Assembly (NCBI GenBank): GCA_013204045.1 | Contig: JABMOQ010000086.1 | Location: 1-41,830 of the forward strand | DNA: 41,830 nucleotides | Source: Rhodospirillaceae bacterium | GTDB lineage: Bacteria > Pseudomonadota > Alphaproteobacteria > Rhodospirillales > JABHCV01 | Direction of reading: 5' to 3' | Part shown: in pieces, positions 1 to 41,830 of the stretch | Layout of the letters: each line of letters begins with the position of its first letter | How positions within the stretch are numbered: position 1 is the first letter of the stretch | Position numbers and translations under genes: made by a program | The notes under the pieces: generated by a model | What the model was told of the DNA's origin: nothing | What the model saw: only the letters and a program-made list of their open reading frames with translations | Databases searched by the model: none

Positions 1-119
1 GACTATGACACTTATATTCTCGGGAGCCATCAACAATTCACTAGGAGGAAAGCCTGGGTGGGGAAATCAAAGTAGCGGAAAATTCAAAATGTCCATTGCA
101 TCTCCCTTGGCCGCCGCTA

Positions 120-503
120 TCAAGGCCTGAAGAAAATCCACGCTCGATATGCCGCGTGTCTTGTCATCAATGGTGCAAATTCTTTCATGATGGTTCGTCC
201 TGCCATGGGAACTTTCGATGGCCTCAGCAATTCGGAAAACATAAGGCGCCGATGCCGAGACGAGGCTGTTATGGCAGCAATGGCGGCATCGCTGGCCCGG
301 TTGTTGTTTTTCCGGCGCTCCAGAATCTTGGTCAATTGGCGCACCAACAGCACCTGCTTGACGTCCAGAATATTAGGTGATAGCCCTTTTTTCCGAAGAT
401 CGTCGGATGCCTTATTGACATGGGCACGGCGTTGATTGTGGCTTGATGACACGCGGCTCAGCCCCCCTTGCACTGTGTCTGAGGCTATTTTGGCAGGAAG
501 CAC
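120..503 (-). CDS. Hypothetical protein, doubtful
   Basis: An open frame of 127 codons starting with GTG. I do not recognise it. The product is basic, with a middle section (about residues 28-65) that looks helical and charged, and no signal peptide or membrane segment. A stop codon lies just upstream in frame, so the GTG at 501-503 is the only reasonable start. No clear ribosome binding site precedes it. It would be transcribed away from thrC, out of the AT-rich spacer. Overlapping frames on the plus strand (96-380 and 187-435) look no better. It could be a real accessory gene, a decayed gene, or chance. Confidence 0.25.
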   Translation of the reverse strand: MLPAKIASDTVQGGLSRVSSSHNQRRAHVNKASDDLRKKGLSPNILDVKQVLLVRQLTKILERRKNNNRASDAAIAAITASSRHRRLMFSELLRPSKVPMAGRTIMKEFAPLMTRHAAYRAWIFFRP

Positions 504-553
504 CTTAATTTTCTATCAACACCTCAGAAACTTTGAGAGCCATTGATTTCATT

Positions 554-584
554 TGATAAAATAGGCTTTTTTTATCATTTTTTT
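554..584 (+). terminator. AT-rich hairpin with T-run upstream of thrC
   Basis: Perfect 8-bp arms TGATAAAA (554-561) and TTTTATCA (570-577) enclose an 8-base loop and are followed by seven T residues. The stem has almost no G or C, so it is weak as an intrinsic terminator. It sits in a visibly AT-rich spacer and may instead belong to the thrC promoter region. Confidence 0.3.
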
Positions 585-658
585 GTTTATCCCGGCTTGC
601 CGTTCGTGTTGTGCAGGAGTAGGTTGTGCCGCCTTGCGGCCCCATATAGAGCCTTGAA

Positions 659-2059
659 ATGAATTATGTAAGCACCCGGGGGAAAGCCCCTGACCTGGCC
701 TTCGATGATGTTCTGCTGACCGGCCTGGCCCGCGACGGCGGCCTTTATGTGCCCGATGCCTGGCCCACATTGTCAGGCGCCGATATCAAGGCCATGAACG
801 GGCTTTCATATGCCGAAACCGCCTTTCGCGTAATCCGGCCGTTTGTCGGCGACAGCATCAATGAGGGCGACCTGGCCACCATTATCGACGACACCTACGC
901 CGGCTTCGATCACCCGGACGTGGCACCGCTTAAAACACTGGCGGCGGGCGAACACCTGATGGAGCTGTTCCACGGGCCGACCCTGGCGTTCAAGGACTAC
1001 GCCATGCAGTTCCTGGGCCGCATGTTCGACCATGTCCTGGCCAAGCGCGGCGAACGGGTGACCATTGTCGTCGCCACATCAGGCGATACCGGGCCGGCGG
1101 CGCTCGAGGCTTGCCGCGGACGCGATGCCATCGACATCTTCAACCTGTATCCCGACGGGCGCGTGTCCGAGGTGCAGCGCCGACAGATGACGACGGTTAA
1201 TGAGTCAAACGTCCACAACATTGCCGTTCGCGGCACCTTTGACGATTGCCAGAACATGGTCAAAGCCATGTTCAATGACCAGCCTTTCCGCGATCGCTAT
1301 CGCCTGTCGGCGGTTAATTCCATCAACTGGGCGCGGGTGATGGCGCAGATCGTCTATTATTTTTATGGCTCTGCCCGTGTTACCGGTGGCGCCCACCCGG
1401 TATCGTTCGCGGTGCCCACCGGAAACTTCGGCAACGTGTTCGCAGGTTACGCCGCAGCGCGAATCGGCCTGCCCATCGACAAGCTGATCGTCGGCACCAA
1501 CCGCAACGATATCCTGAGTCGCTTTTTTGAAAGCGGCCTCATGCAAACCGGCACCGTTCACCCGACCATCAGCCCAAGCATGGACATCCAGATATCCAGC
1601 AATTTCGAACGCCTGCTGTTTGAACTGTATGGCCGCGACAGCACCGTGGTGAGGGCGATAATGAACACATTCAAAGACACCGGAGATTTTGCCGTCGGGC
1701 CGAAACAAATGGCGACGGCGCGCCAGCTGTTTGTCAGCGCCCGCTTCGATGATGACGAAACCAAAAAAACCATCCGCGATGTTTATGAACAAAGCGGCGA
1801 GTTGATCGACCCTCACTCGGCCATCGGCATCGCTGCTGGCCGGGCCTGCCGTGGCAACACGGACATCCCGTTGATCAGTCTGGCCACCGCCCATCCGGCC
1901 AAGTTTCCGGATGCGGTCGAAGCGGCCTGCGGCGTTCGCCCCGAACTTCCGGCCCGCCTTTCAGACCTGTTCCAACGGGACGAACGTTTCACCGTGCTCG
2001 ATAACGATCTTGCCGCAGTGCAGGACTTCGTTTCCACGGCCCTGCCCGGTACTGCCTGA
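659..2059 (+). CDS. thrC: Threonine synthase
   Basis: Threonine synthase converts O-phospho-L-homoserine and water to L-threonine and phosphate using pyridoxal phosphate, the last step of threonine synthesis in the cytoplasm. The 466-residue length fits the longer bacterial/fungal type. The N-terminus (YVSTRG followed by a GLARDGGLYVP stretch near residues 22-32) is typical. The PLP lysine is K112 in the motif HGPTLAFKD (105-113). The phosphate-binding segment ATSGDTGPAA and the later VPTGNFGN motif are both present. The stop overlaps the start of the next gene by one base (TGATG), so the M16 peptidase gene is probably co-transcribed and translationally coupled. This thrC-peptidase pair is common in Rhodospirillales-like alphaproteobacteria. 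Confidence 0.97.
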   Translation: MNYVSTRGKAPDLAFDDVLLTGLARDGGLYVPDAWPTLSGADIKAMNGLSYAETAFRVIRPFVGDSINEGDLATIIDDTYAGFDHPDVAPLKTLAAGEHLMELFHGPTLAFKDYAMQFLGRMFDHVLAKRGERVTIVVATSGDTGPAALEACRGRDAIDIFNLYPDGRVSEVQRRQMTTVNESNVHNIAVRGTFDDCQNMVKAMFNDQPFRDRYRLSAVNSINWARVMAQIVYYFYGSARVTGGAHPVSFAVPTGNFGNVFAGYAAARIGLPIDKLIVGTNRNDILSRFFESGLMQTGTVHPTISPSMDIQISSNFERLLFELYGRDSTVVRAIMNTFKDTGDFAVGPKQMATARQLFVSARFDDDETKKTIRDVYEQSGELIDPHSAIGIAAGRACRGNTDIPLISLATAHPAKFPDAVEAACGVRPELPARLSDLFQRDERFTVLDNDLAAVQDFVSTALPGTA

Positions 2060-3300
2060 TGGCCATTAACATCACCACCCTTGCCAATGGACTGCGTGTG
2101 GTCAGCGATCCCATGGACGGCGTCGAATCGGTTTCCGTCGGGGTCTGGATCGGGGTCGGCACCCGCCACGAGGAGGCCGCCTTTAACGGTATTTCGCACC
2201 TGCTCGAACACATGGCCTTCAAGGGCACGCCGAGCCGCAGCGCGCTGGATATCGCCGAGCAGATCGAAGACGTCGGCGGCCATATCAACGCCTACACCAC
2301 GCGGGAAACCACCGCCTATTACGCCCGTGTCCTGAAAGACGATTTGGAGTTGGCCGTCGATATTATCGGCGACATCTTGCAGAACTCTACTATGGTCGAC
2401 GAAGAACTGGCCCGCGAGCGCGCCGTTATCATTCAGGAAATCAATCAGGCTAACGACACCCCGGACGATGTCATCTTCGACCTGTTTCAGGCCATCGCCT
2501 ACCCTGACCAGCCCCTTGGCCGACCGGTACTGGGCCACCCCGATATCGTCGGCGACATGGCCCGGGGCACCGTCCTCGATTACATGAAAACCAATTATCA
2601 GGCCCCGGTGATGGTGCTGGCGGCGGCCGGGGCCGTCGATCATGACCAATTCGTGCGGCTTGCCGAGCGCCATTTCGCCGGACTTGGCGATGCCGGTGGA
2701 CCGGGCCGTCAGCCTGGGCACTACAGCGGCGGCAATACGGTCGAGCACCGCAAGCTGGAACAGGCCCATGTGCTGATGGGGTTCGAGGGCATCGCCTACG
2801 ACGATCAGGATTACTATGCCCTGTCGGTGCTGACCACCCTGTTCGGCGGCGGCATGTCGTCGCGGCTTTTTCAGGAAGTGCGCGAAAAGCGCGGCCTCGC
2901 CTACAGCATCTATTCGTTTACGTCCAACTACATGGACACGGGCCTGTTCGGCATCTACGCCGGCACCGGTGCCGATGAAACTCCAGAGCTGCTGGACGTC
3001 ATTGCTGACGAAATCAAAAAACTGTCCGGCGGCGTGCCTGAGGCTGAGATTGCTCGCGCCCGCGCCCAGTTGAAGGCATCTATTTTAATGTCGCTGGAAA
3101 GTTCGTCGTCCCGGTCCGAACAACTGGCCCGCCAGATGCTGGTGTTCGACCGTCCGATCCCGACCGACGAGATCGTTACCAACATTGATGCCGTCGATGC
3201 GGTTGCGATTGCCCGCGTTGCCGAGCGCATCTTTGCCTCGCCACAATCGCTGGCCATGCTCGGGCCGTTAGATAAACAGGCTGATCGAAAAGCAATCTAG
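2059..3300 (+). CDS. M16 family zinc metallopeptidase (processing-peptidase-like)
   Basis: A 413-residue peptidase of the M16B family, related to the beta subunit of mitochondrial processing peptidase. The inverted zinc motif HxxEH is intact as H47-L-L-E50-H51. The third zinc ligand is E127 within the ERAVIIQE segment, at the expected distance of about 75 residues. The C-terminal half has the usual inactive M16 domain with GGGMSSRLFQEVREKRGLAYS around residues 258-280. No signal peptide is visible, so it should be cytoplasmic. It starts inside the thrC stop codon. Its TAG stop shares the palindrome CTAG with the stop of the convergent YqgE gene. Natural substrates of bacterial members are mostly unknown. 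Confidence 0.93.
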   Translation: MAINITTLANGLRVVSDPMDGVESVSVGVWIGVGTRHEEAAFNGISHLLEHMAFKGTPSRSALDIAEQIEDVGGHINAYTTRETTAYYARVLKDDLELAVDIIGDILQNSTMVDEELARERAVIIQEINQANDTPDDVIFDLFQAIAYPDQPLGRPVLGHPDIVGDMARGTVLDYMKTNYQAPVMVLAAAGAVDHDQFVRLAERHFAGLGDAGGPGRQPGHYSGGNTVEHRKLEQAHVLMGFEGIAYDDQDYYALSVLTTLFGGGMSSRLFQEVREKRGLAYSIYSFTSNYMDTGLFGIYAGTGADETPELLDVIADEIKKLSGGVPEAEIARARAQLKASILMSLESSSSRSEQLARQMLVFDRPIPTDEIVTNIDAVDAVAIARVAERIFASPQSLAMLGPLDKQADRKAI

Positions 3301-3872
3301 GCGTGGCCGGCGTTATCTGAAAGCATCGCCGGATCGATGCCTATCTTGCCCATGGCGTGATCCCACTTGTGGGCCAGATCGTCGCCGAACACCAGATCAT
3401 CATCGGCATCAACATTAAGCCAGCCGTTGCTCATAATTTCGGAGTCGAGCTGGCCCGGTCCCCATCCGGCATAGCCAAGGGCAAGCAGGCAGCGGCGCGG
3501 GCCGTTGCCGTCGGCGATGGCCCGCAGGATGTCGATGGTCGCGGTCAGGGCGACATCCTCGTCGACGATCAGGGTGGCATCGCGGACATAGTCGGGCGAG
3601 TGCAGGACAAAACCGCGCGACGATTCCACCGGGCCGCCGAAATGAACGTCGATACGGTCCGTCGGCGTGGCCCCCTCGATGCCCAGCTGTTCGAGAAGAT
3701 CCGGGAAGCTGATGGCTTCAAATGATTTGTTGATGACCAACCCCATGGCACCATCGGGGCTATGGGCGCACACATAGATGACAGACCTTTCGAAGCGCGC
3801 ATCCTTCATTCCGGGCATGGCTACGAGAAGCTGTCCGGAAAGCGAGTTTTCAATATCGTCGCGGTAGGCCAT
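3297..3872 (-). CDS. YqgE/AlgH family protein (DUF179)
   Basis: A 191-residue protein of the UPF0301/DUF179 family. Recognisable features are the N-terminal SLSGQLLVAMPGM segment (10-22), FERSVIYVCAHSPDGAMGLVINK (27-49), the FGGPVE motif, and GYAGWGPGQLDSE near residues 133-145. The family is compact and cytoplasmic. AlgH was linked to alginate regulation in Pseudomonas, but a biochemical role is not settled. It is transcribed towards the M16 peptidase gene and overlaps its end by four bases. It is divergent from the scsB-like gene, with about 180 bases between the two starts for promoters. Confidence 0.93.
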   Translation of the reverse strand: MAYRDDIENSLSGQLLVAMPGMKDARFERSVIYVCAHSPDGAMGLVINKSFEAISFPDLLEQLGIEGATPTDRIDVHFGGPVESSRGFVLHSPDYVRDATLIVDEDVALTATIDILRAIADGNGPRRCLLALGYAGWGPGQLDSEIMSNGWLNVDADDDLVFGDDLAHKWDHAMGKIGIDPAMLSDNAGHA

Positions 3873-3953
3873 ACCCTATTATGACACACCCCGGCACCGT
3901 AACAAATAGCTTCGCCTGCCGAATACTTCGAAATATATCGGAGGCAGCCACAT

Positions 3954-3978
3954 AAAAGCCTTGTTTTCAAGGCCTTTT
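3954..3978. other. Hairpin in the divergent yqgE/scsB spacer
   Basis: GCCTTG (3958-3963) and CAAGGC (3968-3973) form a 6-bp stem with a TTTT loop, flanked by AAAA on the left and CTTTT on the right. It looks like a bidirectional terminator but lies between two divergent genes, where a terminator is not expected. It could be an operator or leader structure. Confidence 0.3.
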
Positions 3979-4053
3979 GAGCAGGTAAAGAGTTCGTGAG
4001 TCCCGCTAACTTTGGCTTTTTCCTGCCCTGAAAAAGGATATGATCCGCCGGTC

Positions 4054-6183
4054 ATGAAAGCATCCCTCTTCCTGCCCAGATTCGTGTTCGCAGTCGCCAT
4101 AATCTTCAGTCTTGGTGCGACCTCCGCACTCGCCCGCGAGGCGGCGTCGCCGTGGACCGAAACCGACTTCACCTCGCTGCGCCTGATCGCCGCCACCAAC
4201 GGGACCGGCGGCGGCGAAACAGTATCCCTCGGCCTGCACTTCAAATTGCGCAACGGCTGGAAGATCTACTGGCGCTCGGCCGGCGATGCCGGATATCCCC
4301 CCTCCCTCGACTGGAAGGGGTCTGAAAACCTGAAACAGGCCGACATGCGCTGGCCCCTGCCGCACCGCTTTTCGATCCTTGGGCTCGAGACCCTGGGCTA
4401 CAAGGACGAGGTCGTCTATCCGATCACCGCCTGGGCGGAAACCCCGGGGGCACCCATGCAATTGCGCGTCAAGGTCGATTACCTGACCTGTAGCGACATC
4501 TGCGTCCCCTACGAGGCAGAGCTGACGCTTGACCTTCCAGGCGGCGGCGCCGAGCCGAGCCCATTCGCCCACCTGATTAACCGTTTCGCCGTACAGGTGC
4601 CGGGCGACGGCGCGGCCCACGGCCTGACCATCGAAAAAGCCGAGGCGCTGGCACAGGCCAAGGATACCTGGTTGCGGATCACGGCCCGCGCCACGTCACC
4701 GTTTACCAGCCCCGACGTTTTTATCGAGGGCCCCGACGTCCTGGCTTTCGACCGGCCCATGGTGCGGCTTTCCGAAGGGGGCCGCGTCGCCGTGTTAACA
4801 TCGAAGGTGTGGGGCGCCGAAGACCTGACCACCGCCGGCGGACTGGTCGGCACGCCCATTACCCTGACCCTGGCCGACGGCAAACGGGCCGCCGAAAAAC
4901 CGATGACCGTCACCGCCGGCGTAGGGGCAGCCAACACCGGCAACAACTCGGCCTATTCCTTCGCCGTCATCCTGGCCCTGGCGGTGCTCGGCGGGCTGAT
5001 CCTCAACCTGATGCCGTGCGTGCTGCCGGTGCTGTCGATCAAGCTGCTCGGGGTGGTCGGCCACGGCGGCCGCGACCCCCGTGATGTGCGCCTGAGCTTC
5101 GTGGCCTCCGCCGCCGGCATTATTTTTTCCTTCCTGGTGCTTGCCGCGACCCTGATCGGGTTGAAGGCGGCCGGGCTTTCCATCGGCTGGGGCATTCAGT
5201 TTCAGCAACCGTGGTTCCTGATCGCGATGACCGTGGTGGTCACCCTGTTCGCCTGCAACCTGTGGGGATTGTTTGAGTTCCGGCTGCCCCACTGGGTCAG
5301 CGATGTGGGCGATCACGCCGCCCATAGCCACGGCCTTGGCGGCCACTTCCTGACCGGCGCCTTCGCCACCTTGCTGGCGACCCCCTGCTCGGCGCCGTTC
5401 CTGGGCACCGCTGTCGGCTTCGCCCTGGCCCGTGATCCGCTCGATATCGTCGCCGTGTTCGCCGCCTTGGGGCTCGGGCTGGCCCTGCCCTATCTGCTGA
5501 TCGCCGCCCTGCCCGGGCTGGCCACCCGGTTGCCGAAACCGGGGCGCTGGATGGTGGTGCTGCGCCGCATCCTTGGTTTTGCCCTGGCCGCCACCGCCGT
5601 GTGGCTGATCAGTGTGCTGGCGGCACAAACCGGAACCCGGGCCGCATGGGCCGTCGGGGCGCTGATGATCGGCGCCGTCGCCGCCGTCTGGCTTGGCGCC
5701 AGATCCGCCCATCCGTGGCGGGTTGGCGGCCTGGCCGTCGCCGTGCTGGCGGCCATTGCCTTTTCGGTGCCGTCCTGGTTGGGCATCCCGGCCGATGCCA
5801 CCCTGCGCGCCATCGACAAGGATCCGCGCTTCGCCGCCATCCTCAATCCCTTCGACAGGGACGCCATCCCCGGGCACGTCGCCGCCGGACACACGGTGCT
5901 GGTCGATGTAACCGCCGACTGGTGCATTACCTGCCAGATCAACAAGACTTTCGTGCTCGCCTCGGACGAAATCCTGACCCGGCTCGGCGCCGACAATATC
6001 ATCGTCATGCAGGCCGACTGGACCCTGCCCGACGACGCCATCGCCGATTACCTGGCCTCGTTCGGGCGCTATGGCATCCCCTTCAATGCGGTTTACGGGC
6101 CGGCCTTGCCGAACGGGCTGGCGCTGCCGGAATTGCTGACCAAAAGCACCGTGCTTGATTCCCTTGATCAGGCGGCGCCATAA
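4054..6183 (+). CDS. scsB: ScsB/DsbD-type protein-disulfide reductase, three domains
   Basis: A 709-residue inner-membrane enzyme that carries electrons from cytoplasmic thioredoxin to periplasmic thiol proteins. I chose the ATG at 4054 because it opens directly into a signal peptide (residues 1-27, ending SALA) behind an A/G-rich AAAAAGGAT. A TTG 42 bases upstream gives no sensible N-terminus. The periplasmic N-terminal domain has the redox pair C146/C150 (CSDIC). A CcdA-like membrane core follows, with C322 in LMPCVLPVLSIK and C445 in TPCSAPFLGTAVGFA, both typical of the ScsB subgroup. A thioredoxin-like C-terminal domain has the active site WCITC (C624, C627). No scsC or scsD partner is visible nearby. 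The next gene is a peroxiredoxin. ScsB is known from copper and oxidative stress protection; the partner here is inferred. Confidence 0.9.
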   Translation: MKASLFLPRFVFAVAIIFSLGATSALAREAASPWTETDFTSLRLIAATNGTGGGETVSLGLHFKLRNGWKIYWRSAGDAGYPPSLDWKGSENLKQADMRWPLPHRFSILGLETLGYKDEVVYPITAWAETPGAPMQLRVKVDYLTCSDICVPYEAELTLDLPGGGAEPSPFAHLINRFAVQVPGDGAAHGLTIEKAEALAQAKDTWLRITARATSPFTSPDVFIEGPDVLAFDRPMVRLSEGGRVAVLTSKVWGAEDLTTAGGLVGTPITLTLADGKRAAEKPMTVTAGVGAANTGNNSAYSFAVILALAVLGGLILNLMPCVLPVLSIKLLGVVGHGGRDPRDVRLSFVASAAGIIFSFLVLAATLIGLKAAGLSIGWGIQFQQPWFLIAMTVVVTLFACNLWGLFEFRLPHWVSDVGDHAAHSHGLGGHFLTGAFATLLATPCSAPFLGTAVGFALARDPLDIVAVFAALGLGLALPYLLIAALPGLATRLPKPGRWMVVLRRILGFALAATAVWLISVLAAQTGTRAAWAVGALMIGAVAAVWLGARSAHPWRVGGLAVAVLAAIAFSVPSWLGIPADATLRAIDKDPRFAAILNPFDRDAIPGHVAAGHTVLVDVTADWCITCQINKTFVLASDEILTRLGADNIIVMQADWTLPDDAIADYLASFGRYGIPFNAVYGPALPNGLALPELLTKSTVLDSLDQAAP

Positions 6184-6228
6184 TCTAAATATCGGTCACA
6201 CACTTTTTACAAAAAGGACGTGCCAGAC

Positions 6229-6711
6229 ATGACCATCAACAGCGGCGACACCATTCCTGCGGCCACGGTTTACGTGATGGGGGCCGACGGCCCCGACGCG
6301 GTTTCCACGGACGATCTGTTCAAGGGCAAGAAGGTCGCCCTGTTCGGCCTGCCTGGCGCCTATACGCCGACCTGTTCGGCGCGCCATGTGCCCGGCTTCC
6401 TTGAAAACGCCGATGCGCTGAAGGCCAAGGGCATCGATTCCATCGTCTGCCTATCGGTCAACGACGCCTTCGTCATGGGCGCCTGGGGCAAGGACCTGGG
6501 CGTCGGCGACACCATCATCATGGCCGGCGACGGTTCCGCCGAACTGACCCATGCCATGGGCCTGGAGCTCGACCTGACGGGGCGCGGCCTCGGCGTGCGC
6601 TGCGACCGTTTCTCGGCCATCGTCGATGACGGCGTGGTTGTGACCCTGAACCGGGAAGCGCCCGGCGCGTTTGAGGTCTCCAGCGCCGAGAAGATGCTCG
6701 AGCAGCTTTGA
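6229..6711 (+). CDS. Peroxiredoxin, Prx5-type
   Basis: A 160-residue peroxiredoxin of the Prx5/redoxin type that reduces hydrogen peroxide and organic peroxides with thiol donors. The peroxidatic cysteine is C49 in PGAYTPTCS. Further cysteines are C74 and C125, and either could be a resolving residue. The start is the ATG at 6229, because AAGGA (6214-6218) is spaced correctly for it; a GTG at 6220 is too close. No signal peptide is present, so it should be cytoplasmic, on the opposite side of the membrane from the periplasmic domains of the preceding ScsB-like protein. The 45-base gap from scsB suggests one operon. Confidence 0.93.
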   Translation: MTINSGDTIPAATVYVMGADGPDAVSTDDLFKGKKVALFGLPGAYTPTCSARHVPGFLENADALKAKGIDSIVCLSVNDAFVMGAWGKDLGVGDTIIMAGDGSAELTHAMGLELDLTGRGLGVRCDRFSAIVDDGVVVTLNREAPGAFEVSSAEKMLEQL

Positions 6712-7258
6712 GCCGTAAAAAAAAGTAAAGAAACGAAAGCCAATTTCTTCAATGAAATCAATGGCCGGAGAGTCCGAAGCCATTTTCAGCGCGGCGAGGG
6801 GGGCGCCGAGCGCATAAAAAAAATGAAAAAACAAAGCCATTTTTCCCAATAGAATCAAAGGCCCCCGATTCCGCACCCCCCGAGGCGCGATCCTTCGCAC
6901 CCCCCGGCCCCGACAGGGGCGGACGCGCGGGCGAGGATTTTCCTATTCACCGTGGCAAAGAACACGTTAGCGAAACGATAGGATTATAGTCTTTTTATAG
7001 GTATATGTCAAGGTTTAGGGGATTTGCGCGGGCGCTTTTTCCCAATTGGGAGAAAATACGTTCAAGGTAAAATCGGCATAGGGAAATAGGGCGTCTGCTT
7101 GTGGCGAGAGTCCAGACGTGCATTATCCGATCAACTAGAGTCTGCTTTTAGCCAGGAGCGGACCTGTGACGTTGCAGTAAGTGTTGGCCACACAAAAGCC
7201 ATCGACTTCAACTATTTCGAGTGCAACAATAATCCATACGAATTTATGGGGGCTTGCT
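6712..7258. other. Gene-free spacer at left edge of accessory islet
   Basis: About 550 bases with no convincing gene. It begins with a poly-A-interrupted, imperfect duplication (6716-6863), passes through a C/G-rich block (about 6860-6930), and then becomes AT-rich from about 6940. The change marks the boundary between the core genes and the AT-richer islet. Reverse frames over 6360-6900 are shadows of the peroxiredoxin. A short plus-strand frame at 7099-7290 overlaps the start of the next gene and is not supported. Confidence 0.5.
6716..6863 (+). repeat. Imperfect direct duplication of ~50 bp
   Basis: Copy 1 is at 6716-6766 and copy 2 at 6815-6863, about 99 bases apart. Both start with T followed by eight A residues and contain AAAGCCA, then a T-rich stretch, CAAT, GAAATCAA or GAATCAAA, and end in GGCC. 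Roughly three quarters of positions agree by eye. It lies directly behind the peroxiredoxin stop codon and may be a relic of local duplication or an insertion site. Confidence 0.5.
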
Positions 7259-7840
7259 ATGAGCTATTCGGTTCGCGCACCCGGCGTTAATCTTCCGGCA
7301 ATTAGCGAAAATGGAGTTTTGGATAGTTTGCTTGGATTGTTGAAAGAACCGCTGATTATCCCAATCTATTCCGCTCTTGTAGCGGTGGTTATAGCATTCA
7401 TCGCACAGTGGATTTGGGATTCTCACAAGGCAAAAAAGGCGCGATACCACGCTTTGCTGATTGTTCGTGAAGCACTACTCGATCAAAGGCAACGTTTTGC
7501 AGACATGAGACGCCACATGGAGCAAGAAAAGTCCTATATTCATTCGAGCGTTGATGCCCACGTTATAAAGAGTTTTCTCATAGGTACGCACGTCGATGTC
7601 GTCATCGATAAACAACTGATTAATGCACTGAACGCTTATCTAGGCTCTCTGAACGGTTTATCAACCGCGCTGTCCAGAATTGACTTCGCTAGTGGCGGGT
7701 ATACCAACGTTCAGCATGAATACAAGGCGCGCCTGGAACAGGGTATTTTGGAAGCCATCCCTAGCTATATCGCGGAAATCGAAAATTGTATTTTTGAAAT
7801 AGACAAGGTTCCGCAAGGAAGCATCGAGATAACGAGTTGA
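7259..7840 (+). CDS. Small membrane-anchored helical protein, partner of the next ATPase
   Basis: I do not recognise a family. The start is the ATG at 7259, with a GGGGG run (7248-7252) about seven bases upstream; longer frames add a low-complexity N-terminus without support. The product has 193 residues: a short N-terminal part, one clear membrane helix at about 33-53 (IPIYSALVAVVIAFIAQWIW), a basic stop-transfer segment (HKAKKARYH), then a long, mostly helical charged region (65-185). This is probably a membrane anchor with a cytoplasmic helical domain. The stop TGA overlaps the TTG start of the AAA-DUF4435 gene (TTGA), so the two are very likely coupled. Codon use is AT-richer than in the flanking core genes, which suggests transfer. 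A sensor or effector role in defence is inference only. Confidence 0.75.
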   Translation: MSYSVRAPGVNLPAISENGVLDSLLGLLKEPLIIPIYSALVAVVIAFIAQWIWDSHKAKKARYHALLIVREALLDQRQRFADMRRHMEQEKSYIHSSVDAHVIKSFLIGTHVDVVIDKQLINALNAYLGSLNGLSTALSRIDFASGGYTNVQHEYKARLEQGILEAIPSYIAEIENCIFEIDKVPQGSIEITS

Positions 7841-9552
7841 TAGGCACTGAATTGACCCAAATTGAATATATAGCTGCAACGCATGGCTATTTTAAGTTCG
7901 AGTTCCCTCGAATAACTGTAATTCTGGGTGCCAATGGGTCAGGTAAATCCACTCTTCTTCGTGCAATAAAAGATAGTCTACCAAGCGTTTATGTTGAAGG
8001 TGGGCGGACCATTACTATAAATGACGTGGTACAGTTGACACGCCAAAACTTTAACGATTATCAGAATTATGACGCTACATTAGTCCGCTATAAGCAAAAG
8101 CGAAAAGAAAAACTGGTTGACAGAATCTTTGATGCAATCATGGTCCTAATTCAGCGGGATCAAACAATTAAAGATACTCATTCCGATGCGGTAGTAAGGT
8201 GGGTAGATGAAGGGAAGAAGGGAGACCCGCCCATACGTGAGCAGCCACCTCTGGAGAATTTGTTCGACCAGTATAATGAGGTGTTCCCGCACATACACCT
8301 ATCATACAATAAAAAAAATGGTCAGGTAACGGTCATGAATGATAATGCACCGGAACCATATGGCCCGTCAGGATTATCCGATGGGGAGAAACAGGTGTTT
8401 TCCCTGTTGGCAGATATGCTGCAACTTGAAGACGAATACAATATCGTTGTTGTTGATGAACCTGAATTGAATCTTCATCCTGAACTTGCTGAGCGTCTTT
8501 GGGCATTGCTTGAATCCGAGTATCAAAGCAAACATTTCCTTTATGCAACGCACAGCATTCAATTCGCTTTACGTTCTCATGTGGACGCTCTCTATGTGAT
8601 TTCATCTGATCCAAGCAAGATACGAAAGCTTTCGAATCTTGCTGAAATGCCAAGAACCGAACTTGAAAATTTCTTAGGCGGCGTTCCTGGCATACTCAAT
8701 GCAGGGGTGGTAGTCGTAACGGAGGGGCATGAAAAGTCATTCGATTCAATATTCTATAGATGGTTGCTCGCAGACAGCAAAGCAGAGATATTCCCGTGCG
8801 GAAGTTGCAACGATGTTAAGCAGGTGATTGATAAACATGGTCTATGGGGGCAAGTCTCAACAGACATTAAGATGTCTGGTGTAATAGACTCAGATTACCG
8901 TTCAGCGGATGAGTTAACACAAATTACAGAAAATCACCTCATCTCACTTTCTTTGCATGAGGCTGAATCGTTTATCTGTATTCCTGATGTTATTGTGGCA
9001 GCAGCACATAAGATTGGATCAATTAACCCGATGCCCACGGTGAATGAAGTGGAGGATATAATTTTTGATGTACTGCAAGGGCAGCGCTTACAGATTGCTT
9101 TAAAAAGATGCTTTTCTGAGTCGTATCACACAGCTCGTATGTCGTTAGAACGCTCTATCTTGGCTGGGCTGACAACAAAAGAAGAAGCAATGGAGCATAT
9201 TAGGGGGAAATCTGCCGAGGAGGTGCGTAAAGCTGTAGATGCGATGAGCGAAGGAGTTTTTGAGCAAAAACTTGATCAGGAATTACTGGAAATAGATAAG
9301 ACGCTGGGCGAAAGAAACACCCTAATTGCTCTCAAGTTTGTTCCCGGGAAAGAATTGCTAGCCAAATTAGCGCCGCGTACTGGATGCAAAAACGGCACAG
9401 ATTTAATGCGCTCAATAAAAAGGAATTTGCCTGTAGATGAATTCGAGCCATTAAAGCTTTTCGCTGACGAGCTTAATGCAAGCTTTGCAGAACAGGTCGA
9501 AGCAATAGATGCCCTCCCTGCATGGGTGGATGTTGAAGTTGGGGAAGCTTGA
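7837..9552 (+). CDS. AAA ATPase fused to DUF4435/TOPRIM-like domain (PARIS/OLD-like)
   Basis: A 571-residue protein with two parts. Residues 1-260 form an ABC/SMC-like AAA_21 ATPase: Walker A GANGSGKST (31-39), signature LSDGEKQ (180-186), Walker B IVVVDEPE with D207 and E208, then LNLHP and the switch histidine in ATHS (H239). Residues about 288-400 resemble DUF4435, a TOPRIM-like fold: VVVVTEGHEK with E296, the acidic IDSDYR motif (D351, D353), and an E-rich LSLHEAESF motif (371-379). The remainder is a helical C-terminus. In PARIS immunity the ATPase AriA and the DUF4435 protein AriB are usually separate, and fused forms are known as I recall. OLD nucleases have the same logic. The start is TTG at 7837, overlapping the stop of the membrane protein gene; an in-frame TTG at 7852 is an alternative. 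AT-rich codon use marks it as acquired. Confidence 0.85.
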   Translation: MIGTELTQIEYIAATHGYFKFEFPRITVILGANGSGKSTLLRAIKDSLPSVYVEGGRTITINDVVQLTRQNFNDYQNYDATLVRYKQKRKEKLVDRIFDAIMVLIQRDQTIKDTHSDAVVRWVDEGKKGDPPIREQPPLENLFDQYNEVFPHIHLSYNKKNGQVTVMNDNAPEPYGPSGLSDGEKQVFSLLADMLQLEDEYNIVVVDEPELNLHPELAERLWALLESEYQSKHFLYATHSIQFALRSHVDALYVISSDPSKIRKLSNLAEMPRTELENFLGGVPGILNAGVVVVTEGHEKSFDSIFYRWLLADSKAEIFPCGSCNDVKQVIDKHGLWGQVSTDIKMSGVIDSDYRSADELTQITENHLISLSLHEAESFICIPDVIVAAAHKIGSINPMPTVNEVEDIIFDVLQGQRLQIALKRCFSESYHTARMSLERSILAGLTTKEEAMEHIRGKSAEEVRKAVDAMSEGVFEQKLDQELLEIDKTLGERNTLIALKFVPGKELLAKLAPRTGCKNGTDLMRSIKRNLPVDEFEPLKLFADELNASFAEQVEAIDALPAWVDVEVGEA

Positions 9553-9620
9553 TGTCTCCTTAGGGTCAGGTGCAGCCATAATTGCCCTGCCAATTTGATG
9601 TCCACTATGGGTATGCCACC

Positions 9621-9755
9621 TCAACCGGTCGACGCAACACATGCATTAAATCTCTCAGCTGGCGTTTCAAACTCCAGCGTTTTGCGGGGCCGTTCATTTA
9701 GCTGCCGGGCTACCTTGTTCAGTTCAGCCTGAGGGCGCGCAGAACCCATGTCCGT
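9621..9755 (-). pseudogene. IS30-family transposase C-terminal remnant
   Basis: Read on the reverse strand from 9755 to the TGA at 9621-9623, the sequence encodes about 44 residues that match the end of IS30-family transposases. It includes ELNKVARQLNERPRKTL, then ETPAERFNACVASTG before the stop. The RPRKTL and TPAERFN motifs are hallmarks of this family. Upstream the frame is closed by a stop and the rest of the element is missing, so this is a dead fragment. It sits between the fused ATPase gene and thiE, exactly where the AT-rich islet meets core sequence, and probably records how the islet arrived. Confidence 0.85.
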
Positions 9756-9834
9756 TCAGCGCTGGCATGTCAGCACTTTCAAATAATCGACTTAAAATTT
9801 TTAGTGCCGCTTAAGTAAAATCAAGAAAATTTAA

Positions 9835-10482
9835 TTAGCCGCCGGCTCCGGATTCTTCCGATAAAATTTTATTAAATGCCCCGACCGCTTTCGCCGGGCC
9901 GTCCGGATGATCCCAGACGCCGGAAACGACGGCGATGAAATCGGCCCCGGCCTGCACCAGGGGGCGGCAGTTTTCGACCGTAATGCCGCCGATGGCGACG
10001 CACGGGATGAGCATGGACTCGCGCCACATTTCCAATACTTCCAACCCGGCATGGGTATCGGGCACTTTGGTGGCGGTCGGGAAGAATGCGCCGAAGGCGA
10101 CGTAATCGGCGCCGCGCTCGGCGGCGATCATGGCCAGATGCCGGGAATCATGACAGGTAACGCCGATGGTGGCCTTGGCACCGACAAGCTCGCGGGCCTG
10201 GTCATAGGCCATGTCGGACTGACCGATATGGACGCCATCGCAGCCGGTCTCTGACGCCAGCTGCGGGGCGTCGTTGAGAATAAAGGCGACGCCGCGCTGC
10301 TGGGTCATGGGGCGCAATGCATCAATGGCGCGGCATATGTCGTCCTCGGGCGCCCCCTTCAGGCGCAGTTGCAGGGCCGCCACATGGCCGCCGTCGAGGG
10401 CCGCAGCAAGGGTGTCGGCAAACGCCGGCACATCAATGACCGGCGGGGTGACCAGGTACAACCGGCAGGGCGGCAGGCTCAT
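9835..10482 (-). CDS. thiE: Thiamine-phosphate synthase
   Basis: Joins HMP pyrophosphate with thiazole phosphate to form thiamine phosphate in the cytoplasm. The 215-residue length fits the family. The TIM-barrel shows LQLRLKG near residues 37-43, the DGVHIGQSD motif (82-90), and a phosphate-binding AIGGIT segment (about 162-167) followed by [12 protein letters not shown]. Its ATG overlaps the stop of the upstream 135-residue gene by four bases, so the two are coupled. The substrate HMP pyrophosphate would be supplied by thiD, which is found at 31268-32083. No TPP riboswitch is visible upstream of this gene pair. Confidence 0.94.
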
Positions 10483-10886
10483 GACGCCCCTCCCAGCCAG
10501 GCGCGGCAGGTTGCCGCCGGGTCGGTCATGCCGTCCAGGTCGAGGGCTTCATCGGCGTTCTCATAAACAGTCACGCCGCGCTGGCTGGCAATCTCGGCCA
10601 ACTTGTCGCGGATGACGTCGCCGTTGGTGATGCGGACCGCCTTGATGCCGTGGCGCATGGCGCCGAGGGCGAGGCCCGGATCATCGCCGCAGTCGAGCAC
10701 GGCGGTATAGCTGGCTTTGGGATGTGCAACGGCGGCGGCGGCGATCATGTCGCGGAACACGGTGGCGCCGATATAGGCGGCGGCCCCCGGCGCGCTCAGC
10801 AGGGTCACGTCCAGGCCCTGTTCGGCGGCGACCCTGAGGGCGGCGCTGGCATGATCGATGGAATGGACGATGATGGTGTGGGTCAT
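10479..10886 (-). CDS. Conserved hypothetical protein between gap and thiE
   Basis: I do not recognise an established function. The product has 135 residues, no signal peptide and no membrane helix. It looks like a small alpha/beta fold: alternating hydrophobic strands ([19 protein letters not shown]) and helices, with a [16 protein letters not shown] stretch near residues 65-80 that could shape a loop. It overlaps thiE by four bases (ATGA-type) and follows gap after a terminator. Similar genes at this spot occur in related alphaproteobacteria as I recall. A role linked to thiamine synthesis is a guess from coupling only. Confidence 0.8.
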
Positions 10887-10906
10887 GATGTCTTATATAA
10901 AATGAA

Positions 10907-10936
10907 AAAGGCGGGACGTCGATGCGTCCCGCCTTT
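10907..10936 (-). terminator. Intrinsic terminator after gap
   Basis: A perfect 12-bp stem, AAAGGCGGGACG (10907-10918) with CGTCCCGCCTTT (10925-10936), and a 6-base loop. Read on the reverse strand it is followed by T residues (TTCATTTT), which suits the end of the gap transcript. It lies between gap and the hypothetical-thiE pair, so that pair needs readthrough or its own promoter. Confidence 0.88.
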
Positions 10937-10964
10937 CTTTTCGATAGCCCCTCAGATGCCGGGC

Positions 10965-11975
10965 TTATTTGGCGTTCATCATGGCAACGGCGGTGTCCGA
11001 CATGCGGCTCGAGAAGCCCCATTCGTTGTCGTACCAGGTCAGGATGCGAACGAAGTCGCCATCCATGACCCGGGTTTCCGGGGCCGCGAAGAACGAGCTG
11101 TAGGAGCTGTGATTGTAATCGGTGGAGACCAGCGGCAGTTCGGTGTAGCCGAGGATGCCTTTCAGGCGGTCGGTTTCCGAGGCTGCCTTGATGGCGGCGT
11201 TGATCTCTTCGATGGTGGTTTTGCGGCTGGCGTTGAAGCACAGATCGACCACCGAAACGTTGGGGGTCGGCACCCGCATGGCGACGCCGTCAAGCTTGCC
11301 ATCCAGTTCCGGCAGTACCAGGCCGACGGCCTTGGCAGCCCCGGTCGAGGCCGGAATCATGTTGAGTGAGGCGGCGCGGGCGCGGCCCAGATCACTGTGC
11401 AGGGTATCAACCGTGCGCTGGTCGCCGGTAAACGAGTGGATGGTGGTCATGAAACCACGTTCGATGCCAACCGCCTTGTTGAGCGCATCGGCGACCGGTG
11501 ACAGGCAGTTGGTGGTGCACGACGCGTTGGACACCACGGTATGCTCTGCCTTTAGCTTGTCATCATTGACGCCGTAAACGACGGTCAGGTCGGCGCCCGC
11601 TGCCGGGGCCGACACCAGAACCTTCTTGGCGCCGGCGCCAAGGTGTACGGAGGCCTTGTCCTTGGATGCGAAAATGCCGGTGCATTCGTAAACCACATCG
11701 ACGCCGAGATCGGCCCACGGCAGGGCCGACGGATCGCGTTCCGCGGTCACTTTAATCGGGCCGGCGCCGCAATCCATGGTGTCACCCTTGACGACGACAT
11801 CGGCCGGCAGAACCCCGTGAACCGAATCGTATTTGAGTAAATGGGCGTTGGCTTCCACCGAGCCCAGGTCGTTGATGCCAACAACCTCGACATCGGTGCG
11901 CCCGGACTCGACAAGAGCCCGAAATGTCAATCGACCGATCCGGCCAAAACCATTGATAGCTACGCGAACCGCCAT
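10965..11975 (-). CDS. gap: Glyceraldehyde-3-phosphate dehydrogenase, type I
   Basis: Interconverts glyceraldehyde 3-phosphate and 1,3-bisphosphoglycerate with NAD and phosphate, in glycolysis or gluconeogenesis. It has 336 residues, the normal length. The Rossmann motif GFGRIGRL is at 9-16. D36 in GINDLG suggests a preference for NAD. The catalytic cysteine is C153 in SNASCTTNC, and the substrate loop MTTIHSFTGDQ and the C-terminal TWYDNEWGFSSRM are both present. It is transcribed leftwards and ends at a strong terminator. Its promoter must lie in the spacer at 11976-12229, which also holds the phased GGCC repeats. Confidence 0.97.
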   Translation of the reverse strand: MAVRVAINGFGRIGRLTFRALVESGRTDVEVVGINDLGSVEANAHLLKYDSVHGVLPADVVVKGDTMDCGAGPIKVTAERDPSALPWADLGVDVVYECTGIFASKDKASVHLGAGAKKVLVSAPAAGADLTVVYGVNDDKLKAEHTVVSNASCTTNCLSPVADALNKAVGIERGFMTTIHSFTGDQRTVDTLHSDLGRARAASLNMIPASTGAAKAVGLVLPELDGKLDGVAMRVPTPNVSVVDLCFNASRKTTIEEINAAIKAASETDRLKGILGYTELPLVSTDYNHSSYSSFFAAPETRVMDGDFVRILTWYDNEWGFSSRMSDTAVAMMNAK

Positions 11976-12016
11976 AATACATCCTCCCTTGGGGTCGTTC
12001 CCGACCGTATAAACAT

Positions 12017-12055
12017 GGCCAAAAAGGCCGAAAAATGGCCAAAATCGGCCAAAAC
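12017..12055. repeat. Four phased GGCC-A-tract repeats in the gap promoter spacer
   Basis: GGCC tetramers at 12017, 12026, 12037 and 12047 are each followed by a run of A residues (GGCCAAAA-like units), spaced 9, 11 and 10 bases. The spacing is close to one DNA turn, so the sites face one side of the helix or the A-tracts add up to bend the DNA. They sit about 40 bases upstream of the gap start codon. They could be an operator or a curved promoter element. Confidence 0.5.
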
Positions 12056-12229
12056 ACCCATAATATGATGAAAACCCTGATTATAAGGCGCGAGTCTTAT
12101 CATGAACGGCGAAGTGTGCATAACACCCTATTGGGTGGGGGTGGTAACGCGGCGCCAGTGAACAGCCCGGTTGACGGCCTTCCGCCGGGCAGCCTATTTA
12201 TGGCGGGTGGGAATAATCAAGGGAATTTC

Positions 12230-12484
12230 ATGGGGACGGCAGTAAACAAAAACATCGCCAAGCCTTCCAGGACGGAACGTGCCCGCAAGCATCTCGACGA
12301 TGCCATCGGGCGTCTGGAAAAGGCCATCGGCGGACGCCAGGCGGCGGCCGGCAATGCTGCCGAACTGGCCGGGGAACTGGCCGGGCTTCGCGCTGAAAAC
12401 GCCCGGCTTTCGGCCCTTAACAATACGGTGTCGAAAGGCCTCGATAAAACCATCGGTCGCCTGAAGACGGTACTTGAAGGGTAG
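12230..12484 (+). CDS. Small coiled-coil protein preceding zapA (DUF4164-like)
   Basis: An 84-residue, probably cytoplasmic protein. The start ATG at 12230 has AGGGAA (12220-12225) upstream; a longer frame exists but starts in likely leader sequence. From about residue 18 the protein is a continuous heptad-type helix (DDAIGRLEKAI, ELAGELAGLRAENARLSAL, GLDKTIGRLKTVL), so a dimeric coiled coil is expected. Short coiled-coil genes of this kind are a regular neighbour of zapA in alphaproteobacteria and resemble ZapB-like division factors in size. Eight bases separate it from zapA. The division role is inferred from context. Confidence 0.85.
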   Translation: MGTAVNKNIAKPSRTERARKHLDDAIGRLEKAIGGRQAAAGNAAELAGELAGLRAENARLSALNNTVSKGLDKTIGRLKTVLEG

Positions 12485-12492
12485 CTTGAACA

Positions 12493-12825
12493 TTGGCACA
12501 GGTAACGGTCACCATAAATGGACGCGACTATCAGGTCGCCTGTGACGACGGCCAGGAATCGCACCTGCAAAGGCTTGGCCAATATGTTGACAAGCGGGCC
12601 GGAGAGCTGACGGCGGCCGTCGGCACCGTGGATGCGTCCCGATTGCTGGTGATGACCAGCCTGTTGTTGGCCGATGAGCTGTCCGATCTTTACGCCGAAA
12701 TGGAGTCCCTGAAGGCCGATGCCGGCGTGGCGGCGCGTATGGAGGCCGATGAAATACTGTCTGAAAGCATTGAAAACCTTGCGTTGCGTATCGAGACCAT
12801 TGCCGAAAGCCTCGAACAGTCATAA
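12493..12825 (+). CDS. zapA: Cell division protein ZapA
   Basis: ZapA binds FtsZ and bundles its filaments at the division site. The protein has 110 residues. The N-terminal beta region (VTVTINGRDYQVACDDGQESHLQRLGQYVDKRA, about residues 4-36) is the classical ZapA signature, and a long C-terminal helix follows. The start is a TTG at 12493, eight bases after the stop of the preceding coiled-coil gene; no ATG fits the conserved N-terminus. The order zapA, 6S RNA, 5-FCL is widely conserved in proteobacteria and supports all three calls. Confidence 0.95.
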   Translation: MAQVTVTINGRDYQVACDDGQESHLQRLGQYVDKRAGELTAAVGTVDASRLLVMTSLLLADELSDLYAEMESLKADAGVAARMEADEILSESIENLALRIETIAESLEQS

Positions 12826-12826
12826 G

Positions 12827-12832
12827 TATGAT
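12827..12832 (+). promoter_or_regulatory. Likely -10 element for 6S RNA
   Basis: TATGAT lies 3-8 bases before the predicted 5' end of the 6S RNA and just after the zapA stop. No good -35 hexamer is evident at the standard distance, so the assignment rests on position and the -10 match alone. Confidence 0.4.
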
Positions 12833-12835
12833 GTA

Positions 12836-12996
12836 GGAACGGTTGCTACGGGTTCCGTCAGGCCAAGCTTTCCCTGGGGCCAATACGATCTCTACGGGAG
12901 CTGTCTCTGCAAGGCCCGTGGGCCTTGTATGCGGTGCCCACCTGCAACAGCAGGCCACGGAGGATCTCTAGGCCAACGCACCCGCGGCGCCGTTCC
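12836..12996 (+). ncRNA. ssrS: 6S RNA
   Basis: The 6S RNA mimics an open promoter and sequesters the housekeeping RNA polymerase. This 161-base stretch lies in its classical place between zapA and 5-FCL. The ends pair perfectly (GGAACGG at 12836-12842 with CCGTTCC at 12990-12996), followed by GTTTTA. The interior has the conserved CCCTGGGGCCAATACGATCTC stretch in two parts (12872-12892), a terminal-side hairpin GCAAGGCCC-GTG-GGCCTTG (12909-12927), and unpaired central segments that fit the bubble. Exact ends are estimates. Processing from a zapA cotranscript is possible. Confidence 0.88.
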
Positions 12997-13026
12997 GTTT
13001 TATCGACCAAGGGGGGCAGGCTGACA

Positions 13027-13614
13027 ATGGCATCCGTGGAAGATGAAAAGGCGCGACTGCGGAAAACTGCGCGGCTGGCCCGGCAGGCCGCCATGGCGGC
13101 CAACGGTCCCGCCGCCGCCACCGCGCTGGCCCAGCACGGCGGTGAATTTTTTGATACCATCACCCACGACCACCCCCTGAAGGTTGCCGGTTACGTGCCG
13201 TCAGGCTCGGAAATAGATCCCCGGCAACTGCTTTCCGAATGCCGATCGCGGGGCTGGACGGTGGCCCTGCCGGTTGTCGTCAAGGAAAACGCACCGCTGG
13301 TCTTTCGCACCTGGTTGCAGGGCGACACTTTGACCGAGGGGGCCTATGGCATCCCGGTTCCGGAAGAAAAGGTGCCGGAGATTATTCCCGACATCGTTCT
13401 GGTGCCGCTCCTGGCCTATGACCATAAAGGCTATCGCCTCGGCCAGGGCGGCGGCTTCTACGACCGCACATTGCCGATCCTGAAATCCGGGCGGCCGAGC
13501 ATGCTGGCCATCGGTGTCGCCTTCACAGCTCAAAGGTTTGATGCCGTGCCGACCGGTGAATTTGACCATCGCCTGGATGCGCTCATCACCGACGAAGGGT
13601 GGAAGCATTTTTAA
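13027..13614 (+). CDS. 5-formyltetrahydrofolate cyclo-ligase
   Basis: Converts 5-formyl-THF to 5,10-methenyl-THF with ATP, recycling a stored or inhibitory folate. It has 195 residues from the ATG at 13027, which has a GGGGGG-CAGG purine run (13011-13020) as ribosome binding site; longer frames run into the 6S RNA. The key motif GQGGGFYDRTLP is at 139-150, and the N-terminal K/R-rich helix (LRKTARLARQ) and VPLLAYD segment are typical. It lies directly behind 6S RNA, as in many proteobacteria (ygfA in E. coli). Confidence 0.95.
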   Translation: MASVEDEKARLRKTARLARQAAMAANGPAAATALAQHGGEFFDTITHDHPLKVAGYVPSGSEIDPRQLLSECRSRGWTVALPVVVKENAPLVFRTWLQGDTLTEGAYGIPVPEEKVPEIIPDIVLVPLLAYDHKGYRLGQGGGFYDRTLPILKSGRPSMLAIGVAFTAQRFDAVPTGEFDHRLDALITDEGWKHF

Positions 13615-13616
13615 AT

Positions 13617-14006
13617 ATGAGTGCGCTTTCCATCAGACATGTGGGCCTGAAGATCGATTTTTATCATCCGCAAAGCGACACCTTGAAGCTGTCAGAGGAA
13701 ACAGAAGACAGCTACAGCATCCATAAGGAAAAGGCGGCGATTTTCATCGAAAGCACAAGCAGTCAGGCCTATTCGACGGAAGATGTCCTGGAATGGTGTC
13801 TGTTGCAGACCGGCAAGAGCCTGACGGAGTTTCTTCCTGATATGCCGGAACCCGGCCCCGATACCGCCGCCCGTGTTGCCCTGCAATTTCCTATCCGCCT
13901 GCCGGAAAATGTATTTCATATGATGACCGATCAGGGCGCTGTCGATATAAAGGCGCTCAATCTGGCCATCGAGGTCGTGGCCGCCGGGCAGACGAAAGAA
14001 GCATAA
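13617..14006 (+). CDS. Hypothetical protein between 5-FCL and YmdB-like gene
   Basis: Not recognised. The product has 129 residues starting at the ATG at 13617, two bases after the stop of the 5-FCL gene; a GTG at 13599 would overlap that gene. It is acidic and soluble, without signal peptide or membrane segment. A central hydrophobic stretch (EKAAIFIESTSSQAYSTEDVLEWCL) and a C-terminal helix (IKALNLAIEVVAAGQ) suggest a small alpha/beta fold. It is followed after four bases by the YmdB-like gene, so all three genes are probably one transcript. Confidence 0.75.
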   Translation: MSALSIRHVGLKIDFYHPQSDTLKLSEETEDSYSIHKEKAAIFIESTSSQAYSTEDVLEWCLLQTGKSLTEFLPDMPEPGPDTAARVALQFPIRLPENVFHMMTDQGAVDIKALNLAIEVVAAGQTKEA

Positions 14007-14010
14007 TAAA

Positions 14011-14823
14011 ATGAGAATCCTGTGTTGCGGCGACGTGGTTGGCAAAAGCGGCCGCCGCACGGTCATCGATAATATTCCCAAGCTGCGGCAATCGCTGAAC
14101 CTGGACTTCGTTCTGGTCAACGGTGAAAACGCCGCCCATGGCTTCGGCATCACCGACAAGATCTGCCGTGCTTTCTATGAAAGCGGCGTCGATGTGATCA
14201 CCACCGGTAATCATATCTGGGACCAGCGCGAGATCATGAACTATATCGACAGCGACCCGCGCCTGCTGCGCCCGATCAATTACCCGAAGGGCACGCCGGG
14301 CGCCGGAACCGTGGTTTATGAAATTGCCGATGGCCGTAAAGTGCTGGTCATTCATCCCATGGGCCGCCTGTTCATGGACCCTTTGGACGAGCCTTTCGCC
14401 GCCGTTGACGGGGCTTTGGCCAAGCACAAGCTGGGCCGCGATGTGGATGCCATTATCGTCGATGTGCATGCCGAGGCGACGTCTGAAAAAATGGCCATGG
14501 GGCATTTTTGTGATGGCCGGGCGTCGGCGGTTGTCGGCAGCCATACCCATGTGCCCAGCGCCGATGCACAAGTGCTGCCCGGCGGCACGGCCTATCAGAC
14601 CGACATGGGCATGTGCGGCGATTATGATTCGGTGATCGGCATGGTCAAGGAGGCATCCCTGGCCCGCTTTACCGACAAGACCGCCAGACCCAAGTTAGAG
14701 CCGGCCGACGGCGAAGCGAGCCTGTGCGGGGTGTTTATCGAAACCGACGATGCCAGCGGATTGGCCCGAAGGGTTGAGCCGCTGCGCCTTGGCGGACGCT
14801 TGCGCGCCGCCATGCCGGGGTAG
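14011..14823 (+). CDS. YmdB-like metallophosphoesterase (TIGR00282 family)
   Basis: A 270-residue calcineurin-like phosphoesterase. Metal-site motifs occur in order: GDVVGKSGR (7-15), NGENAA (38-43), GNHIWD (about 67-72), DVHAEATSEK (about 150-159) and GSHTHVPSAD (about 176-185). The closest studied member, Bacillus YmdB, hydrolyses cyclic nucleotides and affects RNA levels and biofilm; the substrate here is not known. It follows the hypothetical gene with four bases between. A short inverted repeat, TGGACG with CGTCCA (14883-14903), lies 60 bases past its stop and may end the transcript. Confidence 0.92.
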   Translation: MRILCCGDVVGKSGRRTVIDNIPKLRQSLNLDFVLVNGENAAHGFGITDKICRAFYESGVDVITTGNHIWDQREIMNYIDSDPRLLRPINYPKGTPGAGTVVYEIADGRKVLVIHPMGRLFMDPLDEPFAAVDGALAKHKLGRDVDAIIVDVHAEATSEKMAMGHFCDGRASAVVGSHTHVPSADAQVLPGGTAYQTDMGMCGDYDSVIGMVKEASLARFTDKTARPKLEPADGEASLCGVFIETDDASGLARRVEPLRLGGRLRAAMPG

Positions 14824-14994
14824 GGCGGCGGCGGGCCTTGTTGCAAGCGCCCAAATCCTGCCATATTGCGCTGCTATTGAGGTGGACGGCTAAAAGACGT
14901 CCATTTAACCCGAAATCGTGCGCTATTTTGCTAGATATGGTATAGCTGTGCGGATAAACCTACCCGATATTCCTCAAAAAGGTATGACGACACC

Positions 14995-15744
14995 ATGGCA
15001 GGCCATTCCAAATTCAAGAACATCATGCATCGCAAGGGGGCCCAGGACGCCAAGCGGGCAAAAGTCTTCGCCAAACACATCCGCGAGCTGACCGTCGCCG
15101 CCAAGACCGGCATGCCGGACCCGGACATGAATCCGCGCCTGCGCACCGCCATCGCGGCTGCCAAGGCGGTCAATATGCCGAAGGACAACATGGAGCGCGC
15201 GATCAAGAAGGGCGCTGGCGGCGGTGACGACACCAACTTCGATGAAGTGCGCTACGAAGGCTACGGCCCCGGCGGTGTCGCCGTCATCGTCGAGACCCTG
15301 ACCGACAACCGCAACCGCACGGCCTCGGATATCCGCTCCGCCTTTACCAAATACGGCGGCAATCTGGGCGAGACCGGCAGCGTTGGCTTCATGTTCGACC
15401 AGGTCGGCTTTATTGAATATCCCCAAGGGGCGGCCAGCGCCGATGCCATGTTCGAAGCGGCCCTGGAAGCCGGGGCCAGCGATGTGGTGTCGAGCGATGA
15501 CGGCCATGAAATCTTTTGTGCGCCAGATGACCTGGGCACGGTTCGGGATGCTCTTGAAGATCAGTTTGGCGCACCCGAAGACGCGCGCCTCGACTGGAAG
15601 CCGCAAACCACGACGGAACTGAACGAAGACAAGGCCTTGACCCTGCTCAAGCTTCTTGACGTGCTGGAAGATAATGACGATGTGCAGCGGGTAGCTTCGA
15701 ATTTTGAAGTTTCCGATGAAGTCATGGAACGCCTGAGCGCATAG
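14995..15744 (+). CDS. yebC: YebC/PmpR family transcription/translation factor
   Basis: A 249-residue member of the YebC/TACO1 family. It opens with the diagnostic [21 protein letters not shown] (written here only in part, residues 1-21), then [28 protein letters not shown] and [14 protein letters not shown] near residue 87. YebC proteins were described as DNA-binding regulators near ruvC and more recently as ribosome factors that help with proline-rich stretches; TolA in the same run is very proline-rich, which is only a suggestive link. The ATG at 14995 follows AAAAAGG. Twenty-eight bases separate it from ruvC. Confidence 0.97.
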
Positions 15745-15772
15745 GTCAGGCATTAGGAAAGAAGTCGATTAT

Positions 15773-16276
15773 ATGAGGATACTCGGAATTGACCCGGGCC
15801 TTCGCCACACCGGTTGGGGGATCATCGAAAGCGATGGCAACCGGCTTGGCCACGTCGCTAACGGCGTCGTATCGACGAGCCCATCGAAATCCCTGGCCGA
15901 GCGTCTGGTCGAGCTTCATGACGGGCTTTGCGCGATCATCAAGGAACATGCCCCGGAGGAAGCCGCCGTTGAGGAAACCTTCGTCAACAACAACCCGGCC
16001 TCGACCCTGAAACTGGGGCAGGCCAGAGGCATCGCCTTGCTGGCGCCGTCGCAAAAGGGCCTTGCCGTTGCCGAATACTCGGCCAACCTGGTCAAGAAAT
16101 CCGTGGTCGGCGCCGGCCACGCGGCCAAGGGCCAGATTCAGATGATGGTGGCGGTGCTGTTGCCGGGCGTCGACATCGCCGGTGCCGATGCCGCCGACGC
16201 GCTGGCCGTCGCCATCTGTCACGCCCATCATCGGGACAGTGTACAGATGCGCCTGGCTGCGGGAGGGACCCGATGA
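15773..16276 (+). CDS. ruvC: Holliday junction resolvase RuvC
   Basis: Cuts Holliday junctions symmetrically as part of RuvABC. It has 167 residues. All four acidic catalytic residues are present: D7 (GIDPGL), E67 (VEETF), D139 and D142 (ADAADALA). The RNase H-like fold is complete. The gene overlaps ruvA by four bases (ATGA), and ruvA overlaps ruvB in the same way, so the three are translationally coupled. Confidence 0.97.
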
Positions 16277-16905
16277 TCGCCAAACTGACCGGGCTGATTG
16301 ATAGCATAGCTGAGGATTCCGCCGTCATTGATGTGGCCGGTGTCGGCTATCTGGTGTTCTGTTCGGCACGCACCCTGGGTCGGCTGGTGGTCGGCGAAGC
16401 GGCCAGCCTGGTTATCGAAACCCATGTCCGCGAAGATCATATTCACCTGTTCGGTTTCGCCGAGACAAGCGAACACCAATGGTTCAACGTGCTGACCACG
16501 GTGCAGGGCGTCGGAGCCCGGGTCGCCCTTGGCATCCTGTCGGTGCTCAGCGGCGACGAACTGGTCCACGCCATTGCCGCCGCCGACAAGGCGATGATCA
16601 GCCGCGCCCCCGGTGTCGGCCCGAAACTGGCGACGCGCATTACCAGCGAGTTGAAAGACAAGGTAGCGGGCATCGCTATCGGTTCCGTCGCTGCGGCCCA
16701 GCCCGGGGCCGGTGCGGCTTCCGGCTTAACCGGCGAAGCGGTCTCGGCGTTGGTCAATCTGGGTTATTCGCCATCCCATGCGTTGACCGCCATCACCCAT
16801 GCCGCCGGCCATCTGGGCAGTGATGCCGGGCTTGAACAACTGATCCGTGGCGGACTGGCCGAACTGGCCCCGAAAGATCATGGATTGCGGAAACAGGCGA
16901 CATGA
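16273..16905 (+). CDS. ruvA: Holliday junction DNA helicase subunit RuvA
   Basis: RuvA tetramers bind the junction and load the RuvB motor. The 210 residues cover the N-terminal OB fold ([12 protein letters not shown], then [15 protein letters not shown]), the double helix-hairpin-helix ([13 protein letters not shown], about 77-89; [12 protein letters not shown], about 113-124), a flexible glycine/alanine linker (about 137-152), and the C-terminal three-helix domain that contacts RuvB ([16 protein letters not shown]). It starts inside the ruvC stop and ends inside the ruvB start. Confidence 0.97.
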
Positions 16906-17942
16906 GCGACGCGCGGGTCATAACACCGGAAAAGGCCGACGAAGATGCCGCCCTGGCCGGACTCAGGCCGCAGACTCTGGATGATTTTGTCGGCCAGCGT
17001 CAGGTCTGTGAAAATCTTTCGGTATTTGTTCAGGCGGCACGCAAACGAAACGAGGCGCTGGATCATGTGCTGTTTTATGGGCCGCCGGGCCTTGGCAAGA
17101 CAACCTTGGCGCAGATCGCGGCCCGTGAATTGGGTGTCGGGTTTCGCGCCACTTCCGGGCCGGTGATCGCCAAAGCCGGCGACCTGGCGGCGATTCTGAC
17201 CAACCTGCAACCGCGTGATGTGCTGTTCATCGATGAAATTCACCGCCTGAGCCCGGTGGTCGAGGAAATTCTCTATCCAGCCATGGAAGATTTCCAGCTC
17301 GACCTAATCATCGGCGAAGGCCCGGCAGCGCGCAGCGTGCGCATCGACTTGCCGAAATTCACGCTGGTCGGCGCGACCACCCGATCGGGCCTGATTACGA
17401 CGCCTTTGCGCGAACGCTTCGGCATTCCCATGCGTGTGGTTTTTTATGAGCCGGACGAACTGGTCAGCATCGTTGTGCGCGGCGCCCGCTTGCTGGACTT
17501 GAACATGACTGCCGACGGGGCCGCCGAAATCGCCCGGCGGGCCCGGGGCACGCCGCGTGTCGCCGGCCGCTTGCTGCGCCGGGTGCGTGACTTCGCACTT
17601 GTTGACGGGACTGTGGAAGTCACCCGGGAAATTGCCGATGCTGCCCTTAACCGTTTGGATGTGGATCACCGGGGCCTCGATGCCATGGACCGGCGTTACC
17701 TTATGTGCATCGCCGAAAATTACAGTGGCGGCCCGGTCGGGGTCGAGACCATGGCGGCGGCCTTGTCCGAGCAGCGCGACACCATAGAAGAGGTTATCGA
17801 GCCTTACCTGATCCAGCAGGGGTTGCTGATGCGCACTCCGCGGGGCCGCGCCCTTACCGGACAGGCCTATGGGCATTTGGGCCTGGCACCACCGACGACG
17901 ACCGCACAACTGGAACTGGTGGCGGAGGCATCCGATGAGTGA
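16902..17942 (+). CDS. ruvB: Holliday junction branch migration ATPase RuvB
   Basis: The AAA+ ring motor of branch migration. It has 346 residues. The N-terminal [12 protein letters not shown] (21-32) is the family signature. Walker A is GPPGLGKT (60-67), Walker [10 protein letters not shown] (D111, E112), and sensor 1 is [10 protein letters not shown]. The arginine finger region [12 protein letters not shown] and a C-terminal winged helix ([22 protein letters not shown]) follow. The ybgC start lies eight bases inside the end of this gene. Confidence 0.98.
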
Positions 17943-18345
17943 AGCCCATGTCTTTCCCCTGCGCGTTTATTTTGAAGACACCGATGCCGGGGGCATCGTC
18001 TATTACGCAAATTATCTGAAATTTGCCGAACGGGCGCGCACTGAAATGCTGCGCGACATCGGCCTTGAAAGTTCGACCATGATGGCCGACGAAGGGATCG
18101 CGCTTGCAGTCAGGACATGCACCGCTGATTACCGCAAACCGGCGGTACTCGACGACGGGCTGGAAGTCCATTCACGGCTACTTGAAATCGGCGGCGCTTC
18201 GCTGAGTATGGAGCAACGAGTCATGCGCGATGGCGACGAACTGGTTAACGTCCAGATACGTCTTGCCTGCATGGGCGGTATTGGTAAATCGGCACGCCTG
18301 CCCGACGGGGTGCGCGCCAAACTTGAACAATTATGTGCAACATAG
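17935..18345 (+). CDS. ybgC: YbgC-type acyl-CoA thioesterase (Tol-Pal associated)
   Basis: A hot-dog fold thioesterase, the usual first gene of tol-pal operons. It has 136 residues from the ATG at 17935, which overlaps ruvB by eight bases; an upstream in-frame start would remove the family N-terminus. The active-site segment is [21 protein letters not shown] (about 10-30), with the catalytic aspartate at D17. E. coli YbgC acts on short acyl-CoAs or acyl-ACP and may affect phospholipids; the substrate here is unknown. tolQ follows after 12 bases. Confidence 0.95.
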
Positions 18346-18357
18346 AATGAGTGAACC

Positions 18358-19107
18358 ATGGAAAATTCCGCAATAGAAGCTGTGACTCTCGCCGGTTCGG
18401 TCGCCGATATGGACTTTTCCATATGGTCGCTGTTTATGCGTGCCGACCTGATCGTCAAGGCGGTGATTGTTATTTTATTGATGGCATCGCTGTGGTGCTG
18501 GGCAATCATCTTCGAAAAGGTGATCGGGCTGCGCAGGCTGAACAAGGGCGCCGCCAAGTTCGAGCAATCGTTCTGGTCGGGGGTATCGCTGGATGATCTT
18601 TACAGCCGCACCAACCAGCAGCCCGCCGATCCCATGTCAGCGGTATTCGTCGCCGCCATGCGCGAATGGAACCGGGCGCCGGCAAGCGGAGTCGAGGGCG
18701 ACAGTTCGGCCAGGGTCAGCCTCTACGAGCGCATAGACCGGGTTATGCAGATCACCTTGGCCCGGGAAATGGATCGTGCCGAACGTTACATGACGTTCCT
18801 GGCGACGACCGGCTCGACGGCCCCGTTCATTGGCCTGTTCGGAACCGTTTGGGGCATCATGAACAGTTTCCAGTCGATCGCCATATCCAAGAACACGTCG
18901 CTGACTGTCGTCGCGCCGGGTATCGCAGAGGCGCTTTTCGCTACCGCCCTCGGCCTGCTGGCGGCGATTCCTGCGGTTGTCGCCTACAACAAACTAAGCC
19001 GTGATCTTGACCGTTATGCCGGCCGGCTGGACAGTTTCGCTGGCGAGTTTTCGGCCATCCTGTCACGGCAGCTGGACGAACGCGGCCTCAAAGGCGGGTC
19101 CAGGTAA
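18358..19107 (+). CDS. tolQ: TolQ proton channel subunit
   Basis: An inner-membrane protein of the Tol-Pal system, homologous to ExbB and MotA. TolQ pentamers surround TolR and use the proton gradient to energise TolA. It has 249 residues and three membrane helices: about 34-55, 140-162 (TFLATTGSTAPFIGLFGTVWGI) and 178-205 (VVAPGIAEALFATALGLLAAIPAVVAY). The conserved threonine- and proline-rich residues of both channel helices are present. tolR starts directly after the TAA stop with no spacer. Confidence 0.97.
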   Translation: MENSAIEAVTLAGSVADMDFSIWSLFMRADLIVKAVIVILLMASLWCWAIIFEKVIGLRRLNKGAAKFEQSFWSGVSLDDLYSRTNQQPADPMSAVFVAAMREWNRAPASGVEGDSSARVSLYERIDRVMQITLAREMDRAERYMTFLATTGSTAPFIGLFGTVWGIMNSFQSIAISKNTSLTVVAPGIAEALFATALGLLAAIPAVVAYNKLSRDLDRYAGRLDSFAGEFSAILSRQLDERGLKGGSR

Positions 19108-19572
19108 ATGGTCAGCCCCCTGCAAGGCCGGTCCGGGTTGGGGCGTCTCCGCAACAGTCGCCGCCGACCGATGAGCGAAATCAACGTCACCCCCATGGTA
19201 GATGTGATGCTGGTGTTGCTGATTGTCTTTATGGTCGCAGCCCCGCTGCTGACCGTCGGCGTTACGGTCGATCTGCCGAAGACCAAGGCCGCTGTCATTG
19301 TCGGCGAGGACGAGCCGCTGGCTGTGACCGTCAATGCGGAAGGCAGCATTTTCCTGCAGGACACGGAACTGGATCTGGTCGGCCTGGTGCCCAGGTTGAT
19401 GGCGATTACCAACAACAACCCGGATGTCAGAATTTTCGTGCGCGGCGACAAGGATATTAACTATGGCCGGGTAATGGAAATCATGGGGACCATCAATGCC
19501 GCCGGATTCCGCAAAGTGGCCTTGATCACCCAACGCCAGGTGACGGTGAAAAAGAAAAAGGGCTCTAATTAA
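19108..19572 (+). CDS. tolR: TolR proton channel subunit
   Basis: A 154-residue one-pass membrane protein of the ExbD/TolR family. A short, basic cytoplasmic tail leads into SEINVTPMVDVMLVLLIVFMVAAP; D32 within that helix is the proton-carrying residue. The periplasmic domain (about 50-145) is complete and ends in a basic KKKKG tail. The N-terminus runs about 20 residues longer than minimal TolR, with an in-frame ATG at codon 22 as an alternative start, but the gene abuts tolQ at the longer start. Confidence 0.96.
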   Translation: MVSPLQGRSGLGRLRNSRRRPMSEINVTPMVDVMLVLLIVFMVAAPLLTVGVTVDLPKTKAAVIVGEDEPLAVTVNAEGSIFLQDTELDLVGLVPRLMAITNNNPDVRIFVRGDKDINYGRVMEIMGTINAAGFRKVALITQRQVTVKKKKGSN

Positions 19573-19575
19573 ATT

Positions 19576-20472
19576 ATGCGTAACGGCCTCGGCATTTCCA
19601 TGGTTCTGCATCTGATGGTCATCACCATCGCCTATTTCGGGCTGCCGTCGCTACGCCGCGACGTCATGATGGAAGTTCCGGTGATGATCGAGATTGTCGA
19701 TGTCTCTGATGTTACCAATGCGGCACAGCCTAAGGAAAAAGCGAAAAAGCAGGTGAAGACGGAAAAGCCGAAACCGCCGCCGGAACCGCCCAAGCCGGTG
19801 GCCCAGAAGGCCCCGCCACCACCGCCACCGCCCCAACCCAAGCCGGAACCGGAGGTTGCCGCCGTGCCGCCGCCGCCGGAACAAAAGCCGAAGGCCAAAG
19901 AAAAACCCAAACCGGAGCCCAAGCCTGAAGTGAAGAAAAAGGCATCCCCGGTGCTGGCCGAGGCCAAACTGAAAAAAAAGCCGGCGAAGAAAAAGGAAGT
20001 GGATACCTTTGCCTCGGTGCTGAAGACGGTCGAAAAACTGAAGAAAGATGCGCCGAAGACCGAGACTAAGCCGGAGAAAAAGAAAAAACCGGAAGATTCC
20101 TTTGAGGCGGAAATCGCCCGTGCCCTGGTGTCCAAGCGCGGCTACGATGAGTCCCGGCCGGTGACGATCAGTGAGATTGATCTTGTTCGCCAGCAGATCG
20201 CCAAGTGCTGGAGTCTGCCGGCGGGTGCCAAGGATGCGGCAAGCATGGTTATCGAAATCGACGTCTCCATGAACTCCGACGGCACTGTGTACAAAGCCAG
20301 GGTACTTAACAAAGGACTGCAAACGGACCCGTTTTTACGGGCGATGGCAGAAAGCGCCTTGCGCGCCGTCCTCAACGAGCGGTGTCAGCCGTTCAGATTG
20401 CCCGCCGATAAATATGATCGCTGGAAGGCGATGAAACTGGTATTCAATCCCAAGGAGATGTTTGGCCCATGA
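19576..20472 (+). CDS. tolA: TolA energy-transducing protein
   Basis: A 298-residue TolA/TonB-type protein linking TolQR to TolB and Pal. The N-terminal membrane helix (about 5-22) carries the energy-transfer motif SxxxH as S8 and H12. Residues about 50-175 form a very low-complexity proline/lysine/glutamate domain that can span the periplasm, including runs such as PPPPPPP and EKKKKP. The C-terminal domain (about 195-298) resembles the TolA/TonB fold and holds two cysteines (C213 and C273 approximately). The stop overlaps the tolB ATG by four bases. Confidence 0.95.
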
Positions 20473-21824
20473 TTGCTGCGACGGATCGAGCTGGAAAATA
20501 TATGTTTTACCGTGTGGTTGTTATTGCCGCCGTGCTCATGGCCGGGTTCGCCCTTCCGGCGTCGGCTGAACTTAGAATTGACATTACGCGGGGGACGGTC
20601 GAACCGTTGCCGGTAGCGATCACTGATTTTGTCGGCCAATCGCGCGGCGAGCAGGAATTCGGCCGGGACATCGCAGGCGTCATCGCCGCCGACCTGGAAC
20701 GCTCAGGCCTGTTTCAGCCCATCGACAAGCGTTCCTTTATCCAGTCGAGTCAGGCCCTCAGCACGTTGCCGCGTTTCGGCGACTGGCGCGTTATCAATGC
20801 CCAGGCCCTTGTTCAGGGGCGCACACAACTGGTTAGTGACGGTCGCCTCAGGGTCGAATTCCGGCTCTGGGATGTGTTCGCCGAGCAGCAGATGGTCGGC
20901 CTTGCCTTTTTCACCACTCCCGACAACTGGCGCCGCGTCGCCCATATTGTCGCCGACGCCATATATAAAAGGGTTACCGGCGAAAACGGTTATTTTGATA
21001 CCCGCATCGTCTATATCTCTGAAAGCGGGCCGCTTGACCAACGCCGCAAGCGGCTGGCGATTATGGATCAGGATGGCAAGAACCATCGTTTCCTGACCGA
21101 TGGCGGCACGCTTGTGCTGACGCCCAGGTTTTCGCCGACGCTGCAGGAAATTACCTACCTTTCATACTATGGCAACAAGCCGAGGGTTTATGTTTTCAAC
21201 ATCGACAGTGGTCGCCAGGAAGTTCTCGGTGAATTTCCAGGCATGACTTTCGCGCCGCGTTTTTCAGCAGACGGCAAATCGGTAATCATGAGTATGGCCA
21301 AGGATGGCAACTCGGAAATTTATACGATGAATCTGGGAACCCGGGTTGTAAAACGCCTGACCAATCATTCAGGTATCGACACCTCGCCCAGTTACTCGCC
21401 GGACGGCAAGCAGATCGTTTTTAATTCGGACCGTGGCGGATCACAGCAGCTTTACGTCATGGGGGCAAACGGGGGCAGTGCCAAAAGAATCAGCCATGGC
21501 AAGGGTCGATATGCGACCCCGGTGTGGTCGCCGCGCGGTGACCTTGTCGCCTTCACCAAATTTACGGGCGGCCGCTTTTACATTGGCGTCATGTATCCGG
21601 ACGGCAGCGGCGAGAGGCTGCTGGCGGAAGATTTTCTGGTCGAGGCCCCAACCTGGGCGCCGAACGGACGGGTGCTGATGTTCTTCCGTCAGCAACCGTC
21701 AAAAGAAGACGGCAGCGGAGGCGGCTCACGGCTCTTTTCAATCGATCTGACCGGCGAAAATGAGCGGGAGGTTGTTACCCCAGAGGATGCCTCAGATCCA
21801 GCCTGGTCACCGTTGATTCCTTGA
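20469..21824 (+). CDS. tolB: TolB periplasmic beta-propeller protein
   Basis: TolB binds Pal and is displaced by TolA during envelope constriction. It has 451 residues from the ATG overlapping tolA; a second ATG at 20502 gives a cleaner signal peptide ([22 protein letters not shown]) and may be the true start. The N-terminal alpha/beta domain (to about 170) is followed by a six-bladed propeller seen as repeats [50 protein letters not shown] and [11 protein letters not shown]. The gene ends 188 bases before pal. Confidence 0.97.
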
Positions 21825-22012
21825 ATCCCGGACCCTATATTTCACACTGGAAACGTGGTTTTTAAAAATAAAACTTGGTTTTAGGCTTTTTTCTCTTTAA
21901 GACAAAGAGTTAGGGGATTAAACAACGGTATTCGTACGCCGGAGCCCACTACACAAAGGGCGTCCTGACGATGTCGTTAGAGATAAATCACTCCGGTGAA
22001 GGAGAATTATAA
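21825..22012 (+). other. tolB-pal spacer with AT-rich block and strong pal RBS
   Basis: The spacer starts with an AT-rich block (about 21855-21900) containing TTTTTAAAAATAAAAC, a short AAAAC-TTG-GTTTT stem and a run of six T residues, which might end some tolB transcripts. It closes with GAAGGAGAAT (21998-22007), a near-perfect ribosome binding site for pal. A separate promoter for pal is likely, in keeping with its much higher protein demand, but I cannot fix the hexamers. Confidence 0.4.
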
Positions 22013-22516
22013 ATGCGCTTTAAGATTTTAAGCTTGTTAGCTGTTGTGGCCCTGGTTTCGGCCTGTTCGACTAAATCAGATGAAGGCGCTGCCACAAGTG
22101 GCAGCGGTGCATCTGCGTCTGCGTCTACGTCTGCATCTGGGTCTGAAGTCATGGTGCAGATGGGGACCCAGGAAGATCTGGTCGTCAATGTCGGTGACCG
22201 TGTTTTCTTCGGTTTTGATAAATACAACCTGGAACCGGATGCCCGCCGTATTCTTGAAAGGCAGGCCGTCTGGCTGAAAAAGTATCCGAACCTTTCGGTT
22301 ACTGTCGAAGGCCATGCCGACGAACGCGGCACCCGCGAGTACAACCTTGCGCTGGGTGAACGCCGTGCCAATTCGGCGAAGGATTATCTTGTCGCCCTTG
22401 GCGTTCCTTCTGGACAGATCAAAACCATATCGTACGGCAAAGAGCGCCCGGTTGCGCTCGGCTCGAACGAAGCGGCCTGGTCACAGAATCGCCGCGCGGT
22501 TACGACCGTACGTTAA
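22013..22516 (+). CDS. pal: Peptidoglycan-associated lipoprotein Pal
   Basis: An outer-membrane lipoprotein that anchors the Tol system to peptidoglycan. It has 167 residues. The lipoprotein signal ends in LVSAC with the lipidated cysteine C18. A serine/alanine/glycine linker (about 27-45) precedes the OmpA-like domain, in which GHADERGTREYNLALGERRA (about 101-120) holds the diaminopimelate-binding residues. A strong ribosome binding site and a good terminator after the gene mark it as a highly expressed unit. Confidence 0.97.
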   Translation: MRFKILSLLAVVALVSACSTKSDEGAATSGSGASASASTSASGSEVMVQMGTQEDLVVNVGDRVFFGFDKYNLEPDARRILERQAVWLKKYPNLSVTVEGHADERGTREYNLALGERRANSAKDYLVALGVPSGQIKTISYGKERPVALGSNEAAWSQNRRAVTTVR

Positions 22517-22559
22517 ATCGGCCATTGGCGACTTCAGGCTGATTTAGGTCTATATATTA

Positions 22560-22597
22560 TAGGGCGCTTGTCTGAATAGGCAGGCGCCCTATTTTTG
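22560..22597 (+). terminator. Intrinsic terminator after pal
   Basis: Arms TAGGGCGC (22560-22567) and GCGCCCTA (22584-22591) form a perfect 8-bp stem with a 16-base loop that itself can pair in part (TTGTCTG with AGGCAG). Five T residues follow at 22592-22596. It separates pal from cpoB. Confidence 0.87.
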
Positions 22598-22666
22598 CCT
22601 GAAATGGGAATGATAATAGCGCCCATTCAGGTCCTGTTCCGTATCCAAGAGAGTCCAGACGATCAA

Positions 22667-23692
22667 ATGATGAATCCGGCAAAAATTTATAAAACAACCT
22701 TGATTGTTATCTGTGCGGCGTTGTTTGCGGTGACGGCTGACGTTCAGGGAGCACTGGCCCAGAGCAATGACCTTGGCCCTGTACTGGATCGCCTGCAACG
22801 ACTGGAGCGCGATATCCGTACCCTTAACCTACAGGTTTCCCGGCCCGGTTCCGCCGGGTCGACATCCGCCGCAACCACCGCATCATCCGCCGGGGCCGAC
22901 ACGACCAACCAGTTGAACGGTCCTGCCGCTGCCCGGCTTGCGATCAGGCTGACGGAGCTCGAGGACGAGCTTCGCGACACGACCGGCAAGGTCGAAAACA
23001 TGACCTATCTGATCGACCAGATGAACTTGCGTCTGGAAAAGCTGATCATTGATATGGATTACCGTCTGTCATCGATCGAGGGAAAACCGCTGAATGCGGA
23101 CGGCACGCCGAAGATTATGGCGGTGCCGTCACCGCCCGGCGTTGAAAAAGTTGATATGGGGGCAGCCCCTGGTACCCTCGGCAACCTCAAGGCATCCGAT
23201 CTGGCGGCGGCGGAAGACGGAGCCGATAAAGATTCTGCCGTGGCGAAGCCGGTCACCGCCGAGGCTCTCCAGCAGACGGCGGCGGCGACTTCGGTGTTAC
23301 CCAATGGCACCGTCCAGCAGCACTACAAGTTTGCTTTCGATCAGCTGCGTAAGGCTGAGTACGAAACGGCCGAGGCGGCGTTCAAGGAATTCATCTCTCT
23401 TCATGGAGACGACAAGCTGGTAAGCAACGCGCGCTATTGGCTGGGCGAAAGCCATTATGTGCGCGGACAGTATATCGAAGCGGCGGAAACCTTCCTGGCC
23501 GCATACCAAGCTGACGAAAAGGGCACGAAAGCGCCCGATGCCTTGCTCAAACTCGGCATGTCGCTGGGTAACCTTGACCAGAAGGCCCAGGCCTGTGCGT
23601 CTTTCGGCAAGCTGCAAAAGGAATTTTCCAAGCTTTCGGTTTCCATCCGCTCGAAGGTCGTTGCCGAAAAGAAGAAAAACGATTGTAAGTAA
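22667..23692 (+). CDS. cpoB: CpoB/YbgF, Tol-Pal system coordinator
   Basis: A periplasmic protein that coordinates peptidoglycan synthesis with Tol-Pal constriction. I set the start at the first of two adjacent ATGs (22667), giving 341 residues and a signal peptide ending near QGALAQ (residue 32); the longer open frame to 22595 runs into the pal terminator. The parts are: an N-terminal coiled coil (about 38-55), a low-complexity linker, a second coiled coil (about 80-125), an alanine-rich linker, and a C-terminal TPR domain (about 228-341, AFDQLRKAEYETAEAAFKEFI onward). The two coiled coils are a common alphaproteobacterial variation. Confidence 0.93.
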   Translation: MMNPAKIYKTTLIVICAALFAVTADVQGALAQSNDLGPVLDRLQRLERDIRTLNLQVSRPGSAGSTSAATTASSAGADTTNQLNGPAAARLAIRLTELEDELRDTTGKVENMTYLIDQMNLRLEKLIIDMDYRLSSIEGKPLNADGTPKIMAVPSPPGVEKVDMGAAPGTLGNLKASDLAAAEDGADKDSAVAKPVTAEALQQTAAATSVLPNGTVQQHYKFAFDQLRKAEYETAEAAFKEFISLHGDDKLVSNARYWLGESHYVRGQYIEAAETFLAAYQADEKGTKAPDALLKLGMSLGNLDQKAQACASFGKLQKEFSKLSVSIRSKVVAEKKKNDCK

Positions 23693-23708
23693 CCCCTAAA
23701 GACCTGCC

Positions 23709-25076
23709 ATGACCGCTGCCCCGGACACTGATCTATTAAACGACGCCGAACTGGCGCACCTGATGGCGCCGTTCGGCCCCTTTGAGCAGCGCCCGCATCT
23801 TGGCGTCGCTGTTTCCGGCGGGCCTGACAGCCTGGCCCTGGCCCTGCTGGCTGACCGATGGGCGCGCCGCCTGGGGGGGCGGGTCACCGCCCTGACCGTC
23901 GATCACGGGTTACGGCCAGATTCGGCGAATGAGGCGGCGAAGGTCGGCCGGTGGCTTGCCGGCCACGGGATTGAACACCACATTCTGACTTGGGACGGCA
24001 CCAAACCACGCACGGGCATTCAGGCGGCGGCCCGCGAGGCCCGTTACGGATTGATGTCGGGTTGGTGCCGGGATGCCGGTGTCCTGCATCTGCTGCTCGG
24101 CCATCACCAGGAAGACCAGGCCGAAACTTTTATGCTGAGGCTGGCCGCCGACAGCGGCATTGACGGTCTGGCAGCGATGGCGGCGGTGGTCGAAAAACCG
24201 TCCATGCGTCTGCTCAGGCCGCTGCTGAACGTGCCCAAGGCCAGATTGCGGGCCTATCTTGAACACATGGGCCAGCCGTGGGTCACGGATCCGTCCAATG
24301 ACGATCCCGCCTTTACCCGTGTCCGAATCCGCCAATCACTGCCCGCCCTGGCCGCCGCCGGGGTCACGCCTGCGGCACTGGCACAGGCGGCGGCGCGCAT
24401 GGCCCGTGCCCGTATCGCCCTCGAAGATACCGCCGCCAAGCTGCTGGCCACCTGTTGCCATGTTGCGCCCATGGGATATGCCGGGTTGGATGGGGGGAAA
24501 CTGTTTGCGGCGCCCGATGAAATTTCCCTCAGGGCCCTGTCACGGACTGTTTTGTGCATCGGCGGACCCAAGTATCCGCCGCGCACGGCAAAACTTGAAT
24601 CCCTGCATGAAAAAATGAAGAAGGCGGCCCGCGACGGAGGATCCTCATGGCGGGGGGCGACGCTGGGTCGTTGCCGGATCAGCGCCTGCGGTCCGGTTTT
24701 CCTGATCTGCCGGGAAAGCCGCAATCTGCCGCAACCGGCCCTGGTGACGGACGGGGAGGAGCGGGTCTGGGACCGCCGATTCCGCATCAGCATTTCCGCA
24801 GATGGCCCTCCCCAAGGGCAGCCCTTAAGGCTTGCAAATCTGGGTGTGGAGGGCTGGCGTGACGTCATTGCTGTGGCGCCGGAAACCCGTTCACTGAGGA
24901 TCCCGCTCGAAGCCAGAGGATCGCTGCCGGCCTTGTGGGACGATGACGGCGTGATTCATGCGCCGCACCTTGAATATAGCAGAAAACCGAGGTTTGGGGC
25001 GGTTTCGAGCTTGCTAAGGGCCGATTTCAGGCCCCGTCAAAGTCTCGCCGGAACCGGTTTCATGGTTGCGCATTGA
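23709..25076 (+). CDS. tilS: tRNA(Ile)-lysidine synthase
   Basis: Attaches lysine to C34 of the CAU-anticodon tRNA-Ile so that it reads AUA, an essential modification. It has 455 residues. The PP-loop ATP site is SGGPDS (36-41), and the N-terminal catalytic domain includes TVDHGLR (63-69), GHHQEDQAET (about 135-144) and RPLLN near 173. The C-terminal part (about 220-455) is less conserved. It follows cpoB after 16 bases and precedes ftsH by 76, the same tilS-ftsH order as in many bacteria. Confidence 0.95.
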   Translation: MTAAPDTDLLNDAELAHLMAPFGPFEQRPHLGVAVSGGPDSLALALLADRWARRLGGRVTALTVDHGLRPDSANEAAKVGRWLAGHGIEHHILTWDGTKPRTGIQAAAREARYGLMSGWCRDAGVLHLLLGHHQEDQAETFMLRLAADSGIDGLAAMAAVVEKPSMRLLRPLLNVPKARLRAYLEHMGQPWVTDPSNDDPAFTRVRIRQSLPALAAAGVTPAALAQAAARMARARIALEDTAAKLLATCCHVAPMGYAGLDGGKLFAAPDEISLRALSRTVLCIGGPKYPPRTAKLESLHEKMKKAARDGGSSWRGATLGRCRISACGPVFLICRESRNLPQPALVTDGEERVWDRRFRISISADGPPQGQPLRLANLGVEGWRDVIAVAPETRSLRIPLEARGSLPALWDDDGVIHAPHLEYSRKPRFGAVSSLLRADFRPRQSLAGTGFMVAH

Positions 25077-25152
25077 GTTTCAGGAACTATCTCTTTTGTA
25101 ATAAACCCGCTATTAAGGTGCCTAGGACGGCTCTCCCAGGAAGGATTGAACA

Positions 25153-27084
25153 TTGAATTTTAGTAAGAACATGGCGCTTTGGGTTGTCATCGGCCTGTTG
25201 CTGTTTGCACTTTTCAACCTGTTTCAGGGTGGCTCGGCGCCGCGCGGGCCGCAGAACCAGCTGGCTTTCTCGGATTTCCTGGCGTCCGTTGAAAATGGCG
25301 AAGTCGGCGATGTCACCATGTCCGGACAGACGATCACCGGTCATTACCGGGATGGCCGCTCCTTTGGCACCTATGCCCCTGAAAACACCAATCTGGTTCC
25401 CAAACTGGAAGCCAAGGCTGTGCGCATCAGCGCCCTGCCGACCGATGACACGGCTCCGACCTTTTGGGGCATCCTGATTTCATGGTTCCCCATGCTGCTG
25501 CTGATCGGCGTCTGGGTATTTTTCATGCGCCAGATGCAGGGCGGCAACGGCAAGGCCATGGGCTTCGGCAAATCGAAGGCCCGGCTTTTGACCGAAACTT
25601 CCGTGCGCGTCACTTTTGATGACGTCGCCGGCGTCGAAGAGGCCAAGCAGGAGGTCGAGGAAGTCGTCGAGTTCCTGAGAGACCCGCAAAAATTCCAGCG
25701 TCTTGGTGGCAAGATCCCCAAGGGTTGCCTGTTGGTCGGCCCGCCGGGTACGGGCAAGACGTTGCTGGCCCGCGCCATCGCCGGCGAGGCCAACGTGCCG
25801 TTCTTTTCCATTTCCGGTTCCGACTTCGTTGAGATGTTTGTCGGCGTCGGCGCGTCGCGCGTCCGCGACATGTTCGAGCAGGGCAAGAAGAATGCACCGT
25901 GCATCATTTTCATCGACGAGCTTGATGCCGTCGGCCGCCACCGGGGCGCTGGCCTTGGCGGTGGCAACGATGAACGCGAGCAGACCCTGAACCAGTTGCT
26001 GGTCGAAATGGACGGCTTTGAATCGACGGAAGGCGTGATCCTGATCGCCGCCACCAACCGCCCGGACGTACTTGATCCGGCATTGCTTCGCCCTGGCCGG
26101 TTTGACCGCCAGGTGGTCGTCCCCAACCCGGATATCCTGGGCCGGGAAAAGATCCTTAAAGTTCATATGCGCAAAGTTCCCTTGGGGCCCGACGTGGAAG
26201 CCCGCGTCATTGCCCGCGGCACGCCCGGATTTTCCGGCGCCGATCTTGCCAATCTGGTCAACGAAGCAGCCTTGCTGGCGGCCCGTACCTCCAAGCGTGT
26301 CGTTACCATGGCCGATTTCGAATCGGCCAAGGATAAAGTCATGATGGGTGCGGAGCGTCGTTCCATGGTGATGACGGAAGAGGAAAAAACGGCAACCGCC
26401 GTTCACGAGGCCGGACACGCCATCGTTACCATTCACATGCCGGAAGCTGACCCGCTGCATAAGGTGACTATCATTCCCCGCGGTCGGGCCCTTGGCGTGA
26501 CCATGTCGTTGCCCGAGCGCGACAAGCTGAGTTATTCGAAAATATGGTGCATCTCCAGGCTGGCGATCATGTTTGGTGGCCGCGTTGCCGAGCAGACCGT
26601 GTACGGCAAGGATCACCTGAATACGGGGGCCGGAAACGACATCCAGCAGGCCACCGATATGGCCCGCCGCATGGTCACCGAATACGGGTTCAGCGATACC
26701 TTGGGGCCGTTGCGTTATTCGGAAAATGAAGAGGAAATTTTCCTCGGCCGTTCGGTAACCCAGCACAAGAATGTTTCCGATGCGACAGCCCAGCTGATCG
26801 ATAAAGAAATCCGAAGCCTGATTGATGATGCCGAAAAAACGGCGTGGAAGATCATGACAGAGCACCGCAACGAGCTGGATGCCATCAGCAAGGCGCTGAT
26901 GGAATACGAAACCCTGTCCGGCGACGATGTCAATGCGCTGATCAGGGGCGAAACCATCGTACGCCCCGACAGCGACGACGAATCGTCCGGTGCCGGTCAC
27001 AAGTCCTCTGTACCGTCCAGTGGCCCGAAGGGCCGAACGGCACCGGGTGGCATCGGCAACGCCGAACCGCAACCGGACGGCTAG
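25153..27084 (+). CDS. ftsH: ATP-dependent zinc metalloprotease FtsH
   Basis: A membrane-bound AAA+ protease that degrades damaged membrane proteins and regulators. It has 643 residues. The start is TTG at 25153, seven bases after AGGAAGGA (25138-25145); the nearest ATG, at 25171, would lose the first conserved residues and has no ribosome binding site. Membrane helices lie at about 7-25 and 105-125, flanking a small periplasmic domain. Walker A is GPPGTGKT (196-203), Walker [12 protein letters not shown] (251-261), and the second-region-of-homology arginines lie in [10 protein letters not shown]. Zinc ligands are H418 and H422 of HEAGH, plus D496. The C-terminal tail is hydrophilic and ends in a serine/glycine/proline-rich stretch. 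Confidence 0.98.
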
Positions 27085-27095
27085 GCCTTTTCTGT

Positions 27096-27914
27096 ATGTT
27101 TGCCGGACTGCCACTTGACCGCCCATTGATCATGGGCGTCGTCAATGTGACGCCTGACAGTTTCTCAGACGGGGGCGAGGCGGCGACTGTGGCTGCCGCC
27201 ATTGAACGCGGCCATGCCATGGTGGGCGATGGCGCAGACATCATCGATGTCGGCGGTGAATCGACCCGCCCCGGCGCTGCCCCGGTGCCCCTTGAAGAAG
27301 AACTGGCCCGCGTGATCCCGGTCATTACCGCCTTGGGCGATGCCGGGTGCGCCGTTTCCATCGATACCCGCCACGCCGCCGTTATGGCGGCGGCCATCGA
27401 CGCCGGGGCCAAAATCGTTAATGACGTGACCGCACTTTGCGGCGATCCGGGGTCGCTTGATGTGGTCGCCGGCAGCGCCGCCTCGGTCATTCTTATGCAC
27501 ATGCAGGGCGAACCCGGCACCATGCAGAATGCCCCGCAATATGAGGACGCGGCCCAGGAAGTTCGTGATTATCTGGCCGGGCGCATTGAGGTCTGCGTCA
27601 AGGCGGGGATTGCTATAGAGCGCATCGCCATCGACCCGGGCATCGGCTTCGGCAAGACCCTTAAGCACAATCTGGATATCCTGAACAGGCTGGCCCTCTT
27701 TACGGGCCTTGGCTGCCCGTTGGTGCTGGGGGTATCCCGGAAAAGCTTCATCGGCAAGATATCCGGCGACGACAACCCGAAGGGCCGCCTCGGCGGTTCG
27801 CTGGCGGCGGCGCTGGCCGGTGTTACCCGCGGGGTCGCCATCGTGCGCGTTCACGACGTCGCCGAAACCCGGCAAGCACTGGCCGTGTGGCAGGCGATAG
27901 GGGCGGCCACATAG
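27096..27914 (+). CDS. folP: Dihydropteroate synthase
   Basis: Condenses para-aminobenzoate with the pterin pyrophosphate to make dihydropteroate, the sulfonamide target. It has 272 residues from the ATG at 27096, eleven bases after ftsH; a longer frame lies inside ftsH. Signatures are GVVNVTPDSFSDGG (14-27), DVGGESTRPGA (51-61), DTRHAAV and NDVTAL, IDPGIGFGKT and GVSRKSF. In many bacteria ftsH-folP-glmM form one block. Here folP is followed by an acquired islet and glmM is 2 kb away. Confidence 0.97.
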   Translation: MFAGLPLDRPLIMGVVNVTPDSFSDGGEAATVAAAIERGHAMVGDGADIIDVGGESTRPGAAPVPLEEELARVIPVITALGDAGCAVSIDTRHAAVMAAAIDAGAKIVNDVTALCGDPGSLDVVAGSAASVILMHMQGEPGTMQNAPQYEDAAQEVRDYLAGRIEVCVKAGIAIERIAIDPGIGFGKTLKHNLDILNRLALFTGLGCPLVLGVSRKSFIGKISGDDNPKGRLGGSLAAALAGVTRGVAIVRVHDVAETRQALAVWQAIGAAT

Positions 27915-27938
27915 CCGTCCACGATGATGGACCTAGAA

Positions 27939-27967
27939 ATACTATTATTATGTGAAAATAATAGTAT
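27939..27967. promoter_or_regulatory. Perfect AT-rich inverted repeat, candidate operator
   Basis: ATACTATTATT (27939-27949) and AATAATAGTAT (27957-27967) are perfect 11-bp arms around a 7-base centre. The site lies 24 bases after the folP stop and ends 10 bases before the likely ATG of the dual-OB gene, where a repressor or self-regulator would bind. TAGTAT (27962-27967) inside the right arm could act as a -10 element and give a very short leader. There is no T-run, so a terminator is less likely. Confidence 0.6.
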
Positions 27968-27977
27968 GCTTTCTACC

Positions 27978-28649
27978 ATGAATATCATCATCACCGACGT
28001 GACAGATATGGGCGGAGGGCACATTTGTGTCGCCGGTTGGTCGCCTGACGAGGGACGTATGATTCGGCCCTTGCATGGTACTGGACATCCTCATTGGGAT
28101 GAGCATTTGGCCCAGGACGGTATCTTCTGTCCCGGAAATGTCATTTCGATTATTCCTTCTGGGCATCCACCTAATCGCTCATTCCCTCATTCAGCGGAAG
28201 ATTGCCTTGTCATCGGTACGCCAAAATTGAGCGAAAACCTCAGCGAGGAAATGATGGTTAGGGCTGTGGCAGGAAGTGTTCATGGCTCGGTTCTTGACTT
28301 GTTTGGCGATGACTTTACCGACAAAAAGTATATTCCGGACAAACAAGGGATTAGGTCGCTAGGCGCGGTGGAAGTTACAACACGAACAATCAGGTTTTAT
28401 GAAAAACCAAATAAAGTAGTTTGTTGGTTTGTCGATAGCGATAACGAAAAATATACGTTCACAATTTCTTGTAGGGCATTAAAGGCTACTCATCTGCAAT
28501 CCGGCACCGAGGGATTGGATGCCCTAAAAACAAGGAAGAGAAAGGCACACATAAGGCTAGGTCTGGCCAACGCTTGGGATGGTCAGCCTGACAATAACTG
28601 GAATCCTAAGCATTGTTATGCGATGGTGAATGGCATATTTTTCGTTTGA
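27978..28649 (+). CDS. Probable dual-OB-domain protein
   Basis: A 223-residue soluble protein from the ATG at 27978; an ATG at 27966 inside the inverted repeat is the alternative. No ribosome binding site is seen, so a leaderless or near-leaderless transcript is possible. The N-terminus (IIITDVTDMGGGHICVAGWSPDEGRMIRPL) and the later GNVISI segment fit my memory of a dual-OB family found next to DUF488 genes; the identification is from pattern only. A second beta-rich half starts near LGAVEVTTRTIRFYE. The C-terminus, with KRKAHIRLGLANAWDG and HCYAMVNGIFF, looks specific. Codon use is AT-richer than folP and glmM on either side. Nucleic acid binding is inferred from the OB fold. Confidence 0.7.
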   Translation: MNIIITDVTDMGGGHICVAGWSPDEGRMIRPLHGTGHPHWDEHLAQDGIFCPGNVISIIPSGHPPNRSFPHSAEDCLVIGTPKLSENLSEEMMVRAVAGSVHGSVLDLFGDDFTDKKYIPDKQGIRSLGAVEVTTRTIRFYEKPNKVVCWFVDSDNEKYTFTISCRALKATHLQSGTEGLDALKTRKRKAHIRLGLANAWDGQPDNNWNPKHCYAMVNGIFFV

Positions 28650-28655
28650 TTCGCT

Positions 28656-29330
28656 TTGGATATAACTGATTTGACCGACAGGCAATCAACCCCGGAACAT
28701 CCAATCGTCTATACGGTGGGACATTCCAATCACACGCTCGAACGGTTTATCGAACTTTTAAAAGATGCCGGTATTACCGCCATAGCCGACGTGCGCTCGG
28801 TACCCTATTCCCGTTTTACAAACCAATTTAACCGCGAAGCTCTAACTGTTGAATTGCGGGCCACCGGAATTGCCTATTCGTTTCTCGGTGAAGAGCTGGG
28901 GGCCAGACCAAAAGATAAATATTGCTACCGGGATGGCAAAGCAGACTTTGGCTTGATCGCCGCAACTCAACTGTTTCAATCGGGACTGGACCGAGTGATC
29001 GAAGGCTCGTTGAAGTATCGTATTGCATTGATGTGTGCCGAGAAAGAACCGCTGGATTGTCACAGAACCATACTAGTTGGGCGAAACCTGAAAGGCAGGG
29101 GGGCGCTTATCCGACATATTCACGCCGATGGACACATTGAAGAAGGCGCCTTGGCCGAGAAACGCCTGATCAAGCATACACAACAGGAAATGGACGATAT
29201 GTTTTCAGCCCCGGAAACCGCGTCCGACCCGCTTGAACGAGCATACGCCGTCAGAGAACAAGAAATTTCCTACGCGGAAGCGCATAAGGAATTGCCGGAA
29301 GTGGATAGGGATTTGGCGGCAGGCATGTGA
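28656..29330 (+). CDS. DUF488 family protein, first of two
   Basis: A 224-residue DUF488 protein. Signature parts are YTVGHSNHTLERFIELLKDAGITAIADVRSVPYSR (about 19-53, given here only as landmarks), FLGEELGARP near 77-86, and the LMCAEKEPLDCHR motif (about 128-140), whose cysteine and CHR are conserved in the family. No ATG is available before the conserved core, so the start must be TTG, at 28656 or 28671. The product extends about 60 residues past the core with a charged helical tail. The function of DUF488 is not established. Its stop overlaps the start of the second DUF488 gene by one base. Confidence 0.85.
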   Translation: MDITDLTDRQSTPEHPIVYTVGHSNHTLERFIELLKDAGITAIADVRSVPYSRFTNQFNREALTVELRATGIAYSFLGEELGARPKDKYCYRDGKADFGLIAATQLFQSGLDRVIEGSLKYRIALMCAEKEPLDCHRTILVGRNLKGRGALIRHIHADGHIEEGALAEKRLIKHTQQEMDDMFSAPETASDPLERAYAVREQEISYAEAHKELPEVDRDLAAGM

Positions 29331-29779
29331 TGATTCGGGAAATTAACCTATTCACAATTGGGTTTACGAAAACGACTGCTGAAAATTTCTTCAATCGCCT
29401 TGTTACAGCCGATGTGTCGCGTGTCATTGATGTGCGCCTGAACATCACCTCTCAACTTTCCGGATTCGCTAAAGGCAGGGATATTGCCTACTTCCTGAAG
29501 GCGATTGGCGAGATCGATTATCTTCACGAACCCTTGCTTGCTCCGACTGATGATATTCTGACGGCATTCAAAAAAAATAAGGGGGAATGGTCAGCATATG
29601 AAACTCAGTTTCTGGACCTTATGGACAAGCGTAAAATTGATGAAAAGCTAAGTCCTGATCTTTTCGAACGAGGCTGCCTGTTGTGCAGTGAAGACAAGCC
29701 CCATCAGTGCCACCGTCGTCTGGTGGCGGAATTCCTGAATGATCGTTGGAATATGGACATTCGAGTTAAACATCTCTAA
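29330..29779 (+). CDS. DUF488 family protein, second of two
   Basis: A 149-residue DUF488 protein, shorter and quite divergent from its neighbour, so it is not a recent duplicate. It keeps the landmarks LFTIGFTKTTAENFF (7-21), VIDVRLN near 34-40, FAKGRDIAYFL and CLLCSEDKPHQCHRRLVAEFL (about 117-137), with the C-x-E and CHRR motif intact. I chose the ATG at 29330 in a TGATG overlap with the previous gene; a GTG three bases earlier is in frame. Tandem, unlike DUF488 genes behind a dual-OB gene suggest that the three products act together. Confidence 0.85.
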   Translation: MIREINLFTIGFTKTTAENFFNRLVTADVSRVIDVRLNITSQLSGFAKGRDIAYFLKAIGEIDYLHEPLLAPTDDILTAFKKNKGEWSAYETQFLDLMDKRKIDEKLSPDLFERGCLLCSEDKPHQCHRRLVAEFLNDRWNMDIRVKHL

Positions 29780-29905
29780 TACCCTTCCTCCCTATTACCG
29801 TACGGCCCTTAACGACCCTGCAACGTTCTGAAACGAAAAGTTAAGTCACCTTTCGGGGGTTTGTGTCATAAAGGACACGATTTTACACCTGTTACGGATT
29901 CGCCC

Positions 29906-31252
29906 ATGATCAGAAAGCTGTTTGGCACCGACGGCATCCGCGGCACCGCCAATCTGGAACCAATGACCGCCGAAACGGCGCTCCGCGTCGGCATGGCGGC
30001 GGCGGCCCATTTCACCCGCGGCGATCATCGCCACCGGGTGGTGATCGGCAAGGACACGCGCCTGTCCGGCTACATGATCGAACCGGCGTTAACGTCGGGG
30101 TTCGTCTCCATGGGGATGGATGTCATTCTGGTCGGCCCCATGCCGACACCGGCGGTGGCCATGCTGACCCGGTCCTTGCGCGCCGACCTGGGCGTTATGA
30201 TCTCGGCATCGCACAATCCCTATGGTGACAATGGCATAAAACTGTTCGGCCCGGATGGTTTCAAGCTGTCGGACGCGGTCGAGGCCGAAATAGAGAACCG
30301 CATCGACGGTGACATGAGCACCGATCTGGCGTCGCCGGATAAACTCGGCCGCGCCAAACGCCTGGACGATGCACAAGGGCGCTATACAGAACATGTCAAG
30401 CGCACCTTCCCCAAGGGGTTGACCCTGGACGGCCTGAAAATCGCCGTCGACTGTGCCAACGGTGCCGCCTACAAGGTAGCGCCCGAGGTCTTGTGGGAAC
30501 TGGGGGCCGAGGTGATATCCATCGCCGACAGCCCGGACGGTTACAACATCAATCGCGATTGCGGCTCGACATACCCTGAAACTATCTGCGAGGCCGTCGT
30601 CGCCCATGGCGCCGATATCGGCATCGCCCTCGATGGTGACGCCGATCGGGTGCTGATTGCCGATGAACAAGGAACGCTGGTCGATGGCGACCAGTTGATG
30701 GCCGTGATTGCCGAACACTGGAACGCCGAAGGGTGGCTCGAGGGTGGCGGCATCGTCGCCACGGTGATGTCCAATCTGGGTCTGGAAAATTACCTCGAAG
30801 GCCTGGGGCTGTCGCTGGTCCGCGCCCAGGTCGGCGACCGCTATGTGGTCGAGCACATGCAGAAACATGGCTTCAACATCGGCGGCGAGCAATCCGGGCA
30901 TATCGTGATGAGTGATTACGGCCCCACCGGCGACGGCCTGGTTGCCGCGCTTCAGGTGCTGGCCTGCGTGGTCAGGGCCGGAAAACCGGCCAGCCAGACA
31001 TGCCGGCCTTTTGATCCGCTACCGCAACTGCTGAAAAATGTTTCTTTCAGTGGCGGCAGGCCGCTTGATGACAGTGCCGTCAAGGACAGCATTGTGGCCG
31101 GGGAAAAGAAGCTGGCCGGCAAGGGCCGCCTGCTGATCCGTGCCTCCGGCACCGAACCGCTGATTCGGGTGATGGCGGAAGGCGAGGACGAGGCACTGAT
31201 CACCGGCGTCGTTAACGATATTGTCGGCGCCGTCGAACGGGCAACCAGGTAA
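29906..31252 (+). CDS. glmM: Phosphoglucosamine mutase
   Basis: Interconverts glucosamine 6-phosphate and glucosamine 1-phosphate on the way to UDP-GlcNAc for peptidoglycan and lipid A. It has 448 residues from the ATG at 29906; a longer frame begins in the spacer. The N-terminus [16 protein letters not shown] is diagnostic. The phosphoserine loop is ISASHNP with S102, the metal site is LDGDADRVL, and the C-terminal phosphate loop is [12 protein letters not shown]. It is normally joined to folP. Here it must use its own promoter, probably in 29780-29905, where a small GTGTC-GACAC repeat is seen (29863-29878). Confidence 0.97.
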
Positions 31253-31267
31253 AACAAAGGGGACGTC

Positions 31268-32083
31268 ATGAAGGGACGGGTTCTGATCGTTGCCGGTTCG
31301 GATTCCGGCGGCGGGGCCGGCATCCAGGCCGATATCAAGACGGTTATGGCCCTCGGCGGTTACGGCATGACCGCGATCAGCGCATTAACCGCCCAGAACA
31401 CCACCGGCGTTTCCGCCATCCACCCGGTGCCGCCGGATTTCATCGTCGAACAGATGCGCGTCGTCCTCGACGACATCGGCGCCGACGCGGTCAAGACCGG
31501 CATGCTGCATTCTTCCGAGGTTATCGAGGCGGTCGCTGGCCTGTTGCAGACCCTCGACATCCCCATCGTCGTCGACCCGGTGATGGTCGCCAAGGGCGGT
31601 GCCAAGCTGTTGCAGGAACAGGCCATGGCGGCGCTGAAATCCCGGTTGCTGCCGCTGGCCACCGTACTCACCCCCAACATTCCGGAAGCCGAAGCCCTGA
31701 CCGGGCATGTCATTAACGACCGCTACGATGCCGAACGGGCCGGCGAGGCGCTGTCCGAATTGTGCCCCGGCGCGGTGCTGCTGAAGGGCGGTCACATGGG
31801 GGGGGCGGAGCACGCGCAAACGGTGACCGATTTATTGTTCGAGGGTGGCAAGCTGACGGAAGCCTTCATCACGCCGCGCATAGATACCCCGCACACCCAC
31901 GGCACCGGCTGCACCCTGGCCTCGGCCATCGCCACCGGGCTGGCCCAGGGGATGCTGGTCAGACATGCGGTCAACCGCGCCAACGCCTACGTCCAGGCGG
32001 CGATCCAGACGGCCCCGGGCCTCGGCCACGGTAGCGGACCGCTCAACCACGGCCACACGGTCGGGAATTTCGACGATCGGTGA
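31268..32083 (+). CDS. thiD: Hydroxymethylpyrimidine/phosphomethylpyrimidine kinase
   Basis: Phosphorylates HMP twice to give HMP pyrophosphate for thiamine synthesis. It has 271 residues and a ribokinase-like fold: VAGSDSGGGAGIQADIKT (8-25), VDPVMVAKGG (102-111), LTPNIPEAEAL (134-144) and the anion hole/catalytic loop THGTGCTLASA with C215. It follows glmM after 15 bases, with AAAGGGGAC as ribosome binding site, so the two are probably co-transcribed. The pyrophosphate product feeds ThiE, encoded at 9835-10482. Confidence 0.96.
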   Translation: MKGRVLIVAGSDSGGGAGIQADIKTVMALGGYGMTAISALTAQNTTGVSAIHPVPPDFIVEQMRVVLDDIGADAVKTGMLHSSEVIEAVAGLLQTLDIPIVVDPVMVAKGGAKLLQEQAMAALKSRLLPLATVLTPNIPEAEALTGHVINDRYDAERAGEALSELCPGAVLLKGGHMGGAEHAQTVTDLLFEGGKLTEAFITPRIDTPHTHGTGCTLASAIATGLAQGMLVRHAVNRANAYVQAAIQTAPGLGHGSGPLNHGHTVGNFDDR

Positions 32084-32193
32084 TCTGGCAACATTGCATT
32101 AACATCACAGTCAAATCCCCGAAACACACCTGCCATAAAGTATGTCCTCGAACGACCCGCAATTGCGGGTAAACCAGCGAGAGGGCATTGTTG

Positions 32194-32301
32194 ATGATTA
32201 CCCACCTGTTATTTGGCGTCGCCATGGGCATGGTCCTGATGTCCGGATTTTCCTTATACGAAGGAAAAACGAAGGGCGCGGTTTGTCGGATTAAATCCTG
32301 A
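32194..32301 (+). CDS. Possible 35-residue membrane peptide
   Basis: ATG at 32194 with GAGAGGG (32179-32185) eight bases upstream opens a 36-codon frame. The product has one hydrophobic helix (about residues 4-21, HLLFGVAMGMVLMSGFSL), then YEGKTKG and a basic, cysteine-containing tail. The layout of a good ribosome binding site, a single membrane span and a charged end is typical of small membrane proteins. It fills the gap between thiD and the convergent MocR gene. No homologue is known to me; chance is possible. Confidence 0.45.
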   Translation: MITHLLFGVAMGMVLMSGFSLYEGKTKGAVCRIKS

Positions 32302-32307
32302 CGGAGA

Positions 32308-33696
32308 CTATAGCAGCGACATATCCGGCTGCGGCGGACCCTCGATAATATCGCGCAGGATGTGCAGGCCGTTTTCCAGTTGCCGCATGGTCTCGGGGGC
32401 GCCGAGGCAAACGCGCACCGCATTGGGCGCCTCGACATTGTCGAGGGCGAAGGATTCCGGCGGCGACACGGCGATGCCCCGTTGCGCCGAGGCGCGGATC
32501 AGATCTGCGGCAGGCATGTCGGCGGGCAAGCGCAACCACAGGTGATAGCTTTGCGGGTGGCTGACGATATCGAACCCTTGCAGCACGTTCTTGGCCAGGG
32601 CCATGCGGAAACGGGCGTTCTCCCGGTGCCAGTCAATCAGTTTGGCGGCGGTACCGTCGTCGATCCAGCGCGAGGCAATTTCGCCCATCAGTGGCGGAAT
32701 CATCCAGCCGGTCAACTGCACGGCGCGGCCAATTTTTTCGGTCATGCGGGCGGGGGCGGCGATGTAGCCGACACGCAGGCCCGGCGCGAAGCTTTTCGCC
32801 GTGCTGGTCAGGTAAAATCCCTGTTCCGGGGCATAGGCGCTGAGCGGTGGCGGCCGTTCCGATGGCAGGAATCCGTACACGTCGTCTTCTATGACGGCGA
32901 CGCCATAATGTTCGGCGATGGCGGCGATGTCGCGGCGGCGCTGATCACTTTGGGTCGAATTGCAGGGGTTGTGCAGGGTCGGCATGGTGTAAAGGGCTTT
33001 CGGTGAGCCGACCTTGCAGGCCTGTTCGAAAGCGTCCGGCAGCAGGCCTTCATCATCCATCTCAAGCCCTTTGAGTCGGAAATTCATGGTCCGGGCCAGC
33101 GCCTTGACGGCCCACCAAGTCAAGTTTTCCGTTAGCACCGTATCGCCGGGATTGACCAGCGCCATCAGCGATGCGGCGATGGCGTGCTGGCCGCCGTTGG
33201 TCATGATGATGGCTTCGGCGGGAACATCGAGTCCGACCATGGCCAGTAATTTTGTTCCGGACTGCCTATGTTCGGGCATGCCGAGCGCTGGCTGGTATTC
33301 GGTCAGCACCGAAAGCCCGCTGGAATTTGCCAGTTGTATCAATGTTTTTGCCATGTATTCGCCAGCCAGTCCGGTTGTCATCCGGTTCATGCTCATGTCG
33401 ATGATGTCGGTTCGTGTGGTGCGGCGAATCTCGTACGACGACGGCGTAGGATGGCCACCGCGTACGAAGGTGCCGCGGCCGACTTCGCCACTGGTCAGGC
33501 CACGGCGGGCAACCTCGGCATAGGCGCGGCTGACGGTGCCGACGGTAACGCCGAGGCGGTAGGCGAGATCCCGGTGGGTCGGCATCCGCGCGCCGCTCAC
33601 AAGTTCGCCGGCGGCGATGTCGTCGGCGATGATCTGGGCGATGGCCAAATATTTCGGGCCGCCGGAGGCGGGGAGGGTCGGTTGCCATATTGTCAT
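32308..33696 (-). CDS. MocR/PdxR-type GntR regulator with aminotransferase domain
   Basis: A 462-residue MocR regulator. The N-terminal winged helix of the GntR family covers about residues 12-80 (ARMPTHRDLAYRLGVTVGTVSRAYAEVARRGL at 36-67). The rest is a fold-type I aminotransferase-like domain that binds PLP: the PLP lysine is K301 in TSTAKSFAPGLRVGY, with TLHNPCN (240-246) and IEDDVYG (269-275). MocR proteins sense amino-acid or vitamin B6 compounds through this domain. The gene is divergent from the DUF1127-exporter-dehydratase run. The spacer holds palindromic repeats that include its own start codon, so it probably controls itself and the divergent genes. Confidence 0.93.
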   Translation of the reverse strand: MTIWQPTLPASGGPKYLAIAQIIADDIAAGELVSGARMPTHRDLAYRLGVTVGTVSRAYAEVARRGLTSGEVGRGTFVRGGHPTPSSYEIRRTTRTDIIDMSMNRMTTGLAGEYMAKTLIQLANSSGLSVLTEYQPALGMPEHRQSGTKLLAMVGLDVPAEAIIMTNGGQHAIAASLMALVNPGDTVLTENLTWWAVKALARTMNFRLKGLEMDDEGLLPDAFEQACKVGSPKALYTMPTLHNPCNSTQSDQRRRDIAAIAEHYGVAVIEDDVYGFLPSERPPPLSAYAPEQGFYLTSTAKSFAPGLRVGYIAAPARMTEKIGRAVQLTGWMIPPLMGEIASRWIDDGTAAKLIDWHRENARFRMALAKNVLQGFDIVSHPQSYHLWLRLPADMPAADLIRASAQRGIAVSPPESFALDNVEAPNAVRVCLGAPETMRQLENGLHILRDIIEGPPQPDMSLL

Positions 33697-33760
33697 GGTG
33701 ACAATCTATACATTGACCCCCTACATTGAGTCAATATATGACTCAAAAATGGGTGACAAT
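33689..33760. promoter_or_regulatory. Divergent operator region of the MocR gene
   Basis: Three elements lie together. ATTGTCA-TGG-TGACAAT (33689-33705) is a perfect palindrome covering the MocR start codon. TTGAGTCA-N5-TGACTCAA (33726-33746) is a second perfect palindrome in mid-spacer. A further GTGACAAT (33753-33760) repeats the unit at 33698-33705 in the same orientation, 55 bases (about five turns) away. MocR proteins typically bind spaced direct repeats, which this layout matches. Confidence 0.7.
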
Positions 33761-33785
33761 ATCGTCTGATGAGAGGAATACTACC

Positions 33786-34049
33786 ATGTTCAGGAATGAT
33801 TGTATCAATACAATAGACCCAAAGCAGGGACAGGCATTCGCGGCCATCACCCGGAAATCGTGGCTGCGTGCGGGAATTACCCTGTTTGTCGCCGATTTTA
33901 AGGCGCTGATGGGACTGTTGGTGACATGGCAGAGGCGTGCCTCATCGCGCCGCATGCTGGCCGGGATGGACAATCGCCAGCTCCGCGATATGGGCCTGAC
34001 CCGCGAACAGGCGCACCAGGAATCGTCGCGTCCCTTCTGGCGGGGCTGA
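33786..34049 (+). CDS. DUF1127 domain small protein
   Basis: An 87-residue protein with ATG at 33786 behind GAGAGGAA (33771-33778); a longer frame would overlap the operator. The DUF1127 core is at about 44-76 (LVTWQRRASSRRMLAGMDNRQLRDMGLTREQA). Short DUF1127 proteins bind RNA or regulate phosphate, carbon and stress responses in some alphaproteobacteria; the longer, 80-90 residue kind seen here often sits next to transporter or regulator genes. A hydrophobic stretch (AGITLFVADFKALMGLLV, 29-46) precedes the core. Confidence 0.88.
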   Translation: MFRNDCINTIDPKQGQAFAAITRKSWLRAGITLFVADFKALMGLLVTWQRRASSRRMLAGMDNRQLRDMGLTREQAHQESSRPFWRG

Positions 34050-34052
34050 CCC

Positions 34053-34949
34053 GTGACCACCGCCACCGCCCGCGCCGGAGGTAGCCATGCCGCCGCCTAT
34101 GGCGCGGCGGCGTTGGCGGTATTGATCTGGGGCGCGACCCCGGCGGCGACACAGCTGGCCGTCGATGGCATTGACCCGATCACCGCCGGTATTTTACGCA
34201 CCGTTCTGGCTGCCGTGATCACGATTCCGCTCGCCATCTGGTTCAAGATGCCGCGGCCATCAGGCGTTCGCCAGTGGACCCTGCTGGTGGTTTCTGCCGC
34301 CAGCCTGTTTATTGGTTTTCCTTTATTGTTCAGTGTCGGCATCAAGCAGACGTCGGTATCTCACGCCTCGCTAATCAATGCCGCCATTCCGGTTTTCACC
34401 GGATTTTTCGGGGCCATCGCCGAGCGCCGGATACCGGGGCGCTGGTGGTTCGTCGGCATGACGTCTTCATTCGTGGGCGTCGGCATGCTGATCGGCTTTC
34501 GCGATGTCGGCTCCGACGGCGTTACGTTGACCGGCGACCTGTTGTGTCTGGTGTCGTCTGTATTTTCCGGCCTTGGCTATGTGACGGGTACCCGGCTGGC
34601 GCTTTCCATCGGCAGTCGGGCGTCTGCGTTCTGGGGTATCGGTTTCGCCGGGATCATGCTGTTACCGCTGCTTTATGTATATTGGGGGGCGACCGAATGG
34701 GCCGCCGTGTCGGCCATAAGCATCGCCGCCATCGCTTACATGGCATCCGCCAACTCGATCATTGCCTTCTTCGCATGGTACTGGGCGCTGGCGAAGGTTG
34801 GCATCGTGCGCATGGCGCCGGTGCATTTTGCCATGCCGGTGATCAGCCTGACCCTGGCCGTGGTGGTGTTTGGTGAAGTCTTGACCCTGCCGCTGATCAT
34901 GTCAGGCTGTGTTATCATTGCCGGTATCGCGATTGCCAGAAAGGGATAA
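34053..34949 (+). CDS. EamA/DMT family transporter
   Basis: A 298-residue inner-membrane protein with about ten hydrophobic helices in two EamA repeats. The first helix motif is ALAVLIWGATPAATQLAVDGIDP (20-42), a form of the family's WGxxxxxxK-type opening, and the second repeat begins near LTGDLLCLVSSVFSGLGYVTGTRLA. EamA proteins are commonly metabolite or amino-acid exporters. The GTG start at 34053 lies three bases after the DUF1127 gene. Location in a MocR-controlled run with an amino-acid dehydratase points to amino-acid export, an inference. Confidence 0.9.
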   Translation: MTTATARAGGSHAAAYGAAALAVLIWGATPAATQLAVDGIDPITAGILRTVLAAVITIPLAIWFKMPRPSGVRQWTLLVVSAASLFIGFPLLFSVGIKQTSVSHASLINAAIPVFTGFFGAIAERRIPGRWWFVGMTSSFVGVGMLIGFRDVGSDGVTLTGDLLCLVSSVFSGLGYVTGTRLALSIGSRASAFWGIGFAGIMLLPLLYVYWGATEWAAVSAISIAAIAYMASANSIIAFFAWYWALAKVGIVRMAPVHFAMPVISLTLAVVVFGEVLTLPLIMSGCVIIAGIAIARKG

Positions 34950-34963
34950 GGAGCACAGATCCT

Positions 34964-35932
34964 GTGAACTTGAGTTTCACCATCGATGAGCTGGAACAGG
35001 CGGCGGCGCTTGTTTACGCCCACATGCCGCCGACCCCGCAATACGCCTGGCCGCTGCTGGCGATGCGTGCCGGGTGTGAGGTCTGGGTCAAGCACGAGAA
35101 CCACACCCCGATCGGCGCCTTCAAGGTGCGCGGTGGCCTCCATTACATGCAACGCCTGAAGCAAGAGCAGCCGTGCATCACCGGCGTAATTACGGCGACT
35201 CGCGGCAACCACGGCCAGAGCATCGGCTATGCGGCCCGCGTCACCGGTATGAAGGCGACGATCCTGGTGCCGTTCGGGAATAATCCGGAAAAGAATGCGG
35301 CCATGCGCGCACTAGGTGTTGATCTGATCGAACATGGCAATGATTTTCAGGAAGCCGCCGAACACGCGGCGACGCTTGCCGTCAGCCAGGGCTTTCACAT
35401 GGTGCCATCGTTTCATGCAAATCTGGTCGCCGGAGTCGCCAGTTACGGCCTGGAATTTTTCCGCGCTGTTGAAAATATCGACGCGGTGTTCGTCGCCGTC
35501 GGCATGGGCTCGGGAGTCTCTTCGCTTATATGCGCGCGCAATGCGCTGGGCCTGAAAACCAAAATCTATGGCGTCGTCGCCGAGAACGCCCCGGCCTATT
35601 CCCTGTCGTTCCATGCGGGCCGCAAGGTAACTACCGATAGCGCCGATACCCTGGCCGACGGTGTCGCCTGCCGGGTGCCGGACGACCTGGCGCTGGAAAC
35701 CATCATCGAGGGGGCGGCCGATATTATCACCGTTTCCGAGGGTGAAATCCTGGCGGCCATGGCGCATTATCTGACCGACACCCACAACGTCGCCGAAGGG
35801 GCAGGGGCGGTGCCGCTGGCGGCGCTGCTGCAACGCCGCGACGAATTTGCCGGCCAGCGTGTGGGGCTGGTGCTTTCGGGGGGCAATGCGGACAAGGCGC
35901 AGATCATGCAGGCACTACAGGCAGGGCAATGA
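34964..35932 (+). CDS. Threonine dehydratase-like PLP enzyme
   Basis: A 322-residue fold-type II PLP enzyme close to catabolic threonine/serine dehydratases. The PLP lysine is K54 in PIGAFKVRGG (49-58), followed by the ATRGNHGQSIGYAA phosphate/substrate segment (about 78-91), a VGMGSG loop and the terminal LSGGNAD. There is no C-terminal ACT domain, so it is not the feedback-controlled IlvA type. Related enzymes include EutB of hydroxyectoine use, but no ectoine genes are nearby. It starts with GTG, and the following editing gene starts two bases after its stop. Likely substrates are threonine, serine or a hydroxylated analogue. Confidence 0.88.
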   Translation: MNLSFTIDELEQAAALVYAHMPPTPQYAWPLLAMRAGCEVWVKHENHTPIGAFKVRGGLHYMQRLKQEQPCITGVITATRGNHGQSIGYAARVTGMKATILVPFGNNPEKNAAMRALGVDLIEHGNDFQEAAEHAATLAVSQGFHMVPSFHANLVAGVASYGLEFFRAVENIDAVFVAVGMGSGVSSLICARNALGLKTKIYGVVAENAPAYSLSFHAGRKVTTDSADTLADGVACRVPDDLALETIIEGAADIITVSEGEILAAMAHYLTDTHNVAEGAGAVPLAALLQRRDEFAGQRVGLVLSGGNADKAQIMQALQAGQ

Positions 35933-35933
35933 C

Positions 35934-36644
35934 GTGACCGAAGAGCTGTTTCGCGACGATTCTTACCTGAAAGAATGCGACGCCGTGGTGACGGCCGTCG
36001 GCGCGGGCGGCATCGAGCTGAACCGCACAATTTTTTATTACAACAGCGGCGGCCAGCCCGGCGATAGCGGAATCCTGACCACGGCGGACGGATGTAAAGT
36101 GGTTATCACCGACACATGCAAGGAACGCGGCACCGATGCCTTGCTGCATGTGCCGGAAGACGGCGCGCCGCAATTGGCGGTCGGTGATGCGGTCACGGCC
36201 GCCATCGACTGGGACAGGCGCCATCGCCACATGCGCATGCATACTTGTATGCATCTTTTGTGCAGTGTCATCGAAGGCGGTGTTACCGGGGGCTCCATCG
36301 GCGACGGCAAGGGACGCATAGATTTTGATCTTCCCGTCATAGATCTGGACAAACAAGCCATTGCCGACGAAATCAATCGCCGTATAGAAGAAAATCATCC
36401 CGTCGTTTCGTCATGGATAACCGAAGATGAAATGGCGGCGAACATGGACATGGTCCGCACCATGTCCGTTAAACCGCCAAGCGGTCAGGGCCGGGCCCGC
36501 CTGATCAACATAGAAGGCGTCGACCTGCAACCTTGCGGCGGTACCCATGTAGGGTTCACCGGCGAGATCGGTCCGATCCGCATCGGTAAGATCGAAAACA
36601 AGGGCAAGCACAACCGGCGGGTCAACATTCTGTTTGACGAATAG
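35934..36644 (+). CDS. Alanyl-tRNA editing protein, AlaX type
   Basis: A 236-residue stand-alone editing domain homologous to the editing part of alanyl-tRNA synthetase. It hydrolyses mischarged tRNA-Ala, typically Ser-tRNA-Ala. Zinc ligands are H103 and H107 in the HTCMH motif, and C201 and H205 in CGGTH. The N-terminal RTIFYYNSGGQPGDSG (31-46) is the family opening. It starts with GTG at 35934, almost touching the dehydratase stop; an in-frame ATG lies only inside the dehydratase gene. Coupling to a serine/threonine-type dehydratase suggests joint protection against an amino acid that is misused by AlaRS. Confidence 0.92.
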   Translation: MTEELFRDDSYLKECDAVVTAVGAGGIELNRTIFYYNSGGQPGDSGILTTADGCKVVITDTCKERGTDALLHVPEDGAPQLAVGDAVTAAIDWDRRHRHMRMHTCMHLLCSVIEGGVTGGSIGDGKGRIDFDLPVIDLDKQAIADEINRRIEENHPVVSSWITEDEMAANMDMVRTMSVKPPSGQGRARLINIEGVDLQPCGGTHVGFTGEIGPIRIGKIENKGKHNRRVNILFDE

Positions 36645-36647
36645 GAA

Positions 36648-37166
36648 ATGCCAACATCGGGTGACATCGTTATCTCTTATGCCAAAGGTGCGGAGGACAT
36701 GGCGCACCTGAGGGCGTTGTTCACGGAATATCAGCAATGGCTGAACGTTGATTTGTGTTTCCAGGGGTTTGATGAAGAGCTGAAAAATCTTCCCGGAAAA
36801 TATGCCGAACCGAGTGGCTGTCTGTTGCTGGCCCGCGACGGCGACGCCATTGCCGGTTGTGTCGGTATGTGGCCGCTGGCAGAAGGTGTGTGCGAGATGA
36901 AGCGTCTTTATGTTCGCCCCCAATGGCGGGGCAGGGGACTGGGACGCCGCCTTGCAATCGAAATTCTGGCCGAGGCGAAGACCCGCGGTTACCGGATCAT
37001 GTGTCTCGACACGCTGCCGCAACTGACCACCGCCCTGGCCCTCTACAAGAATTTGGGATTCGCGGAAACCGAACCCTATTACGACAACCCCATCGAAGGG
37101 GTCAGCTATCTACAGCTTGACCTCAAGAGCCGCCAGCTGTCTTCGGAAAGTCCGACATCTTCTTGA
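36648..37166 (+). CDS. GNAT family N-acetyltransferase
   Basis: A 172-residue GNAT protein. The acetyl-CoA loop is RLYVRPQWRGRGLGRRL (86-102), with the Q/RxxGxG/A motif as RGRGLG, and the C-terminal motif B is LDTLPQLTTALALYKNLGF (about 124-142). The substrate is unknown. It follows the AlaX gene after three bases and is the last gene of the run. In this setting an amino acid or small toxic amine is a reasonable guess. Confidence 0.9.
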   Translation: MPTSGDIVISYAKGAEDMAHLRALFTEYQQWLNVDLCFQGFDEELKNLPGKYAEPSGCLLLARDGDAIAGCVGMWPLAEGVCEMKRLYVRPQWRGRGLGRRLAIEILAEAKTRGYRIMCLDTLPQLTTALALYKNLGFAETEPYYDNPIEGVSYLQLDLKSRQLSSESPTSS

Positions 37167-37351
37167 AAATACTACGTTTTACCCATATTCGCTGAGCGGT
37201 CGATGGCCCTGCTGGCGGTCCTGGCGGAACCCGGACGGCGTAGGGTTTGTGCGGCGAAGCCGAATCCGGTTAGCATGGCCAACGTTTTCCCGGCGGGGGG
37301 CAAGTCGTGGTTTGGCTTGCCGACGAATAAAGGGGGCGAAAGGAAATCATC

Positions 37352-38716
37352 GTGACAGGGCGTTTGTTGAATATAGCCGTCGTTTTCGTGATCGCGATCG
37401 GCCTGACGGCTTGTGGCGGCGCTCTGCGTACAAAAGTTTTCGATGATTCTTTCTGGACGGCAAGCCCTATGAAGGGCAACCAGACGGCCGAACTGGGCAT
37501 GGCCGAACTGGCCAAAGGCAATTATATCGCCGCAGAATCCGAATTCCAGAAGGCCCTGCAAAAAAACCCGCAAGATATTCACGCCCTTCTTGGCCTCGGC
37601 ATGATCTACCAGAACAACGGACAGGTCACCAAGTCGCGCCAGATGTATGAGGCGATTCTCGCCATCCGCCCGGATGATAGCGAGCAGTTTGTCATCTGGA
37701 AGGGCCTCGCCACACGACCTATCTCTGAAATCGCCAGCGTCAATCTGGCGCTGATGGAAAGCGGCGGTGTGTTGAACGGTATGGGGCAGGATCAGGGTAT
37801 GGGGATGGGGCAGTCGGCCCCTCAGCAGCCGATGATGACCGCACCGACCGGCACCGCGATGACGGCGCGCACCATGCCCATGCAGGCCCCCATACCGGAT
37901 GCCGCCCTGCCGCGATTTACCGAAGCCGACGCCAACATCGTATCGCGGTTCAAGACAATGATTTCGCTGCGCGATCAGGGGCTGCTGACACACGAGGAAT
38001 TCAACACCCGCAGGCAGGCGAATATCGGCGCTCTTTTGCCGCTGACGTCGCCACCACCAGCGTCCGGGCTTGACCGACCGGTGCCGGGCACGGAGCAGAT
38101 ATCGGGCCGTTTGCGCGCCATCGGACGCGGCCTCGAGATGCGTGCCATTTCGGTCGCTCAACATTCCGCCGAACGCTCGATGATACTTGATGCCCTGATG
38201 CCGGCGGCGCCAGTTTCCGTGGCCAACCCGGGGACGCCGCCGCAAGGGCTCCTGGAAGCCGCCGATGCCGTGCGCTGGCTTGAACAACTGAACGAAGAAG
38301 GGCTGATTACGTCTGATGAATATGCCAGCGAACGCATGTCTATCGAACTGGCCATGCAGCCGCGAGCTTCGGCGCAGCCACAAGCGGCGATGCCCATGGC
38401 CGCGCCGTCCATGTCCATGGCCGAGCAACAAGCCGGCGCGCCGAACATGTTGAGCGGTCCGCAACCGGCCGTGCATCTGGCATCCTATCGTTCCCAGAAG
38501 GATGCCGAACGGGGATGGGCACAACTGCGCCGCGCCTTTAACGACGATCTCGGCGGCCTGGTTTCGGAAATCTCCGAGGTCAATCTCGGCGACAAGGGCA
38601 TCTTCTTTCGGCTGAAGGCAGGACCGTTGCCAGACAAGGCAGAATCAAAGGCCCTCTGCGGCAGGCTCAAGGCCCTCCGCCAGTTCTGTGAACCGTCGAG
38701 CATGAATGCTGGTTGA
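37352..38716 (+). CDS. Lipoprotein with TPR, two SHOCT-like segments and SPOR domain
   Basis: A 454-residue envelope lipoprotein starting with GTG at 37352 behind AAAGGAA. The signal ends in GLTAC with the lipid cysteine C21. Residues about 45-112 form TPR-like helices (AELAKGNYIAAESEFQKAL, HALLGLGMIYQNNGQ). A methionine/glutamine/proline-rich linker follows. Two short segments, about 196-224 (ISLRDQGLLTHEEFNTRR) and 306-334 (LEQLNEEGLITSDEYASER), look like SHOCT modules. The C-terminus (373-450, VHLASYRSQKDAERGWAQLRR, then FFRLKAGPLPDKAEAK-like) is a SPOR domain, which binds glycan strands lacking peptides at division sites. This combination is unusual to me. Confidence 0.85.
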   Translation: MTGRLLNIAVVFVIAIGLTACGGALRTKVFDDSFWTASPMKGNQTAELGMAELAKGNYIAAESEFQKALQKNPQDIHALLGLGMIYQNNGQVTKSRQMYEAILAIRPDDSEQFVIWKGLATRPISEIASVNLALMESGGVLNGMGQDQGMGMGQSAPQQPMMTAPTGTAMTARTMPMQAPIPDAALPRFTEADANIVSRFKTMISLRDQGLLTHEEFNTRRQANIGALLPLTSPPPASGLDRPVPGTEQISGRLRAIGRGLEMRAISVAQHSAERSMILDALMPAAPVSVANPGTPPQGLLEAADAVRWLEQLNEEGLITSDEYASERMSIELAMQPRASAQPQAAMPMAAPSMSMAEQQAGAPNMLSGPQPAVHLASYRSQKDAERGWAQLRRAFNDDLGGLVSEISEVNLGDKGIFFRLKAGPLPDKAESKALCGRLKALRQFCEPSSMNAG

Positions 38717-38736
38717 GGGGCTTCTTTAAGCCCCTC
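38715..38736 (+). terminator. Hairpin at the end of the SPOR lipoprotein gene
   Basis: GAGGGGCTT (38715-38723) and AAGCCCCTC (38728-38736) pair perfectly over 9 bp with a CTTT loop, beginning within the stop codon. No T-run follows directly, so it may protect the mRNA end or act only as a weak terminator. Confidence 0.5.
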
Positions 38737-38809
38737 AGTCGCCGGGCGTTCGCTCCGCTCACTTGGCTTTTTGGTTCTCTGGAAGTCAAAACAAGCATGG
38801 CAATAGAAC

Positions 38810-39643
38810 ATGACTCAATCCGAGAAATACGAGGTTTTTAAAGCCCTGCATGAGCGGTCGGGCGCGTTCGTTATTCCCAACCCATGGAATGCGGGCACGG
38901 CCCGAATGCTGACGTCGCTGGGATTTGAAGCGCTGGCGACAACGAGTGCGGGCCATGCCTTTTCGGTGGGTCGCCGCGATTCGACCGCGGCACTAAGCCG
39001 CGACGAAATTTTAATGAATGCCCAGGAGATCGTGGATGCTACTCATTTACCTGTCTCGGCCGACCTTGAGGGCGGGTTTGGAATCTCGCCTGAAGCCTGT
39101 GCGGAAACCATCAGGTTGGCGGCAGACATTGGTTTGGTTGGCGGCTCTATTGAAGATGCCACAGGCAATCCCGATGATCCGATTTTTGAATTTGAACTGG
39201 CGGTTGAGCGTGTCGCCGCCGCATGTAAAACGGCCCGTGACCTGCCCTTTGCTTTGACGGCGCGGGCGGAAAATTTCCTGTTTGACCGCCCCGATCTTGA
39301 TGACACGATTAGTCGGCTGCAGGCTTTTGTAAAAGTCGGGGCCGATGTCGTCTATGCGCCCGGACTGCCGGACCTCGACGCTATTCGCACCGTTTGTGAG
39401 GCCATCGACAAGCCGGTGAATGTCGTCATGGGACTCAGTGGGCCGACATTTTCGGTCGAAGAACTGCAAGCTGTAGGCGTCAAAAGAATAAGCGTGGGAG
39501 GTTCTTTTGCCAGGGCCGCATTGGGTGCGTTCATGCGGGCCGCAAAAGAGGTCAAGGAACACGGAACCTTTGACTATACCGCAGATGCAATTCCGGATGC
39601 TGAAGCCAGCAGCTATATGGCAACAAAAGAGAAGCCCTTTTAA
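38810..39643 (+). CDS. Isocitrate lyase/PEP mutase family enzyme
   Basis: A 277-residue TIM-barrel enzyme of the ICL/PEP mutase superfamily. The metal site motif is SADLEGGFG (about 84-92), with GSIEDATG (about 112-119), and the N-terminal FVIPNPWNAGTARML, LATTSAGHAFSVGRRD stretch marks the subgroup annotated as carboxyvinyl-carboxyphosphonate mutase-like or oxaloacetate/dimethylmalate-lyase-like. The KKCGH loop of true isocitrate lyase is absent, so isocitrate is unlikely. The reaction cannot be fixed from sequence. It converges on the BKACE gene, sharing the TTAA at their stops. Confidence 0.85.
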   Translation: MTQSEKYEVFKALHERSGAFVIPNPWNAGTARMLTSLGFEALATTSAGHAFSVGRRDSTAALSRDEILMNAQEIVDATHLPVSADLEGGFGISPEACAETIRLAADIGLVGGSIEDATGNPDDPIFEFELAVERVAAACKTARDLPFALTARAENFLFDRPDLDDTISRLQAFVKVGADVVYAPGLPDLDAIRTVCEAIDKPVNVVMGLSGPTFSVEELQAVGVKRISVGGSFARAALGAFMRAAKEVKEHGTFDYTADAIPDAEASSYMATKEKPF

Positions 39644-40461
39644 ATTCCGAGTATCTTTCTGGCTTCCTTTACACTCGCCGGATGGCGCCCGTATTCGGGA
39701 CATGCATCGACCACTTGACTGACCAGTTCAGCGTTGCTGTTGGCCAGGCGGGTGCGGTCATACTTCAGGTTGTCTTCCAGCCCGGTGCGCACATGGCCAC
39801 CCAGTTCCAGGCACCATTTCGCGACGCCAAGCTGATGGCGGCCAATACCGGCGGCGGTCCATGTAGCGCCGGGCATTAGCTCGGCCAGTTCCGAAATACC
39901 GAACTCCAGAATCTGGCGCCGGGCCGGCAGGGCGCCCGGAATGCCGAGCACGAACTGCACGTGGGGCGGCGGCTTGATCAGTCCTTTATCAATCAGCGCC
40001 TTGGTGTTGTAGAGCATGGCCATGTCGAAGGCCTCGATCTCGGGCTTGATACCGTTGTCCAACATCATCTTGGCCATGCCTTCGATCAGCTCCGGATGAT
40101 TTTCATAAATCTGGTTGGCGAAATTGACCGAGCCAGTGGCCAGTGACGCCATGTCGGGTTTCAAAGACAGCGGTTTGCCGCGCTGGTTCTGGTCACGGCC
40201 GCGGCCGCCGGTGGAAATCTGGAAGATCATGCCTGGGCAGTGTTTGGCGACGCCTGCCATCAGGGCGGCGAACTTGTCCGGATCGGAAGACGAGCTTTCA
40301 TCCGTCTCGCGCACATGGGCATGAACCAGGGTCGCCCCGGCCTCGAACGCGGCCTGGGTGGAGTCGATCTGCTCGGCGACGGTTACCGGCACCGCCGGGT
40401 TATCGGCCTTGCGCGGAACGGCGCCGGTGATGGCAACGGCGATAATAACGGGGGAGGTCAT
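39640..40461 (-). CDS. Beta-keto acid cleavage enzyme (BKACE, DUF849)
   Basis: A 273-residue TIM-barrel enzyme of the DUF849/BKACE family, which splits beta-keto acids with acetyl-CoA to give acetoacetate and a new CoA ester (for example 3-keto-5-aminohexanoate in lysine fermentation). It opens with IIAVAITGAVPRK (6-18), the family N-terminus. The zinc ligands H47 and H49 lie in VHAHVRE, and ISTGGRG and EIEAFD are present. The substrate is unknown. It lies 11 bases downstream of the lipoprotein gene at 40473-40964 in the same direction and ends against the PEP mutase-like gene. Confidence 0.92.
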   Translation of the reverse strand: MTSPVIIAVAITGAVPRKADNPAVPVTVAEQIDSTQAAFEAGATLVHAHVRETDESSSSDPDKFAALMAGVAKHCPGMIFQISTGGRGRDQNQRGKPLSLKPDMASLATGSVNFANQIYENHPELIEGMAKMMLDNGIKPEIEAFDMAMLYNTKALIDKGLIKPPPHVQFVLGIPGALPARRQILEFGISELAELMPGATWTAAGIGRHQLGVAKWCLELGGHVRTGLEDNLKYDRTRLANSNAELVSQVVDACPEYGRHPASVKEARKILGI

Positions 40462-40472
40462 GAAAAAACCTT

Positions 40473-40964
40473 TTACTGGGCAGGCGGTATGACGTCAGCG
40501 GCCGGCGGCGGAAATTCCTGGGCGCCCCGCGGTGACACCGTGACGGTGACGTTGGCGCCTCTGAGGGCCGAATCCTCAATCTGGATGGTGGCGACGCGTT
40601 CGCCGCGGGTATAGGTCATGACGCTGGTGTCGGACCGGATCGAGGTGATTTCTTGCCAGCCGAAGCCCGGCATTTCCTGCTTGTAGAAATCGAACATATC
40701 GTTGGAACTGTGGGATGCGCTGACCACCAGTCGCCCGATCCATTCATCATTGGTGCCGAAAATAAGGGTTTTACCCATATCGAGCTTGGCCTTGACCGGC
40801 ATGGGTAGATCCGGAAAGCGGGAAAACGATGGTTGTACCGGGCTTTGCTGGTTCTGCTGGCTGGTCTCGGCGTTTGGGCTCAGCATATTGCGCATCTTGC
40901 CCGAGCACGCTCCTAGGAGCAGAGGCGCAATCAACAGGGCAGCAGTCATTTTCTGGTTTTTCAT
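40473..40964 (-). CDS. Small lipoprotein of unknown function
   Basis: A 163-residue lipoprotein. The signal ends in LLGAC with lipid cysteine C20, followed by a glutamine/serine-rich linker (about 33-50). The remaining domain (about 55-150) alternates strands and helices (LIFGTNDEWIGRLVVSASHSSNDMFDFYKQEM, GWQEITSIRSDTSVMTYTRGERVATIQIEDS, given as landmarks). It resembles small periplasmic domains that occur in Rhodospirillales lipoproteins, but I cannot name a family. It begins near the rrn control region, divergent from it, and is probably co-transcribed with the BKACE gene. Confidence 0.85.
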   Translation of the reverse strand: MKNQKMTAALLIAPLLLGACSGKMRNMLSPNAETSQQNQQSPVQPSFSRFPDLPMPVKAKLDMGKTLIFGTNDEWIGRLVVSASHSSNDMFDFYKQEMPGFGWQEITSIRSDTSVMTYTRGERVATIQIEDSALRGANVTVTVSPRGAQEFPPPAADVIPPAQ

Positions 40965-41159
40965 AGGTTTCCGTTCCCCCTCGGTGGGCTGCCCCCAATA
41001 GAAACAGGGGATCCCGGCGAATCGCAGTAGGCAAATCCTATAACATTAGGGGTCATAGACGCCAGAGGGTGGGGCCGATTTGGCCTTCTGGGAGGTGATT
41101 CTCGCTTTTGTGTGCATTGCAGCAAAAAGACCCTTAATTCCTTCCTTCGGGGGGGGCGG
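40965..41159. other. Spacer between the lipoprotein gene and rrn promoter
   Basis: No gene is seen. It must hold the reverse promoter of the lipoprotein gene. It contains G/C homopolymer-rich pieces (about 40976-41000 and a run of seven G near 41150) just upstream of the rrn P1 -35 element. Confidence 0.4.
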
Positions 41160-41188
41160 TTGCGCGGCCCACCCGAAAGGGCTATAAT
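41160..41188 (+). promoter_or_regulatory. rrn promoter P1
   Basis: TTGCGC (41160-41165), a 17-base spacer and a perfect TATAAT (41183-41188). The discriminator that follows (GCCCGCTCG) is GC-rich, as in stringently controlled rRNA promoters. Transcription would begin near 41195. Confidence 0.85.
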
Positions 41189-41195
41189 GCCCGCT

Positions 41196-41227
41196 CGCAA
41201 ACGGTTTCAGGGCTGTTTGCGGGTTTT
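41196..41227 (+). terminator. Terminator-like hairpin directly after rrn P1
   Basis: CGCAAAC (41196-41202) and GTTTGCG (41215-41221) pair perfectly with a 12-base loop, then GG and four T residues. It starts at the predicted first base of the P1 RNA. It may attenuate P1, stop upstream transcription, or shape the 5' end of the leader. Confidence 0.65.
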
Positions 41228-41249
41228 CTAATAAAACTGATTATAAGGT

Positions 41250-41278
41250 TTGACAGGCATAGCTGTCGGGCCTATAAC
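41250..41278 (+). promoter_or_regulatory. rrn promoter P2
   Basis: A perfect TTGACA (41250-41255), a 17-base spacer and TATAAC (41273-41278), followed by a GC-rich CCGGCCTCCG discriminator. Expected start near 41285. The unit around it resembles P1, 90 bases upstream. Confidence 0.85.
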
Positions 41279-41285
41279 CCGGCCT

Positions 41286-41328
41286 CCGCAACACGGTCGG
41301 GGCTATCCCAGCCAAGTTGCGGTTTTTT
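41286..41328 (+). terminator. Terminator-like hairpin directly after rrn P2
   Basis: CCGCAAC (41286-41292) and GTTGCGG (41316-41322) pair perfectly, with an inner GGCT-AGCC stem, followed by six T residues (41323-41328). As at P1, the stem begins at the expected start site. Confidence 0.65.
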
Positions 41329-41329
41329 A

Positions 41330-41341
41330 TGCTCTTTGACA
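41330..41341 (+). promoter_or_regulatory. boxA antitermination site
   Basis: TGCTCTTTGACA differs from the common boxA consensus TGCTCTTTAACA by one base. It lies 170 bases before 16S rRNA and just after the second hairpin, as expected for Nus-dependent antitermination of rRNA transcription. Confidence 0.85.
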
Positions 41342-41489
41342 TTGTGAAGATGACTTGGAAGGGATGCGCAGGCGGCGGTCTGATGTGCTTTGCATATAAG
41401 ACACTCCAAAATATGTGCATTCTTTCAGTTACGTAATACGTAATACGAAACATGTAAGTTTGTGCATTAGGATTGATTCTTGATGAATC

Positions 41490-41505
41490 CCGGAGCTTGC
41501 TCCGG
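41490..41505 (+). other. Hairpin just upstream of 16S rRNA
   Basis: CCGGAG (41490-41495) and CTCCGG (41500-41505) pair around CTTG, seven bases before the mature 16S start. A weaker GATTC-GAATC repeat (41471-41489 region) lies before it. It is probably part of the pre-rRNA processing leader. Confidence 0.5.
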
Positions 41506-41511
41506 AATTTA

Positions 41512-41830
<319 letters not shown>

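Follow-up and report, generated by a model that had tools for sequence, protein, structure and literature searches.

A dual-OB and DUF488 gene trio between folP and glmM of a Rhodospirillaceae bacterium, a putative variant of the candidate system PDC-M45

Why do three small genes of unusual composition stand between folP and glmM in a Rhodospirillaceae genome, and what might they do? We addressed this question in a window of 41,830 nucleotides (the whole stretch of DNA that was analysed, from contig JABMOQ010000086.1). The order of genes on the plus strand is ftsH, folP, the three small genes and glmM, and the genes flanking the islet read as ftsH, folP, glmM and thiD. The folP gene stops at 27914 and glmM starts at about 29906. 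The islet comprises the following features:

27915-29779, plus strand: AT-rich islet of three co-directional genes, between folP and glmM.
27939..27967, no strand assigned: inverted repeat with perfect 11-bp arms separated by 7 nt, located after the folP stop and before the likely start of gene A.
27978..28649, plus strand: gene A, a divergent dual-OB (DuOB-like) protein of 223 aa from its likely start, predicted to bind nucleic acids.
28656..29330, plus strand: gene B, a PDC-M45B-like DUF488 protein of 224 aa with C127-x-E129...C135-H136-R137.
29327..29779, plus strand: gene C, a PDC-M45C-like DUF488 protein of 150 aa with C120-x-E122...C128-H129-R130.

The islet genes have a GC content of 45-51% and a GC3 of 46-51%, and the GC3 of ftsH, folP, glmM and the following gene is well above that, at 73-84%. 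This agrees with the original prediction of an AT-richer three-gene islet that splits folP from glmM. When 400 stretches of the islet's size were compared within the window, 17 matched or exceeded it in AT-richness.

The open reading frame of gene A was listed from 27924 to 28649. Its true start is probably the ATG at 27978 (MNIIITDVT...), since the match to the profile sets in at position 27981 of the window, homologous proteins also begin there, and the Magnetospirillum homologue starts with MQFEIIVTDVT. The protein matched the Pfam family DuOB (PF22557, "Dual OB-containing domain") from end to end with 25 bits, which does not reach the gathering cut-off of 27. The AlphaFold model (pLDDT 89.3) displays two five-strand OB barrels, judged by the order of strands and helices, at residues 2-87 and 128-222. 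Foldseek placed the HIN domain of IFI16 (E 8.7e-5) and Tetrahymena Teb1 on top, followed by human POT1. In the structural alignments (VIA), the best match was the telomere end-binding protein of Oxytricha (Z 7.2, 84 residues, rmsd 2.9), while RPA70 (Z 5.9, 164 residues, rmsd 3.9) and the HIN domain of Ifi202 (Z 5.9, 152 residues, rmsd 5.8) aligned over the whole length. All of these structural matches are DNA-binding proteins, many of which bind single strands or ends. A sequence search with the profile of A against solved structures yielded nothing significant.

Genes B and C, whose reading frames overlap by 4 nt, are the only DUF488 matches of the genome. Both exceed the cut-off of the DUF488 family (PF04343; 22.2 bits), with 85 bits for B and 67.7 bits for C, and C also matches DUF488-N3a, the "Active DUF488-N3 subclade", with 36 bits. 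The CxE...CHR motifs are intact in both genes (MCAEKEPLDCHR in B and LLCSEDKPHQCHR in C). The MCAEKEPLxCHR stretch of B is invariant across 56 sequences, as are its GHS and DVR motifs. In C, the CxE...CHRRL stretch is about 95-98% conserved, and the motif itself about 98%. Because of this conservation, B and C both appear to be active, and neither looks like a decayed copy. Each scores the PADLOC model of the other weakly, and the pair recurs in adjacent genes across phyla. The two forms therefore probably diverged long ago. The proteins correspond to what had been foreseen: one is of the dual-OB kind and the other two are dissimilar DUF488 members that carry the C-x-E...CHR motif, with the proviso that the DuOB match of A is below the cut-off.

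DUF488 is widespread and, to our knowledge, has no established function. The AlphaFold model of B (pLDDT 86.8) resembles the phosphatases laforin, KAP and PRL-1 as well as diphthine synthase-like enzymes, with Z-scores of 7.5-8.7, the best of which is itself middling. By this likeness, which takes in dual-specificity phosphatases, B may belong to the DUF488 clade of the rhodanese-phosphatase superfamily. In such phosphatases, the P-loop is situated where a strand ends and the following helix starts. In the model of B, a strand at 123-127 precedes a helix at 136-147, with C127 at the strand end and C135-H-R at the helix start, a placement that would correspond to the position of the P-loop. Foldseek found nothing under E 0.001 for the B model, and sequence searches of B and C against solved structures gave no match, the profile of B likewise giving nothing significant. 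The fold matches of A and B are of middling strength and do not reveal the substrate.

With gene A starting at 27978, the palindrome lies upstream of this gene and not inside it. Its sequence, ATACTATTATT-N7-AATAATAGTAT, is exact, no other site of the genome comes within 3 mismatches of it, and it folds better than shuffled sequences (z -2.95). Among the regions upstream of other trios, 5 of 53 contained inverted repeats at p<=0.05, little above chance, and in the closest relative (L029) the arms measure only 6 bp. These 53 regions led us to reject the palindrome as a conserved part of the system: of the dedicated palindrome that had been proposed, its exactness and its uniqueness in the genome stand, and its role as a shared component does not.

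The three genes form a recurrent unit. We gathered loci with B alone in a scan of 84,980 species genomes, which yielded 80 loci, and then sought A and C by profiles. A, B and C occurred together in 58 loci, B and C in 3, A and B in 2, and B alone in 17. The genes run A-B-C, except in five loci with B-C-A (L030, L041, L057, L071 and L077), and mostly touch or overlap. The hosts of the trio include proteobacteria, planctomycetes, acidobacteria, Verrucomicrobia, Nitrospirae, Latescibacteria and Deinococcota, among others. Chance co-occurrence of three families was rejected, as 58 of 80 loci were complete even though they had been found with B only. Among the 297 genomes of the order, 4 had full trios, and a single pair of B and C was seen close to the end of a contig. 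This patchy presence, together with the empty site in close relatives, rejects a universal housekeeping islet. Both expectations raised beforehand, that the three families co-occur elsewhere and that not every member of the order has the islet at this site, were thus confirmed.

The B family is also found in other settings. A B-like gene without A or C occupies a conserved chromosomal block in L044, L053, L070, L073, L082 and L093, and the metagenome-assembled genomes with this block belong mostly to Rhodospirillales and other Alphaproteobacteria. This block is a separate use of the family that does not look like defence. B-like DUF488 genes were present on 115 plasmid records, 15 of them with at least 80% query coverage, while gene A was absent from plasmid records. 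Two scans of viral contigs found no relatives, and phage records contained one weak relative only, with a 34% match; these results give no sign that phages move the trio. In four genomes of the same class (L109, L111, L112 and L113) we observed a strong PDC-M45C-like protein (180-221 bits) beside which A and B were not detected, and C may work in another setting too.

The trio as such is already catalogued, as the PADLOC phage-defence candidate PDC-M45. Gene B matched PDC-M45B with 263.6 bits (E 2.5e-79, model positions 6-197 of 204) and gene C matched PDC-M45C with 214.2 bits (E 1.4e-64, model positions 2-143 of 145), both near full length, and the window genes share the adjacent, same-strand A-B-C arrangement. 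The difference lies in A, which had no match to the PDC-M45A models at E<=1, whereas A genes of other loci with the same gene order reach up to 327 bits. The window's A is tied to PDC-M45A homologues through iterative search, and three motifs of their common form, LANS, QxEN and TD, are missing from it. Since this A is too diverged for the PDC-M45A models, the window trio is best described as a variant of PDC-M45 and not as a strict member. The A of Magnetospirillum UT-4 (L029) is 40% identical to that of the window, and these two make up a divergent set to which L037 and L041 belong less closely. Two more copies with the same gene order, L193 and L196, were found directly using the window's A. 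The diverged form is thus a part of the family that current models (PDC-M45A and Pfam DuOB) miss. Our literature search found no paper naming PDC-M45 and no functional test, and PDC-M45 itself is a candidate system only. The original prediction had held that the function of the trio is not established. This stands, with the correction that the trio was already on record.

The neighbourhood of folP and glmM in relatives allowed us to place the insertion exactly. In most relatives where both genes could be read together, the gap between them measures 26-145 bases. Two genomes of the window's family, G001 and G003, have an empty site with a gap of 123-124 bases and a conserved element before glmM, which is also found in the window:

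29816..29847, plus strand: conserved 32-base element upstream of glmM, CCCTGCAACG..CTGAAACGAAAAGTTAA.TC, common to the family members G001, G003 and G002 despite differences in other parts of the gap.

The element is kept at 29816-29847 in the window, and the trio therefore entered between the folP stop and this element, which is perhaps the promoter or leader of glmM. There is no integrase gene inside the insert. At the same spot, a genome of a sister genus in the same family (G002) carries a different module (4789-6004 of L178, contig C22). It consists of a DUF488 gene that matches PDC-M19A and a gene for a protein of 262 residues that matches PDC-M19B. The shared element and glmM come next, so that the leader is spared there as well. 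PDC-M19B was detected in 8 of 289 genomes of the class. Chance is a poor explanation for a PDC-M45-like and a PDC-M19 module at one site in two genera, because each is rare. Relatives further removed have other genes in this place: two 7TMR-DISM histidine kinases and a response regulator in G033 (3846-8918 of L180), and a UPF0029 gene in G020 (1373-1996 of L183).

PDC-M19 (DUF488 plus M19B) also resembles the trio in its composition, as it pairs a DUF488 enzyme with a second small protein, in G002 at the same folP-glmM site. However, it has a single DUF488 gene rather than two. M19B and the dual-OB family have in common a weak C-x-AG...W-x-R signature, with an hhalign probability of 78%. Conversely, M19B has no Pfam DuOB match, and window-type A alone aligned poorly with it (9%). 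Judging from the 78% match, PDC-M19B and the dual-OB family may be distantly related. As far as we checked, what is new here is the divergent form of A, the folP-glmM site common with PDC-M19, and the embedding of trios in Hma operons.

This embedding was observed in five loci (L048, L060, L061, L066 and L078), in which the trio lies between, and touches, a gene of the HmaB family (DUF1156 methylase) and one of the HmaC family (HEPN-DUF499 ATPase). A helicase gene, read from its motifs, lies upstream in L048 and L078, and in L060 a gene downstream of HmaC (9149-9964) looks by eye like an EVE-type reader of modified bases. The trio relatives are thus placed inside Hma/DUF499 BREX-related type 1 systems (PMC12839542); unlike these, the window trio is bordered by neither HmaB nor HmaC. 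The 2026 survey of DUF499-centred systems describes them as BREX-related and reports demonstrated anti-phage activity for the helicase, and DUF488 goes unmentioned in it (PMC12839542). Elsewhere, one gene family lies upstream of the trio in 12 loci, and its sampled member is a Schlafen-AlbA_2/RecG-C protein. Further neighbours are a type I restriction-modification enzyme (L056), an Eco57I methylase with an AAA ATPase (L031), an OLD-type ATPase (L030), an SMC-type protein (L087) and an integrase (L035). In a controlled comparison at E<=1e-20, the number of PADLOC models matched was 132 for 116 neighbours of full trios and 14 for 116 neighbours of B-only loci, a ratio that is indicative only, given automatic gene calls, unequal locus numbers and the repeated counting of related models. 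Many trios are solitary, including the window copy and that of its closest relative (L029).

Based on these findings, we postulate, with a probability of roughly 0.5, that the islet is a laterally moved module divergent from PDC-M45, which combines binding of nucleic acid ends or strands with cysteine-based phosphotransfer and serves in defence against invaders. What we observed directly is the gene content, the conserved trio and its motifs, the patchy presence, the exact place of insertion and the company of defence genes elsewhere. The defence role is argued from guilt by association, and the binding, the substrate and the chemistry are predictions. In this mechanism, the dual-OB protein A would hold single-stranded or end-bearing nucleic acid, as its modelled fold suggests. 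B and C would be two different enzymes of the rhodanese-phosphatase type that use their conserved cysteine(s), most likely for phosphotransfer or else for a similar reaction, on an end or nucleotide presented by A. The system would most likely process or mark the nucleic acid of the invader, acting alone, as in the window, or supplementing Hma/BREX-related and restriction systems. Given its divergence, the role of the window's A could have shifted. In 2023, Burroughs and Aravind reportedly predicted that DUF488-clade proteins of conflict systems process DNA ends. The self-contained system for repair, modification or defence that had been suggested from the islet is well supported as an accessory, defence-associated module, and its role is that of a candidate. 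The trio also offers a small handle on the function of DUF488, being kept across phyla, found inside defence operons and alternating with another DUF488 system.

A more ambitious version of this proposal can be put forward only tentatively. It would make the trio an immune module of a biochemically undescribed kind, in which A delivers ends and the two DUF488 enzymes act sequentially, and would make the folP-glmM gap a swap site for PDC-M45-like and PDC-M19 modules.

Defence is not the only use to which an end-binding protein and two putative phosphotransfer enzymes could be put. The dual-OB protein might bind broken DNA or RNA ends while the two DUF488 enzymes clean blocked termini, in which case the module would spread for its benefit under damage and not against phages. 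The match of the A model to end-binding proteins such as the Oxytricha telomere protein and POT1 would fit such end repair, a two-step end reaction would suit two distinct enzymes, and the copies of the window and L029 sit alone among chromosomal genes. We nevertheless consider end repair unlikely, as patchiness, the exchange with PDC-M19 at a single site and the excess of restriction and Hma genes nearby are all typical of defence, and no known repair gene was recognised among the recurrent neighbours of the trios.

More doubtful is a module for marking or licensing self, in which B and C would add or remove a DNA modification recognised by A, so that partner restriction systems spare host DNA. 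The five trios between the Hma methylase and ATPase genes and the EVE-like gene of L060 would be in line with this idea, but most trios, that of the window included, adjoin no methylase of that kind. We also know of no modifying activity for DUF488.

It seems very improbable that the trio is a toxin-antitoxin-like or dormancy module with one toxic DUF488 enzyme restrained by its partners: although the genes are small and overlapping and the upstream palindrome could serve autoregulation, both DUF488 motifs are intact, neither protein resembles a neutralised partner, and the palindrome is unconserved in other trios. DUF488 proteins have been grouped with the C-terminal domain of RapZ, a glucosamine-6-phosphate sensor, and both the window trio and the DUF488 module of G002 adjoin glmM; the idea that they regulate or process the substrate of GlmM is hardly tenable all the same, and was rejected as a main explanation, since it is largely refuted by the absence of glmM and folP from the vicinity of all related loci (0 of 80), the genes are missing in close relatives, and the dual-OB partner and the defence company would be left unexplained.

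The window contains a second AT-rich islet, at 7181-9552 (GC 42-45%), with two overlapping genes. These encode a 219-aa protein with a start resembling a membrane helix and a 571-aa P-loop ATPase (GANGSGKST) of OLD/DUF4435-like appearance, possibly another accessory defence pair.
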